Shown here piece after piece: positions 1-44,576 of a stretch of DNA of 44,576 nucleotides. A program made the translations under genes and the position numbers. The notes beneath the pieces are model-generated. The model was not told where the DNA came from. It saw nothing but the letters and a program-made list of their open reading frames with translations, and did not search any database. Each line of letters opens with the position of its first letter. Within the stretch, counting starts at the first letter, position 1. Origin of the DNA: Methylococcales bacterium (GTDB taxonomy: Bacteria > Pseudomonadota > Gammaproteobacteria > Methylococcales > Methylomonadaceae); NCBI GenBank assembly GCA_026399095.1, contig JAPLRP010000009.1:1-44576 (forward strand), written 5' to 3'.

Positions 1-1
1 C

Positions 2-502
2 ACAGCGGCTGAAAAATACGCAGTGCCGGCAAACATCCTGCTGGCAATCGCCGAGAAAGAGAATGGCAAGCCAGGTGTTTGGGTGAAAAACACCAACGGG
101 TCGCACGACGTGGGCCCGATGCAATTTAATACCGCTTACCTTAAAACACTGGCAAAATTCGGCATTTCAGCTGGGGATGTCGCCAGTAGTGGCTGTTATG
201 CTTATGAACTGGCGGCATGGCGAATTCACGGGCATTTAAGCAAAGATACCGGTGATCTATGGACGCGGGCAGCTAATTATCACTCGCGGACACTTTATCA
301 CAATAGCGTATACCGGGCTGATCTGCGGGTAAAAGCGGATCGCTGGGCTCACTGGTTAGCTAAATTCGTGCCGTCTACTCATGCGACTATCACTACCTAC
401 TCGATCAAGGCCGACGCTAAACAAGCAAGTACAACGAGCTACAAAGCTCAAGCGGTTAGAAAGGACTATGTTCCGCGCACCATACTCGTAAGCAGTCAGT
501 AG
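2..502 (+). CDS. TrbN/VirB1-like lytic transglycosylase, 5'-truncated by window edge
   Basis: The reading frame is already open at the left edge, so the true start lies outside the window; the GTG at 23 is internal. The visible N-terminus reads AAEKYAVPANILLAIAEKENG, the typical opening of an SLT-type transglycosylase fold, with the catalytic glutamate expected in the AEKEN segment. DVGPMQFN and YELAAWRIHG follow, as in conjugation-associated murein hydrolases of the TrbN/VirB1 group. Such enzymes open peptidoglycan locally for a type IV secretion channel. The C-terminal ~45 residues are low-complexity (Thr, Lys, Ala). It is followed after 2 bp by a TraX/TrbP-like gene, the same pairing as in the RP4 Tra2 region. 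Base composition is more GC-rich than the downstream spacer. The family call is good; the exact name trbN is an inference. Confidence 0.75.
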   Translation, partial: TAAEKYAVPANILLAIAEKENGKPGVWVKNTNGSHDVGPMQFNTAYLKTLAKFGISAGDVASSGCYAYELAAWRIHGHLSKDTGDLWTRAANYHSRTLYHNSVYRADLRVKADRWAHWLAKFVPSTHATITTYSIKADAKQASTTSYKAQAVRKDYVPRTILVSSQ

Positions 503-504
503 CG

Positions 505-1191
505 ATGGCAGGCCGCTACCCACGCTTAGTGGTATCGGATGGCACACTTGAAGGGCTTAAGTGGTTGGCTTTGCTCCTCATGGTAGCGGATCATATCAAT
601 AAATATGGACTACACGATGCTTCGCACGCCCTCTTTAACTGCGGTCGCATCGCCATGCCACTCTTTGTTTTTGTACTGTCTTATAATCTGGCGCGGCCAG
701 ATTCATTTAAGAATGGCGCACAGACCCGCACCATGAAACGCCTGGCACTGTTTGGTTTTCTGGCCACGCCGCCCTTCATGGCTTTGGGTGGCCTGTTAGC
801 GGGGTGGTGGCCGTTAAACATTCTCTTTGCTTTATTGTCGCTGACGGCCATTATTTATAGCCTTGAACAACAGACCATCATGGGCTATTTGATTGCTTGT
901 GCCGTATTTATTGTCGCAGGTTCCTCAGTAGAATTTTGGTGGCCTGTTTTAGCGTTTGGGCTTGCTGTTTGGTGGTACTGCAAAACACCGCAACTCACAG
1001 CCTTGATAATAGCGGTGGTCGCCTTGTTCTTACTTCGCCTCATTAATGGCAATGATTGGGCCTTGGCTGCCCTACCCGTTTTATTCCTCAGTACGGCGAT
1101 TAATATTCCGATGCCCCGTTATCAATGGCTATTTTATTATTTCTACCCAGTGCATTTAAGCTTACTTTGGTTATGGACCCAGTATGTCTAA
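505..1191 (+). CDS. TraX/TrbP-family membrane protein (conjugative pilin acetylation/processing)
   Basis: A 228-residue polytopic membrane protein. The N-terminal region TLEGLKWLALLLMVADHINK, then GRIAMPLFVFVLSYNLARP, is the characteristic TraX signature; the rest is about seven hydrophobic helices, ending in the YYFYPVHLSLL motif typical of the family. TraX acetylates the F pilin N-terminus, and the RP4 homologue TrbP takes part in pilin cyclisation/maturation. The start ATG lies 2 bp after the preceding stop, implying translational coupling with the trbN-like gene. Together they mark the end of a conjugative transfer module. No other transfer gene is visible to the right, so the element runs to the left of the window. 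Confidence 0.85.
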   Translation: MAGRYPRLVVSDGTLEGLKWLALLLMVADHINKYGLHDASHALFNCGRIAMPLFVFVLSYNLARPDSFKNGAQTRTMKRLALFGFLATPPFMALGGLLAGWWPLNILFALLSLTAIIYSLEQQTIMGYLIACAVFIVAGSSVEFWWPVLAFGLAVWWYCKTPQLTALIIAVVALFLLRLINGNDWALAALPVLFLSTAINIPMPRYQWLFYYFYPVHLSLLWLWTQYV

Positions 1192-1733
1192 CATTATGAA
1201 GCTGGATTGTGAATAAGGTAGACGTTAAAAAATACGTCATATAACATCTGTAATCGGCTTTACTGATATGCTGAAAAATTGTCACATACTTCATTTTCGA
1301 ATAGAAACATGACGGGGTGTTAAATTTAATGAATTTATTAATGCTTTCCAAGAACTAGAATCTTGTATTAAATTCATAGTATGAATCAAATTCCAGAAGA
1401 TAATTACCCATAAATTTAGCCGCTCAATTTATCGAAAAATAATTACATAACGTATAGATACATTTTCGTTATCAATACCCTTCAAATACTGAAGATATTG
1501 GTACCTCAAAAAACCGATGAAAAAATTAATAATCAGCAAAAAAAACAAGCTTATTTTTATAAAAAAAATCTCAATATAAATGAATTAAATATATTTTTTA
1601 TCTCGATATATAGTATAATTAACCATCAAATTACCTTTTAAGAACTACTTCGAGGTAATTATGAAAAAAGCAAAAACAACACTATTACATTAGCAAAAAA
1701 TATATAACCACTAATATATGAGGTTTTGCCGTC
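1192..1733. other. AT-rich non-coding spacer at end of mobile element
   Basis: About 540 bp, strongly AT-rich with long A and T runs, and no frame with plausible codon structure on either strand. It separates the conjugation genes from the small HTH gene. It may hold promoter or recombination sites of the element, but no convincing site can be named. Confidence 0.6.
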
Positions 1734-1904
1734 ATGATAGAATATAAATATCTAAAGCTAGATGAGGTTCTTGCAATGCTTAATGTTAGCCGCAACTGGT
1801 TTTACAAAATGAGAAAGGCTGGAAAATTTGTTAAACCCGCAATTGAGCGACCAATGCGGTGGAGACTAGACCAAATTAATAATTTTTTGGATGGCGCGGA
1901 GTAA
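1734..1904 (+). CDS. AlpA-like small HTH protein (putative excisionase/regulator)
   Basis: A 56-residue protein starting MIEYKYLKLDEVLAMLNVSR with NWFYKMRKAGKFVKP after it. This is the winged-helix layout of AlpA/HTH_17 excisionase-like proteins: a recognition helix around LNVSRNWFYKMRK, then a wing and RPMRWRLDQINNFL. Such proteins commonly sit beside integrases and promote excision or activate integrase transcription. It lies about 290 bp from the tRNA-Lys gene, which fits the end of an integrated element. No integrase gene is found between it and the tRNA, so the integrase is either at the far end or lost. Too small to assign a precise role. Confidence 0.7.
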   Translation: MIEYKYLKLDEVLAMLNVSRNWFYKMRKAGKFVKPAIERPMRWRLDQINNFLDGAE

Positions 1905-2121
1905 GCAATCCAAACATAAAATAATGAAAACCCAGCGGCAAGTTTTAAAGCCCGAATGACTTGAAATATTGATGATGAATTTGACTCAAAAATAGTAGAA
2001 AATGATGCAGCATTTATATTTGACGAGACAAAGCAATCTCAATAAATAAGCCATGCTAATTCATGCATAAAGGAAAGAGAGAAAGAAAGACAAGATTTTA
2101 TAAACAATACATATTGATTAT

Positions 2122-2144
2122 AAAAGGCACCGCAAAAGGCACCG
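2122..2144 (+). repeat. Two tandem 12-bp units next to the tRNA gene
   Basis: AAAAGGCACCG occurs at 2122-2132 and again at 2134-2144, separated by one base. Its position just inside the putative element end, about 50 bp from the tRNA 3' end, would suit recombinase or excisionase arm-binding sites, but this is only suggestive. Confidence 0.5.
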
Positions 2145-2149
2145 TAAAC

Positions 2150-2183
2150 AAAAAAGCCTTGGAGCTAAAATAGCTACAAGGCC
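2150..2183 (-). terminator. Rho-independent terminator downstream of tRNA-Lys
   Basis: A 12-bp stem: GCCTTGGAGCTA (2156-2167) pairs with TAGCTACAAGGC (2171-2182) with a single mismatch across an AAA loop. Read on the minus strand the stem is followed by TTTTTTG, giving an intrinsic terminator 11 bp past the tRNA 3' end. The other strand also has a weaker T-rich tail, so it may act both ways. Confidence 0.8.
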
Positions 2184-2192
2184 TTATTTTCT

Positions 2193-2268
2193 TGGTGGGG
2201 CGTCCGAGGCTCGAACTCGGGACCCATGGATTAAGAGTCCACTGCTCTACCAACTGAGCTAACACCCC
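2193..2268 (-). tRNA. tRNA-Lys (anticodon CUU)
   Basis: A full cloverleaf on the minus strand. The acceptor arm GGGGTGT pairs with ACGCCCC, the D arm is GCTC/GAGC, the anticodon stem GTGGA/TCCAT carries loop CTCTTAA (anticodon CTT at 2235-2233), the T arm is CCGAG/CTCGG with loop TTCGAGC, and CCA is encoded at 2195-2193. It reads AAG lysine codons. The 3' end points towards the conjugative-element genes, and tRNA 3' ends are the usual attachment sites of tyrosine-recombinase elements, so this tRNA is probably the attB/attR junction. The second att copy is not in the window. Confidence 0.95.
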
Positions 2269-2455
2269 AAATTTTTTACTAAAGAAGCTTTTTAAAAAAA
2301 TTGTTAATTCGCAATTTAACGATCTTTAATTTACGGTGATTATATATTAAATTGTATTGATTATCTTAATAACCTGCATTTATTTTTGTGATGTAAAAAC
2401 CTATCTAATCAAATTAACTTGTGGCGTCTGAATATCACACACATTAATATGTCAT

Positions 2456-3019
2456 CTAAAAGTGTGATAAGACTTCTGGCAGAAAAAATTCACTGACCAG
2501 CATTTGTTTGTGGGCAATATCGTAAACAGTTCGCCTACCCCATATCTGCTGATTTATCGCTACTTCATTAATCGCAGACTTAGTCCATGTGAGCGGGTCA
2601 ATCAAAGTTATATCCATTGCTATACGTTCTAACCTGGGATACGAAAAAATTATTTCACCCAGTGGGCGATTACCCAATCTTGATAAATTGCTTTTAGCTG
2701 TTTTGATGGTGGTTTCTGGAATAATGGTTCTTGCCAAGATAAGTGGTCTGCCATTGATATGCAGCAAAACCTCACGAATTAAGCAATAATGATGCTCGGG
2801 TAACTTAAGTAAACGACGCTCACTTAAAAAAGGGGTATGCCAGTGCTGAAGTAAAACTTTAACAGTGACACCAGTACCGTAAAAACTGCGTAACCGTTGT
2901 GTTAATGAGCCTGACTCATAAGCCCATGACTGAACATTAGCCGGAAGTTTATGGCGCAAACCCTGTCGATTTTCAAGCCATAATGGTTCGCGATTAAATA
3001 AAAAACTTTTCGTAGTCAA
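2456..3019 (-). CDS. ubiC: Chorismate pyruvate-lyase
   Basis: A 187-residue protein that converts chorismate to 4-hydroxybenzoate and pyruvate, the first committed step of ubiquinone biosynthesis. Family hallmarks are visible: QSWAYESGSLTQRLR near the N-terminus, the YCLIREVLLHINGRPLILAR strand pair carrying the conserved arginine, the NRPLGEIIF segment, and the terminal IWGRRTVYDI motif. Length is slightly above the E. coli enzyme (165 aa). The start chosen is a TTG preceded by a GAGG-type ribosome site about 10 nt upstream. It begins 6 bp after the recG stop, so the two are co-transcribed. Three other ubiquinone genes (ubiE, ubiJ, ubiB) lie about 30 kb away in this window. Confidence 0.93.
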   Translation of the reverse strand: MTTKSFLFNREPLWLENRQGLRHKLPANVQSWAYESGSLTQRLRSFYGTGVTVKVLLQHWHTPFLSERRLLKLPEHHYCLIREVLLHINGRPLILARTIIPETTIKTAKSNLSRLGNRPLGEIIFSYPRLERIAMDITLIDPLTWTKSAINEVAINQQIWGRRTVYDIAHKQMLVSEFFLPEVLSHF

Positions 3020-3025
3020 ACTGAA

Positions 3026-5113
3026 CTAAACCTCTGCATAATCTGTGGACGCACCCAACCAACGATTACAAAGCGGCTGAATCGCTTCGGGTGATTGAAC
3101 AACAATTTGCTCAACAACTTCCTGAATAGCATCCAGCAAACCGGCATCTCTGGCTAAATCAGCAATTTTAAAGTTTATAGATCCGGTTTGTCTTGTTCCC
3201 ATTACTTCGCCCGGCCCTCGTAATTCCAGATCTTTTTCAGCTATAACAAAACCGTCATTACTGTCTCTTAAAATACCCAACCGCTGTCGGGCAGTATCCG
3301 ATAAGGGCGATTGATACATCAATAAACAATAACTATCATCCTCACCACGGCCAACACGTCCACGTAATTGATGCAACTGAGAAAGCCCCAAGCGCTCAGG
3401 ATTTTCAATAATCATTAATCCCGCATTAGGCACATCAACACCTACTTCAATTACAGTGGTAGCAACCAATAAATCAATTTGATGATTTTTAAAGGCTTGC
3501 ATGACGACATCCTTGTCTTTGCTTTTCATCCGCCCATGTATTAAGGCAACACGCACATCAGGCAGCGCAATTGTTAGCTGTTCAGCGGTTTTTTCAGCGG
3601 CTTCACACTCCAACACTTCTGACTCTTCTATTAGAGTACACACCCAATAAACCTGTCGCTTTTTGCTAATCCAACTATTGATTCTTTCAATAACATCAGC
3701 CCGCCGTTCAGCGGGAATAACGCTGGTAACAATAGGTTTTCTGCCAGGTGGCAATTCATCAATAATGGATATATCCAAATCTGAATATTGCAACATAGCC
3801 AAAGTACGAGGAATGGGAGTAGCGGTCATAACTAATTGATGAGGCCGAGTATTACCCTTCTGACCTTTTTCTCTCAGAGCCATTCGTTGATGAACCCCAA
3901 AACGGTGCTGTTCATCAATAATAACTAAACCTAACCTATGAAAAGTTACGCTCTCCTGAAATAAGGCATGAGTGCCAATAATAATGCCAGCCGAACCATC
4001 AGCCAAGCTTTGTAAAATGTCTTTTCGAGCATTGCCTTTAATTTGCCCCGTTAAAAAAACAACTTTAGTCTGAAAACCTTCAAACCACACACTGAAATTA
4101 CGTTTATGCTGTTCTGCCAATAACTCAGTAGGCGCCATCACCGCTACCTGATAGCCCGCAGCTAATGCCAGTAATGCCGCATAAGCAGACACAATGGTTT
4201 TACCGGAACCTACATCCCCCTGAACCAATCGCATCATGGGATGTTGCTCGAGGCAATCAGCTTCTATTTCTGCAATAACTCGCTGTTGTGCACCCGTTAA
4301 TTTAAAGGGTAAAGCACTTAAAAACTGTTCAGAAATCGCATTATCAGTGCAAAGTCTAAAAACTGGGGCTTGCCATGCCTTGGTTTTATTTCTACTTATG
4401 CGCAAACTCAAATGATGAGCCAATAACTCTTCAAATGCCAATCGTTTCAGCGCCGGAATACTGCCATTTTGTAATGCCGAAAGTGAAACTGAATCATCAG
4501 GTGCGTGCAGGGTTTGTATTGCCTCTGCCAAAGTCGGATAGCCAAATCTCTTTAAAATCATAGAAGGTATCCAATCTATTAATGAATTGGGTTCACTATT
4601 CCAGACACTTAAAGCCTGCTTGACCGCTTTTCTTAAAATAGTTTGGCTTAGACCTTCTGTTAAAGGGTAAACAGGGGTTAAACGAGTTTGGGTGATATCG
4701 ACATCCGGGTTTAAAATAACCTGATAGTCGGGATGAACCATCTCCAGCCCGCTAAAACCATGCCGCACTTCAGCAAAACAACTGATTAATGTGCCTGGTT
4801 TTAGCCTATTATGTTGATTGGCGCTAAAGTGAAAAAACTTTAAGGTTATATAACCTGTGTCATCGCTGATTCTACAAACCAAGCTTTTACGACCTCTAGG
4901 CAAAATATCTATGTATTCAACCCGACCGCAAATAAGTACTGTCATACCTACCAACAAAGTACCTATTGGATAAACTTTGGTTCGATCTTCGTAGCGTAGC
5001 GGCAAATGAAAAATCAGATCCTGAATAGTTCGGATACCCAGTTTTTCCAAACGATTGAGTGTCTGAAGACCTATGCCTGTTAACTTATCCACCGATTGGC
5101 TAAGGCAACTCAC
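3026..5113 (-). CDS. recG: ATP-dependent DNA helicase RecG
   Basis: A 695-residue protein, close to the usual ~693. It regresses stalled replication forks and branch-migrates Holliday junctions. The N-terminal wedge/OB region opens with LTGIGLQTLNRLEKLGI and DLIFHLPLRYEDRT. The helicase core shows Walker A GDVGSGKT, the DEQH-type Walker B (IIDEQHRFG), MTATPIPRTLA (motif III), TTVIEVGVDVPNA and the QLRGRVGRG motif VI. The start is GTG at 5113, with only a weak ribosome site visible. It sits between ridA and ubiC in one minus-strand run; the ridA-recG adjacency is common in gammaproteobacteria. Confidence 0.97.
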   Translation of the reverse strand: MSCLSQSVDKLTGIGLQTLNRLEKLGIRTIQDLIFHLPLRYEDRTKVYPIGTLLVGMTVLICGRVEYIDILPRGRKSLVCRISDDTGYITLKFFHFSANQHNRLKPGTLISCFAEVRHGFSGLEMVHPDYQVILNPDVDITQTRLTPVYPLTEGLSQTILRKAVKQALSVWNSEPNSLIDWIPSMILKRFGYPTLAEAIQTLHAPDDSVSLSALQNGSIPALKRLAFEELLAHHLSLRISRNKTKAWQAPVFRLCTDNAISEQFLSALPFKLTGAQQRVIAEIEADCLEQHPMMRLVQGDVGSGKTIVSAYAALLALAAGYQVAVMAPTELLAEQHKRNFSVWFEGFQTKVVFLTGQIKGNARKDILQSLADGSAGIIIGTHALFQESVTFHRLGLVIIDEQHRFGVHQRMALREKGQKGNTRPHQLVMTATPIPRTLAMLQYSDLDISIIDELPPGRKPIVTSVIPAERRADVIERINSWISKKRQVYWVCTLIEESEVLECEAAEKTAEQLTIALPDVRVALIHGRMKSKDKDVVMQAFKNHQIDLLVATTVIEVGVDVPNAGLMIIENPERLGLSQLHQLRGRVGRGEDDSYCLLMYQSPLSDTARQRLGILRDSNDGFVIAEKDLELRGPGEVMGTRQTGSINFKIADLARDAGLLDAIQEVVEQIVVQSPEAIQPLCNRWLGASTDYAEV

Positions 5114-5145
5114 TCTGTAATCACTAAGATACTAATTTTCCAAGC

Positions 5146-5550
5146 TTAAGAGGCAGAATATTCTTGTACTTTCAAGAACATAACGCCATCCATTTCCACG
5201 CCTACGTTCTTAGGTAAAGCTGCAACACCTATAGCTGCACGCGCAGGATAAGGCTCTTGAAAATAGAGACCCATAATTTCATTAACCAACAGAAAATTTG
5301 ATAAATCTGTTAAAAACACATTTAATTTAACGATATCAGAAAGATCACCACCGGCAGCTTCTGCAACCGCTTTTAAATTATCAAATACTTGAGTGATTTG
5401 GGCAGTAATATCACCATCGATAATGGTCATGGTTTCAGGTACTAAAGGAATTTGACCTGAAAGGTAAACAGTGCGATCAACTTTGACTGCTTGTGAATAA
5501 GTACCGATAGCCTTGGGCGCTTTACTTGTCTGGATAATTTCTTTAGTCAT
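5146..5550 (-). CDS. ridA: RidA family 2-iminobutanoate/2-iminopropanoate deaminase
   Basis: A 134-residue YjgF/YER057c/UK114 protein. It hydrolyses reactive enamine/imine intermediates released by PLP enzymes such as threonine dehydratase. Motifs: [42 protein letters not shown], and [21 protein letters not shown] with the catalytic arginine of the PAR motif. The length matches the trimeric family. It lies 32 bp upstream of recG on the same strand. No spoT gene, its usual gammaproteobacterial neighbour, is present. Confidence 0.95.
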
Positions 5551-5712
5551 TTTTTAATCCTAATGAGTCGGTTTGCCATAAGGCAAAGTGTTAACTACGA
5601 TTATCTCAATGATATTATAGCGATTATTGCCAAGAGATAGAAATTCAAGAAGAAAGATACAAGATCTAAAAACTAACTTACCACAGCCGCACTCTGCACT
5701 TTTTACCGTGCA

Positions 5713-7005
5713 CTATAAATTCTCAATCATCACATCTGCAAATTCGCTGCACTTAATCTCTGTAGCATTATCCATTAAACGTGCAAAATCGTAAGTAACT
5801 CGGTGACTGGCGATCGCTGCATCCATCGCCTTAATAATAGCATCGGCCGCTTCAGACCAACCCAAATAGCGCAACATCATCTCGCCGGATAATATTAATG
5901 AGCCAGGATTAACTTTATCCAAACCCGCATATTTTGGTGCTGTGCCATGAGTCGCCTCAAAAACAGCAGTACCTGTTAAGTAGTTAATGTTACCACCTGG
6001 AGCAATGCCAATACCACCAACTTGTGCAGCCAATGCATCAGATAAATAATCACCATTCAAATTCAAGGTAGCGATCACATCAAAATCTTCAGGTCGAGTT
6101 AATACTTGTTGCAAGGCAATATCAGCAATAGCATCTTTAATTAAAATTCGACCCTTTGCTAAAGCGTCTGCTTGCTCTTTATTGGCAGTAACTTCTCCAA
6201 ACTTTTCTCGAGTTCTTTCCCATTGCACCCAAGTGTAAGTTTGCTCTGCATATTCACGCTCAGCAACGGCATAAGCCCAATTGCGAAAAGCGCCTTCAGT
6301 GAATTTCATTATATTGCCTTTATGCACAATCGTAAGGCTTTTACGTTTATTGGTCAGACAATAATCAATTGCAGAACGTATTAAACGCTCAGTTCCTTCT
6401 TTTGAAACTGGCTTGATGCCAATACCAGTCGTTTCGGGAAAGCGAATTTTACTAAATTGCGTCGGAAAGTTTTCCTGTAATAAACGCATGAATAACTTAC
6501 TATCATCACTACCTTGTTCAAATTCCAAACCGGCATAAATATCTTCAGTATTTTCCCGAAATATAACCATATCAACAGCAGCTGGATTTTTTACCGGCGA
6601 AGGTACACCTTTAAACCACCTAACCGGACGTAAGCAAACATACATATCCAGCATTTGTCGCAACGCCACATTTAAAGACCGAATACCTCCACCAATTGGA
6701 GTAGTCAAAGGCCCTTTAATCGATACTAAATAATCTCTGCAAGCATCAACTGTTTCATCAGGCAACCAAGTATTAAAAAGTAAATTAGCTTTTTCTCCAG
6801 CGTAGACTTCCAGCCAATGTATTTTCCTTTGCCCGGAATAAGCACTTGCAACAGCGGCATCTAAAACACGAACAGTCGCCCGCCAAATATCAGGACCGGT
6901 GCCATCACCTACTATATAAGGAATAATTGGATTGTCAGGGACAATAAGCTTTCCATCTTGCATTTTTATCGGGTTACCACTTGTCGAACGAATAAATTGG
7001 GTCAT
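5713..7005 (-). CDS. icd: NADP-dependent isocitrate dehydrogenase
   Basis: This TCA-cycle enzyme oxidatively decarboxylates isocitrate to 2-oxoglutarate. Start chosen at the ATG at 7005 (MTQFIRST...), not the upstream in-frame start at 7050: it aligns with the E. coli N-terminus and has GAGGTG 8 nt upstream. That gives 430 residues. Visible features: [13 protein letters not shown], containing the substrate-binding serine that AceK phosphorylates in E. coli; [22 protein letters not shown]; and GTAPKYAG plus VTYDFARLM, which carry the Lys-Tyr and Tyr/Arg pairs that give NADP rather than NAD specificity. Transcribed divergently from the two-component system. Confidence 0.96.
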
Positions 7006-7332
7006 TACTAACACCTCATTTAAATTAAAAACAAAAGAAAAACGTTCCAATCAGAATTGTAGTAGTAAGTAACCTATACAATCAAAAAGCTGGAAGAAAA
7101 ATATCGAAACTACACATTCATTTATAATCACTCTTTTAATTTTTAACACAACACCAAATATTGAGTTAAAATTCTCTGGTGTTTGAATATTTTAGTTTTC
7201 AAATGAATTAAAGAAGTAATTTTTGCAAGACCAGAATTATTACATGCCATTCTTGTTGCTAATAATGATCTATCGCAACATGATACTAAAGGCTAAAACA
7301 GGGCGATAATTAAATAACAAGAGAGAGAAATC
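7006..7332. other. Divergent regulatory spacer between icd and response regulator
   Basis: About 330 bp, AT-rich, no coding frame. It must carry the promoters for icd (leftward) and the two-component genes (rightward). I could not identify an unambiguous promoter or a PhoP-box-like direct repeat. The response regulator start has a purine-rich ribosome site (AAGAGAGAG) 5-10 nt upstream. Confidence 0.6.
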
Positions 7333-8010
7333 ATGCGTATTCTTATCGTTGAAGATGAAATAGTACTCTGTAAACAAATTCAACAATATTTAGCTAACAA
7401 AGGCTTTGCTGTAGACACAGCAAATACTGGTAGCGAAGGTTACTTCATGGGTAAGGAATATCCAATTGATGCCGCCATTATTGATATTGGCCTTCCCGAT
7501 TTTTCGGGCATAGAACTCATTAAACGATTACGGAAAGAAAAAATCAACATACCTATTTTAATTTTAACAGCCAGAAGCCGTTGGCAAGAAAAAGTTGAAG
7601 GACTGGAAGCTGGGGCCGACGATTATTTGATCAAACCCTTTCAATATGAAGAGTTACTTGCAAGAATTAATGCAATAATTAGACGATCCGCCGGACAATC
7701 CCACCCCGTGTTAATCCATGACAATATTGAACTCAATTCCATTGCGCAAGAAGTTTTAGTTTCTGGTGTAAAACTGGATTTAACAGCCTTTGAATACAAG
7801 GTTCTGGAATATTTAATGTTTCGTAAAGGTGAGTTGATTTCTAAATCGGTACTAACCGCTCATATTTACGACGAAGACTATGATCGTGACAGTAATGTCA
7901 TTGAGGTTTTTATAGGCCGCCTGAGAAAGAAACTTGATCCGGATGGTACACGTAAGCCCATTGAAACGCTACGTGGCAGAGGTTACAGGATTCCTATGGA
8001 TATTTCTTGA
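7333..8010 (+). CDS. PhoP/OmpR-family response regulator
   Basis: 225 residues. The receiver domain (1-115) has VEDE at 6-9, the phosphoacceptor Asp51 in IIDIGLPD, the LTARSRWQEKVEGLEAGADDY stretch and the conserved Lys in IKPF. The C-terminal winged helix (about 125-222) has KLDLTAFEYKVLEYLM, EVFIGRLRKKLD and TLRGRGYRI. The SRWQEKVE motif and overall pattern resemble PhoP of enterobacteria more than OmpR or KdpE. It lies 50 bp upstream of its PhoQ-like kinase, with a standard cognate-pair arrangement. Regulated genes cannot be inferred from the window. Confidence 0.9.
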   Translation: MRILIVEDEIVLCKQIQQYLANKGFAVDTANTGSEGYFMGKEYPIDAAIIDIGLPDFSGIELIKRLRKEKINIPILILTARSRWQEKVEGLEAGADDYLIKPFQYEELLARINAIIRRSAGQSHPVLIHDNIELNSIAQEVLVSGVKLDLTAFEYKVLEYLMFRKGELISKSVLTAHIYDEDYDRDSNVIEVFIGRLRKKLDPDGTRKPIETLRGRGYRIPMDIS

Positions 8011-8060
8011 TTATCACTTCTACCTATTGGGTATTTTTTAACTAATCTATTAGTCTTTAA

Positions 8061-9407
8061 ATGCGCACTAAATCGTTAAGCTTTAGACTGCTAATAGCCG
8101 AAGGTTTGGTTCTTGCTGCTTTCTTTACACTGGTTGCTTTTATTCTTGAACAAGGCTTTCTTGAGAGTGCAGAGCAAGCGTTAAAAGACAGATTACAAGT
8201 TCAGGTATACGCACTTTTATCAGCGGCCAAGTTAAATGACGGCGGTGAATTGATCATGCCACCTATATTACCAGAACCTCGATTTGAAAATCCCGGCTCA
8301 GGGCTTTATGGCTATATTCAACAAGCCAAAAAAAATCTGGTTTGGCGATCACAATCAGCAATTGGACTTGAGGAGTTAGTAGCCCCAAAAGAATTAAGTG
8401 CAGGAATTTCAAAATTTGTAAGTGTAAGACATGATCGATATGCCCTACACTCTGATGTCATTTTAAAAAACAATACAGGCATAGAGCGAGAGTATATTTT
8501 TACAGTAACTGAAGATGCAGGATTTGTTAGTAGTAAAGTCGCATACCTTCAAGAAACTTTAAGATTTTGGTTGCTGATTATCGGATTCGTTCTGATTTTT
8601 ATACAATTTGTAGTATTACGCTGGAGTTTAAAACCACTGAGAAGCATCGTAAAAGATTTGGATGCCGTAGAGCATGGTAAAAAAATGCTTTTAGACGGTC
8701 AATATGCAACCGAGTTAGAAGGTTTGGCAGGCAATCTTAATGCTTTTATAACTCATGAACGCTCTCATTCTGATCGTTATCGAAACAACTTGGCAGACTT
8801 TTCTCACAGCCTAAAAACACCACTAGCCATACTCAGAGGATGCGTCGAGTCTTACAGTGATAACAAAGAAACCGTTCATGAACAGATTACAAGAATGGAT
8901 CATATTATCGAATATCAACTACAAAGAGCTGCGTTAAAAGCAGAGCATAAAACACTTAATACAGTTGACCTATCAACTGTCACTAATAAAGTAAAATCAT
9001 CGCTCTCTAAAGTTTATGTTGATAAGAATATAAATTTTGAAATCACTATCCCTGAACATTGTCTGATCTTCTGCCAAGAAGGTGATTTGTATGAAATTGT
9101 CGGAAACTTATTGGATAATGCCTGTAAATGGTGCCATCACTCAGTCAAGGTCAGCATTGAACTCAACCAACGTATAAACAGACGTAACTTTTCTGTACTA
9201 CTACAAATTGAAGATGACGGACCAGGAATTCCCATTGGGAAATTTAATGACATTCTAAAAAGAGGAATCCGGGCAGATGAGAATATTCATGGTCATGGAA
9301 TTGGTGTCACCGTTGTTTATGAATTAATGGAATTGCTAGGTGGAAAATTAGAAGGTGGTAAAAGTGAGACTCTGGAAGGCATGAGATGGCGTATTTATTT
9401 TCCATAA
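8061..9407 (+). CDS. PhoQ-like sensor histidine kinase
   Basis: 448 residues. TM1 is about residues 9-29, the periplasmic sensor about 30-165, TM2 about 166-188 and HAMP about 189-240. The dimerisation domain has NLADFSHSLKTPLAIL with phospho-acceptor His249, matching the PhoQ-type H-box. The ATPase domain has N-box NLLDNACKWC, G1 EDDGPGIP and G2 HGHGIGVTVV. The periplasmic domain is of PhoQ size but shows no dense acidic patch like the one that senses Mg2+ and cationic peptides in enterobacterial PhoQ, so the stimulus is probably different. No signal can be assigned from sequence. Confidence 0.9.
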   Translation: MRTKSLSFRLLIAEGLVLAAFFTLVAFILEQGFLESAEQALKDRLQVQVYALLSAAKLNDGGELIMPPILPEPRFENPGSGLYGYIQQAKKNLVWRSQSAIGLEELVAPKELSAGISKFVSVRHDRYALHSDVILKNNTGIEREYIFTVTEDAGFVSSKVAYLQETLRFWLLIIGFVLIFIQFVVLRWSLKPLRSIVKDLDAVEHGKKMLLDGQYATELEGLAGNLNAFITHERSHSDRYRNNLADFSHSLKTPLAILRGCVESYSDNKETVHEQITRMDHIIEYQLQRAALKAEHKTLNTVDLSTVTNKVKSSLSKVYVDKNINFEITIPEHCLIFCQEGDLYEIVGNLLDNACKWCHHSVKVSIELNQRINRRNFSVLLQIEDDGPGIPIGKFNDILKRGIRADENIHGHGIGVTVVYELMELLGGKLEGGKSETLEGMRWRIYFP

Positions 9408-9457
9408 CCCGCAAGTTATCCCCCGCCCCTGTACATATCGCCTGTCAAAATAATTAA

Positions 9458-10345
9458 ATGCGTATAACACTAACCTATATCAGTGTAATTTTACTATGGT
9501 CAACTACACCTTTAGCCATCAAATGGAGTGGAGAAGGCCCTGGCTTTCTCTTTGGTGTTACCTCACGTATGTCAATTGGTATGGTTTGCGTATTATTGGC
9601 ACTGACACTGACGCGACAACATTTGGCATGGCATCGAAAAGCATGCCTGACTTATATTGCAGTTGCGATACAAATATACGGATCAATGCTGGCAGTTTAT
9701 TGGGCTGCCCAATTCATACCTTCTGGCTGGATTTCGGTTATCTTCGGACTAACACCACTCCTGACCGCTTTATTAGCCGCAATATTTCTTGAAGAAAAAA
9801 GCCTTACGCTCGGCAAACTACTTTCTTATATATTAGGTGTTAGTGGCTTAGTAATTATGTTTGGATCAGCATTACAATTAGGCTTAAATGCAGTGCTGGG
9901 TATAAGTGGTGTATTAGTTTCTTCACTTTTGCAATCGTTTAGTTCGGTTTGGATAAAACGTATTGCAGCAAAACTACCTGCCTTATCACAAGTAACTGGA
10001 GGTTTGTTATTGGCGTTGCCTGCATACCTGCTAACTTGGGGGATAATAGATGGTCACTGGCCAACGTCATTAACAACCAGCAGCTTGGCGTCAATTATTT
10101 ATCTTGGCGTAATTGCAACCTCAATAGGATTCGTCCTGTATTACTATTTGCTCACACACCTACCTGCCACAAGGGTAGCGCTGATCTCACTGGTATCACC
10201 CCCACTTGCACTAATATTGGGGCATTTAGTTAACCAAGAACTACTCACTATAAAAGTTGTAATAGGTACATTATTTATACTCTCTGCATTGATTATGCAT
10301 GAATTTTTTGACCGCTTGACTCCTATAAAGTTAAGGCTTAAATAA
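9458..10345 (+). CDS. EamA/DMT-superfamily transporter
   Basis: A 295-residue inner-membrane protein with about ten hydrophobic helices in two EamA repeats: repeat 1 carries LLWSTTPLAIKWS and AVYWAAQFIPSGWISVIFGLTP, repeat 2 carries IIYLGVIATSIGFVLYYYLL and PPLALILG. Members export amino acids, metabolites or drugs, and substrate cannot be read from the sequence. It starts 50 bp after the histidine kinase and may be a downstream member of that transcript, suggesting but not proving control by the two-component system. Confidence 0.88.
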   Translation: MRITLTYISVILLWSTTPLAIKWSGEGPGFLFGVTSRMSIGMVCVLLALTLTRQHLAWHRKACLTYIAVAIQIYGSMLAVYWAAQFIPSGWISVIFGLTPLLTALLAAIFLEEKSLTLGKLLSYILGVSGLVIMFGSALQLGLNAVLGISGVLVSSLLQSFSSVWIKRIAAKLPALSQVTGGLLLALPAYLLTWGIIDGHWPTSLTTSSLASIIYLGVIATSIGFVLYYYLLTHLPATRVALISLVSPPLALILGHLVNQELLTIKVVIGTLFILSALIMHEFFDRLTPIKLRLK

Positions 10346-10414
10346 GTCACAATATCTAAAAAAAACATAGAAAAACTGTTAGATACAAAATAATGTAAAT
10401 TTAATCTATTTTTT

Positions 10415-10444
10415 TTGCCCAAGTTGTAATTTTAGTGCTACTAT
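10415..10444 (+). promoter_or_regulatory. Putative sigma-70 promoter of first cold-shock gene
   Basis: TTGCCC at 10415-10420 and TACTAT at 10439-10444 with an 18-bp spacer. Transcription would begin near 10451 and give a leader of roughly 88 nt before the cold-shock start, long enough for the structures described next. Confidence 0.45.
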
Positions 10445-10469
10445 TTAGGTGTAGTTAAAGTTTGAGTCG

Positions 10470-10523
10470 GCCTTGGTTTCATAAGGCTGGAATTTATAAA
10501 GCCAAAAATGTTGGCGTTTTTTT
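10470..10523 (+). promoter_or_regulatory. Structured cold-shock leader with attenuator-like hairpin
   Basis: Two hairpins lie in the leader. GCCTT (10470-10474) pairs with AAGGC (10483-10487). GCCAA (10501-10505) pairs with TTGGC (10511-10515) and is followed by GTTTTTTT, the form of a weak intrinsic terminator only 16 bp before the start codon. TTGG at 10473-10476 could pair instead with CCAA at 10502-10505, offering an alternative fold. This suggests conditional read-through, possibly temperature dependent; inferred only. Confidence 0.45.
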
Positions 10524-10538
10524 AGTTAAGAGTGTGAT

Positions 10539-10748
10539 ATGTCTGATCAAGTTGTAGGTACCGTTAAGTGGTTCAATGATGAAAAAGGTTTTGGATTTAT
10601 TGAACAAGAAGGTGGAAAAGATGTTTTTGTTCACCACAGCGCAATTAACGGCACCGGCCGCAAAACCTTGCGAGAAGGCCAAAAAGTTACTATGCAAGTA
10701 ACTCAAGGTCAAAAAGGACCGCAAGCTGAGAATGTAATACCAGCGTAA
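10539..10748 (+). CDS. CspA-family cold-shock protein (first copy)
   Basis: A 69-residue single cold-shock domain protein. RNP1 KGFGFIEQE and RNP2 VFVHHSAI are intact, and the N-terminus [11 protein letters not shown] is canonical. Such proteins bind single-stranded RNA/DNA and melt secondary structure in mRNA at low temperature or during growth transitions. A second family member lies at 37156-37356; the two share the core but differ around the aromatic patch ([10 protein letters not shown] here, [10 protein letters not shown] there). The leader is long and structured. A hairpin follows the stop. Confidence 0.95.
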
Positions 10749-10761
10749 GATATTTATAAAT

Positions 10762-10793
10762 CGTCCTCCTAAATCAACTGATTTTTGAGGACG
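10762..10793 (+). terminator. Hairpin after cold-shock gene
   Basis: Outer stem CGTCCTC (10762-10768) with GAGGACG (10787-10793), inner stem AAATCA/TGATTT. It is a strong imperfect hairpin 13 bp after the stop but lacks a T-tract, so it may stabilise the mRNA 3' end rather than terminate by itself. Confidence 0.55.
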
Positions 10794-10972
10794 GCTCAAT
10801 GCCTCAGAAAAAATTAAATATTGGCATTATATTTATTGATAGTAACTGCTAGATTCGATTGCAGTTTGTATTAAAATTTAGCGCCTGTTAAAGCAATATA
10901 ATTGAGAGTGTTTATTTTGTTACGTTAATCATTAAGTAATTTGTTGCGAATGACAAATGTAAACCTGTTTGT

Positions 10973-12124
10973 TTAAATTTTAGCAATTGCCTTCCAGATA
11001 ACGAATTTTTTATTGGAAGCAATCACGTGATAATTCCCAAATAATCTATTAAGATACACATGATAGTTAAGGTGGCGATTGCCCACTATCCACAGCTCTC
11101 CTCCTGCTTTCAAAACCCGTCTTGATTGCTTAATCATACTGTTTGCAATCTGATCACCCACTGTATTCTGCTGATGAAAAGGTGGATTACAAAAAATAAA
11201 ATCTGCCGAAGCCGCTTCAAAGTCATTCAGTCCGTCGCCGACCTTAATAACAGCCTTACGCCCTTGACCAAAAGCACGACAAAAATTCTCTCTGGCTGAC
11301 TCTACCGCCATAAATGATTCATCTACAAAATAAATGATTGCTTCAGGATTTGTCTTGGCAGCCATTAAACCAAGCAACCCATTACCACACCCTAAATCAA
11401 TAATATTACAACTACCTTGAGTGGCAGGTAAGTGTTCAAGAAAAAATCGCGTGCCAATATCAAGGCTATCACGCGAAAAGACGTTCGCATGATTACTAAT
11501 TAAATATTCAGAGCCTTCAAGTTGATAGCATATTGGATAAGGTGTAACCGGTATAACCAATCCTGCATCAGGCGAGCAAAAAATGAGCCTTGCTTTTTTT
11601 CTCGCCAGCCCGGTTGTTGTAGGACCCACTAAACGCTCCAATAACTTCCAGATCGAAGCTGGCAATGATTTAATCATTCCCGCCAAAATTATTTGTGTTG
11701 AAGGGCGTAAATGCGGATGTAACCTTATAAGCTGATCTTCCAATAAAGCTAATGTCTTTGGTGCTTTAATTAGAATACTATCAAAAGGACCATTTAAAAT
11801 ATCAAGACTATTTATTAGCTTGACACCGTCCTCTGGCAATCCATTTTCAATCAGATTTAAGCGGGTAGCCTGCTGAGAAAGATAAGAATCAGATACCGCT
11901 TGAGGTCTGTATTTACTCAGCGCAACGGCTAAAGCCCCAAAATTATCATTAAGTATCAAAATACGGGTATCTGCAGGATGCTCATTTTGCTCTGCAAAAT
12001 AATCAAGTAAATACTCATCAGCAGCGTCCCAAGCTCGTAAAAGCTCTAATGATCGCTTTGGAAGGCGATTCAACTGAAACTCACCTTGAGCAACCTTTAA
12101 AACATTCTCCGTTTTAACTATCAT
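10973..12124 (-). CDS. rlmG: 23S rRNA (guanine-1835-N2)-methyltransferase RlmG
   Basis: 383 residues, the same length class as the E. coli enzyme (378). It has the duplicated methyltransferase architecture of RlmG/RsmC: a degenerate N-terminal domain (LRAWDAADEYLL, LILNDNFGAL, IKAPKTLALLEDQL) and a catalytic C-terminal domain with SAM motif IIDLGCGNGLLGL, acidic VDES and the CNPPFHQQ motif of guanine-N2 methyltransferases. The linking NHANVFSRDSLDIGTRFFLEHLP stretch is close to E. coli RlmG, which favours RlmG over RsmC. It modifies G1835 in helix 67-74 of the large subunit rRNA. It follows efpL by 23 bp on the same strand, so two translation-linked genes share a likely transcript. Confidence 0.93.
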   Translation of the reverse strand: MIVKTENVLKVAQGEFQLNRLPKRSLELLRAWDAADEYLLDYFAEQNEHPADTRILILNDNFGALAVALSKYRPQAVSDSYLSQQATRLNLIENGLPEDGVKLINSLDILNGPFDSILIKAPKTLALLEDQLIRLHPHLRPSTQIILAGMIKSLPASIWKLLERLVGPTTTGLARKKARLIFCSPDAGLVIPVTPYPICYQLEGSEYLISNHANVFSRDSLDIGTRFFLEHLPATQGSCNIIDLGCGNGLLGLMAAKTNPEAIIYFVDESFMAVESARENFCRAFGQGRKAVIKVGDGLNDFEAASADFIFCNPPFHQQNTVGDQIANSMIKQSRRVLKAGGELWIVGNRHLNYHVYLNRLFGNYHVIASNKKFVIWKAIAKI

Positions 12125-12147
12125 TGATTGTCAAACTCAAGAATATT

Positions 12148-12714
12148 TTAAGCGCGTGACATAAATTTTCCACTTTCAGTATTAACCTTAATCAATTCTT
12201 CAGTCTCAAGATATTCAGGCACTTGAACCTCGACACCGGTAACCAATTTAGCCGTCTTGGTGCGACCTGATGCCGTAGCACCTTTTATAGAAGGCGCTGT
12301 TTCTACAATTGCTAGAACGACAGAACTGGGTAACTCAATACCAAATATTTCATCATCTATTAATAAAGCCACGATACCTTCCAATCCTTCAGTTAAATAG
12401 TTAACTTGGTCGTCCAGATCCGCTCGGCTTAAACTGTACTGAGTATAATCTTCCATATTCATGAAAATAAAATTATCCCCATCGATATATGAAAACTGTA
12501 CCTTGGCCCTTACCAGATCAGTATCTTTATAAAAATCATCACCTTTTAAAGACTCATCCAGTTTTTGGCCGGTTTTAAGATTTGTAAAACGAATTTTATA
12601 TAATGTGGATGCACCCCGCGATGAAGGACTTTTTGCATCAACCTGCTTAACAACATGGGGCACGCCATTAATCTCGACAACCATTCCCCGCTTTAAATCA
12701 CTCGCTTTTGCCAC
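12148..12714 (-). CDS. efpL: Elongation factor P-like protein EfpL (YeiP)
   Basis: A 188-residue three-domain EF-P paralogue. Domain I: MAKASDLKRGMVVEINGVPH with the tip loop SPSSRGAS. Arg33 occupies the place of the modified lysine/arginine of EF-P, as in the YeiP subgroup. Domain II: FSYIDGDNFIFMNMEDYTQY. Domain III: IVETAPSIKGATASGRTKTA and VPEYLETEELI, the latter distinguishing YeiP from true EF-P. EF-P family proteins relieve ribosome stalling at polyproline; EfpL is reported to act on a partly distinct set of motifs. No epmA/epmB/earP modification gene is nearby. A classical efp is expected elsewhere. Confidence 0.92.
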   Translation of the reverse strand: MAKASDLKRGMVVEINGVPHVVKQVDAKSPSSRGASTLYKIRFTNLKTGQKLDESLKGDDFYKDTDLVRAKVQFSYIDGDNFIFMNMEDYTQYSLSRADLDDQVNYLTEGLEGIVALLIDDEIFGIELPSSVVLAIVETAPSIKGATASGRTKTAKLVTGVEVQVPEYLETEELIKVNTESGKFMSRA

Positions 12715-13101
12715 AAAATTACCTCTATCTATTAAATTATGCTACCCACATTAATAGCAAATTTCCGTCTCTATTGGATCATAGTGGCCATCATCATTAA
12801 TATAATCATTAAAAATTTAAGCAGGCACTAAGATCGTCTTTCCGCATGGACTACCGGAATCCAGATGTCATGGATGGCATTCGAAAGCCAATTATCACAA
12901 TGATTTATCTGTGCAATATTGATATAAGTTCTCTATTGTCGATGATTACATCCCTGTATTCTGGATCCCGACAGCCCCTATTTTATATCTTACGCCCGAC
13001 ATAAATTGATCCAGCAATCTCAATATACAATCGACTTAACGACTCATTATAACGTAGTTAGTCTATTGCAACCGGTGTGTAAAATTTTATAACTTTAATT
13101 A
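12715..13101. other. Non-coding spacer with diverged inverted repeat
   Basis: No coding frame is convincing. It contains CGGAATCCAGA at 12855-12865 and its near reverse complement TCTGGATCCCG at 12960-12970 (one mismatch in 11), about 95 bp apart. These could be the ends of a small palindromic or MITE-like element. The spacer also must hold the efpL promoter near its left end. Confidence 0.5.
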
Positions 13102-13443
13102 TTAATTAAAACGCCAAGCACTTCCGTGTGCTTGGTTAGAGTTGCTTTGCAAAATAAAATCTGCTTTAGCCAGGTTAGTACCGCCCACCAACGTAATAGA
13201 CAGTACAAATTCCGCTACTTTGTCACCATTAGTATCACCAGAAAGCACACCCTTTCTGAAAGGGAATTCACCGACTTTACCATGAAAAGTCAATGAGTTT
13301 GTCTACGTAGTAAAAAAGGCTTGATCACTACTCTTTTTAGAATTGGCATCAATACCAGACAAATCGATATTATCCTGCTTATGCGTAAAGTCGGTGATTA
13401 AATCACGAGACGCACCTTTGCCAAGTTCAAGGCTGGTTGAAAC
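13102..13443 (-). pseudogene. Decayed serralysin/RTX C-terminal fragment
   Basis: Read on the minus strand from just after a stop at 13444-13446, the frame gives VSTSLELGKGASRDLITDFT, then KQDNIDLSGIDAN, an in-frame TAG at 13305-13303, and then LTFHGKVGEF, SGDTNGDKVAEF and LVGGTNLAKADFIL. These are the hallmark elements of the M10 serralysin/RTX C-terminal domain (the beta-roll end plus the DxNGDxxADF calcium segment) found at the end of type I-secreted proteins. The coding upstream (repeat array and effector part) is absent and the remaining frame is broken by the stop. The stretch from TTG 13293 could still be read as a 63-residue peptide but has no function on its own. Confidence 0.75.
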
Positions 13444-14162
13444 TCAGTAAGGCATAAGAGGATGTCGTAGCCGACCATCCCCAACTTTTTTAAAAAAGTG
13501 GTGTTTAAACCATGACCTTTGTACAACTTTAGCTATTAATTTTACAGTCAAGATGTTTGCCCCAAACCTCGTCAAACAGACTGATGATGCGATTTTTCTG
13601 ACTGTACCCGCTTTTGTTACCTTATCCAGTACTTGGCGCTTAGGGTGCTGCGTTATTCGGCGAGCTGAAACTGATAATTTAAACACTGCCAAGCAGTTTG
13701 CTGGCTTACCTTGGCCTAATAACCGCTCATTTTAGCCCGACAAAAAAGGTGGCGGCGATACACGCACTTTTTAGCTTGGTCGCCCGCTCCATTATGCTTT
13801 TATACGCTCTACTTGTGTTTATGCTCAGAGGTTTTGTGTTGATGCACTACCTGTTAATACGCTCCTTATATACCACGGCGTATACACAGCGACAGCCTGG
13901 TTCGACACCGCGCCCCTTTATGTCAACGCAAGGACTGTTTGGCGTGACACGATGAACCTTTATGTAAACGTAAGATACTCAAATGTCATCCCTATATAAA
14001 CGGTTGTTAACACACTGACTTGCAACAATACTTAACCCACCCAGCGGTGTGTTACAAACTCGGCGGCGAGCGCTTCGTTTTTTAACAATCCAACAAGTAA
14101 GCATCGTACAACTGATGCCTGCTTAAAATTTCTTAACGGGCTTTGCTTTTTTGGCTTGTTGC
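13444..14162. other. Gene-poor remnant region
   Basis: About 720 bp with only short, overlapping frames on both strands whose composition looks like read-through of non-coding DNA. It includes a loosely repeated segment (CCTTTATGTCAACGCAAG near 13916 and CCTTTATGTAAACGTAAG near 13957) and an imperfect hairpin around 14097-14127. It probably represents debris beside the lost RTX gene. I see no intact gene. Confidence 0.5.
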
Positions 14163-14915
14163 CTACTTATTATTACCGTACAAAACATAATTGACCGAGA
14201 TAATCACTGAATCGGCCATCTGGATATTGCTGTCGGCTTTACTTGGCGTAAAGCGCCATTTTTTTAGCGCTTTAGTCGCTGATTCATCCAACATTTTATG
14301 GCCGCTGCTGTGTAAAACTTCAACGCCTTTACTTTCCCCTTGAGCAGACACTTTTATCCTGATGACTGCCGTACCTTGATAGCCTAAAAAAATAGCCATC
14401 TCTGGGTATTCGGGACTGGGATTATGACTATCGCTGGCCGGGAAGTTATCTTTGGCCGAACTACTGCCTGGCGGCATCATCATAGCGGAAGAAACTGTCT
14501 GGGCTGTTTGTTGGTCAGGTTGATATTGAACACTTTTACTCACCACTTTGGCGGAGCGGGATTTAAGCAAGTGCTCAATATCGACCACATCGGGCAATTT
14601 TTCTTTTGCAGAAGGTATTTTATTGGCTTTAGGTTTTTCTATTGGTTTTGGTTCAGACTTAGGTTGAGATTTTGCAGATGATGGCGCTATGCTTGCTTTA
14701 CGGCCGTTTTTGCCGATCAAACTAACTTCCAGCTTAAACGGTGCCGGTATACTCTCTTTCTTGAGTAAATCCATCGACTGCGTCAGCCATCTATATCCCA
14801 TAAGATGCAACAAAAGCACCAAAATGGCAAGCAGCAGCAACATCTCGGTAGAGCGCTTTTTTGCTTTTTGTTTGGTATTTTTATCTGTCGTTATTGTTAG
14901 CCGTCTTTTTTTCAA
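14163..14915 (-). CDS. TonB-family energy transducer-like protein
   Basis: 250 residues. A basic N-terminus precedes one transmembrane helix (about residues 24-40, MLLLLAILVLLLHLMGY). A long Pro/Lys/Ser-rich periplasmic spacer (about 70-150) follows, then a C-terminal TonB domain with SPEYPEMAIFLGYQGTAVIR, VLHSSGHKMLDESATKALKKW and RFTP. TonB proteins couple the proton-motive force through ExbB/ExbD to outer-membrane receptors. The first TM lacks a clear SxxxH motif, and no exbB/exbD or receptor is adjacent, so partner and substrate are unknown. The start is TTG at 14915 with CAGGA upstream. It lies 31 bp after the gluQ stop. Confidence 0.82.
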   Translation of the reverse strand: MKKRRLTITTDKNTKQKAKKRSTEMLLLLAILVLLLHLMGYRWLTQSMDLLKKESIPAPFKLEVSLIGKNGRKASIAPSSAKSQPKSEPKPIEKPKANKIPSAKEKLPDVVDIEHLLKSRSAKVVSKSVQYQPDQQTAQTVSSAMMMPPGSSSAKDNFPASDSHNPSPEYPEMAIFLGYQGTAVIRIKVSAQGESKGVEVLHSSGHKMLDESATKALKKWRFTPSKADSNIQMADSVIISVNYVLYGNNK

Positions 14916-14946
14916 TCTTGTAAATCCTGAGTGCCATTTTTTTTCA

Positions 14947-15831
14947 TCAAAACGCCTGCTTAACCGGACTAATTTCTCTACAATTTTTTAACGGTTCTGG
15001 ATTCCAATGAGCTATCCCCCAGTTAAGTAACTCATTAACCGATGCCTGTTTAAGTTCAAGTGCTGGATTTTGCTTTAAAGCTGTTAACAGTTCAAAAATT
15101 AGCGCATTAGGTTTTTTTATATCAACGGCTGTTGCGAGCGTTTGTTTACTAAGCTTATAGCCTTGCTTGTCAATAATAATGGGGACATGCATATAGGCCG
15201 GGGTATCAAAGCCCAGAATATGCTGAAGGTAGATTTGCCGTGGCGTTGAAGCGAGTAAATCGTAGCCTCGCACGACATGATTAATCTGCTGTTGGTTATC
15301 ATCGATCACCACCGCAAATTGATAGGCAATAAACTGGTCTTTTCTTTTTAAAATAAAATCGCCCTGTTCGGCAAGATTATAGACTGTTAAGCCCTGTAAC
15401 CCATCGTTAAACGATATAACCCTGCTATCCGTTTTAAGACGATAGGAATAAGGGCTTTGGGGTAAGGTCTGTTTATTGCGACAAGTACCTGAATAAACAG
15501 TGGTCAGGGTTTTTCGGCTGCAGGTGCAGGGGTAAATGAGCTGCTCTTTAAGCAAGTTATCAAGTACTTGATGATAAATGTCAACCGCTTGGCTTTGATA
15601 GGCAACATGATTATCCCAATGCAGACCAAAGGTCTCCAGTGTTGTTAAGATGTTGTCAGCGGCGCCTTTTATGTTGCGAGGCGTATCGAGATCATCAATA
15701 CGCAACAACCACAAACCCTGTTTTGATCGGGCCTGTAAAAAGCTGGCGAGTGCGGTATAAAGCGATCCAAAATGTAAGGGGCCGGTAGGCGAAGGAGCAA
15801 ACCGGCCAATATAGGCTTGTTTATCGGGCAC
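14947..15831 (-). CDS. gluQ: Glutamyl-Q tRNA(Asp) synthetase
   Basis: A 294-residue truncated GluRS paralogue. It activates glutamate and attaches it to queuosine at position 34 of tRNA-Asp. Visible: RFAPSPTGPLHFGSL (HIGH-like), LLRIDDLDTPR, zinc ligands in CTCSRKTLTTVYSGTC, VVRGYDLLASTPRQIYLQ and the KMSKS-equivalent YKLSKQ. The anticodon-binding domain of full GluRS is absent, as expected. It lies 11 bp downstream of dksA; the dksA-gluQ pair is widely conserved in gammaproteobacteria. Confidence 0.96.
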   Translation of the reverse strand: MPDKQAYIGRFAPSPTGPLHFGSLYTALASFLQARSKQGLWLLRIDDLDTPRNIKGAADNILTTLETFGLHWDNHVAYQSQAVDIYHQVLDNLLKEQLIYPCTCSRKTLTTVYSGTCRNKQTLPQSPYSYRLKTDSRVISFNDGLQGLTVYNLAEQGDFILKRKDQFIAYQFAVVIDDNQQQINHVVRGYDLLASTPRQIYLQHILGFDTPAYMHVPIIIDKQGYKLSKQTLATAVDIKKPNALIFELLTALKQNPALELKQASVNELLNWGIAHWNPEPLKNCREISPVKQAF

Positions 15832-15842
15832 GATAAACTATT

Positions 15843-16277
15843 TTAGCCCATTTGTTTTTCCCTAATTTCATCCAGTGTTTTACAGTCAATACATAAGCTG
15901 GCTGTTGGTCTGGCTTCTAAACGACGTATGCCTATTTCGATGCCACAGGCCTCGCAAAAACCATAATCGCCGGATTCAATTTCTTTAAGTGACTCATCAA
16001 TTTTCTTGATCAGTTTACGCTCACGGTCACGTGTTCTTAGTTCCAGACTGAATTCTGATTCTTGAGTCGCCCGGTCATTAGGGTCAGGAAAATTAGCAGC
16101 ATCATCCTGCATGTGGTGCACGGTACGATCCACTTCGTGCATTAACTCGGCTTTCCAATTGTTAAGAATAGTCTCAAAATGTTTCAATTGAGCCTGACTC
16201 ATATATTCTTCACCATCAACTTCAACATAAGGCTGAAAACTGAATGGTGATGCAGGGGTTTTAGTACTATCGGTCAT
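15843..16277 (-). CDS. dksA: RNA polymerase-binding transcription factor DksA
   Basis: 144 residues. A coiled-coil (about 35-110) carries the tip motif [11 protein letters not shown] with the two aspartates that reach into the RNA polymerase secondary channel. A four-cysteine zinc finger (CEACG ... CIDCK) follows. DksA works with ppGpp to repress rRNA promoters and activate amino-acid genes. The N-terminal helix [21 protein letters not shown] is canonical. Transcribed divergently from the aminotransferase, 78 bp away, and upstream of gluQ in a probable operon. Confidence 0.96.
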
Positions 16278-16355
16278 CCATTAACTCCTATAGACAGGAT
16301 AAATAAAACTGCGCATTTTTAGCAGAATAACGCCCATTAAGCAAGCTTTATTGAT

Positions 16356-17567
16356 ATGATTGCTGTTTTTATTATGAGCACCACTGTTATGCGCAAACGA
16401 CTGGCAGAGCGAAATTCAGAAATATCTTCGTTCCATGTTATGGAATTACTCCGTCGAGCCAAACAATTAGAAGCTCAAGGGCGCGATATTATTCACATGG
16501 AAATTGGTGAGCCCGACTTTCCAACACCGCCAACCGTTATTGATGCAGCGATTAAACATCTTCAGACGGGCCAAGTTAAATATACGCCTGCGGCCGGTTT
16601 GCCTGAATTACAACACAAGATAGCTGACTTTTACCAAAATCGCTATAAAGTAACAATAAATCATCAACGCATTTTTGTAACACCTGGCGCTTCTGGGGCG
16701 TTTTTATTGGCTTTTGGGGTCACCCTTAATCCGAATGAAGAACTATTGATGGCAGACCCCTGCTATCCCTGTAATAGCAACTTTGCGACTTTGTTTGGCG
16801 GCAAAAGCAAACTTATCGCTGTTGATGCCAGCACCCGCTTCCAATTAACGGCGCAACAAATTACAGCCAATTGGACGCCAAGCACTAAAGGCGCTTTGAT
16901 TGCCTCTCCTTCAAACCCTACCGGGACGTTAATTAGCCCTGAAGAATTTAAAAAAACCATAGATACCGTTAATAATTTGGGCGGCTGTTTTTATTCCGAT
17001 GAAATTTATCATGGACTGGTTTACGATACGACTGCGAAAACTGCACTGGTCTATAGCGATGATGTCTTTGTGATTAACAGCTTTTCGAAATACTTTGGCA
17101 TGACCGGATGGCGTATTGGTTGGCTAATTGTACCCGAAGAATTTATTGAAGCCGCTGAAAAATTAGCCCAAAATATTTACATTGCTACGTCTACACAATC
17201 ACAATACGCTGCTTTGGCAGCTTTTGATGAAAATACACTTTTAGAACTTGAAAACAGGCGTGCAGAATTTGCCGCCAGACGTGACTTTCTTTATGATAGC
17301 CTAATAGGATTGGGTTTTGAAATACCGATTAAACCGGAAGGTGCTTTTTATATTTATGCCAATTGTAAAAAGTTTACTGATGACAGCCATCAATTTGCAC
17401 TGAATTTTCTGGAAGCCGAAGGGGTTGCTATTACACCGGGCATTGATTTTGGCAGACATGAAGCTCATCATACCCTACGCTTTGCTTACACTACTTCTAT
17501 CGCTAAAATGGCTATAGCCATGGAGCGCTTGGAACGATTTATTAAAAAAGGATACCTATGCCTGTAA
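16356..17567 (+). CDS. Class I/II PLP-dependent aminotransferase
   Basis: 403 residues in fold-type I. HMEIGEPDFPTPP near the N-terminus, VTPGASGAFLLAF, ASPSNPTGTLISPEEF, YSDEIYHGLVYD, and the PLP lysine in NSFSKYFGMTGWRIGW; the substrate carboxylate arginine is in TLRFAYTT. It resembles aspartate/alanine-type transaminases, but substrate cannot be assigned. Starts at 16356, 16374 and 16389 are all in frame; none has a strong ribosome site, and 16389 (MRKRLAERN) fits family N-termini best. The gene overlaps the following rhodanese gene by 10 bp, so they are translationally coupled. Confidence 0.9.
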   Translation: MIAVFIMSTTVMRKRLAERNSEISSFHVMELLRRAKQLEAQGRDIIHMEIGEPDFPTPPTVIDAAIKHLQTGQVKYTPAAGLPELQHKIADFYQNRYKVTINHQRIFVTPGASGAFLLAFGVTLNPNEELLMADPCYPCNSNFATLFGGKSKLIAVDASTRFQLTAQQITANWTPSTKGALIASPSNPTGTLISPEEFKKTIDTVNNLGGCFYSDEIYHGLVYDTTAKTALVYSDDVFVINSFSKYFGMTGWRIGWLIVPEEFIEAAEKLAQNIYIATSTQSQYAALAAFDENTLLELENRRAEFAARRDFLYDSLIGLGFEIPIKPEGAFYIYANCKKFTDDSHQFALNFLEAEGVAITPGIDFGRHEAHHTLRFAYTTSIAKMAIAMERLERFIKKGYLCL

Positions 17568-17881
17568 AACAACTATCAGCATTAGCGCTAAATAACAAAA
17601 TCCAGCAAAAAGAAAAATTGTTTTTACTGGATGTAAGAGAGCAAAGTGAATTTCAATACACACATATTGCAAACAGTGTATTAATCCCTCTCAACCAAAT
17701 CCCAAACCGCTTGGGTGAACTCAGCCCGGAAGACGAGATAATTGTCATTTGTCATCATGGAATGCGGAGCCAACAGGCGGCTAATTTTCTGGCACAATCC
17801 GGTTACAAAAATGTTGCCAATCTGATTGGTGGAATTGACGCATGGTCTTGCAATTGTGACAGTTCGTTGCTGCGCTATTAG
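17558..17881 (+). CDS. Rhodanese-like sulfurtransferase domain protein
   Basis: A 107-residue single rhodanese domain. LLDVREQSEFQYTHI, a short N-lip, the active-site loop CHHGMRS carrying the sulfur-accepting cysteine, and NLIGGIDAWS are all present, and length matches GlpE-like stand-alone rhodaneses. The C-terminal CNCDSSLLRY tail adds two cysteines. Start overlaps the aminotransferase end, with AAAAAGGA upstream as ribosome site. Sulfur donor and acceptor are unknown. Confidence 0.92.
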   Translation: MPVKQLSALALNNKIQQKEKLFLLDVREQSEFQYTHIANSVLIPLNQIPNRLGELSPEDEIIVICHHGMRSQQAANFLAQSGYKNVANLIGGIDAWSCNCDSSLLRY

Positions 17882-17993
17882 CACTAAAGAAAGTCCCGAT
17901 GCGCTGTAAAATCTAGCACAGAAAAAAATATACTTTTTGTAAGGAAATAGCTATATGATGGCTAACTATAATAACATTTAAGAGGATTAAACT

Positions 17994-18230
17994 ATGCCCT
18001 ATACCAAAGACATTGTAGAAGAGATAAACATCTTGGTTCGCTACAACTTGAGTACTACCCAAGAAGGAATAAAAGTACATAAAACGGCGGCGCCTGAATC
18101 CATTGCAGCCACTAAACGCTTATTTGAGAAAGGCTTGGTTACTCAGGAAGATGGCGGCTATTTAACAACACTGGGACATGAAGCCGCTGAACAAGCACAA
18201 ATGGTATTAAACTTACTTAATGCCGCTTAA
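17994..18230 (+). CDS. TIGR02647 family small protein
   Basis: A 78-residue soluble protein resembling the TIGR02647 family found in pseudomonads and related gammaproteobacteria. STTQEGIKVHKTAAPESIAA and GYLTTLGHEAAEQAQ are the conserved blocks. The pattern suggests a small winged-helix DNA-binding fold, but no function is established. It is preceded by AGAGGA about 8 nt before the ATG and ends in front of a bidirectional terminator. Confidence 0.85.
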   Translation: MPYTKDIVEEINILVRYNLSTTQEGIKVHKTAAPESIAATKRLFEKGLVTQEDGGYLTTLGHEAAEQAQMVLNLLNAA

Positions 18231-18300
18231 ATCTGATCGAGATTAGTCTAATAAACAACGATGGCATTGCCATTAGAGCAACCATAAAAGTTATAGACAA

Positions 18301-18337
18301 AAAAAAGGCTTGCCGAAAAATCGGTAAGCCTTTTTTA
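18301..18337 (+). terminator. Bidirectional rho-independent terminator
   Basis: AAGGCTTGCCGA (18305-18316) pairs with TCGGTAAGCCTT (18321-18332) around an AAAA loop, with A- and T-runs on the two sides. It separates the convergent TIGR02647 gene (plus) and rpoH (minus) and can terminate both. Confidence 0.93.
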
Positions 18338-18360
18338 TTACTTTTTACAATTAAAACCGA

Positions 18361-19218
18361 TTACGCTTCCATAACCACTGCTGCCCTGATCTTTTTCATG
18401 GCATTTTGCTCTAATTGCCTTATTCTCTCAGCAGAGACATTGTAGCGATCTGCTAGTTCATGCAAGGTGGCTTTTTTCTCGGCCAACCAACGACTCGAAA
18501 GAATATCAAAACTTCGCTCATCTAATTCAGCCATGGCTTCTGATAATAAATCCTGCCCATGCCCTTCCCAATCTGCATTTTCCAGCAATATAGATGGATC
18601 GGTTCCATGCTGATGGAGATAGTTTGCAGGATAGGCTCCACTTTCTTCGGCAGATTCATCAACGGGCATATCAAACGACATGTCCTGACAACCCAAACGT
18701 TTTTCCATTTCATAAACGTCACTGAGATCGACATTTAAATCTTCTGCGATAGCCATTGCTTCAGCATTTGATAACCAACCTAAGTCCTGCTTGGATTTAC
18801 GTAAGTTAAAAAACAGTTTACGCTGAGCCTTGGTTGTCGCAACCTTTACGATGCCCCAGTTTTTAATGACATATTCGTGAATTTCAGCCTTAATCCAATG
18901 CACTGCAAAAGAAACCAAGCGAACACCCACATCGGGATCAAAACGTTTAACTGCTTTCATGAGTCCAATATTACCTTCCTGAATAATATCGGGCATAGAC
19001 AAGCCATAACCGCTATAACCTCTGGCCACATGAACGACAAAACGTAAATTGGTCATAACCAATTCTCTTGCCGCTTCCAAATCACCTTCATCTTTATATC
19101 TTAAGGTTAATTCGCGCTCCTGCTCAGAAGTTAATCTAGGCATTTGTCTAACCAGATTTAAATAAGCATCAAACGTTCCAACCGATAAATTAACCGGTAA
19201 AGCCAAAGCATTACTCAT
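18361..19218 (-). CDS. rpoH: RNA polymerase sigma factor RpoH (sigma-32)
   Basis: 285 residues, the usual length. Region 2 shows NLRFVVHVARGYSGYGL, DIIQEGNIGLMKAVKRFDP and RLVSFAVHWIKAEIHEYV. The RpoH box QRKLFFNLR, needed for turnover control and core binding, is present. Region 4 is LADRYNVSAERIRQLEQNAM. Sigma-32 directs heat-shock gene transcription. It follows ftsX on the same strand as in E. coli, but the 78-bp gap contains a perfect CIRCE operator and a probable promoter. A strong AAGGAG ribosome site lies 6 nt before the ATG. Confidence 0.97.
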   Translation of the reverse strand: MSNALALPVNLSVGTFDAYLNLVRQMPRLTSEQERELTLRYKDEGDLEAARELVMTNLRFVVHVARGYSGYGLSMPDIIQEGNIGLMKAVKRFDPDVGVRLVSFAVHWIKAEIHEYVIKNWGIVKVATTKAQRKLFFNLRKSKQDLGWLSNAEAMAIAEDLNVDLSDVYEMEKRLGCQDMSFDMPVDESAEESGAYPANYLHQHGTDPSILLENADWEGHGQDLLSEAMAELDERSFDILSSRWLAEKKATLHELADRYNVSAERIRQLEQNAMKKIRAAVVMEA

Positions 19219-19241
19219 GGTATCTCCTTAGGAAAAAACTT

Positions 19242-19278
19242 TGTATTAATTTTAGCACTCTCTAAATAAGAGTGCTAA
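19242..19278 (-). promoter_or_regulatory. CIRCE operator overlapping rpoH promoter
   Basis: TTAGCACTC (19252-19260), nine bases, GAGTGCTAA (19270-19278): a perfect match to the CIRCE consensus bound by HrcA. On the minus strand TTAGCA (19278-19273) and TAAAAT (19254-19249) are 18 bp apart and could be a sigma-70 -35/-10 pair, so HrcA would cover the promoter. The operator lies 33 bp upstream of the rpoH ATG. The operator is seen directly; the promoter is an inference. Confidence 0.9.
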
Positions 19279-19296
19279 TAATTTTTACAGATCGTT

Positions 19297-20316
19297 TTAT
19301 CCCAGCCTTGTGCGATGAAGCTGACAAACAAGAACGGCCCAAGAACCCAAGACGCCTAGTGCAGAGGAAACAGCAATCAGCACCAGTGTTTCGCTAAAGC
19401 TCAAAAATACTAAATGAAAACTACCCTCATAAAGACCGGAAAGCTTTTCTACCGAACCTCTTAGAATCAACATGACTATTGCAACAATAAACCATGCTGA
19501 TACACCAGCTATAAAACCTATCCAAAAACCACTATATAAAAAAGGCCTCTGAATAAAACCGTTTGTTGCTCCTACCAGTTTAGCGATTACAACCTCCTCT
19601 CTTCGACTATGAAGCTCCAGTCTTATCGTATTACCGATGATAAATAAAACTGCACCGCCCAATAGGACAAATAGTAGGTTAGCAAACAGAAGAGCCAAGG
19701 CCACAATTGATTGAAGTCGTTCAACCCATTGCAAATCCATCTGGGCAAAATCAACTTCGGGAGATTGTTGAAAGCTTTCCATTAGAGTGGTCAGTTTCTG
19801 CTTATCATCCAAGGTGTTTTTAGGCAATACTTCAATAACAACAGGTAAGGGGTTTTTTTCCAGTGCATTAATCGCTGAACCAAAACCACTGTAGGTTTTA
19901 AATTCAGTTAAAGCCTGTTCCTTGGTTATTAACTTAACTTCCTGCACGCCCTCATTTTGCCTAATACTATCGGCTAATTTATTGGCATGCGCATCGGAAA
20001 CATCTTCCCTCAGAAATAAAGAAATCTGATTGCTAGCTTCAAGATTACCGGTTAATTGTTGCAAATTAACGACCAAAATATAAAAACCGCTGGCCAGCGA
20101 AATAGCAATCGCCAAAACAGCGATTGTCATTATGGAAGTAAAAGGGGATGCAACCAAACGCCCCAGACTTGAAAATAATATATGCGCGTGGAGATCTCGA
20201 TAGGCCGTTAATTTATCGAGAAAATTACCACCCGCTGTTTTAGTTTGTCGAGTATCCTGCTTGACAGGTCTAATCGGAGGATCTTTCTTGATACGATTCT
20301 TGTTAATTCGCTTCAT
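19297..20316 (-). CDS. ftsX: Cell division ABC transporter permease FtsX
   Basis: 339 residues. A basic cytoplasmic N-terminus (about 1-55), TM1 (about 62-84), a large periplasmic domain (about 85-205) starting LQQLTGNLEASNQISLFL, then three C-terminal TMs with HSRREEVVIAKLVGATNGFI between TM2 and TM3, the conserved coupling loop. FtsEX transmits ATP hydrolysis across the membrane to activate septal murein hydrolases through EnvC-type partners. Its start lies 3 bp after the ftsE stop. Length and topology are standard for gammaproteobacteria. Confidence 0.95.
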   Translation of the reverse strand: MKRINKNRIKKDPPIRPVKQDTRQTKTAGGNFLDKLTAYRDLHAHILFSSLGRLVASPFTSIMTIAVLAIAISLASGFYILVVNLQQLTGNLEASNQISLFLREDVSDAHANKLADSIRQNEGVQEVKLITKEQALTEFKTYSGFGSAINALEKNPLPVVIEVLPKNTLDDKQKLTTLMESFQQSPEVDFAQMDLQWVERLQSIVALALLFANLLFVLLGGAVLFIIGNTIRLELHSRREEVVIAKLVGATNGFIQRPFLYSGFWIGFIAGVSAWFIVAIVMLILRGSVEKLSGLYEGSFHLVFLSFSETLVLIAVSSALGVLGSWAVLVCQLHRTRLG

Positions 20317-20319
20317 TGC

Positions 20320-20976
20320 TCAACTCGATATCAATTGACCATGATCTAACTTTAATACACGATGGTTTAGTTGTGTGATTAAAGAAATATCATGTGAAGC
20401 AATTAAAACTGTTACACCTACCTGCTGAAACTGGCCAAACAAAAACATAATTTCTTCCGACAAATCAGGATCAAGATTACCTGTAGGTTCATCAGCAATT
20501 ATAATCGGTGGCTTGTTAACCACTGCTCTTGCAATCCCTACCCGCTGTTGCTCTCCACCCGACAAGGCAAATGGATATTTCTTTTCTTTACCATTCAAAC
20601 TTACTTTATCTAACGCCGCTCTTACTCGCCGAGTAATTTCATGATGCCCAAAGCCGGCTATTATTAAAGGTAAAGCAACATTATCAAAAACGGTTCTATC
20701 TTGAAGTAACTTATAATCTTGATATATAAAACCCATTTTTCTTCGTATATAAGGAAGTTGGCTTTCTTTGGTATGACCAATATCTTGCCCATCCAATAAT
20801 ACCTGACCCCGACTACATTTTTCCATAGCCGCAATCAACCTCAACAAAGTACTTTTACCCGCGCCTGAATGGCCGGTAAGAAAAGCTATTTCGCCACGCT
20901 TTAAATGAAAACTGACATTACGCAATACGTCACCTGTCTCAGGATAGCGCTTGCTTACATTAACGAAATTTATCAT
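20320..20976 (-). CDS. ftsE: Cell division ATP-binding protein FtsE
   Basis: A 218-residue ABC ATPase. Walker A GHSGAGKST, Q-loop YQDYKLL, signature LSGGEQQR, Walker B IIIADEPTGNLD and switch His in IASHD. The N-terminus MINFVNVSKRYPETG is typical of FtsE. It forms the FtsEX complex at the divisome. It follows the CtaA-FtsY fusion gene by 6 bp and precedes ftsX by 3 bp, so ftsY, ftsE and ftsX form one tight operon as in E. coli. Confidence 0.96.
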   Translation of the reverse strand: MINFVNVSKRYPETGDVLRNVSFHLKRGEIAFLTGHSGAGKSTLLRLIAAMEKCSRGQVLLDGQDIGHTKESQLPYIRRKMGFIYQDYKLLQDRTVFDNVALPLIIAGFGHHEITRRVRAALDKVSLNGKEKKYPFALSGGEQQRVGIARAVVNKPPIIIADEPTGNLDPDLSEEIMFLFGQFQQVGVTVLIASHDISLITQLNHRVLKLDHGQLISS

Positions 20977-20982
20977 GATAAT

Positions 20983-22929
20983 TTAATCTTTCACAAACAA
21001 GGCATCAACAAATAATTCTGCATCAAAATCTTGTAGATCATCAATACCTTCGCCTATGCCAATAAATCGAATGGGAATGCCCGTGTGTTTTGCCAGCGCA
21101 AAAATAACACCCCCTTTTGCAGTGCCGTCTAATTTGGTTAATACTAAACCCGTTAACGCCACTGTTTCATTAAACAACTTTGCCTGAGAAAGTGCATTTT
21201 GCCCCGTTCCTGCATCCAATACCAGCAACACTTCATGAGGGGCATGTTCATCTAATCGCCCCATAATCCTTTTTACTTTTTTTAACTCATCCATTAAGTT
21301 TGATTTTGTATGCAGTCGACCCGCGGTATCTGCAATCAAAACATCTATACCTTTGGCCTTTGCTGATTGCAGACCATCATAAATAACCGAAGCAGAATCA
21401 GCGCCAGTATGTTGAGCGATCACAGGGATTTTATTACGCTCACCCCAAACTTGCAACTGCTCTACAGCCGCCGCCCTAAAGGTGTCGCCTGCAGCCAACA
21501 TTACACTATGCCCTTGGGCCTGTAAACGCTTGGCTAATTTACCAATCGTTGTAGTTTTACCCGCACCATTAACACCGACGACTAAAATAACAAATGGCGT
21601 ATCTTGTTTTGGTATTTGCAACGGACGACTACAAGGCTGAAGTATCCGGGTTAACTCTTGTTTTAAAGCTAGAGATAAAGCAAATCCATCGGTTAACTGA
21701 TGACGTTCAAGGCTCTTTGTTAGATGACTGATTATTTCTGTTGTTGCATCAATACCCACATCAGCCATTAATAAACTGGCTTCTATTTCTTCTAATAAAT
21801 CACCATTAATTTCTTTTTGGCCAATAGGCAAGCTATCGAGAATACCACTGAGACCTGAACGAGTGCGTTTTAATTGTGACTTTAAGCGTAAATATAAAGA
21901 CTCAGCGGGTGGCTCAATATAAGCTTCTTCAATAGCTTCTACGGATACAGCAACCTGAGCCGTTTCAAGGATGTTTTGCTCAGGTTTAGTTACTATTATC
22001 TCGGGATGTTGTTTTTCCTCAAAGCTAAATCGACTGTAAAAACTGATTGCAATCAAAGGTAACATTAACAGCGCTGCAACTGCATGATGAATCGGAGTTG
22101 CCCAAAAAGGAAACGCCAATTTGGTAGTAATAATGGCCAGTCCAATTTGTACAAACAGCAAAACTCCCAACCACAAACCTGCTGTTCTTACCGATTTTAT
22201 CGAATGGGTTGCTGTTGCGCCAAACATGACTATGCTCAACAGCAGAAAACTGAACAATGCACCGATTCTATGCATCCAATTAGCGACTACCTGAGCATCA
22301 AAGGATATAACACCGGTATAACCAGTCAATAAGCCATTAACAAAATCAAGTGCATTTAGATAATCGGCATTAGGCCACCATTGTCCATTGCATTGAGGAA
22401 AACCATTACAGGCTAAAGCGGCATGATTGGCACTGACCCATGCCCCCAGAATCATTTGAATCAATAAAACAACCATAGCAGCACGTGCAGTATGGATCAG
22501 TCCTTTACGTACTTTTTCTTTTTCGCTGATACAACCTTTTATTGCAGGGTTGGCGAGTAAATACAACCAGTAAAGCGTCCAGAAGGTGATCATACCCAAT
22601 GTGACATGCATTACTATTACAACTGGCATAATCGCTATTGATTTAGCCAAAACCCCTAAGGCAGCCTGTAAAGCAACTAAAATTAACAAACTAACAGAAG
22701 CTACGATTGCGGCCGATCGACAGCGTTGTTGACGCCATGACAACAACCACACCACTAAAATCGATAACCCTAAAGCAGCAGTCAAATAATCATGCCAAGT
22801 ACCCTTTAAAACATCAGCCAAACTTTCACTGAGCAACCCAGCATCAGCACTCCATAGCCTAATGACCGAACCTAAGACTACAATTATCAACGTTAAAAAA
22901 ACGCAAAATAAAGTTAATTTTCTGAACAT
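20983..22929 (-). CDS. ftsY: CtaA/COX15-like membrane domain fused to SRP receptor FtsY
   Basis: 648 residues in one uninterrupted frame. Residues 1-300: an eight-helix CtaA/COX15-like domain. Candidate haem-ligand histidines are His46 (WHDYLT), His108 (MHVTLG), His220 (WMHRIGA) and His281/282; the second cysteine pair Cys174/Cys180 (ACNGFPQC) is kept. The first extracellular cysteine pair is absent, its loop is collapsed, and the catalytic Glu of the usual ExxH motif is Gly43. Residues 301-340: a short acidic linker like an FtsY A domain. Residues 340-648: a complete FtsY NG domain with P-loop GVNGAGKTT (452-460), DTAGRLH (534-540) and TKLDGTAKGG (598-607). No Met codon occurs from residue 290 to 387, so a separate FtsY is not obviously made. 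CtaA termini are cytoplasmic, which places the GTPase correctly. Neighbours are oxidase assembly genes upstream and ftsE-ftsX downstream. Confidence 0.93.
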   Translation of the reverse strand: MFRKLTLFCVFLTLIIVVLGSVIRLWSADAGLLSESLADVLKGTWHDYLTAALGLSILVVWLLSWRQQRCRSAAIVASVSLLILVALQAALGVLAKSIAIMPVVIVMHVTLGMITFWTLYWLYLLANPAIKGCISEKEKVRKGLIHTARAAMVVLLIQMILGAWVSANHAALACNGFPQCNGQWWPNADYLNALDFVNGLLTGYTGVISFDAQVVANWMHRIGALFSFLLLSIVMFGATATHSIKSVRTAGLWLGVLLFVQIGLAIITTKLAFPFWATPIHHAVAALLMLPLIAISFYSRFSFEEKQHPEIIVTKPEQNILETAQVAVSVEAIEEAYIEPPAESLYLRLKSQLKRTRSGLSGILDSLPIGQKEINGDLLEEIEASLLMADVGIDATTEIISHLTKSLERHQLTDGFALSLALKQELTRILQPCSRPLQIPKQDTPFVILVVGVNGAGKTTTIGKLAKRLQAQGHSVMLAAGDTFRAAAVEQLQVWGERNKIPVIAQHTGADSASVIYDGLQSAKAKGIDVLIADTAGRLHTKSNLMDELKKVKRIMGRLDEHAPHEVLLVLDAGTGQNALSQAKLFNETVALTGLVLTKLDGTAKGGVIFALAKHTGIPIRFIGIGEGIDDLQDFDAELFVDALFVKD

Positions 22930-22940
22930 TTAATTTCTCG

Positions 22941-23681
22941 CTAACCAATTTGTGAAATTCTGAGTAGATGCATAAGATCATCTTTTACTTTGTAAGTATC
23001 AAAACCCGCTTCATATTGCATCATGATATTTCCCAGCGGATCTATCAAAAATAACATCCCTTCCGGAATATTGTTTTTCCTGATATCGGTAATTTTTTTT
23101 GCCAATCCAGCACTAGACTTAACTCTAATTAACTCTGATTTAAGGGCAAACTCACGATTTTCGTTAACAATTAACCTGTCTATCAGCTTACTGTCTATTT
23201 TGTTTTCTTCGTGAAGTAAACTCAAAAAAATCGAATTATCTTCCTTATTCTTCGTGTTACGTAATCGCCATAAAAGCGTATCTTTCAACCACCATTCATT
23301 GGCAACGACTTCATTCGGTTCTTTAAAAAGCATCACGACACGACGAGTTCTAGGCAATTCCTTATTTAACATTAGCCTGAGTTGTTTAGTTTTAAGTAAG
23401 GCATCAAGACATACTTCATTACACGCTAAACCCGGGATCACATTAACAATTAACCAATGCCCAACGAGCTCATTCATGTTTTCAGCCGAATACGTGTCAA
23501 AACTTATAAAATCAGTACGTTCGGTTGATATCGGAGGATTTATTAATTGGCCTCTATTGGTCGTTCCTTTTAACAGATTTGGATTTTCTTTTAATCCCCA
23601 AGCGATTAAAAAAGGAATAATGGTCATTCCAAAAATAATTAAAATCAAGCGCCTGTTTTTGTTTTGTTGTTTATTCATCAC
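22941..23681 (-). CDS. SCO/thioredoxin-like oxidase-cluster membrane protein
   Basis: 246 residues: one N-terminal TM (about 11-29), then a periplasmic thioredoxin-like domain with the cysteine pair CNEVC (about residue 89) and the closing IDPLGNIMMQYEAGFD segment. It resembles the poorly characterised membrane protein commonly found between SURF1 and COX15 in gammaproteobacterial cox clusters and is distantly SCO-like. A role in copper delivery or thiol reduction during oxidase assembly is likely but unproven. Its start overlaps the surf1 end by 11 bp, and it lies 11 bp upstream of the CtaA-FtsY gene. Confidence 0.8.
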   Translation of the reverse strand: MMNKQQNKNRRLILIIFGMTIIPFLIAWGLKENPNLLKGTTNRGQLINPPISTERTDFISFDTYSAENMNELVGHWLIVNVIPGLACNEVCLDALLKTKQLRLMLNKELPRTRRVVMLFKEPNEVVANEWWLKDTLLWRLRNTKNKEDNSIFLSLLHEENKIDSKLIDRLIVNENREFALKSELIRVKSSAGLAKKITDIRKNNIPEGMLFLIDPLGNIMMQYEAGFDTYKVKDDLMHLLRISQIG

Positions 23682-24384
23682 TTTTTTTATAGCTATACCA
23701 TAGATATAGTAAAGTTAGGGTAAAGGCCAACGCAAACCATTGGATAGCGTAGGCTGTATGCTGCTCTGGCAACATGATCGTTGTTACCTGCCATTCTCGG
23801 TCATAACCTTCGGGCAGCTCTTTAGCCAGCTCAATCTGAAACGGAAAAATTTTGTATCCCAGTTTATCTGTCAAAACCTGATTGTTGATCAGCTGCACTA
23901 TTGATGGCCAACCCTGGGTTGGAATTTCTGCTCCTGCTAATTTGATACCTACACCCGGAAAACGATTTATCCGGCCTTGAACTTCAGCTTGTTGACTCTT
24001 GATCATTATCTCTGGCAAATTCGATCTATCGTGATTCAAGGGAACCCAACCTCTATTAACTAAAACAGCCTGAGATTCTTCTTCAAAAATAAAGGGTGTA
24101 AAAACAAAATAACCAACTTTGCCGTTTCTAATTTGATTATCCAACAAAAACTGATGCTCCCTGTCATAATGCCCGATTGCCCTTACTTTCTGGTACCTGA
24201 GTTCATCAACATTATATTTACCAGAAGCCGATAACCTTATAAACTCTGGTGAAGCTATACCTTGCTCTTGTTTTTCAAGAATAACTCTTTTTTCTTCAGA
24301 TCGACCTAATTGCCAGAAGCCCAGTGCAATTAACAAGGGTAACAAACATAAATAGGCCAATGTAGGCGCTTTTTTATATCTCAT
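23671..24384 (-). CDS. SURF1 family cytochrome oxidase assembly protein
   Basis: 237 residues with the SURF1 plan: N-terminal TM (about 8-25) ending LGFWQLGRSEEKR, a periplasmic domain with LDNQIRNGKVGYFVFTPF and VLVNRGWVPL, and a C-terminal TM preceded by HTAYAIQWFALAFTL. SURF1 helps haem a insertion into subunit I. It is transcribed with the downstream SCO-like gene, overlapping it by 11 bp. The DUF2909 gene just upstream runs the other way, so surf1 has its own promoter in the 107-bp divergent gap. Confidence 0.93.
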   Translation of the reverse strand: MRYKKAPTLAYLCLLPLLIALGFWQLGRSEEKRVILEKQEQGIASPEFIRLSASGKYNVDELRYQKVRAIGHYDREHQFLLDNQIRNGKVGYFVFTPFIFEEESQAVLVNRGWVPLNHDRSNLPEIMIKSQQAEVQGRINRFPGVGIKLAGAEIPTQGWPSIVQLINNQVLTDKLGYKIFPFQIELAKELPEGYDREWQVTTIMLPEQHTAYAIQWFALAFTLTLLYLWYSYKKSDE

Positions 24385-24491
24385 TGAACAAATCCGTTGC
24401 TAATAATCATGCTTATTTTAATTTAACCTATTGGCACAGACACATTAATAAACGAGAATAGATAAATTCCACTATCAAACATAACTCTACC

Positions 24492-24752
24492 ATGATTATC
24501 AAAAGTGTCATTATTATTGCCTTTATCCTGATAATTATCAGCCTAGGCTCTGCTCTGTTTCATTTGGTGAATCGCAAGAATGAAGAACATTCCCAAAAAA
24601 CAGTTAAATCACTGACTTTTCGCATTACTCTTTCAATAGTTTTGTTTATTTTTATTTTTATTGCTGTTGCAACAGGTATGTTTAAACCTCATGGACTGGG
24701 CGTAAAAATGCATAGCCAAAATCCGGCAAATACAGATCCGTTAAATAAATAA
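24492..24752 (+). CDS. DUF2909 twin-transmembrane protein
   Basis: 86 residues with two TM helices (about 5-25 and 45-65), a short basic loop RKNEEHSQKTV and the arrangement of the DUF2909 family, which is almost always found between cox3 and surf1 in proteobacterial oxidase clusters. The role is unknown; its position suggests oxidase assembly or stability. It is the only plus-strand gene in the cluster and ends at a terminator shared with cox3. Confidence 0.85.
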   Translation: MIIKSVIIIAFILIIISLGSALFHLVNRKNEEHSQKTVKSLTFRITLSIVLFIFIFIAVATGMFKPHGLGVKMHSQNPANTDPLNK

Positions 24753-24773
24753 AGATACAAAATATCCCGACAA

Positions 24774-24811
24774 AAAAAAAGCGCCGCCTGTTGTTAGGCA
24801 GCGCTTTTTTT
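24774..24811 (+). terminator. Bidirectional terminator between DUF2909 gene and cox3
   Basis: GCGCCGCCT (24781-24789) pairs with AGGCAGCGC (24796-24804) with one mismatch over a GTTGTT loop; an A9 run precedes and a T7 run follows, so it serves both convergent genes. Confidence 0.93.
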
Positions 24812-24828
24812 AGCTTCGAATGGTTACG

Positions 24829-25680
24829 CTACATCAAATAGACAAATATAAACAAACCTAACCATACTACGTCTACAAAATGCCAATACCAGGCAGCTGC
24901 TTCAAAAGCAAAATGATTTTCCGGTTTAAAATGACCTTGAGTGCTTCGGAACAAAACAACGCTTAAAATGATTGCACCAACACAGACATGAAAACCATGA
25001 AAGCCGGTCAACATAAAGAAGGTAGATCCATAAACACCAGAACCTAAAGTTAAACCCATGTCTGTGTATGCTTCATGATATTCAATAGCTTGAAACACGA
25101 CAAACAAAAACCCCAACGCTACAGTCGCTATTAAACCTTTAATCAACTGATCCCTGTTTTTTGCAAGTAAACCATGATGTGCCCAAGTACAAGTCACACC
25201 GCTGGTTAACAGAATCAAGGTATTGAGAAATGGTAAACCCCAAGCGCCCATAGGCTCAAAATCACCACCCACCTTACCGGGGCCATTGGTGGGCCAAGCT
25301 GTTTCAAAAGCAGGCCACAATAATTCTTTAGTTGCTCCTTCACCTAACCAAGGCACAGACAGATTACGTGTGTACCAAAGTGTGCCAAAAAATACCGCGA
25401 AAAACACAATTTCGGAAAATATAAACCACATCATACCGTGCCGATAAGAAATTCCGACTTCGTGGTTGTACATACCAGACTCACTTTCTTTGGCCTGCAA
25501 GGTAAACCAACCTATTAACATGGCAATGAAAACAAGCAGACCTATCACCATCAGGGTCGGACCAATTGATGAACCATTTAAATAATTTGCAAATCCAGCC
25601 AGCATAGTCATCAAACCAACCGTGCCAATGACAGGCCAAGTCGCTTTATGCGGAATGTAATAAGCGGTATTTGTAGACAT
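24829..25680 (-). CDS. Cytochrome c oxidase subunit III
   Basis: 283 residues, seven TM helices: PHKATWPVIGTVGLM at the N-terminus, HGMMWFIFSEIVFFAVFFG, FLNTLILLTSGVTCTWAHH, FQAIEYHEAYTDMGLTLGSG, FFMLTGFHGFHV and AAWYWHFVDVVWLGLFI. It supports proton uptake and stability of the catalytic core. Twelve bp separate it from ctaG, all on the minus strand. Confidence 0.96.
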   Translation of the reverse strand: MSTNTAYYIPHKATWPVIGTVGLMTMLAGFANYLNGSSIGPTLMVIGLLVFIAMLIGWFTLQAKESESGMYNHEVGISYRHGMMWFIFSEIVFFAVFFGTLWYTRNLSVPWLGEGATKELLWPAFETAWPTNGPGKVGGDFEPMGAWGLPFLNTLILLTSGVTCTWAHHGLLAKNRDQLIKGLIATVALGFLFVVFQAIEYHEAYTDMGLTLGSGVYGSTFFMLTGFHGFHVCVGAIILSVVLFRSTQGHFKPENHFAFEAAAWYWHFVDVVWLGLFIFVYLM

Positions 25681-25692
25681 ATCCTTCCCCTT

Positions 25693-26244
25693 TTATTTTT
25701 TTACTGATTTTTCAGTATTATCAAAAAATGTGTATGACAGTGTAATGGTTTTGTATTGCTCAGGTATTTCCGGATTTATAACAAAACGCATCGGCATGAT
25801 TTTCTTTTCTCTGGGCTTGAAAGTTTGCTCAGAGAAACAAAAACACTCAATTTTTTCAAAATAACTGCTGATAACGGCGGGTGAAAAACTGGCAATTGCC
25901 CTGGCAAGCATGACTTTGTCAGTTTTATTTTCCCCATAAAAATTCACTGTGTGATATTCACCCGGATGAACTTTTAATTGTTTTTTTTCGGCGCGAAACT
26001 CCATAGGTGTAGATTCATTCAGGGTTGTCATAAACTCTATGTTAATCTCCCTGTTGATATCTACTTTGTAGGCAGTTTCCGGTACTTTTTTAATGTCATC
26101 AGGACGATCTCGCTCAATCCATTTCCATTCACATAAAACATCGTAAAGTGGTACTAAAGCATAGCCAAAACCAAACATGGTTATGGCGACCAAAAGTAAA
26201 GTTCGCGCTAATTTAAGGTTTTTTTTGTCTACAATCCCGTTCAT
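25693..26244 (-). CDS. ctaG: Cytochrome c oxidase assembly protein CtaG/Cox11
   Basis: 183 residues. One N-terminal TM (about 14-32) with VPLYDVLCEW, then a periplasmic immunoglobulin-like domain with the copper-binding IECFCFSEQ motif and the KIMPMRFVINPEIP stretch. It delivers Cu to the CuB site of subunit I. The start ATG overlaps the stop of the preceding 32-residue reading frame (ATGA), so translation is coupled. Confidence 0.96.
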   Translation of the reverse strand: MNGIVDKKNLKLARTLLLVAITMFGFGYALVPLYDVLCEWKWIERDRPDDIKKVPETAYKVDINREINIEFMTTLNESTPMEFRAEKKQLKVHPGEYHTVNFYGENKTDKVMLARAIASFSPAVISSYFEKIECFCFSEQTFKPREKKIMPMRFVINPEIPEQYKTITLSYTFFDNTEKSVKK

Positions 26245-26339
26245 TGAGAAACAGCTTGTGCCACCGCAAACAAATAAACGATAAAAGTAACCGCCACCAA
26301 AATCACTGCCGTTAAAATGTTTTTATTTTGTGTTGTCAT
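26241..26339 (-). CDS. Small cytochrome oxidase assembly peptide (32 aa)
   Basis: A 32-residue frame, MTTQNKNILTAVILVAVTFI and on to AQAVSQ, with one TM helix (about 8-28). It sits between cox1 and ctaG and its stop overlaps the ctaG start. Small single-TM proteins at exactly this position are annotated in many proteobacteria as a cytochrome oxidase small assembly protein. Too short for firm homology, but position, coupling and hydrophobicity agree. Confidence 0.7.
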   Translation of the reverse strand: MTTQNKNILTAVILVAVTFIVYLFAVAQAVSQ

Positions 26340-26388
26340 ATTTTAAGTAAACCATTGCAAACATAATATTTGCAATGGTTATTTGCCC

Positions 26389-28029
26389 TTAATGTAAATC
26401 CAAAACATGTTCAGTCGGCACGCTAGTCGGTGGTGTCGTCCAAGTATGATAAGGAACTGGTGATGGTAGGGTCCACTCTAAACCATGCTTACTTGCATCT
26501 TCCCAAACTTCATCAGTTACCTTTTCACCCGTACCGCCTCTAATGGTGTCAATAACGATGTATAGAAATAACAATTGACTGGCTCCAAATATAAACCCAC
26601 CAATACTTGAAATCATGTTCCAGTCAGCAAATTGCACTGCATAATCAGGAATTCTGCGAGGCATACCCGCCAACCCTAAAAAGTGCTGAGGAAAAAACAA
26701 AATATTTACAGATATTACTGATAACCAAAAATGCAACTGACCGATTTTTTCGTTATACATATGTCCGGTCCACTTAGGCAACCAAAAATAACCGGCGGCC
26801 ATCAGAATGAAAACCGAGGCAGGAACCAAAGTATAATGAAAGTGAGCAACGATAAAATAAGTATCGTGATACTGAAAATCTGATGGCGCAATAGACATCA
26901 TTAATCCGGTAAATCCGCCCATGGTGAATAGGACAACAAAAGCTATTGAGAACAACATCGGTGTTTCAAAAGTCATTGCACCTTTCCACATGGTCGCTGT
27001 CCAATTAAATACCTTAACACCTGTTGGTACGGCAATAATCATGGTGGCATACATAAAATACAACTCACCGGCAATAGGCATGCCGACAGTGAACATGTGA
27101 TGCGCCCAAACGATGAATGATAAAAATGCAATTGAGGCAGTCGCCCAAACCATTGATGCGTAACCAAACAAAGGCTTACGTGCAAACACTGGAATGATGG
27201 TTGATGCAACACCAAAAGTTGGCAGAATCATGATATAAACTTCCGGATGCCCAAAGAACCAGAAAATATGTTCATATAAGACTGGATCACCGCCGCCCGC
27301 CGCATTAAAAAAGCTGGTATGAAAGAATTTATCAGTTAATAACATGGTAACTGCACCCGCAAATACCGGCATAACAGCAATTAACAAAAACGCAGTAATC
27401 AACCAAGTCCATACAAATAATGGCATATCCATCATTTTCATGGAGGGCGCACGCATATTGAAAATTGTCGCAATAATATTAATCGCACCCATAATGGATG
27501 AAATACCTAATAAATGCACAGAGAATATAGCAAAAGGTAATGCTTTTCCCACAGTAATAGGCTGCAACACAAGCGGTGGATATAGCGTCCATCCGCCATT
27601 AGGTGCCCCACCTTCCATGAATAATGTGCTAGCCAGCAGTAAAACACCCGCAACCAGCATCCAAAAACTCATGTTGTTCATGCGTGGTAGCGCCATATCA
27701 GCCGCACCAATCATTAAGGGTATTTGCCAGTTAGCTAAACCAACAAAGGCAGGCATAACAGCACCAAATACCATAACCAATGCATGCATGGTTGTCATTG
27801 AGTTAAAGAATGCAGGATCTACAAACTGCAATCCAGGCTCAAACAATTCAGCTCTGATAACCATTGCCATTGCACCACCTACAAAAAACATCGTCAGCGC
27901 AAACAATAAATAAAGCGTACCAATATCTTTATGATTAGTAGTGGTAATCCATCTTAACAGCCCCTTGGCAGGACCGTGATCGTGGTGATCATCAGCATGA
28001 TGATCGTGTTCATCGACGACAGCAGACAT
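26389..28029 (-). CDS. Cytochrome c oxidase subunit I (haem-copper oxidase, A1-type)
   Basis: 546 residues, twelve TMs. His82 (TMHALVMVFG) is a low-spin haem ligand; GHPEVYI (His261, Glu263, Tyr265) supplies a CuB ligand, the proton-gate glutamate and the cross-linked tyrosine of A1-type oxidases; VWAHHMFTVG provides the CuB histidine pair, and IVAHFHYTL the haem ligands. It reduces O2 to water with proton pumping. The N-terminal 20 residues are unusually rich in His and Asp (EHDHHADDHHDHG), which could bind metal. It lies 55 bp after cox2. Confidence 0.97.
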   Translation of the reverse strand: MSAVVDEHDHHADDHHDHGPAKGLLRWITTTNHKDIGTLYLLFALTMFFVGGAMAMVIRAELFEPGLQFVDPAFFNSMTTMHALVMVFGAVMPAFVGLANWQIPLMIGAADMALPRMNNMSFWMLVAGVLLLASTLFMEGGAPNGGWTLYPPLVLQPITVGKALPFAIFSVHLLGISSIMGAINIIATIFNMRAPSMKMMDMPLFVWTWLITAFLLIAVMPVFAGAVTMLLTDKFFHTSFFNAAGGGDPVLYEHIFWFFGHPEVYIMILPTFGVASTIIPVFARKPLFGYASMVWATASIAFLSFIVWAHHMFTVGMPIAGELYFMYATMIIAVPTGVKVFNWTATMWKGAMTFETPMLFSIAFVVLFTMGGFTGLMMSIAPSDFQYHDTYFIVAHFHYTLVPASVFILMAAGYFWLPKWTGHMYNEKIGQLHFWLSVISVNILFFPQHFLGLAGMPRRIPDYAVQFADWNMISSIGGFIFGASQLLFLYIVIDTIRGGTGEKVTDEVWEDASKHGLEWTLPSPVPYHTWTTPPTSVPTEHVLDLH

Positions 28030-28084
28030 ACTTTATACCTCGAAAATTATTAAAAAAATGTGAGTCGACAAGTGCATCTGTGGC

Positions 28085-29206
28085 TTAATCATCATCATCG
28101 GGAAGCGCTGTTTGCTTAGGCTGCAATACATCGCCTACTTTATTGCCCAAATTATTACGAACATAAGTCATTAGCTCTGCGTATTCCTTACCATCCAATT
28201 TAGAAAAAGATGGCATTTTAGCTGTGCCGGCGCGTAAGAAGCCATCTAAAGACTCCCACTTTCCAGTTGCTATCGCACTGCCTGTTAAAGCTGGGATTAA
28301 ACCAGGAACGCCAGCACCATTAATCTGGTGGCAACCCACACAATTTTTTAAATAAACCGATTCACCATGGGCCATTAATTGCTCTCGACTTTGATCACTC
28401 AAATCCGGCTTTTGCTTTTGTTGCTCTAAAGTCTTTTTAACCCAAGCATCGTATTCTGGTTGTTCCAGGGCAATAACTACAATAGGCATAAAACCATGGT
28501 CTCGGCCACACAGTTCAGTACATTGACCACGATAAGTGCCTGCTTTGTCCACAGACGTCCAGGCTTCATTAATAAAGCCAGGGTTAGCGTCTTTCTTCCA
28601 ACCTAAATCAGGCACCCACCAAGAGTGAATAACATCCGTTGAAGTCAATACGAAACGAACCTTTTTCTTGACCGGAATCACTAACGGCTTATCAACATTC
28701 AATAAATAATGAGGTACAGAACGTGGATCTGCTCCAACTGTTCTATGAACCCTTTCACTTCCTTCATCCAAATGACTTTCAAAATGAATATCATTATCAA
28801 GGTATTTGTAATCCCAATACCATTGACGACCAGTTACTTGAATGGTCATGTCTGATTTTTCAACATCATTCAATTCCAGCATGGTTTTAGTTGCAGGAAT
28901 AGCCATGGCAACCAAAATTAGTGTTGGAATAACCGTCCAGATAATTTCAACCGTAGTATTTTCATGAAATTGAGCGGCTTCATGCCCTTTTGATTTACGA
29001 TGATGATAAATCGAATAAAACATGGCACCAAAAACACCAACACCTATGACAACACAAATCCATAGAATTAGCATATGGAGGTCATAAATATCATTACTGA
29101 CCTTTGTAACCCCTTTCATTAAATTTAGCGTATAGTCCGCCTGCGCTGTTCCTAGCCCTAAAGCCATTAAGATCAGACCTGCGAATAGTTGCTTTGCATT
29201 GTTCAC
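28085..29206 (-). CDS. Cytochrome c oxidase subunit II with fused cytochrome c domain (caa3-type)
   Basis: 373 residues. Signal peptide (about 1-23), two TM helices, then a cupredoxin domain with CuA ligands His194, Cys229, Glu231, Cys233, His237 and Met240 (QCTELCGRDHGFM). The C-terminus (about 270-355) is a class I cytochrome c with CVGCH (289-293) and a likely methionine ligand at 331 (KMPSF). The fused haem makes this a caa3-type oxidase that can accept electrons from soluble cytochrome c. It ends in an acidic tail (DDDD). First gene of the oxidase cluster. Confidence 0.97.
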   Translation of the reverse strand: MNNAKQLFAGLILMALGLGTAQADYTLNLMKGVTKVSNDIYDLHMLILWICVVIGVGVFGAMFYSIYHHRKSKGHEAAQFHENTTVEIIWTVIPTLILVAMAIPATKTMLELNDVEKSDMTIQVTGRQWYWDYKYLDNDIHFESHLDEGSERVHRTVGADPRSVPHYLLNVDKPLVIPVKKKVRFVLTSTDVIHSWWVPDLGWKKDANPGFINEAWTSVDKAGTYRGQCTELCGRDHGFMPIVVIALEQPEYDAWVKKTLEQQKQKPDLSDQSREQLMAHGESVYLKNCVGCHQINGAGVPGLIPALTGSAIATGKWESLDGFLRAGTAKMPSFSKLDGKEYAELMTYVRNNLGNKVGDVLQPKQTALPDDDD

Positions 29207-29384
29207 TGAGCAGCCTCTTCGATAGTAGTTATAAACTCTTTTAATGAGTATTTGTTCGTAACTTCAAGACTAAAAACTCCAGTCTTGCTCCGTTTACGTA
29301 ATAATTATCACAAAAAACGAGATGATTTTAACCTATGATGCCTATCTATACCAGTTGTCCTTTTTATGATTTTTAATTTAACCC

Positions 29385-29424
29385 AAAAAAAGCTCATGAC
29401 CAAGAAAAGTCATAAGCCTTTTTT
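29385..29424 (-). terminator. Terminator after the unrecognised gene pair
   Basis: GCTCATGAC (29392-29400) pairs with GTCATAAGC (29409-29417) with one mismatch; on the minus strand the stem is followed by TTTTTTT, terminating the gene that ends at 29476. A T-run on the plus strand suggests it also works in reverse. Confidence 0.8.
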
Positions 29425-29475
29425 ATCAATTACATATTTCTATCAACTATGTTTATATTTAATTACCTGTCAGTT

Positions 29476-30690
29476 TCAGTGTAATTTACTTAAAAAAGAT
29501 GTATCAATTTTACATCCACCGAATTCTGGATGATCCAGCACATCCTGCTCAAAATCACGATAAGTCGCTGACTGAAAGGCAATGCGATTAATTTTTCCGT
29601 CAGAGAATTCAAATTCCATTGCCCCACCTTTGACGCGTGGACTAATATCTTTTGTTGTAAATAACAAAATACCCACATTAGCCGCAGACTTACCTTGTTG
29701 ACCAGAAAGAGTTCGCGCACAACTAAGCTCGTTAATAGCTAGTCCACTAAAAACTTGTACCAACTGGTGTGCGCTAACAATAATACCACCACCTGGAATT
29801 CCAACGGGGGCAGGAGTAGGAGCAACCACAGGCGCAGAGATAACTGATTCTGAAGTAATTACCTCGGCGGGATTTTGGATTGTTGTAGGCGTAGAAACGC
29901 TCACTGCCCCTGGAACCGGCTCAACCAATGGTGGCGCCAATAATTTCTCCAAACCAAACTCTCCCAAATGATTTTGCAACAAAACACTGCCATCACCATT
30001 TGTGACCGTCGCTAACAAAGGAAACAACTGTTGCTCCATTTCGACTTTGTTAGAATTTTTAAGCACTGAAATTAGCTGGCGCTCAATTGATTTGAGTGGG
30101 GTAAAAAACTGTTCTTTTTTCTGCCCTGATTCTTCAATCTGTTTCCAGTCTCCCGACAAATTGACAGGTAATCCCATTGCTTTCATTACAGCATAGTCAT
30201 CCGAAATCAAGCACAAACCAAAATCTTTACTGCGATAACTTTCCAGAACCTTAAGTGGAATCTCTCCACCCATTGCTTTTTGCGGAGGCATGTTGTAATT
30301 TTTCCAATCACTGCTATTAACCAAAAAGTAATATATAAAAGCATTACGATCAAATTTATTAAAGCCTAAATCCTTCATAACCAACTTTATTTTTCGACAA
30401 TTACTCTCAACTTCTTGGTAGTTATTCCAGTTTGGTTTTAAATTGGGCTTAGCTGGATGCTTTGATTCTTCAATGAGCTGTAACAACTTAATTTCACCTG
30501 CACCCGATTTAATAGGCAAATAGCCAATTTCCTCCAGCGTTAAATCACGTGCATCCGGAATACCTTCAGGTGATTTTTTTAACAACAAAGACGGAGTAAT
30601 TTCAGGATAAATTTTTAGCTCACCGATTGGCTGAGTATCCGACCCAAGAATATTAATACCCCCCTCCGCTACGGCATAAACTTTAAACAC
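29476..30690 (-). CDS. Unrecognised protein with Pro/Val-rich linker (possibly part of a frameshifted gene)
   Basis: 404 residues from a GTG that lacks a ribosome site. The frame is open upstream to 30767, so the start is doubtful. I do not recognise the family. Residues 1-245 look globular with NWNNYQEVESNCRKIKLVM; about 250-310 is a Pro/Val/Thr-rich flexible linker (PVVAPTPAPVG); and about 310-404 is a second domain with GGAMEFEFSDGKINRIAF. There is no clear signal peptide, perhaps because the N-terminus belongs to the preceding lipoprotein frame (see findings). Flanked by the oxidase cluster and the hslVU operon, with no functional hint. Confidence 0.6.
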   Translation of the reverse strand: MFKVYAVAEGGINILGSDTQPIGELKIYPEITPSLLLKKSPEGIPDARDLTLEEIGYLPIKSGAGEIKLLQLIEESKHPAKPNLKPNWNNYQEVESNCRKIKLVMKDLGFNKFDRNAFIYYFLVNSSDWKNYNMPPQKAMGGEIPLKVLESYRSKDFGLCLISDDYAVMKAMGLPVNLSGDWKQIEESGQKKEQFFTPLKSIERQLISVLKNSNKVEMEQQLFPLLATVTNGDGSVLLQNHLGEFGLEKLLAPPLVEPVPGAVSVSTPTTIQNPAEVITSESVISAPVVAPTPAPVGIPGGGIIVSAHQLVQVFSGLAINELSCARTLSGQQGKSAANVGILLFTTKDISPRVKGGAMEFEFSDGKINRIAFQSATYRDFEQDVLDHPEFGGCKIDTSFLSKLH

Positions 30691-30712
30691 CGTCTGATTA
30701 AGACTGCCTGTT

Positions 30713-31294
30713 TTACCGGAAAATGTAATAATAGCCGGTAACGAATGAGACTCTGAACTGTGTTACATCACTCACCAAACCAGACACATCAGTATCACTG
30801 GTCGCACTGGACACAAAATTATAATCAACTTGGGTATCCTTACCAGAATCTAAACGCATCCAAGGTGTTAAAGTTAATTTTTTAGCATCAAATTTAAAAT
30901 TACATTTTCCTGATGCGGCCTGATATAAAAAACCGGCCGCTTCATTATTAAACTTTAGAGCATCATTTCGTAACGTAAAAATAAGAGTAGAAGATAAATC
31001 GCCCTTCTCATAAGAGGGCGTGATATTACTACATCCACTTTTTGATACGTTATCGCCTTTAAAATCGAACTCCGAAATCAGTCTCACATAATAATCATCA
31101 CCATCAATATCCTGAAAACCTGGTAACGGCTGAAATTGATGTGACTGAGTTGATTGAGGAGATTGCGTATCATTGACCTGAGCCGAAGGATAATCAATAG
31201 CAATCTGCCGGGTAGGTGTACAAGCAGCCAAAAACAAACTGGCAACCAAACTGAATATAAATCGAATCAACATCCTTAAAACCTTGTACAGCAA
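30713..31294 (-). CDS. Lipoprotein of unknown function
   Basis: 193 residues. A signal peptide with lipobox LFLAAC gives a lipidated cysteine at residue 25; a start at the second Met (MLIRFIFSL) is also possible. The mature part is Ser/Gln/Asp-rich and then predicted beta-rich, with YYVRLISEFDF, STLIFTLRNDALKF and TQFRVSFVTG. It is not recognised. Its last residues, YYYIFR, look like an out-of-frame end: dropping one base at about 30729 would join it to the following 404-residue frame. Confidence 0.65.
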   Translation of the reverse strand: MLYKVLRMLIRFIFSLVASLFLAACTPTRQIAIDYPSAQVNDTQSPQSTQSHQFQPLPGFQDIDGDDYYVRLISEFDFKGDNVSKSGCSNITPSYEKGDLSSTLIFTLRNDALKFNNEAAGFLYQAASGKCNFKFDAKKLTLTPWMRLDSGKDTQVDYNFVSSATSDTDVSGLVSDVTQFRVSFVTGYYYIFR

Positions 31295-31557
31295 TAATAA
31301 AACAATAAAAAAAGAAAATAATAGGGCTTATACTCGACCTTTGTCATGCTTTATTTTTTCATACCGTCTTTGGAAAGAGATACCTCCTATATTTTCAAAA
31401 CAGAATACCTCTCTTTGGCAACTACTTAATTAAGAACTTGCATTTAAAAAGATCAATTCATGTTGCAAGCTTGAACGATTCTGTTTTTTTCCCACATTTT
31501 GTATAGATACCATGTAAAATCAGCAATCTGTTTTTTTTGAAATGTCAGGATATTAAA
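31295..31557. other. Divergent spacer with heat-shock promoter
   Basis: About 260 bp between the lipoprotein gene and hslV. The right half holds the sigma-32-like promoter described separately; in the left part no site is clear. Confidence 0.5.
31470..31499 (+). promoter_or_regulatory. Sigma-32-type promoter of hslVU
   Basis: CTTGAA at 31470-31475 and CCCACATTT at 31491-31499 with a 15-bp spacer, close to the heat-shock consensus CTTGAAA / CCCCATNT. Transcription would start near 31507, 51 nt before the hslV GTG. This fits the classical RpoH control of hslVU. Confidence 0.8.
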
Positions 31558-32103
31558 GTGTTTAGAGGAACAACCATACTTTCTGTTCGCCGGGGCGACA
31601 AAGTTGTTATTGGTGGTGATGGTCAAGTCACTTTGGGCAACACTGTTATGAAAGGCAATGCACGTAAAGTTCGCCGACTGTATCATGATAAAGTCATTGC
31701 CGGATTTGCCGGTGCAACGGCAGATGCCTTTACCTTATTTGAACACTTTGAAGGTAAGCTTGAAAAACATCGTGGCAATCTAACCAGAGCCGCTGTGGAA
31801 ATGGCCAAAGATTGGCGAACAGACCGTGCCTTACGCAAACTGGAAGCATTACTAACCATCGCCGATGCCAGAACATCATTAATTATTTCGGGTACCGGTG
31901 ATGTGATCGAACCCGAATTTGACTTGATGGCAATTGGTTCAGGCGGAGCTTTTGCTCAAGCGGCGGCTAGAGCCCTACTTGAAAATACCACCCTGAGTGC
32001 TCGCGAAATTGTCGAGAGGTCTTTAAATATAGCAGCTGATATCTGTATTTACACCAACCACAATCTGCGCATAGAAGAATTAGACGCCGAACCAAACGAG
32101 TAA
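31558..32103 (+). CDS. hslV: ATP-dependent protease proteolytic subunit HslV
   Basis: A threonine protease related to proteasome beta subunits; it forms double hexamers capped by HslU. Start chosen at the GTG at 31558 ([12 protein letters not shown]), with AGGA 7 nt upstream, rather than the upstream TTG at 31537, which lacks a ribosome site. That gives 181 residues, with the catalytic Thr of TTILSVRR exposed after removal of a short leader. [34 protein letters not shown] and [18 protein letters not shown] are canonical. It lies 4 bp upstream of hslU. Confidence 0.96.
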
Positions 32104-32107
32104 AAGC

Positions 32108-33433
32108 ATGACACAAATGACCCCAAAAGAAATTGTAAGCGAACTGGATAAGCACATTGTTGGCCAAGCCAGTGCCAAAAGATCTGTCGCTATTGCCTTA
32201 AGAAATCGATGGCGCCGTCAGCAGGTTGATTCTGCTTTACGCGATGAAATTACGCCAAAAAATATTTTAATGATTGGACCGACCGGTGTAGGTAAAACCG
32301 AAATAGCACGTCGACTGGCACGCTTGGCAAACGCGCCCTTCATCAAAATAGAAGCTACCAAGTTTACCGAAGTGGGTTATGTTGGCCGGGATGTTGAATC
32401 CATCATTCGGGATTTGGTCGATACCGCTGTCAAAATGACGAGGACAGCAGAAATGGAAAAAGTTGAATCTAAAGCCTACAATGCTGCCGAAGAAAAAGTT
32501 TTAGATATTTTATTACCCAGAGCGGATGCCGGGATGTTGTCTGACTCGGAAGAATCTACCCGTCAGAAAATGCGCAAGAAATTACGCGAAGGCGATCTTG
32601 ACGATAAGGAAATTGAAATTGATGTGCACGTTGCACCTATGGGTGTAGAAATTATGGCACCTCCCGGCATGGAAGAAATGACGAGTCAATTGCAAGGCAT
32701 GTTCCAAAACATGAGCGCTGGAAAGACTAAATCTCGCAAAATGTCGATTAAAAAAGCCTTGGCTTCTATTAAGGAAGATGAGGCTGCTAAACTTGTTAAT
32801 GAAGATGATATCCGTTCACGAGCGGTTGAGTCGGTAGAACAAAATGGCATTGTATTTCTGGATGAAATAGACAAAATATGCAAGCGGTCTGAATTAGGCG
32901 GTGGCGGCGGCGAAGTATCCCGTGAAGGTGTTCAACGAGATTTATTGCCATTAGTTGAAGGTAGCACCGTCAGCACTAAATACGGCGCCATTAAAACGGA
33001 TCATATTTTGTTTATTGCCTCAGGTGCATTTCATGTAGCCAAACCATCGGACTTAATTCCGGAATTACAAGGGCGCTTTCCTATCCGTGTTGAGTTAAGT
33101 GCATTATCTACGGAAGATTTTGTACGTATTTTGACTGAACCCAATGCTTCGTTAACCGAACAGTATGAAGCCTTACTAGCAACAGAAGGTGTATCATTAT
33201 TTTTTGCCGCTGATGGCATTCAGCGCATTGCTGAACTGGGCTGGCAAGTCAATGAAACGACTGAAAATATTGGCGCGAGACGATTACACACCATGTTGGA
33301 ACGGTTACTGGAAGAAATCTCTTACAATGCACCCGATCTTCAAGATAAAAAAATCGTAATTGATGCTGACTATGTTGATCAGCACCTAACAGAATTTGCT
33401 GAAGATGAAGATTTAAGTCGTTATATTTTGTAG
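32108..33433 (+). CDS. hslU: HslU unfoldase ATPase
   Basis: A 441-residue AAA+ Clp/Hsl[18 protein letters not shown] at the N-terminus, Walker [10 protein letters not shown], the [13 protein letters not shown] pore-loop region, an inserted I domain (about 110-240) with ILLPRA and GMLSDSEES, Walker B FLDEIDKI, sensor 1 FIASGAFH and a C-terminal [17 protein letters not shown]. It ends EDLSRYIL, the tail that activates HslV. It unfolds substrates such as heat-damaged proteins for HslV. Transcribed from the sigma-32 promoter upstream. Confidence 0.97.
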
Positions 33434-33496
33434 AAGAATAAGCACAATATTAGTTCCCTTGACCAATATAACTGAAGTTATCCTTAATAAGATTGT

Positions 33497-33886
33497 ATGC
33501 GCTTAACTATAAAACCAAGCAATGCTTGGCCGACTGAAATCAAACTGCATCAAGTTTCCAATATTCTTGAAGTCAGTTTTGATGATGGCAGTACTTTTAA
33601 ACTGCCTTGTGAATATCTTCGGGTTTACACCCCGTCAGCAGAAGCCATTGGTCATGCACCCGGCCAGGAAATTCTTCAGGTAGACAAAGAACTTGTAAGC
33701 ATAATCGAAATTAAACCAATCGGAAATTATGCTATTACACCCGTATTTAGCGATGGTCATAACAGTGGAATTTACACGTGGGATCTACTTTATAAATTAG
33801 GCTCTGAGTATCAGATACTATGGGCTAATTACCTCAACAAGCTAGAAACAGCTGGTCATAAACATAAAGCATCACTCAAAAACTAG
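33497..33886 (+). CDS. DUF971 (GBBH-like N-terminal domain) protein
   Basis: 129 residues of the DUF971 family, whose fold matches the N-terminal domain of gamma-butyrobetaine hydroxylase. [20 protein letters not shown] and [20 protein letters not shown] are the hallmarks. In gammaproteobacteria it commonly sits between hslVU and ubiE, as here. Related domains bind iron-sulfur cluster factors; a role in Fe-S assembly is proposed for relatives but not established for this one. It lies 63 bp after hslU and 2 bp before ubiE. Confidence 0.88.
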
Positions 33887-33888
33887 GC

Positions 33889-34644
33889 ATGAACATGACA
33901 AACGACAATACTACCCATTTTGGCTTTAAACAGGTTGCTACAGAAGACAAAGTTAATCTCGTACGTGGCGTATTTGATTCTGTTGCCGGACAATACGACA
34001 TCATGAATGACTTGATGTCACTGGGCATTCACCGTATTTGGAAACGCGTTGCCGTTCAATTAAGCAATGTACGAAAAGGCGAACAAGTACTCGACTTAGC
34101 CGGCGGCACCGGCGATTTAACCGTACTATTCGAACAACGTGTTGGCAAGGATGGCCAAGTTGTTTTGGCTGATATCAATTCAGAAATGCTACGCACCGGT
34201 CGTGATCGACTCATTGATAAAGGATTAATTGGCAATATTCGCTATGCGCAAGTTAATGCCGAATGCCTTCCCTTTGAAGACAATACTTTTGATTGTGTTT
34301 GCATAGCATTTGGTCTTCGCAACGTCACTGATAAAGATGCCGCCTTACGCTCTATGTATCGAGTACTTAAGCCTGGCGGCCGGGTAATTGTTTTGGAATT
34401 CTCACACCCTGTCGATAAAATCACCGAAAAAGTATACGATTTTTATTCATTTAAACTCCTACCTAAAATTGGTAAATTTGTTGCCAAGGATGAAGACAGT
34501 TATCGCTATCTGGCAGAATCCATTCGCATGCATCCCAAACAGGATGAGCTTAAAAAGATGATGGAAAATGCCGGACTGGAACGTTGTGAATTTTACAATA
34601 TGACTCAAGGTATTGTGGCTGTTCATAGAGGCTATAAAATTTAG
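33889..34644 (+). CDS. ubiE: Ubiquinone/menaquinone C-methyltransferase UbiE
   Basis: 251 residues. A SAM-dependent methyltransferase acting at C2 of 2-polyprenyl-6-methoxy-1,4-benzoquinol in ubiquinone synthesis. SAM motif [31 protein letters not shown] near the N-terminus, [20 protein letters not shown] and [11 protein letters not shown] are diagnostic. The start at 33889 has a second ATG two codons on, either usable. It ends 1 bp before the ubiJ start. Confidence 0.97.
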
Positions 34645-34645
34645 T

Positions 34646-35266
34646 ATGTCCATGAAGCCCTTGTTGATGAGTGCATTAGAAACTGCACTCAACAAATTTA
34701 TCACCTTAGATCAAAATAGCTGTTCTTTTCTAGAGCCATTGACCGGCAAGATTATTGCACTGACTATTACGCCCTTTAATGAAACTATTTACCTGAGCCC
34801 TAACCTTGATTCAATTCAATTGTTGGATTACAGTCCAGAGCAACCGGATACACATTTAACAGGCTCAGTTTTTGCTTTCAGTTTAATGGGGCTTAGTTCA
34901 AAACCTATGCGTTCAATTTTCTCCGGTGAAGTAATCATTGAAGGGGATATGAACACAGGGCGAAAATTCCAAGAATTATTCGCAAAATTGGATATCAATC
35001 TTGAACAAAAACTAGCTCATTATACTGGCGATAGTTTAGCCCATTCTATTAGTCAGTTTTTTCGAGCGACTCAAAACTGGAGCAAAGAATCCTTAGAAAC
35101 TTTTAGACTTAACGCCTCAGAATTTTTACAGGAAGAAACCCGCGATTTACCGGCAGTGCCGGAAATAGAAATTTTTTACGCTCAAGTTGACGACCTACGC
35201 ACTCACTTTGACCGCTTACAAAGCAGAGTAGAACGACTGGAAAATACATTACTCAATAAAACTTAA
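34646..35266 (+). CDS. ubiJ: Ubiquinone biosynthesis accessory factor UbiJ
   Basis: Start chosen at ATG 34646 (MSMKPLLMSALE), 1 bp after the ubiE stop; a longer frame from 34613 would overlap ubiE. 206 residues with an N-terminal SCP2-like lipid-binding domain (about 10-110) and a C-terminal coiled coil ending DDLRTHFDRLQSRVERLENT. UbiJ organises the soluble ubiquinone-synthesis metabolon with UbiK and binds lipid intermediates. The gene order ubiE-ubiJ-ubiB is conserved in gammaproteobacteria. Confidence 0.92.
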   Translation: MSMKPLLMSALETALNKFITLDQNSCSFLEPLTGKIIALTITPFNETIYLSPNLDSIQLLDYSPEQPDTHLTGSVFAFSLMGLSSKPMRSIFSGEVIIEGDMNTGRKFQELFAKLDINLEQKLAHYTGDSLAHSISQFFRATQNWSKESLETFRLNASEFLQEETRDLPAVPEIEIFYAQVDDLRTHFDRLQSRVERLENTLLNKT

Positions 35267-35393
35267 TCTTTACCACCAAGCATATGCAGCAACCGAGAAA
35301 AGCACATTCCAAGATACTCAAGCTTTTCACGTTCTCGTGTTGAATTTAATTGACTACAAAAAGCAGAACCCACTCTATACAAAAAGGTAACTC

Positions 35394-36944
35394 GTGATCC
35401 GACCTAAATTATTATTTCGCCTGATCCATATAAACTGGGTTCTTGTCTTTCATGGCTTGGATGAAATTGTATTAAAAACCCATTTATTTAGGCCAATTAG
35501 ATATTTGGCATTTATCACACCCAGTTACTGGTTAAAATCAAAAACCGACACTCGTGGCGTCAGGATTAGGCGTGCTTTAGAAGATTTGGGACCTATTTAT
35601 GTCAAATTTGGCCAAGCGCTATCAACTCGTAAAGACTTACTGCCTGATGACATCTCAGATGAACTGGTAAAACTACAAGACCGAGTCCCCCCCTTTGCCA
35701 ATGAAATTGCTCGCAGCATTATTGAAACAGAATTGGGCATGACTATTTCTGAAGCCTTTGCAGAGTTTGACCCCTCGCCTTTAGCTTCTGCTTCAGTTGC
35801 ACAAGTTCATACAGCAACCTTACATACGGGTGAACGTGTCATTGTTAAAGTATTACGTCCCGACATAGAAGCGCGCATTCTTTCTGACATTGGATTACTT
35901 TATGAATTAGCTCACTTTGCTGAACGATTCTGGTCTGATGCAAGACGATTACGCGCCGTAGACGTGGTAGCAGAATTTGAACGAACTACGCTAGATGAAC
36001 TCGACCTAGTCAGAGAAGCCGCCAATGCCGCCAAATTACGCCGTAATTTTGAAAATTCGGCATTGATCTATATACCCGAAGTACACTGGTCTTTGACCCG
36101 TAAGAAAGTCATGGTCATGGAAAGGATTTATGGCATCCCCGTCGGGGAAATTGAACAACTTAAAGCAGGTGGTGCCGACTTTAAATCATTAGCCGAACGC
36201 GGTGTCGAAATCTTTTTTACTCAGGTATTTAGAGATAATTTTTTCCATGCCGACATGCATCCCGGCAATATTTTTGTCGACCTACCTAACAAATATATAG
36301 CGGTTGATTTTGGAATTGTTGGCTCTTTGTCCTTATCTGACCAACGTTATTTGGCAGAAAACTTTCTTGCGTTTTTTAATCGAGATTATCGAAAAGTAGC
36401 TGAAATGCATGTGGAATCAGGTTGGGTTCCTAGTTCAACACGAATTGAAGAGTTTGAATCTGCCATTCGTAGTGTTTGCGAACCTATATTTGAAAAACCC
36501 CTGAAAGATATTTCTTTTGGACAATTGTTATTACGTCTATTCCAAACTGCACGCCGCTTTGATATGCACGTACAACCGCAGTTGGTATTGTTACAAAAAA
36601 CATTGCTCAATATTGAAGGATTAGGTCGACAACTTTATCCTGAACTGGATCTTTGGCAAACGGCCAAACCTTTTCTAGAGCAATGGTTCCATGAACGCTT
36701 AGGCCCTAAAGCAAAAATCAATAAAATAATAAAGCAGTTACCGGAATTTGCCGAACAATTCCCGGAATTACCTTCTTTAGTATACAAAGCACTAAACAAT
36801 GCGGCTCAAGCACAGCAACAAGCAGAAGCTCAACAAAAAGAAATGATGATGCTACGTAAACAACTTCACAAAAATCATAAAACAACCGTATTAACAATGA
36901 TCATTAGTGCCGCTATCATTAGTGCCGCAATATTTTTTCGTTAA
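35394..36944 (+). CDS. ubiB: Ubiquinone biosynthesis protein UbiB
   Basis: A 516-residue atypical protein kinase-like ATPase (ADCK/COQ8 family). The invariant KxGQ motif ([18 protein letters not shown]), Ala-rich loop [12 protein letters not shown], catalytic HADMHPGN and VDFG metal-binding segment are present. It promotes extraction or presentation of quinone intermediates from the membrane. The C-terminus has one clear TM segment (about 497-515) after a Gln-rich coiled coil, where E. coli UbiB has two, and the protein is about 30 residues shorter. Start GTG at 35394 is preceded by AAAAAGGT. A 127-bp gap from ubiJ could hold its own promoter. Confidence 0.95.
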
Positions 36945-37112
36945 CAGCTTTAAAACGAGCAAACACAAGATCCTATTATTGACATTTTTAAAACATCCCT
37001 ATAGAATTTGTAAGCTTGAGTTTGTTTTACCGTTATGCATTTCTTTACGATGTTTTTAATATATTGCTCGTCCTGTTTATCATAAGTAATTCTTAAATTT
37101 CTCAGCTCCATC

Positions 37113-37124
37113 GCCTAATAAGGC
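37113..37124 (+). promoter_or_regulatory. Short hairpin in leader of second cold-shock gene
   Basis: GCCT AATA AGGC followed by TTTAATT lies about 30 bp upstream of the cold-shock start. It parallels the GCCTT/AAGGC stem in the leader of the first cold-shock gene. The function is unproven. Confidence 0.35.
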
Positions 37125-37155
37125 TTTAATTACATATTTTACATAGGACTAAACA

Positions 37156-37356
37156 ATGGCTACTGGTACAGTTAAATGGTTTAACGCAGAAAAAGGTTTT
37201 GGCTTCATTCAACAAGAAAATGGCCCTGACGTTTTTGTTCATTTCCGTAACATCAACAGCTCAGGCTTTAAATCTCTTGATGAAGGCCAAAAAGTACAGT
37301 TTACTGTTACACAAGGCCAAAAAGGCCCGCAAGCAGAAGAAGTAACCATCATCTAA
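37156..37356 (+). CDS. CspA-family cold-shock protein (second copy)
   Basis: A 66-residue single cold-shock domain: [18 protein letters not shown] with RNP1, VFVHFRNI as RNP2, and the closing [10 protein letters not shown] block. The second RNP position has HFRN in place of the HHSA of the copy at 10539, so the nucleic-acid surface differs slightly. Flanked by its own leader and a strong terminator, so monocistronic. Confidence 0.95.
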
Positions 37357-37366
37357 TTGCATATTA

Positions 37367-37405
37367 AACAGCAGGCTTCTAGCAAGAAACCTGCTGTTTT
37401 TTTAT
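37367..37405 (+). terminator. Rho-independent terminator of second cold-shock gene
   Basis: AACAGCAGG (37367-37375) pairs with CCTGCTGTT (37390-37398), nine perfect base pairs, followed by a T-tract. It isolates the cold-shock gene from the fds operon. Confidence 0.92.
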
Positions 37406-37616
37406 ACACATAAATATTCAGTAACTATTAGCTATCGCTACTTTTTATTAATTGATTATATCCCAATAAGAAAAACTATTCGCCCCCCCCTTTATACATA
37501 GATTCTAATCTACGCTAGGCCCGTTAAGACCTCTTTTAAAACAGCTTTATTTAAAGCGGTTTCCTCGCATCTACTTTGTCCTTTTATCTGCTCAATAAAA
37601 CCTACATATTGTGTCT

Positions 37617-37645
37617 TTTACACATAAATTTTCTTGTGCTATGCT
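37617..37645 (+). promoter_or_regulatory. Probable sigma-70 promoter of fds operon
   Basis: TTTACA (37617-37622) and TATGCT (37640-37645) separated by exactly 17 bp. The start would be near 37652, about 65 nt upstream of the fdsG ATG. Good match, and the only candidate in the spacer. Confidence 0.6.
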
Positions 37646-37716
37646 AGGGAACATTTTAAGACGGCACAGAGGATGTGCGTTGTTTTAACAAACAGAATTA
37701 CCATTGAGAGTTAAGT

Positions 37717-38193
37717 ATGACTGAATCAAGCACTATGCTAATTACCGTGCAAAATATAACCACTGCACTAAAGGATAAACCTGGCGCACTATTGCCCATT
37801 TTACATGCTGTTCAAGATGCATTAGGTTTTGTTCCTGAAGCAAGTGTCCCGGTGATTGCGAAAGCGTTAAATCTTTCCCGTGCTGAAGTCCATGGTGTCA
37901 TAAGCTTTTATCATTATTTCAGAAGCACTCAACCTGGCAAACAAACCATTCATCTTTGCCGTGCAGAATCATGCCAAGCCATGGGCGGTAAAAATCTTGA
38001 ACATCATATAAAAAACCGCTTGGGCATAGATTTTCACGAAACCACTACAGATGGCAAATTCTCTCTTGAGCCAGTCTATTGTTTAGGGAATTGTGCATGC
38101 TCACCAGCTATGCAAATCGGCACAGAGATTTACGGTCGAGTATCACCAGAAAGTTTTGACGCCGCTATCAATGAATCAGAGGAATTGGTATGA
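37717..38193 (+). CDS. fdsG: NAD-dependent formate dehydrogenase gamma subunit
   Basis: 158 residues related to NuoE. It carries a [2Fe-2S] cluster: cysteines in [12 protein letters not shown] and in [10 protein letters not shown]. The N-terminus has a helical bundle with [17 protein letters not shown] and [12 protein letters not shown], typical of complex I 24-kDa homologues. It passes electrons within the diaphorase part of soluble formate dehydrogenase. It overlaps fdsB by 4 bp. First gene of the operon. Confidence 0.95.
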
Positions 38194-39743
38194 GTTTCAC
38201 CATTTATGTACCCTGTGACTCCAGTGCAATTTCACTGGGTGCAGACCGTATCGCAACAGCTATAGCTAAAGAAGCCAAAAAAAGAAACATTGTCATTAAA
38301 TTAATCCGTAACGGCTCAAGAGGTCTATTTTGGCTAGAACCACTGGTAGAAGTGGAGACAAGTAAAGGTAGAATTGCTTATGGCCCGGTACGGACCAGTG
38401 ATATCACTAGCCTGTTTAATGCAAACTTTCTTGAAGGCGGCGAACATGCCCTGTCTTTAGGGTTAACAGAAGAACTGGACTACCTAAAGAAACAACAACG
38501 TTTAACCTTTGCCAGAATTGGTAAAACAGACCCCGTTAGCTTGGATGATTACCTACAAAATGATGGTTACAAGGGTTTAACCAATGCTTTAAATCAGTCA
38601 CAAGCCGAAATTGTTACTGCAGTAACCGACTCAGGTCTTCGTGGTCGTGGTGGCGCCGCTTTCCCTACAGGTATTAAATGGAATACTGTTCTTAATACGC
38701 CATCAGAACAAAAATACATTATTTGTAATGCAGATGAAGGTGACTCAGGTACATTCTCTGACCGCATGGTGATGGAAGGCGACCCGTTTGTTTTAATTGA
38801 AGGAATGACAATTGCTGGGATTGCAGTTGGTGCAAACCAAGGCTATATTTATTTACGAGTAGAGTACCCTCATGCACACATAGCACTTAATACCGCCATT
38901 GAAAAAGCCAATCAAGCGGGCTACTTGGGCGATAATATTCAAGGAAGTGGTAAAGCCTTCAATCTTGAGGTTCGTTTGGGTGCGGGTGCTTATATTTGCG
39001 GCGAAGAAACTTCTTTAATGGAAAGCCTTGAGGGAAAACGTGGATTGGTTCGCTTTAAACCACCACTGCCTGCCATTAGCGGTTTATTTGGCAAACCTAC
39101 TGTGGTTAATAACGTTATTTCTTTGGCATCAGTGCCTATCATTCTCGATAAAGGCGGTAATTTTTACCGGGACTTTGGAATGGGCCGTTCAAGAGGAACC
39201 TTACCTCTACAACTGGCTGGAAATATTAAACACGCGGGCTTGGTTGAACTGGCTTTCGGTATGACATTACGTGAACTTTTATATGATTTTGGTGGTGGCT
39301 CAGCGACGGGCAGACCCATTAAAGCCGTTCAAGTGGGTGGTCCATTAGGTGCTTATTTACCTGAGTCTCAATTTGATACGCCTTTGGATTATGAAGCCTT
39401 TTCTGCCAACTGGACCGTGCTGGGGCATGGCGGCGTAGTAGCTTTTGATGACACAGCAAATATGGCTGAATTAGCCAGGTACAACATGGAATTTTGCGCA
39501 ATAGAATCTTGCGGAAAATGCACTCCCTGCCGTATTGGCTCTACCCGTGGGTATGAAGTTATAGACAATATTATTGCCGGCCAAGATCTGGGTAAAAACG
39601 TTCCTTTGCTACGGGATCTTTGCAATACCTTACTTAATGGCTCGCTTTGTGCTTTAGGTGGAATGACTCCCTATCCTGTATTAAGTGCTTTAAATCATTT
39701 CCCGAAAGACTTCGGGATTGATGATAAACCTAATGTAGCTTGA
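38190..39743 (+). CDS. fdsB: NAD-dependent formate dehydrogenase beta subunit
   Basis: 517 residues related to NuoF with an N-terminal thioredoxin-like extension (about 1-90). The FMN/NADH site is marked by [29 protein letters not shown] and [20 protein letters not shown]. The [4Fe-4S] cluster sits in [12 protein letters not shown] with a final Cys further on (NGSLCALGG). It reduces NAD+ with electrons from FdsA through FdsG. It lies 21 bp upstream of fdsA. Confidence 0.96.
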
Positions 39744-39764
39744 TAACGACACGAGGAATAAATT

Positions 39765-42617
39765 ATGAGCATCAATAAAGAACAAGATTTTGGCACACCG
39801 GCCAGCACCTCAAGTCAGTTGGTCACGCTGGAAATTGATGGTTTTAAAGTGACCGTTCCCGAAGGCACGTCCATCATGCGTGCAGCGGCCTCAATCGGCA
39901 TCGACATACCCAAATTATGTGCCACAGACAGCATTGAGCCTTTTGGCTCATGTCGGCTTTGCGTTGTGCAAATTGAAGGAGGCCGAGGCATGCCAGCTTC
40001 TTGCACAACACCAGCAGCAGAGGGTTTGAAAGTCGTTACCCAAAATCAAAAGCTGGCCGAGGTACGTCGTGGCGTAATGGAACTCTATATTTCCGACCAT
40101 CCGTTGGATTGCTTAACCTGTTCAGCTAACGGTGATTGTGAATTGCAAGATATGGCCGGCGCTGTCGGTTTGCGCGAAGTCCGTTACAACCCAATTGAAA
40201 CTCATCTTGATGCTGTAAAAGACGAAAGCAACCCCTACTTTAGCTTCGACCCCAGTAAATGTATTGTCTGCTCCCGCTGTGTAAGAGCTTGTGAAGAAAC
40301 TCAAGGCACTTTCGCATTAACTATTGACGGCCGTGGCTTTGACTCAAAAGTATCACCCAGTCAAAATCAATCTTTCATGGATTCTGAATGCGTTTCCTGT
40401 GGCGCCTGTGTTCAAGCTTGTCCAACAGCAACACTCATGGAAAAATCGGTCATTGATCATGGCCAGCCAGAACATGCCATTATAACTACCTGCGCATACT
40501 GTGGTGTAGGCTGCTCATTCAGAGCAGAAATGAAAGGCGAGCAAGTTATCCGCATGGTTCCGAATAAAAATGGCCAAGCCAATCACGGCCATTCGTGTGT
40601 CAAGGGTCGTTTTGCATTTGGTTATGCCACCCATAAAGACCGCATGACAAAGCCTATGATTCGCGCCAGCATTAAAGACGCATGGCAAGAAGTTAGCTGG
40701 GAAGTTGCCATTAATCATGCTGCCTCAGAGCTAAGACGTATTCAAGCTAAATACGGCAAAGATGCTATCGGTGGAATCACCTCTTCTCGTTGTACCAACG
40801 AAGAAGTGTATATCATGCAAAAACTAATTCGCGCGGGTTTTGGAAATAACAATGTCGATACCTGTGCGCGAGTTTGCCATTCACCAACCGGTTACGGACT
40901 AAAACAAACTTTTGGTGAATCATCAGGCACGCAAGATTTTGATTCCGTGATGAAAGCGGATGTCATTATGGTTATTGGTGCCAATCCCACCGACGGCCAT
41001 CCGGTATTTGGCTCACAAATGAAAAAACGCCTGCGTCAGGGTGCAAAACTGATCGTCATTGATCCGCGTGAAATTGATCTAGTCAAAAATTCACCGCATG
41101 TTCAAGCCGATCACCATTTAAAACTACGTCCAGGCACCAATGTCGCGTTGGTTAATGCCATCGGCCACGTCATAGTAACTGAAAAATTAATGGACGAAGC
41201 CTTTGTCAAAGAGCGTTGCGATATTGCCTCCTTTGCAAAATGGGAAACTTTTATTGCCCAAGAGCACAACTCTCCCGAAGCCACAGAATCGGTAACCGGC
41301 GTTCCGGCAACCGAACTCAGGGCAGCAGCAAGGCTTTATGCCACCGGCAACAACGGTGCCATTTATTACGGACTAGGCGTTACTGAACACAGCCAAGGCT
41401 CTACTATGGTTATCGGCATTGCCAACATCGCCATGGCAACCGGCAATTTAGGGCGTGACGGCGTCGGTGTTAACCCGCTACGTGGACAAAACAACGTGCA
41501 GGGCTCTTGCGACATGGGTTCATTTCCACATGAATTCCCCGGTTATCGCCATGTCTCTGACCCAGACACACACCAACTGTTTGAAGCCGCATGGCACGCT
41601 GAATTAAGCAATGAACCGGGCTTACGTATCCCCAACATGTTTGATGCCGCCATGGACAAAAACTTTATGGGTCTGTACTGCGAAGGTGAAGATATTGCCC
41701 AGTCTGACCCTGATATTCAGCATGTACATGCCGCCCTACGTGCCATGGAATGTGTCATTGTGCAGGATATATTCCTCAACGAAACGGCAAAATTTGCACA
41801 TGTCTTCTTGCCCGGCGCGTCGTTTTTAGAAAAAAATGGAACGTTTACCAATGCTGAGCGACGTATTTCACCCGTCCGTAAAGTCATGACACCGTTGGCA
41901 GGTTATCAGGACTGGGAAGTTACCCAAATGCTCTCAAATGCTATGGGTTATCCAATGAACTACCGTCATCCGTCAGAAATTATGGCTGAAATTGCCAGCC
42001 TGACACCGACTTTTGCCGGCGTCAGTTACGAAAAAATTGACGAACTGGGCAGTATCCAATGGCCCTGCTATGATAAAGCCTCAGTCGGCACCCCGATTAT
42101 GCATGAAGACAGCTTTATGCGCGATAACGGCAAAGGCTTGTTTATGTTGACCGAATACGTCCCTACCATAGAACGTAGCAGTCGCAAATTTCCGTTACTG
42201 TTGACCACCGGACGCATCCTGTCACAATATAATGTCGGCGCCCAAACACGTCGCACTGAAAATAATGCCTGGCATGCAGAGGACTTACTGGAAATCCATC
42301 CTCATGATGCTGAAGATCGCGGTGTAAAGACAGATGATTGGGTAGGTATTAAAAGTCGAGCGGGCGAAACCGTATTGCGCGCCCTTGTAACTGATCGCGT
42401 TCAACCTGGCGTCGTTTATACTACTTTCCATTTTCCAGAATCAGGTGCTAACGTTATTACTACTGATAACTCTGACTGGGCAACTAACTGTCCAGAATAC
42501 AAAGTAACCGCTGTACAAATCAGTAAAGTTAATCAACCTTCTGAATGGCAAGAAAAATATCAAGCATTTTCTGAAAAACAACTTGATTTACTTGAACAGG
42601 GTTTAAGTAATGGCTAA
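39765..42617 (+). CDS. fdsA: NAD-dependent formate dehydrogenase alpha (molybdopterin) subunit
   Basis: A 950-residue catalytic subunit oxidising formate to CO2. The N-terminal [2Fe-2S] domain has Cys52, 63, 66 and 80. A NuoG-like region has His112 with Cys116, 119 and 125. Two ferredoxin clusters have Cys166/169/172/176 and Cys209/212/215/219. A further [4Fe-4S] site has Cys243/246/250/278. The metal ligand is Cys371 followed by His372 in DTCARVCHSP, so this is the cysteine, not selenocysteine, enzyme. The bis-MGD domain fills the rest (SQGSTMVIGIANIAMATGNL, GVNPLRGQNNVQG). In methylotrophs this enzyme makes NADH in the last step of C1 oxidation. Confidence 0.97.
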   Translation: MSINKEQDFGTPASTSSQLVTLEIDGFKVTVPEGTSIMRAAASIGIDIPKLCATDSIEPFGSCRLCVVQIEGGRGMPASCTTPAAEGLKVVTQNQKLAEVRRGVMELYISDHPLDCLTCSANGDCELQDMAGAVGLREVRYNPIETHLDAVKDESNPYFSFDPSKCIVCSRCVRACEETQGTFALTIDGRGFDSKVSPSQNQSFMDSECVSCGACVQACPTATLMEKSVIDHGQPEHAIITTCAYCGVGCSFRAEMKGEQVIRMVPNKNGQANHGHSCVKGRFAFGYATHKDRMTKPMIRASIKDAWQEVSWEVAINHAASELRRIQAKYGKDAIGGITSSRCTNEEVYIMQKLIRAGFGNNNVDTCARVCHSPTGYGLKQTFGESSGTQDFDSVMKADVIMVIGANPTDGHPVFGSQMKKRLRQGAKLIVIDPREIDLVKNSPHVQADHHLKLRPGTNVALVNAIGHVIVTEKLMDEAFVKERCDIASFAKWETFIAQEHNSPEATESVTGVPATELRAAARLYATGNNGAIYYGLGVTEHSQGSTMVIGIANIAMATGNLGRDGVGVNPLRGQNNVQGSCDMGSFPHEFPGYRHVSDPDTHQLFEAAWHAELSNEPGLRIPNMFDAAMDKNFMGLYCEGEDIAQSDPDIQHVHAALRAMECVIVQDIFLNETAKFAHVFLPGASFLEKNGTFTNAERRISPVRKVMTPLAGYQDWEVTQMLSNAMGYPMNYRHPSEIMAEIASLTPTFAGVSYEKIDELGSIQWPCYDKASVGTPIMHEDSFMRDNGKGLFMLTEYVPTIERSSRKFPLLLTTGRILSQYNVGAQTRRTENNAWHAEDLLEIHPHDAEDRGVKTDDWVGIKSRAGETVLRALVTDRVQPGVVYTTFHFPESGANVITTDNSDWATNCPEYKVTAVQISKVNQPSEWQEKYQAFSEKQLDLLEQGLSNG

Positions 42618-42705
42618 CAGTAATATAGACGTCTGCAATACAAATAGTTAACGTGTTAACAGAGCACCTTTACTGTGTTTATAATCAACTTAAAGGAGTA
42701 GTTCT

Positions 42706-42732
42706 CACCTCCCGTTTAGACTCATGGGAGTG
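42706..42732 (+). promoter_or_regulatory. Hairpin that may hide the fdhD ribosome-binding site
   Basis: CACCTCCC (42706-42713) can pair with GGGAGTG (42726-42732), with one bulged C, over a 12-nt loop. The GGGAG is the only Shine-Dalgarno-like sequence near the fdhD ATG (11 nt away), and its partner CACCTCC resembles the anti-Shine-Dalgarno itself. It would lower fdhD translation relative to fdsA. Inferred from pairing only. Confidence 0.45.
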
Positions 42733-42741
42733 ATTTGAATC

Positions 42742-43575
42742 ATGGATTCGCTATTACTAGATTTAGGCTGGCCCAGCTATCAACAATCGACCGTTGATCG
42801 CTGGAAAGGCAAACTGTACGAAAGAAAACAGGATTATATAGCAGAAGAAGTCCCTATTTCTCTCATTTACAATGGCATGCCCCATGTCGTTATGCTGGCA
42901 ACCCCAACCAATCTGGAAGAATTTGCTCTAGGCTTTAGCATTACAGAAGGGATTATTAAAAGTCCGCAAGAATTATTATCCGTGCGGATTTATAATCGCT
43001 CGAATGGTATAGAAGTTCAGTTAAAGATCCCGGACCATCGGTTTCAATGCATGACTGATAAAGGACGTAATTTAACAGGGCGAACTGGTTGCGGCCTATG
43101 CGGAGCAAGCACTTTAAAACAGGCTATCCGCCAACCCAAACCTGTCAATGGTGAGCTAACGCTATGCGCTGAAGACCTTCGTGCTGCTTTAACAGATATC
43201 TCTAACCATCAAAAACTAAACCAAATTACAGGAGCCGTTCATGCTGCGGCTTGGGTAGTGCCTAGACAAGGTATAATTAGTATTAGGGAGGATGTTGGAC
43301 GGCATAACGCACTTGATAAATTGATCGGTTTTTTATTGCGTAATGACAAGGATTTATCTGCCGGCTTCATAATTGTTACCAGTCGGGCCAGTTATGAAAT
43401 GGTCCAAAAAACAGCATGGGTCGGGATTACACTCCTTGCTGCAATTTCTGCACCGACTGGCTTGGCCATACGCTTGGCTAATGAAACAGGTCTTACCTTA
43501 ATCGGCTTTGCCCGTGATGATCAGCATGTAATTTACACTCATCCGCAGCGCTTAACCCATAACAACTATTTGTGA
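42742..43575 (+). CDS. fdhD: Formate dehydrogenase accessory sulfurtransferase FdhD (FdsC)
   Basis: 277 residues. FdhD/FdsC passes sulfur from a cysteine desulfurase to the molybdenum cofactor and chaperones its insertion into FdsA. The cysteine pair is Cys117/Cys120 in TGRTGCGLCGAS. Other family blocks: EEFALGFSITEGII, GAVHAAAWV, REDVGRHNALDKLIG and TSRASYEMVQK. It follows fdsA by 124 bp, the longest gap of the operon, and precedes fdsD by 6 bp. Confidence 0.95.
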   Translation: MDSLLLDLGWPSYQQSTVDRWKGKLYERKQDYIAEEVPISLIYNGMPHVVMLATPTNLEEFALGFSITEGIIKSPQELLSVRIYNRSNGIEVQLKIPDHRFQCMTDKGRNLTGRTGCGLCGASTLKQAIRQPKPVNGELTLCAEDLRAALTDISNHQKLNQITGAVHAAAWVVPRQGIISIREDVGRHNALDKLIGFLLRNDKDLSAGFIIVTSRASYEMVQKTAWVGITLLAAISAPTGLAIRLANETGLTLIGFARDDQHVIYTHPQRLTHNNYL

Positions 43576-43581
43576 TGAACA

Positions 43582-43797
43582 ATGAAAATTGAAAGACTTA
43601 TCAGAATGGCTAATGATATTAGTGATTTTTTTAACGCAGAAAGTAATAAAGAGATTGCCGCTGAAGGCATATCGAAACATATCTTAAGATCATGGGATCC
43701 AAGAATGCGCAATGCTATCATCACTTATTGCAAACAAGATGGAAGTGGCTTAAATGAATTAACTAAAACAGCCATCTTAAGACTTGAGCAAGCATAA
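43582..43797 (+). CDS. fdsD: Formate dehydrogenase delta subunit/chaperone
   Basis: 71 residues of the FdsD family: RLIRMANDISDFFNAESNKE at the N-terminus, then ISKHILRSWDPRMRNAII and LTKTAILRLEQA. A small helical protein found at the 3' end of fds operons; it is a subunit or maturation partner of the FdsABG complex. Its position immediately after fdhD is standard. Confidence 0.92.
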   Translation: MKIERLIRMANDISDFFNAESNKEIAAEGISKHILRSWDPRMRNAIITYCKQDGSGLNELTKTAILRLEQA

Positions 43798-44041
43798 TAG
43801 CGCTCTTCATTTTTGAAGCTTACTTTAATTAGTGTTTGAACGAGAACATAATAGCCAATTAAAATCAATGGGTTATGTTATAATAGCCCTTTGAAGATCA
43901 ATCGATCCTATATTGACGTAAAACACTAAAATCACGTAACTAACTGATAATTAAGTTTTTTATTTTCACCGAAAAAGGATTGGCGAAATCTACCTCCCTG
44001 GCAGCCGCCTTAAAACTCAAATCTTCGTTGGAAAACTCCCT
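43798..44041. other. Spacer ahead of transposase, possible IS left end
   Basis: 244 bp. It contains ATAATAGCC at 43848-43856 and 43880-43888, a palindrome-like GGGTTATGTTATAATAGCCC at 43870-43889 and a TATAAT in it. It probably includes the left terminus of the insertion sequence, but without the right end the terminal inverted repeat cannot be fixed. Confidence 0.45.
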
Positions 44042-44576
44042 ATGAGAAACGTATTTTCGCCGCAACTTAGCATCGGCCAACGTGACATTGCCGACATTAA
44101 AATCGACGTCTCTTCACGCGATGATATTCCAACTATATTGTTGGGCTTGCAGCACATTTATACGACCATCCCATTAAGAGACGCGGTTTTTAAAATACTG
44201 GAAGAAGTAGCCCCTACAAAATCAGACGATGAGGAAACCAAAATTGTTTCAATCAACCAAGGTCGTCCAGGCATGGACCAATGGTCGATTCTGGTTTTAG
44301 GGTCGTTGCGTGTCGGCTTGAATACTGACTATGATCGGATTCTGGAACTCGCCAATCAGCATAATACCCTGCGTGAAATGCTGGGACTGGGTTGTTTTGA
44401 TAGTCACAAACGCTACCACCTGCAAACCTTGAAAGATAACATCAAACTGCTTACACCAGAGATTATGGGGCGTATCAGTACAGAAGTCATACGAGCCGGC
44501 TATCAATTGCTGGATCTTGATATTCATCTGCTGATCCGAGGCCGTTGCGATTCTTTTGTGTTAAAAACCAATGTGC
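44042..44576 (+). mobile_element. ISNCY-type insertion sequence, transposase 3'-truncated by window edge
   Basis: A frame from ATG 44042 open to the end of the window (178 codons seen). The translation begins MRNVFSPQL and includes DDIPTILLGLQHIY, IPLRDAVFKILEEVAP, GRPGMDQWSILVLGSLRVGL, YDRILELANQHNTLREMLG and the later QLLDLDIHLLIRGRCDSF. These match the N-terminal part of ISNCY-family transposases: the GRPGM segment and the DYDRILELAN helix are diagnostic. The catalytic DDE core would lie beyond the edge. No frameshift is seen in the part present. Confidence 0.8.

Follow-up and report, generated by a model that had tools for sequence, protein, structure and literature searches.

Here, we describe a ctaA::ftsY fusion gene in a stretch of 44,576 nucleotides from a member of the Methylococcales (the whole stretch that was analysed, hereafter the window). 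The fusion is real and no artefact. The explanation that we regard as likely is that its product is the sole SRP receptor of the cell, that it is held permanently at the membrane by a former heme A synthase serving as anchor, and that it was born of one inversion. Judged from its residues, the anchor is probably a dead, and probably heme-b-binding, heme A synthase. No description of a CtaA-FtsY fusion was found in the open-licence PMC literature, as judged from search listings.

The fusion gene and its predicted product

A sequence-only reading of this DNA had proposed one 648-codon gene that joins a CtaA/COX15-like domain (residues 1-300) to a complete FtsY (about 340-648). Both the gene and its domain bounds proved correct: the minus-strand frame is free of stops, while the plus strand over the same positions is crowded with them, and profile matches and fold identify the two parts (Table 1). 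Pfam places COX15-CtaA at residues 46-290 (108.4 bits, cut-off 29.9), SRP54_N at 370-426 and SRP54 at 445-645. The NCBIfam equivalog model for FtsY, TIGR00064, matches with 364.5 bits (cut-off 260.7), whereas the Ffh and FlhF models both stay below their cut-offs. The FtsY part has the GTPase motifs GVNGAGKT, DTAGR and TKLDG and begins with the helix named alphaN1 in the E. coli protein; the columns of R348, L349, Q352, L353, T356 and R357 are invariant in 31 aligned rows. AlphaFold2 modelled the full fusion (mean pLDDT 75, pTM 0.48) with eight long helices at residues 2-28, 35-64, 71-97, 102-125, 142-167, 210-238, 245-271 and 274-300, followed by a low-confidence linker (304-337) and the FtsY NG fold. 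The best Foldseek structures for this model were those of E. coli FtsY NG (7o9h, TMt 0.93, 61% identity). Modelled alone, the CtaA part reached pLDDT 89 and pTM 0.90, and resembled B. subtilis heme A synthase 6a2j with a TM of 0.75 (Foldseek).

Table 1 Features of the ctaA::ftsY locus, with positions in the window
Feature	Position	Strand	Evidence or remark
rpoH, part of inverted block	18361..19218	-	TIGR02392, 391.6 bits (cut-off 323.1)
ftsX	19297..20316	-	TIGR00439, 333.7 bits (cut-off 255)
ftsE	20320..20976	-	6 bases downstream of fusion stop; TIGR02673, 287.6 bits (cut-off 264.85)
ctaA::ftsY fusion gene	20983..22929	-	648 codons plus stop
FtsY part, residues 342-648 (N-terminal helix alphaN1, N domain, G domain)	20986..21906	-	TIGR00064; Foldseek, E. 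coli FtsY NG+1
Acidic linker, residues 304-341	21907..22020	-	mostly pLDDT <50; without ATG/GTG codon
CtaA/COX15-like domain, residues 1-303, eight predicted TM helices	22021..22929	-	PF02628; AlphaFold2 model; Foldseek 6a2j
His281, second heme-b ligand column	22087..22089	-	invariant, 102/102
His220-Arg221, first heme-b ligand column and neighbour	22267..22272	-	invariant, 102/102
Cys174 to Cys180, cysteine pair of TM5-6 loop	22390..22410	-	both invariant, 102/102
His108, N-half histidine column	22606..22608	-	His in 71/102
His46, N-half (substrate heme) histidine column	22792..22794	-	His in 83/102
Residue 43, Gly at catalytic Glu column (B. subtilis E57)	22801..22803	-	alignment
PA0111-like protein, between surf1 and ctaA::ftsY	22941..23681	-	NF058629, 36.8 bits, far below cut-off 230; no Pfam match
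surf1	23671..24384	-	only SURF1-type exception model, 102.6 bits, below cut-off 190
coxC, cytochrome oxidase subunit III	24829..25680	-	subunit III models, all below cut-offs
ctaG/cox11	25693..26244	-	NF003465, 195.8 bits (cut-off 162)
coxA, cytochrome c oxidase subunit I	26389..28029	-	TIGR02891, 676.9 bits (cut-off 670.75)
coxB, subunit II, C-terminal CVGCH motif (sequence reading)	28085..29206	-	TIGR02866, 192.5 bits (cut-off 147.7)

The search for a second ftsY that the earlier reading had recommended found none. The genome, a draft of 94 contigs that is 98.4% complete, has two SRP54-family matches, namely the fusion and a gene on contig C16 that is identified as Ffh (565 bits with TIGR00959, cut-off 473; the score with the FtsY model stays under the cut-off), and the fusion is thus its sole FtsY. 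The draft state of this genome might suggest that the assembly is chimeric here or that a frameshift separating two genes was missed, but the chance of either is negligible: the idea is refuted by the fusion in four single-contig genomes (G019, G039, G054, G055) and in named isolates, e.g., Methylobacter luteus, M. tundripaludum SV96 and Methyloglobulus morosus. A stop or frameshift between residues 300 and 340 would have spoken against the gene; there is none, and the frame is open in the fused relatives too.

The linker is disordered in the model, and one may ask whether the gene yields two products, a separate FtsY being released by linker proteolysis or made by internal initiation. The earlier statement that no start codon lies between residues 290 and 387 holds for ATG and GTG, but in-frame TTG codons are present at 292 and 367. 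ATG codons flank this stretch at residues 289 and 388 and are common at these columns in the homologues (helix 8, 84/102; N domain, 94/102). In the stretch from H281+20 to R348+21 residues, an ATG or GTG occurs in frame in 55 of the 102 homologues; a ribosome-site-like sequence that precedes an ATG, GTG or TTG in frame occurs in 14. However, at most three of these 14 share a place, inspection of the window by eye found no ribosome-site-like sequence before 289, 292, 367 or 388, and a start at 388 would lose alphaN1. The linker, which occurs in 22 lengths among the fused homologues, has a mean dN/dS of 0.38-0.40 (22 pairs), i.e., below 1. We therefore consider a two-product gene improbable; no separate FtsY is likely to arise from an internal start in the window, and the fusion would be translated as one protein.

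As the sequence-only reading had noted from the gene order, an oxidase cluster abuts ftsE-ftsX-rpoH at the fusion. The genes ftsY, ftsE and ftsX would in this way have come to lie at the tail of a cytochrome oxidase operon, with which they may share a transcript. Promoter and terminator scans gave counts not above those of shuffled sequence. Two weak terminator-like sites are present on the minus strand from coxB to ftsE, one within coxA (27088-27066) and one between coxC and surf1 (24727-24715).

Distribution and origin of the fusion

The fusion is not a one-off, since six families of the order have it, out of eight sampled. The junction was seen in 51 of the 54 genomes of these six families (f1-f6, own genome included), 49 with the full frame and two cut by a contig end yet spanning it (G004, G027), while the remaining three (G005, G023, G024) end at a contig edge before the junction. 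None of the fused matches across these families contains a stop. All seven genomes of the other two families (f7 and f8) have separate ctaA and ftsY genes. The fused FtsYs form one clade (support 98/95, recovered in 97% of bootstrap trees), and the fusion arose once.

No fusion outside the order was found among the best-scoring matches listed for a class sample of 369 genomes, 363 of which matched. Six non-fused rows with long frames (five of >600 codons, one of 526) were opened. In four of them (L218-L221) the FtsY frame continues over an M16 gene on the opposite strand and in two (L222, L223) it comprises a lengthy repetitive N-terminal region; M16a adjoins ftsY in five of the six, L223 showing rsmD only. 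In a search of a contig database, an FtsY frame lies behind the CtaA match in 39 of the best 80 loci and not in the other 41. The titles of these 39 name Methylococcales, Methylococcaceae or genera of that group, except for one Gammaproteobacteria bacterium (L155) and one uncultured proteobacterium (L161).

The fusion had initially been attributed to a deletion that removed the end of ctaA, ctaB and the start of ftsY. This model is ruled out, because a full-length ctaB (heme O synthase; TIGR01473, 323 bits, cut-off 210) is located elsewhere in the window's genome, on contig C58, and the arrangement of genes to either side of an inversion can still be seen. In unfused relatives, cox-ctaA-ctaB faces rpoH-ftsX-ftsE-ftsY, with M16 peptidases beyond. 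This convergence of cox..ctaB with rpoH-ftsX-ftsE-ftsY was seen in five of six unfused loci fetched (L057-L061), the two parts being on separate contigs in the sixth genome (G042), and recurs in a class outgroup (L215), where no ctaA was seen; M16a is the divergent neighbour of ftsY in all 12 class loci compared (L206-L217). In four fused loci (L046, L047, L049, L050), by comparison, ctaA::ftsY-ftsE-ftsX-rpoH is followed by an inverted ctaB that adjoins M16a, and on C58 ctaB adjoins M16a-M16b-rsmD, i.e., the ctaB|M16 junction is retained. These four are the loci with ctaB beside the block among 21 annotated fused loci; in the other 17, window included, it falls outside the annotated stretch. 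The gene orders point to inversion of the ctaB..rpoH-ftsX-ftsE-ftsY block.

In the proposed scenario, the cox-ctaA operon in the ancestor of the six families faced a block ctaB-(..)-rpoH-ftsX-ftsE-ftsY, and this block would have flipped, with a breakpoint that cut ctaA within its last codons and ftsY within its first. The position of this breakpoint would have left ctaA without its stop, and ftsY without its start and without the N-terminal helix (alphaA1) that is MFGFGKKK-like. The fusion was also thought to have shrunk the A domain of FtsY, but the unfused f7 FtsYs are already short, the RLxxxL of their first helix being preceded by 24-34 residues (five frames measured), as is the N-terminal region of an unfused f8 FtsY (L057); only the MFGFGKKK-like start of these relatives is missing from the fused proteins.

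Residue pattern of the heme A synthase half

Heme A synthase is described in PMC7327177 as binding heme B in its C bundle and the substrate in its N bundle. We counted residue columns over 102 fused loci; since these were chosen for a long open frame, their in-frame state is no test by itself. The invariant H220 and H281 columns correspond to the B. subtilis heme-b ligands H216 and H278. In the N half, the catalytic Glu (E57 column) is present in 32 of the 102 fused loci and in 13 of 13 unfused loci of the order that were compared, and a first-loop Cys in 57 of the 102. Besides having Gly in the Glu column, the window protein has lost the first periplasmic loop by deletion and, with the loop, a cysteine pair that is not universal in the CtaA/Cox15 family. 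CtaAs with E57 or H123 substitutions are listed for other bacteria in PMC8239418. The catalytic N half has switched about ten times between intact and decayed, and selection on it is relaxed: N-half dN/dS is 0.04-0.12 in seven intact pairs versus 0.14-0.45 in 13 decayed pairs, with equal dN/dS of FtsY and a slightly raised C-half dN/dS in the decayed pairs.

That the CtaA half of the window species still makes heme A while the same protein receives SRP is improbable. Such a bifunctional enzyme would accord with H46 and H108 of the window protein, with an intact Glu-His-His set in 28 of 88 non-redundant homologues, and with the full catalytic set in all four fused genomes of at least 90% completeness in which no other CtaA was found (G040, G544, G561, G578). 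Yet the window protein lacks the Glu and the first loop, its COX15-CtaA match is restricted to profile positions 81-319, and a stand-alone CtaA in the same genome scores higher (191.5 versus 111.1 bits). A working heme A synthase half is not supported in the window lineage, where catalytic-half residues are lost and another CtaA is present. The activity of this second CtaA is assumed, because it has Asn at the H60 column (10/10 compared).

In the favoured explanation, a fused CtaA that is the only heme A synthase stayed intact. Where a second CtaA is present, the substrate-binding, catalytic N bundle decayed repeatedly, the window's genus included, with probable loss of heme A synthesis; the heme-b C bundle was kept, probably because the anchor has its stable core in heme b and the surrounding bundle. 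Decay is not strictly tied to a second CtaA: G050 (85% complete), G007 (65%) and G011 (75%), all below 90% completeness, are decayed although none was found in them, and G561 keeps the full set although no COX1 was found in it.

It could also be argued that the fusion is a frozen accident, tolerated with CtaA as a passenger kept just for membrane insertion and heme b without a present role, since the CtaA part cannot be lost with the essential ftsY behind it. The repeated changes of the N half and the dN/dS values are in accordance with this, as is genome G554: at its locus (L232) the cysteine-pair loop is gone, as is the Arg, and hydrophobic segments still precede FtsY. Because of this locus, retention of the C-half set is no strict rule. 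However, two heme ligands and a cysteine pair are needless for a mere anchor, and C174, C180, H220, R221 and H281 are kept in all 102 loci and in five of six additional loci, which had been selected because they scored low or gave a single match (one of these five is already among the 102). L232, too, has His in the two ligand columns, in a weak alignment. We regard the frozen accident as unlikely, though worth bearing in mind, and favour a receptor whose anchor would still contain heme b.

Predicted membrane anchoring and implications

The view that the CtaA termini are cytoplasmic and FtsY therefore permanently anchored agrees with the predicted topology. Lys and Arg number 2 at the N terminus, 3 in TM2-3, 5 in TM4-5 and 1 in TM6-7 on the predicted inside, versus 0 in TM1-2, 1 in TM3-4, 0 in TM5-6 and 1 in TM7-8 outside; in a simple hydropathy scan the eight segments did not stand out singly. 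The transmembrane anchor would replace the first, non-activating membrane contact of alphaA1. With alphaN1 retained, SRP binding could still switch the receptor to its active state, and cargo selection would therefore survive.

Bacterial FtsY is usually pictured as partly cytosolic and reversibly membrane-bound. If the fusion is translated as encoded, six families live with a receptor that is unable to leave the membrane, and the need for FtsY cycling becomes testable in cultured bacteria. The fusion suggests that an inversion arising by chance can link an enzyme to an essential gene, and that the enzyme can then not be lost but only emptied; here one enzyme half dies repeatedly and the heme-binding half stays. 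It also places ftsY-ftsE-ftsX behind a cytochrome oxidase operon in an order of methanotrophs, a group used in methane biotechnology. For annotation pipelines, a CtaA match in the fused families would often denote no heme A synthase. It is tempting, yet rather doubtful, to propose by analogy with the Aquifex heme A synthase trimer and its C-bundle core that the SRP receptor in most families of the order is a hemoprotein, with heme b in the C bundle and FtsY as a membrane oligomer. Co-translational insertion would then be physically tied to the respiratory and methane-monooxygenase membranes, perhaps also via heme or redox supply.

Comparison with known systems

The fusion shares with E. coli FtsY (TIGR00064; PDB 2yhs, 2qy9, 7o9h) the complete NG domain with alphaN1, whereas the eight-helix domain and linker occupy the place of its long acidic A domain, with alphaA1 and reversible membrane binding. 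With heme A synthase CtaA/Cox15 (PF02628; PDB 6a2j, 8aw5) it shares the eight-helix fold and the heme-b-ligand and second-loop cysteine columns. It differs from that enzyme by its joining to FtsY and, in the window lineage, by the lack of the catalytic Glu and of the first loop, cysteines included. The FtsY of Streptomyces lividans is a natural one whose N-terminal membrane motif is more hydrophobic; this is a short hydrophobic alphaA1 motif, in contrast to the eight-helix enzyme domain of the window fusion. The S. lividans protein is mentioned in PMC5533587. CtaA-CtaB fusions of other bacteria, as described in PMC8239418 and PMC9145763, likewise join ctaA to another gene, but that gene encodes the enzyme which precedes CtaA in heme A synthesis, and the functional pairing is obvious.

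Closest in design are laboratory fusions in which an unrelated N-terminal membrane segment precedes alphaN1-NG (3L-Pf3, PMC5533587; Zelazny et al. 1997) and which are functional in E. coli. Tethered FtsY NG and NG+1 are reported to function with selectivity kept (PMC5533587), and FtsY-NG is reported to work when joined to a membrane protein with which it has no relation (Zelazny 1997, cited in PMC2780400 and PMC5533587). Unlike these constructs, ctaA::ftsY is natural and common to six families, and its anchor was once an enzyme and has conserved heme-ligand residues.

A single gene encodes CtaA and FtsY

The sequence-only reading had described one uninterrupted CtaA-FtsY gene, and this was borne out: a single 648-codon frame encodes a protein matching both families (see the table) and scoring above the equivalog cut-off of TIGR00064 (FtsY). 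The AlphaFold2 model of the full protein (alignment input of 31 rows; mean pLDDT 75, pTM 0.48) comprises eight long helices, a linker (residues 304-337) at pLDDT <50 and an FtsY NG fold, which Foldseek matched to E. coli FtsY (TMt 0.93). Modelled alone (42 rows), the CtaA part reached pLDDT 89 and pTM 0.90, and the heme A synthases 6a2j (TM 0.75) and 8aw5 were its sole Foldseek matches with E <0.001. The charge distribution of the loops agrees with the earlier prediction that both CtaA termini are cytoplasmic, and the FtsY part would thus face SRP.

Coordinates of the fusion and of other features mentioned in the text
Feature	Location	Coordinates	Source
ctaA::ftsY fusion gene	window, minus strand	20983-22929	
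COX15-CtaA match	fusion protein	residues 46-290	Pfam
SRP54_N match	fusion protein	residues 370-426	Pfam
SRP54 match	fusion protein	residues 445-645	Pfam
Stand-alone second CtaA	G000 (window genome), contig C78	13143-14030 (L001 1429-2421)	
CoxB	window	28085-29206	
Interrupted match, presumably Ffh	G040, contig C88	12421-13350	
Most degenerate fusion	G554, locus L232	1495-3321	

We compared 102 fused loci (63 from numbered genomes, counting the window's, plus 39 named ones; 88 remain once those ≥97% identical are dropped), which were selected for a long frame, so that their in-frame state is no independent test. Between H281 and R348 they show 22 different spacings, and the 61-genome search described below found no stop codons inside fused matches. 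The scanned junction region contains an in-frame ATG or GTG in 55/102 loci; a ribosome-site-like sequence precedes an in-frame start codon in 14/102, at most three of these sharing one place. ATG is frequent at columns 289 (helix 8; 84/102) and 388 (N domain; 94/102), which are ordinary methionine positions of the protein and at which internal initiation may occur. By a simple counting method, mean dN/dS was 0.38-0.40 in the linker and about 0.05 in FtsY (22 pairs, one duplicating another).

A check for a second ftsY, proposed in the sequence-only reading, returned two SRP54-family matches in the window genome (2.77 Mb, 94 contigs, 98.4% complete), the fusion and Ffh, and no other FtsY. Two CtaA-family matches were likewise found: the fusion scores 111.1 bits, and a separate, stand-alone CtaA 191.5 bits. 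The latter belongs to a different type: in all ten copies compared (the window genome's and nine others) Asn occupies the H60 column and the second pair of cysteines is missing, features in which it resembles type 1.3 as tabulated in PMC8239418. A PF02461 match, to the family of methane/ammonia monooxygenase subunit A, was also found in the genome.

Distribution and origin of the fusion

Lineage mapping, also suggested earlier, covered 61 genomes including the window's own, 54 from families f1-f6 and seven from f7 and f8. The complete, stop-free fused frame is present in 49/54 f1-f6 genomes; the other five are cut by contig ends, either spanning the junction (G004, G027) or ending short of it (G005, G023, G024). 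FtsY and CtaA are separate in all seven f7 and f8 genomes, one of which (G049) has a shortened FtsY match. Among the matches listed from a class sample of 369 genomes, fusions occurred only in the window's genome, G308 and G039, all of the same order. Named carriers are Methylobacter, Methylomonas, Methyloglobulus, Methylomagnum, Methylovulum and Crenothrix, plus Methylococcales/Methylococcaceae entries lacking a genus name, and on this basis the order is taken as Methylococcales. The 30 fused sequences in a tree of 42 FtsY NG domains form one clade (support 98/95, recovered in 97% of bootstrap trees). A single origin would best account for the fusion.

In the unfused loci L057-L061, cox genes-surf1-x-ctaA-ctaB (x, the gene between surf1 and ctaA, PA0111-like in the window) converge with rpoH-ftsX-ftsE-ftsY; in a sixth unfused genome, G042, the two gene groups are split between contigs (L062, L063). 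Past ftsY and divergent from it stand two peptidase genes and rsmD (M16a-M16b-rsmD; L057, L059, L061, L062), and M16a and M16b are so placed in 12/12 class loci (L206-L217), of which L215 has the convergent cox..ctaB / rpoH..ftsY layout, with ctaA not seen there. The fused f6 loci L046, L047, L049 and L050 read cox..x-ctaA::ftsY-ftsE-ftsX-rpoH, opposite-strand ctaB, then M16a-M16b, which is the unfused order with the ctaB..ftsY block flipped in place. The remaining 17 of the 21 annotated fused loci, the window's among them, show no ctaB in the sequenced stretch examined, and rpoH is relocated in f3 (L048, L051). On contig C58 of the window genome (L071), ctaB stands head to head with M16a-M16b-rsmD; this ctaB/M16a junction is the inversion's second junction, preserved through later rearrangement. 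Six unfused CtaAs compared terminate a few residues past helix 8, and unfused FtsYs (five from f7, and L057 of f8) start with MFGFGKKK; in the fusion protein helix 8 is retained, whereas the MFGFGKKK start is missing.

The catalytic half decays and the heme-b half is kept

The columns C174, C180, H220, R221 and H281 of the C-terminal, heme-b half are invariant across the 102 fused loci. In the N-terminal, catalytic half, Glu is kept in 32, H46 in 83, H108 in 71 and the first-loop cysteines in 57; the window protein has Gly in the Glu column, and its first loop, cysteines included, is deleted. The unfused CtaAs of the order that we compared retain all ten columns (13/13). Six further fused frames came from genomes chosen for low scores or single matches, and five keep the C-half set, one of these (L229) duplicating L112. 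The sixth, L232, lacks the cysteine loop and Arg, with His aligned at both ligand columns, where the alignment is weak; hydrophobic segments still precede FtsY. This 608-residue frame is the most degenerate fusion seen, and its membrane part is absent from the PF02628 matches of its genome, of which a stand-alone gene is the only one.

An 86-row tree (27 with the full catalytic set of Glu, His and His, 59 decayed) requires 10 intact/decayed changes, at least eight forced by well supported branches, and we read them as losses because unfused copies are intact. Among 21 non-overlapping close pairs, N-half dN/dS was 0.04-0.12 in seven intact versus 0.14-0.45 in 13 decayed pairs, with no overlap, and 0.19 in one mixed pair (Mann-Whitney p 2.6e-5, a guide value only, as pairs share history). 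FtsY did not differ (p 0.59), and the C half was somewhat higher in decayed pairs (0.132 vs 0.076; p 0.008). One Methylomonas sp. MAG (L131) has a fused frame of only 564 residues starting out of register; a frameshift in the draft, within the CtaA-coding portion, is perhaps the cause.

A second CtaA may be what permits the decay. Most fused genomes of the order samples have at least two CtaA matches. In four fused genomes ≥90% complete no other CtaA was found (G040, G544, G561, G578), and all four keep the full catalytic set, as does, by eye, G506 (83% complete). Counter-cases are G050 (85% complete), G007 (65%) and G011 (75%), which are decayed and in which a second CtaA was not found; the lack of a COX1 match in G561 also speaks against the link. 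In the small genomes of genus g302 (L112, L113, L120; 1.5-2.3 Mb), G561 among them, no CtaA besides the fused one was found, and its catalytic set is full. G040 also contains a 33%-identity match, presumably Ffh, interrupted by three stops (2 TGA, 1 TAG), which may reflect an error of the draft or a match running beyond the start of the gene.

Probable operon context and proposed mode of action

The fusion is separated by 11 bases from the preceding gene and by 6 from ftsE, and the minus strand from coxB to ftsE contains two terminator-like sites, both weak; ftsY-ftsE-ftsX probably share transcripts with oxidase genes. CoxB carries a CVGCH motif at its C-terminal end, which we take to suggest a caa3-like oxidase. 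In f4 (L040, L041, L043, L044, L045), surf1, the PA0111-like gene and ctaA::ftsY are present and coxA was not seen in the stretch examined, as if the fusion had held ctaA in place after oxidase genes moved or were lost.

The anchor may hold heme b, as its ligand residues are conserved, and one might speculate that the fusion helps methane monooxygenase insert into the membrane. Fusions of CtaA to CtaB, and FtsYs with an anchor, have been described before; no paper on a CtaA-FtsY combination was found in open-licence PMC. According to PMC5533587, a first, non-activating membrane contact of FtsY comes from helix alphaA1 and the active one, after SRP binding, from alphaN1; FtsY-d14 or FtsY-NG joined to a transmembrane helix rescued growth, and tethered FtsY without alphaN1 gave promiscuous targeting and harmed cells. 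The alphaN1 columns R348, L349, Q352, L353, T356 and R357 are invariant in 31 aligned rows. The fusion would act as a tethered SRP receptor with gating intact, because it matches the layout of the working constructs described there: a transmembrane anchor replaces alphaA1, and alphaN1 is retained.
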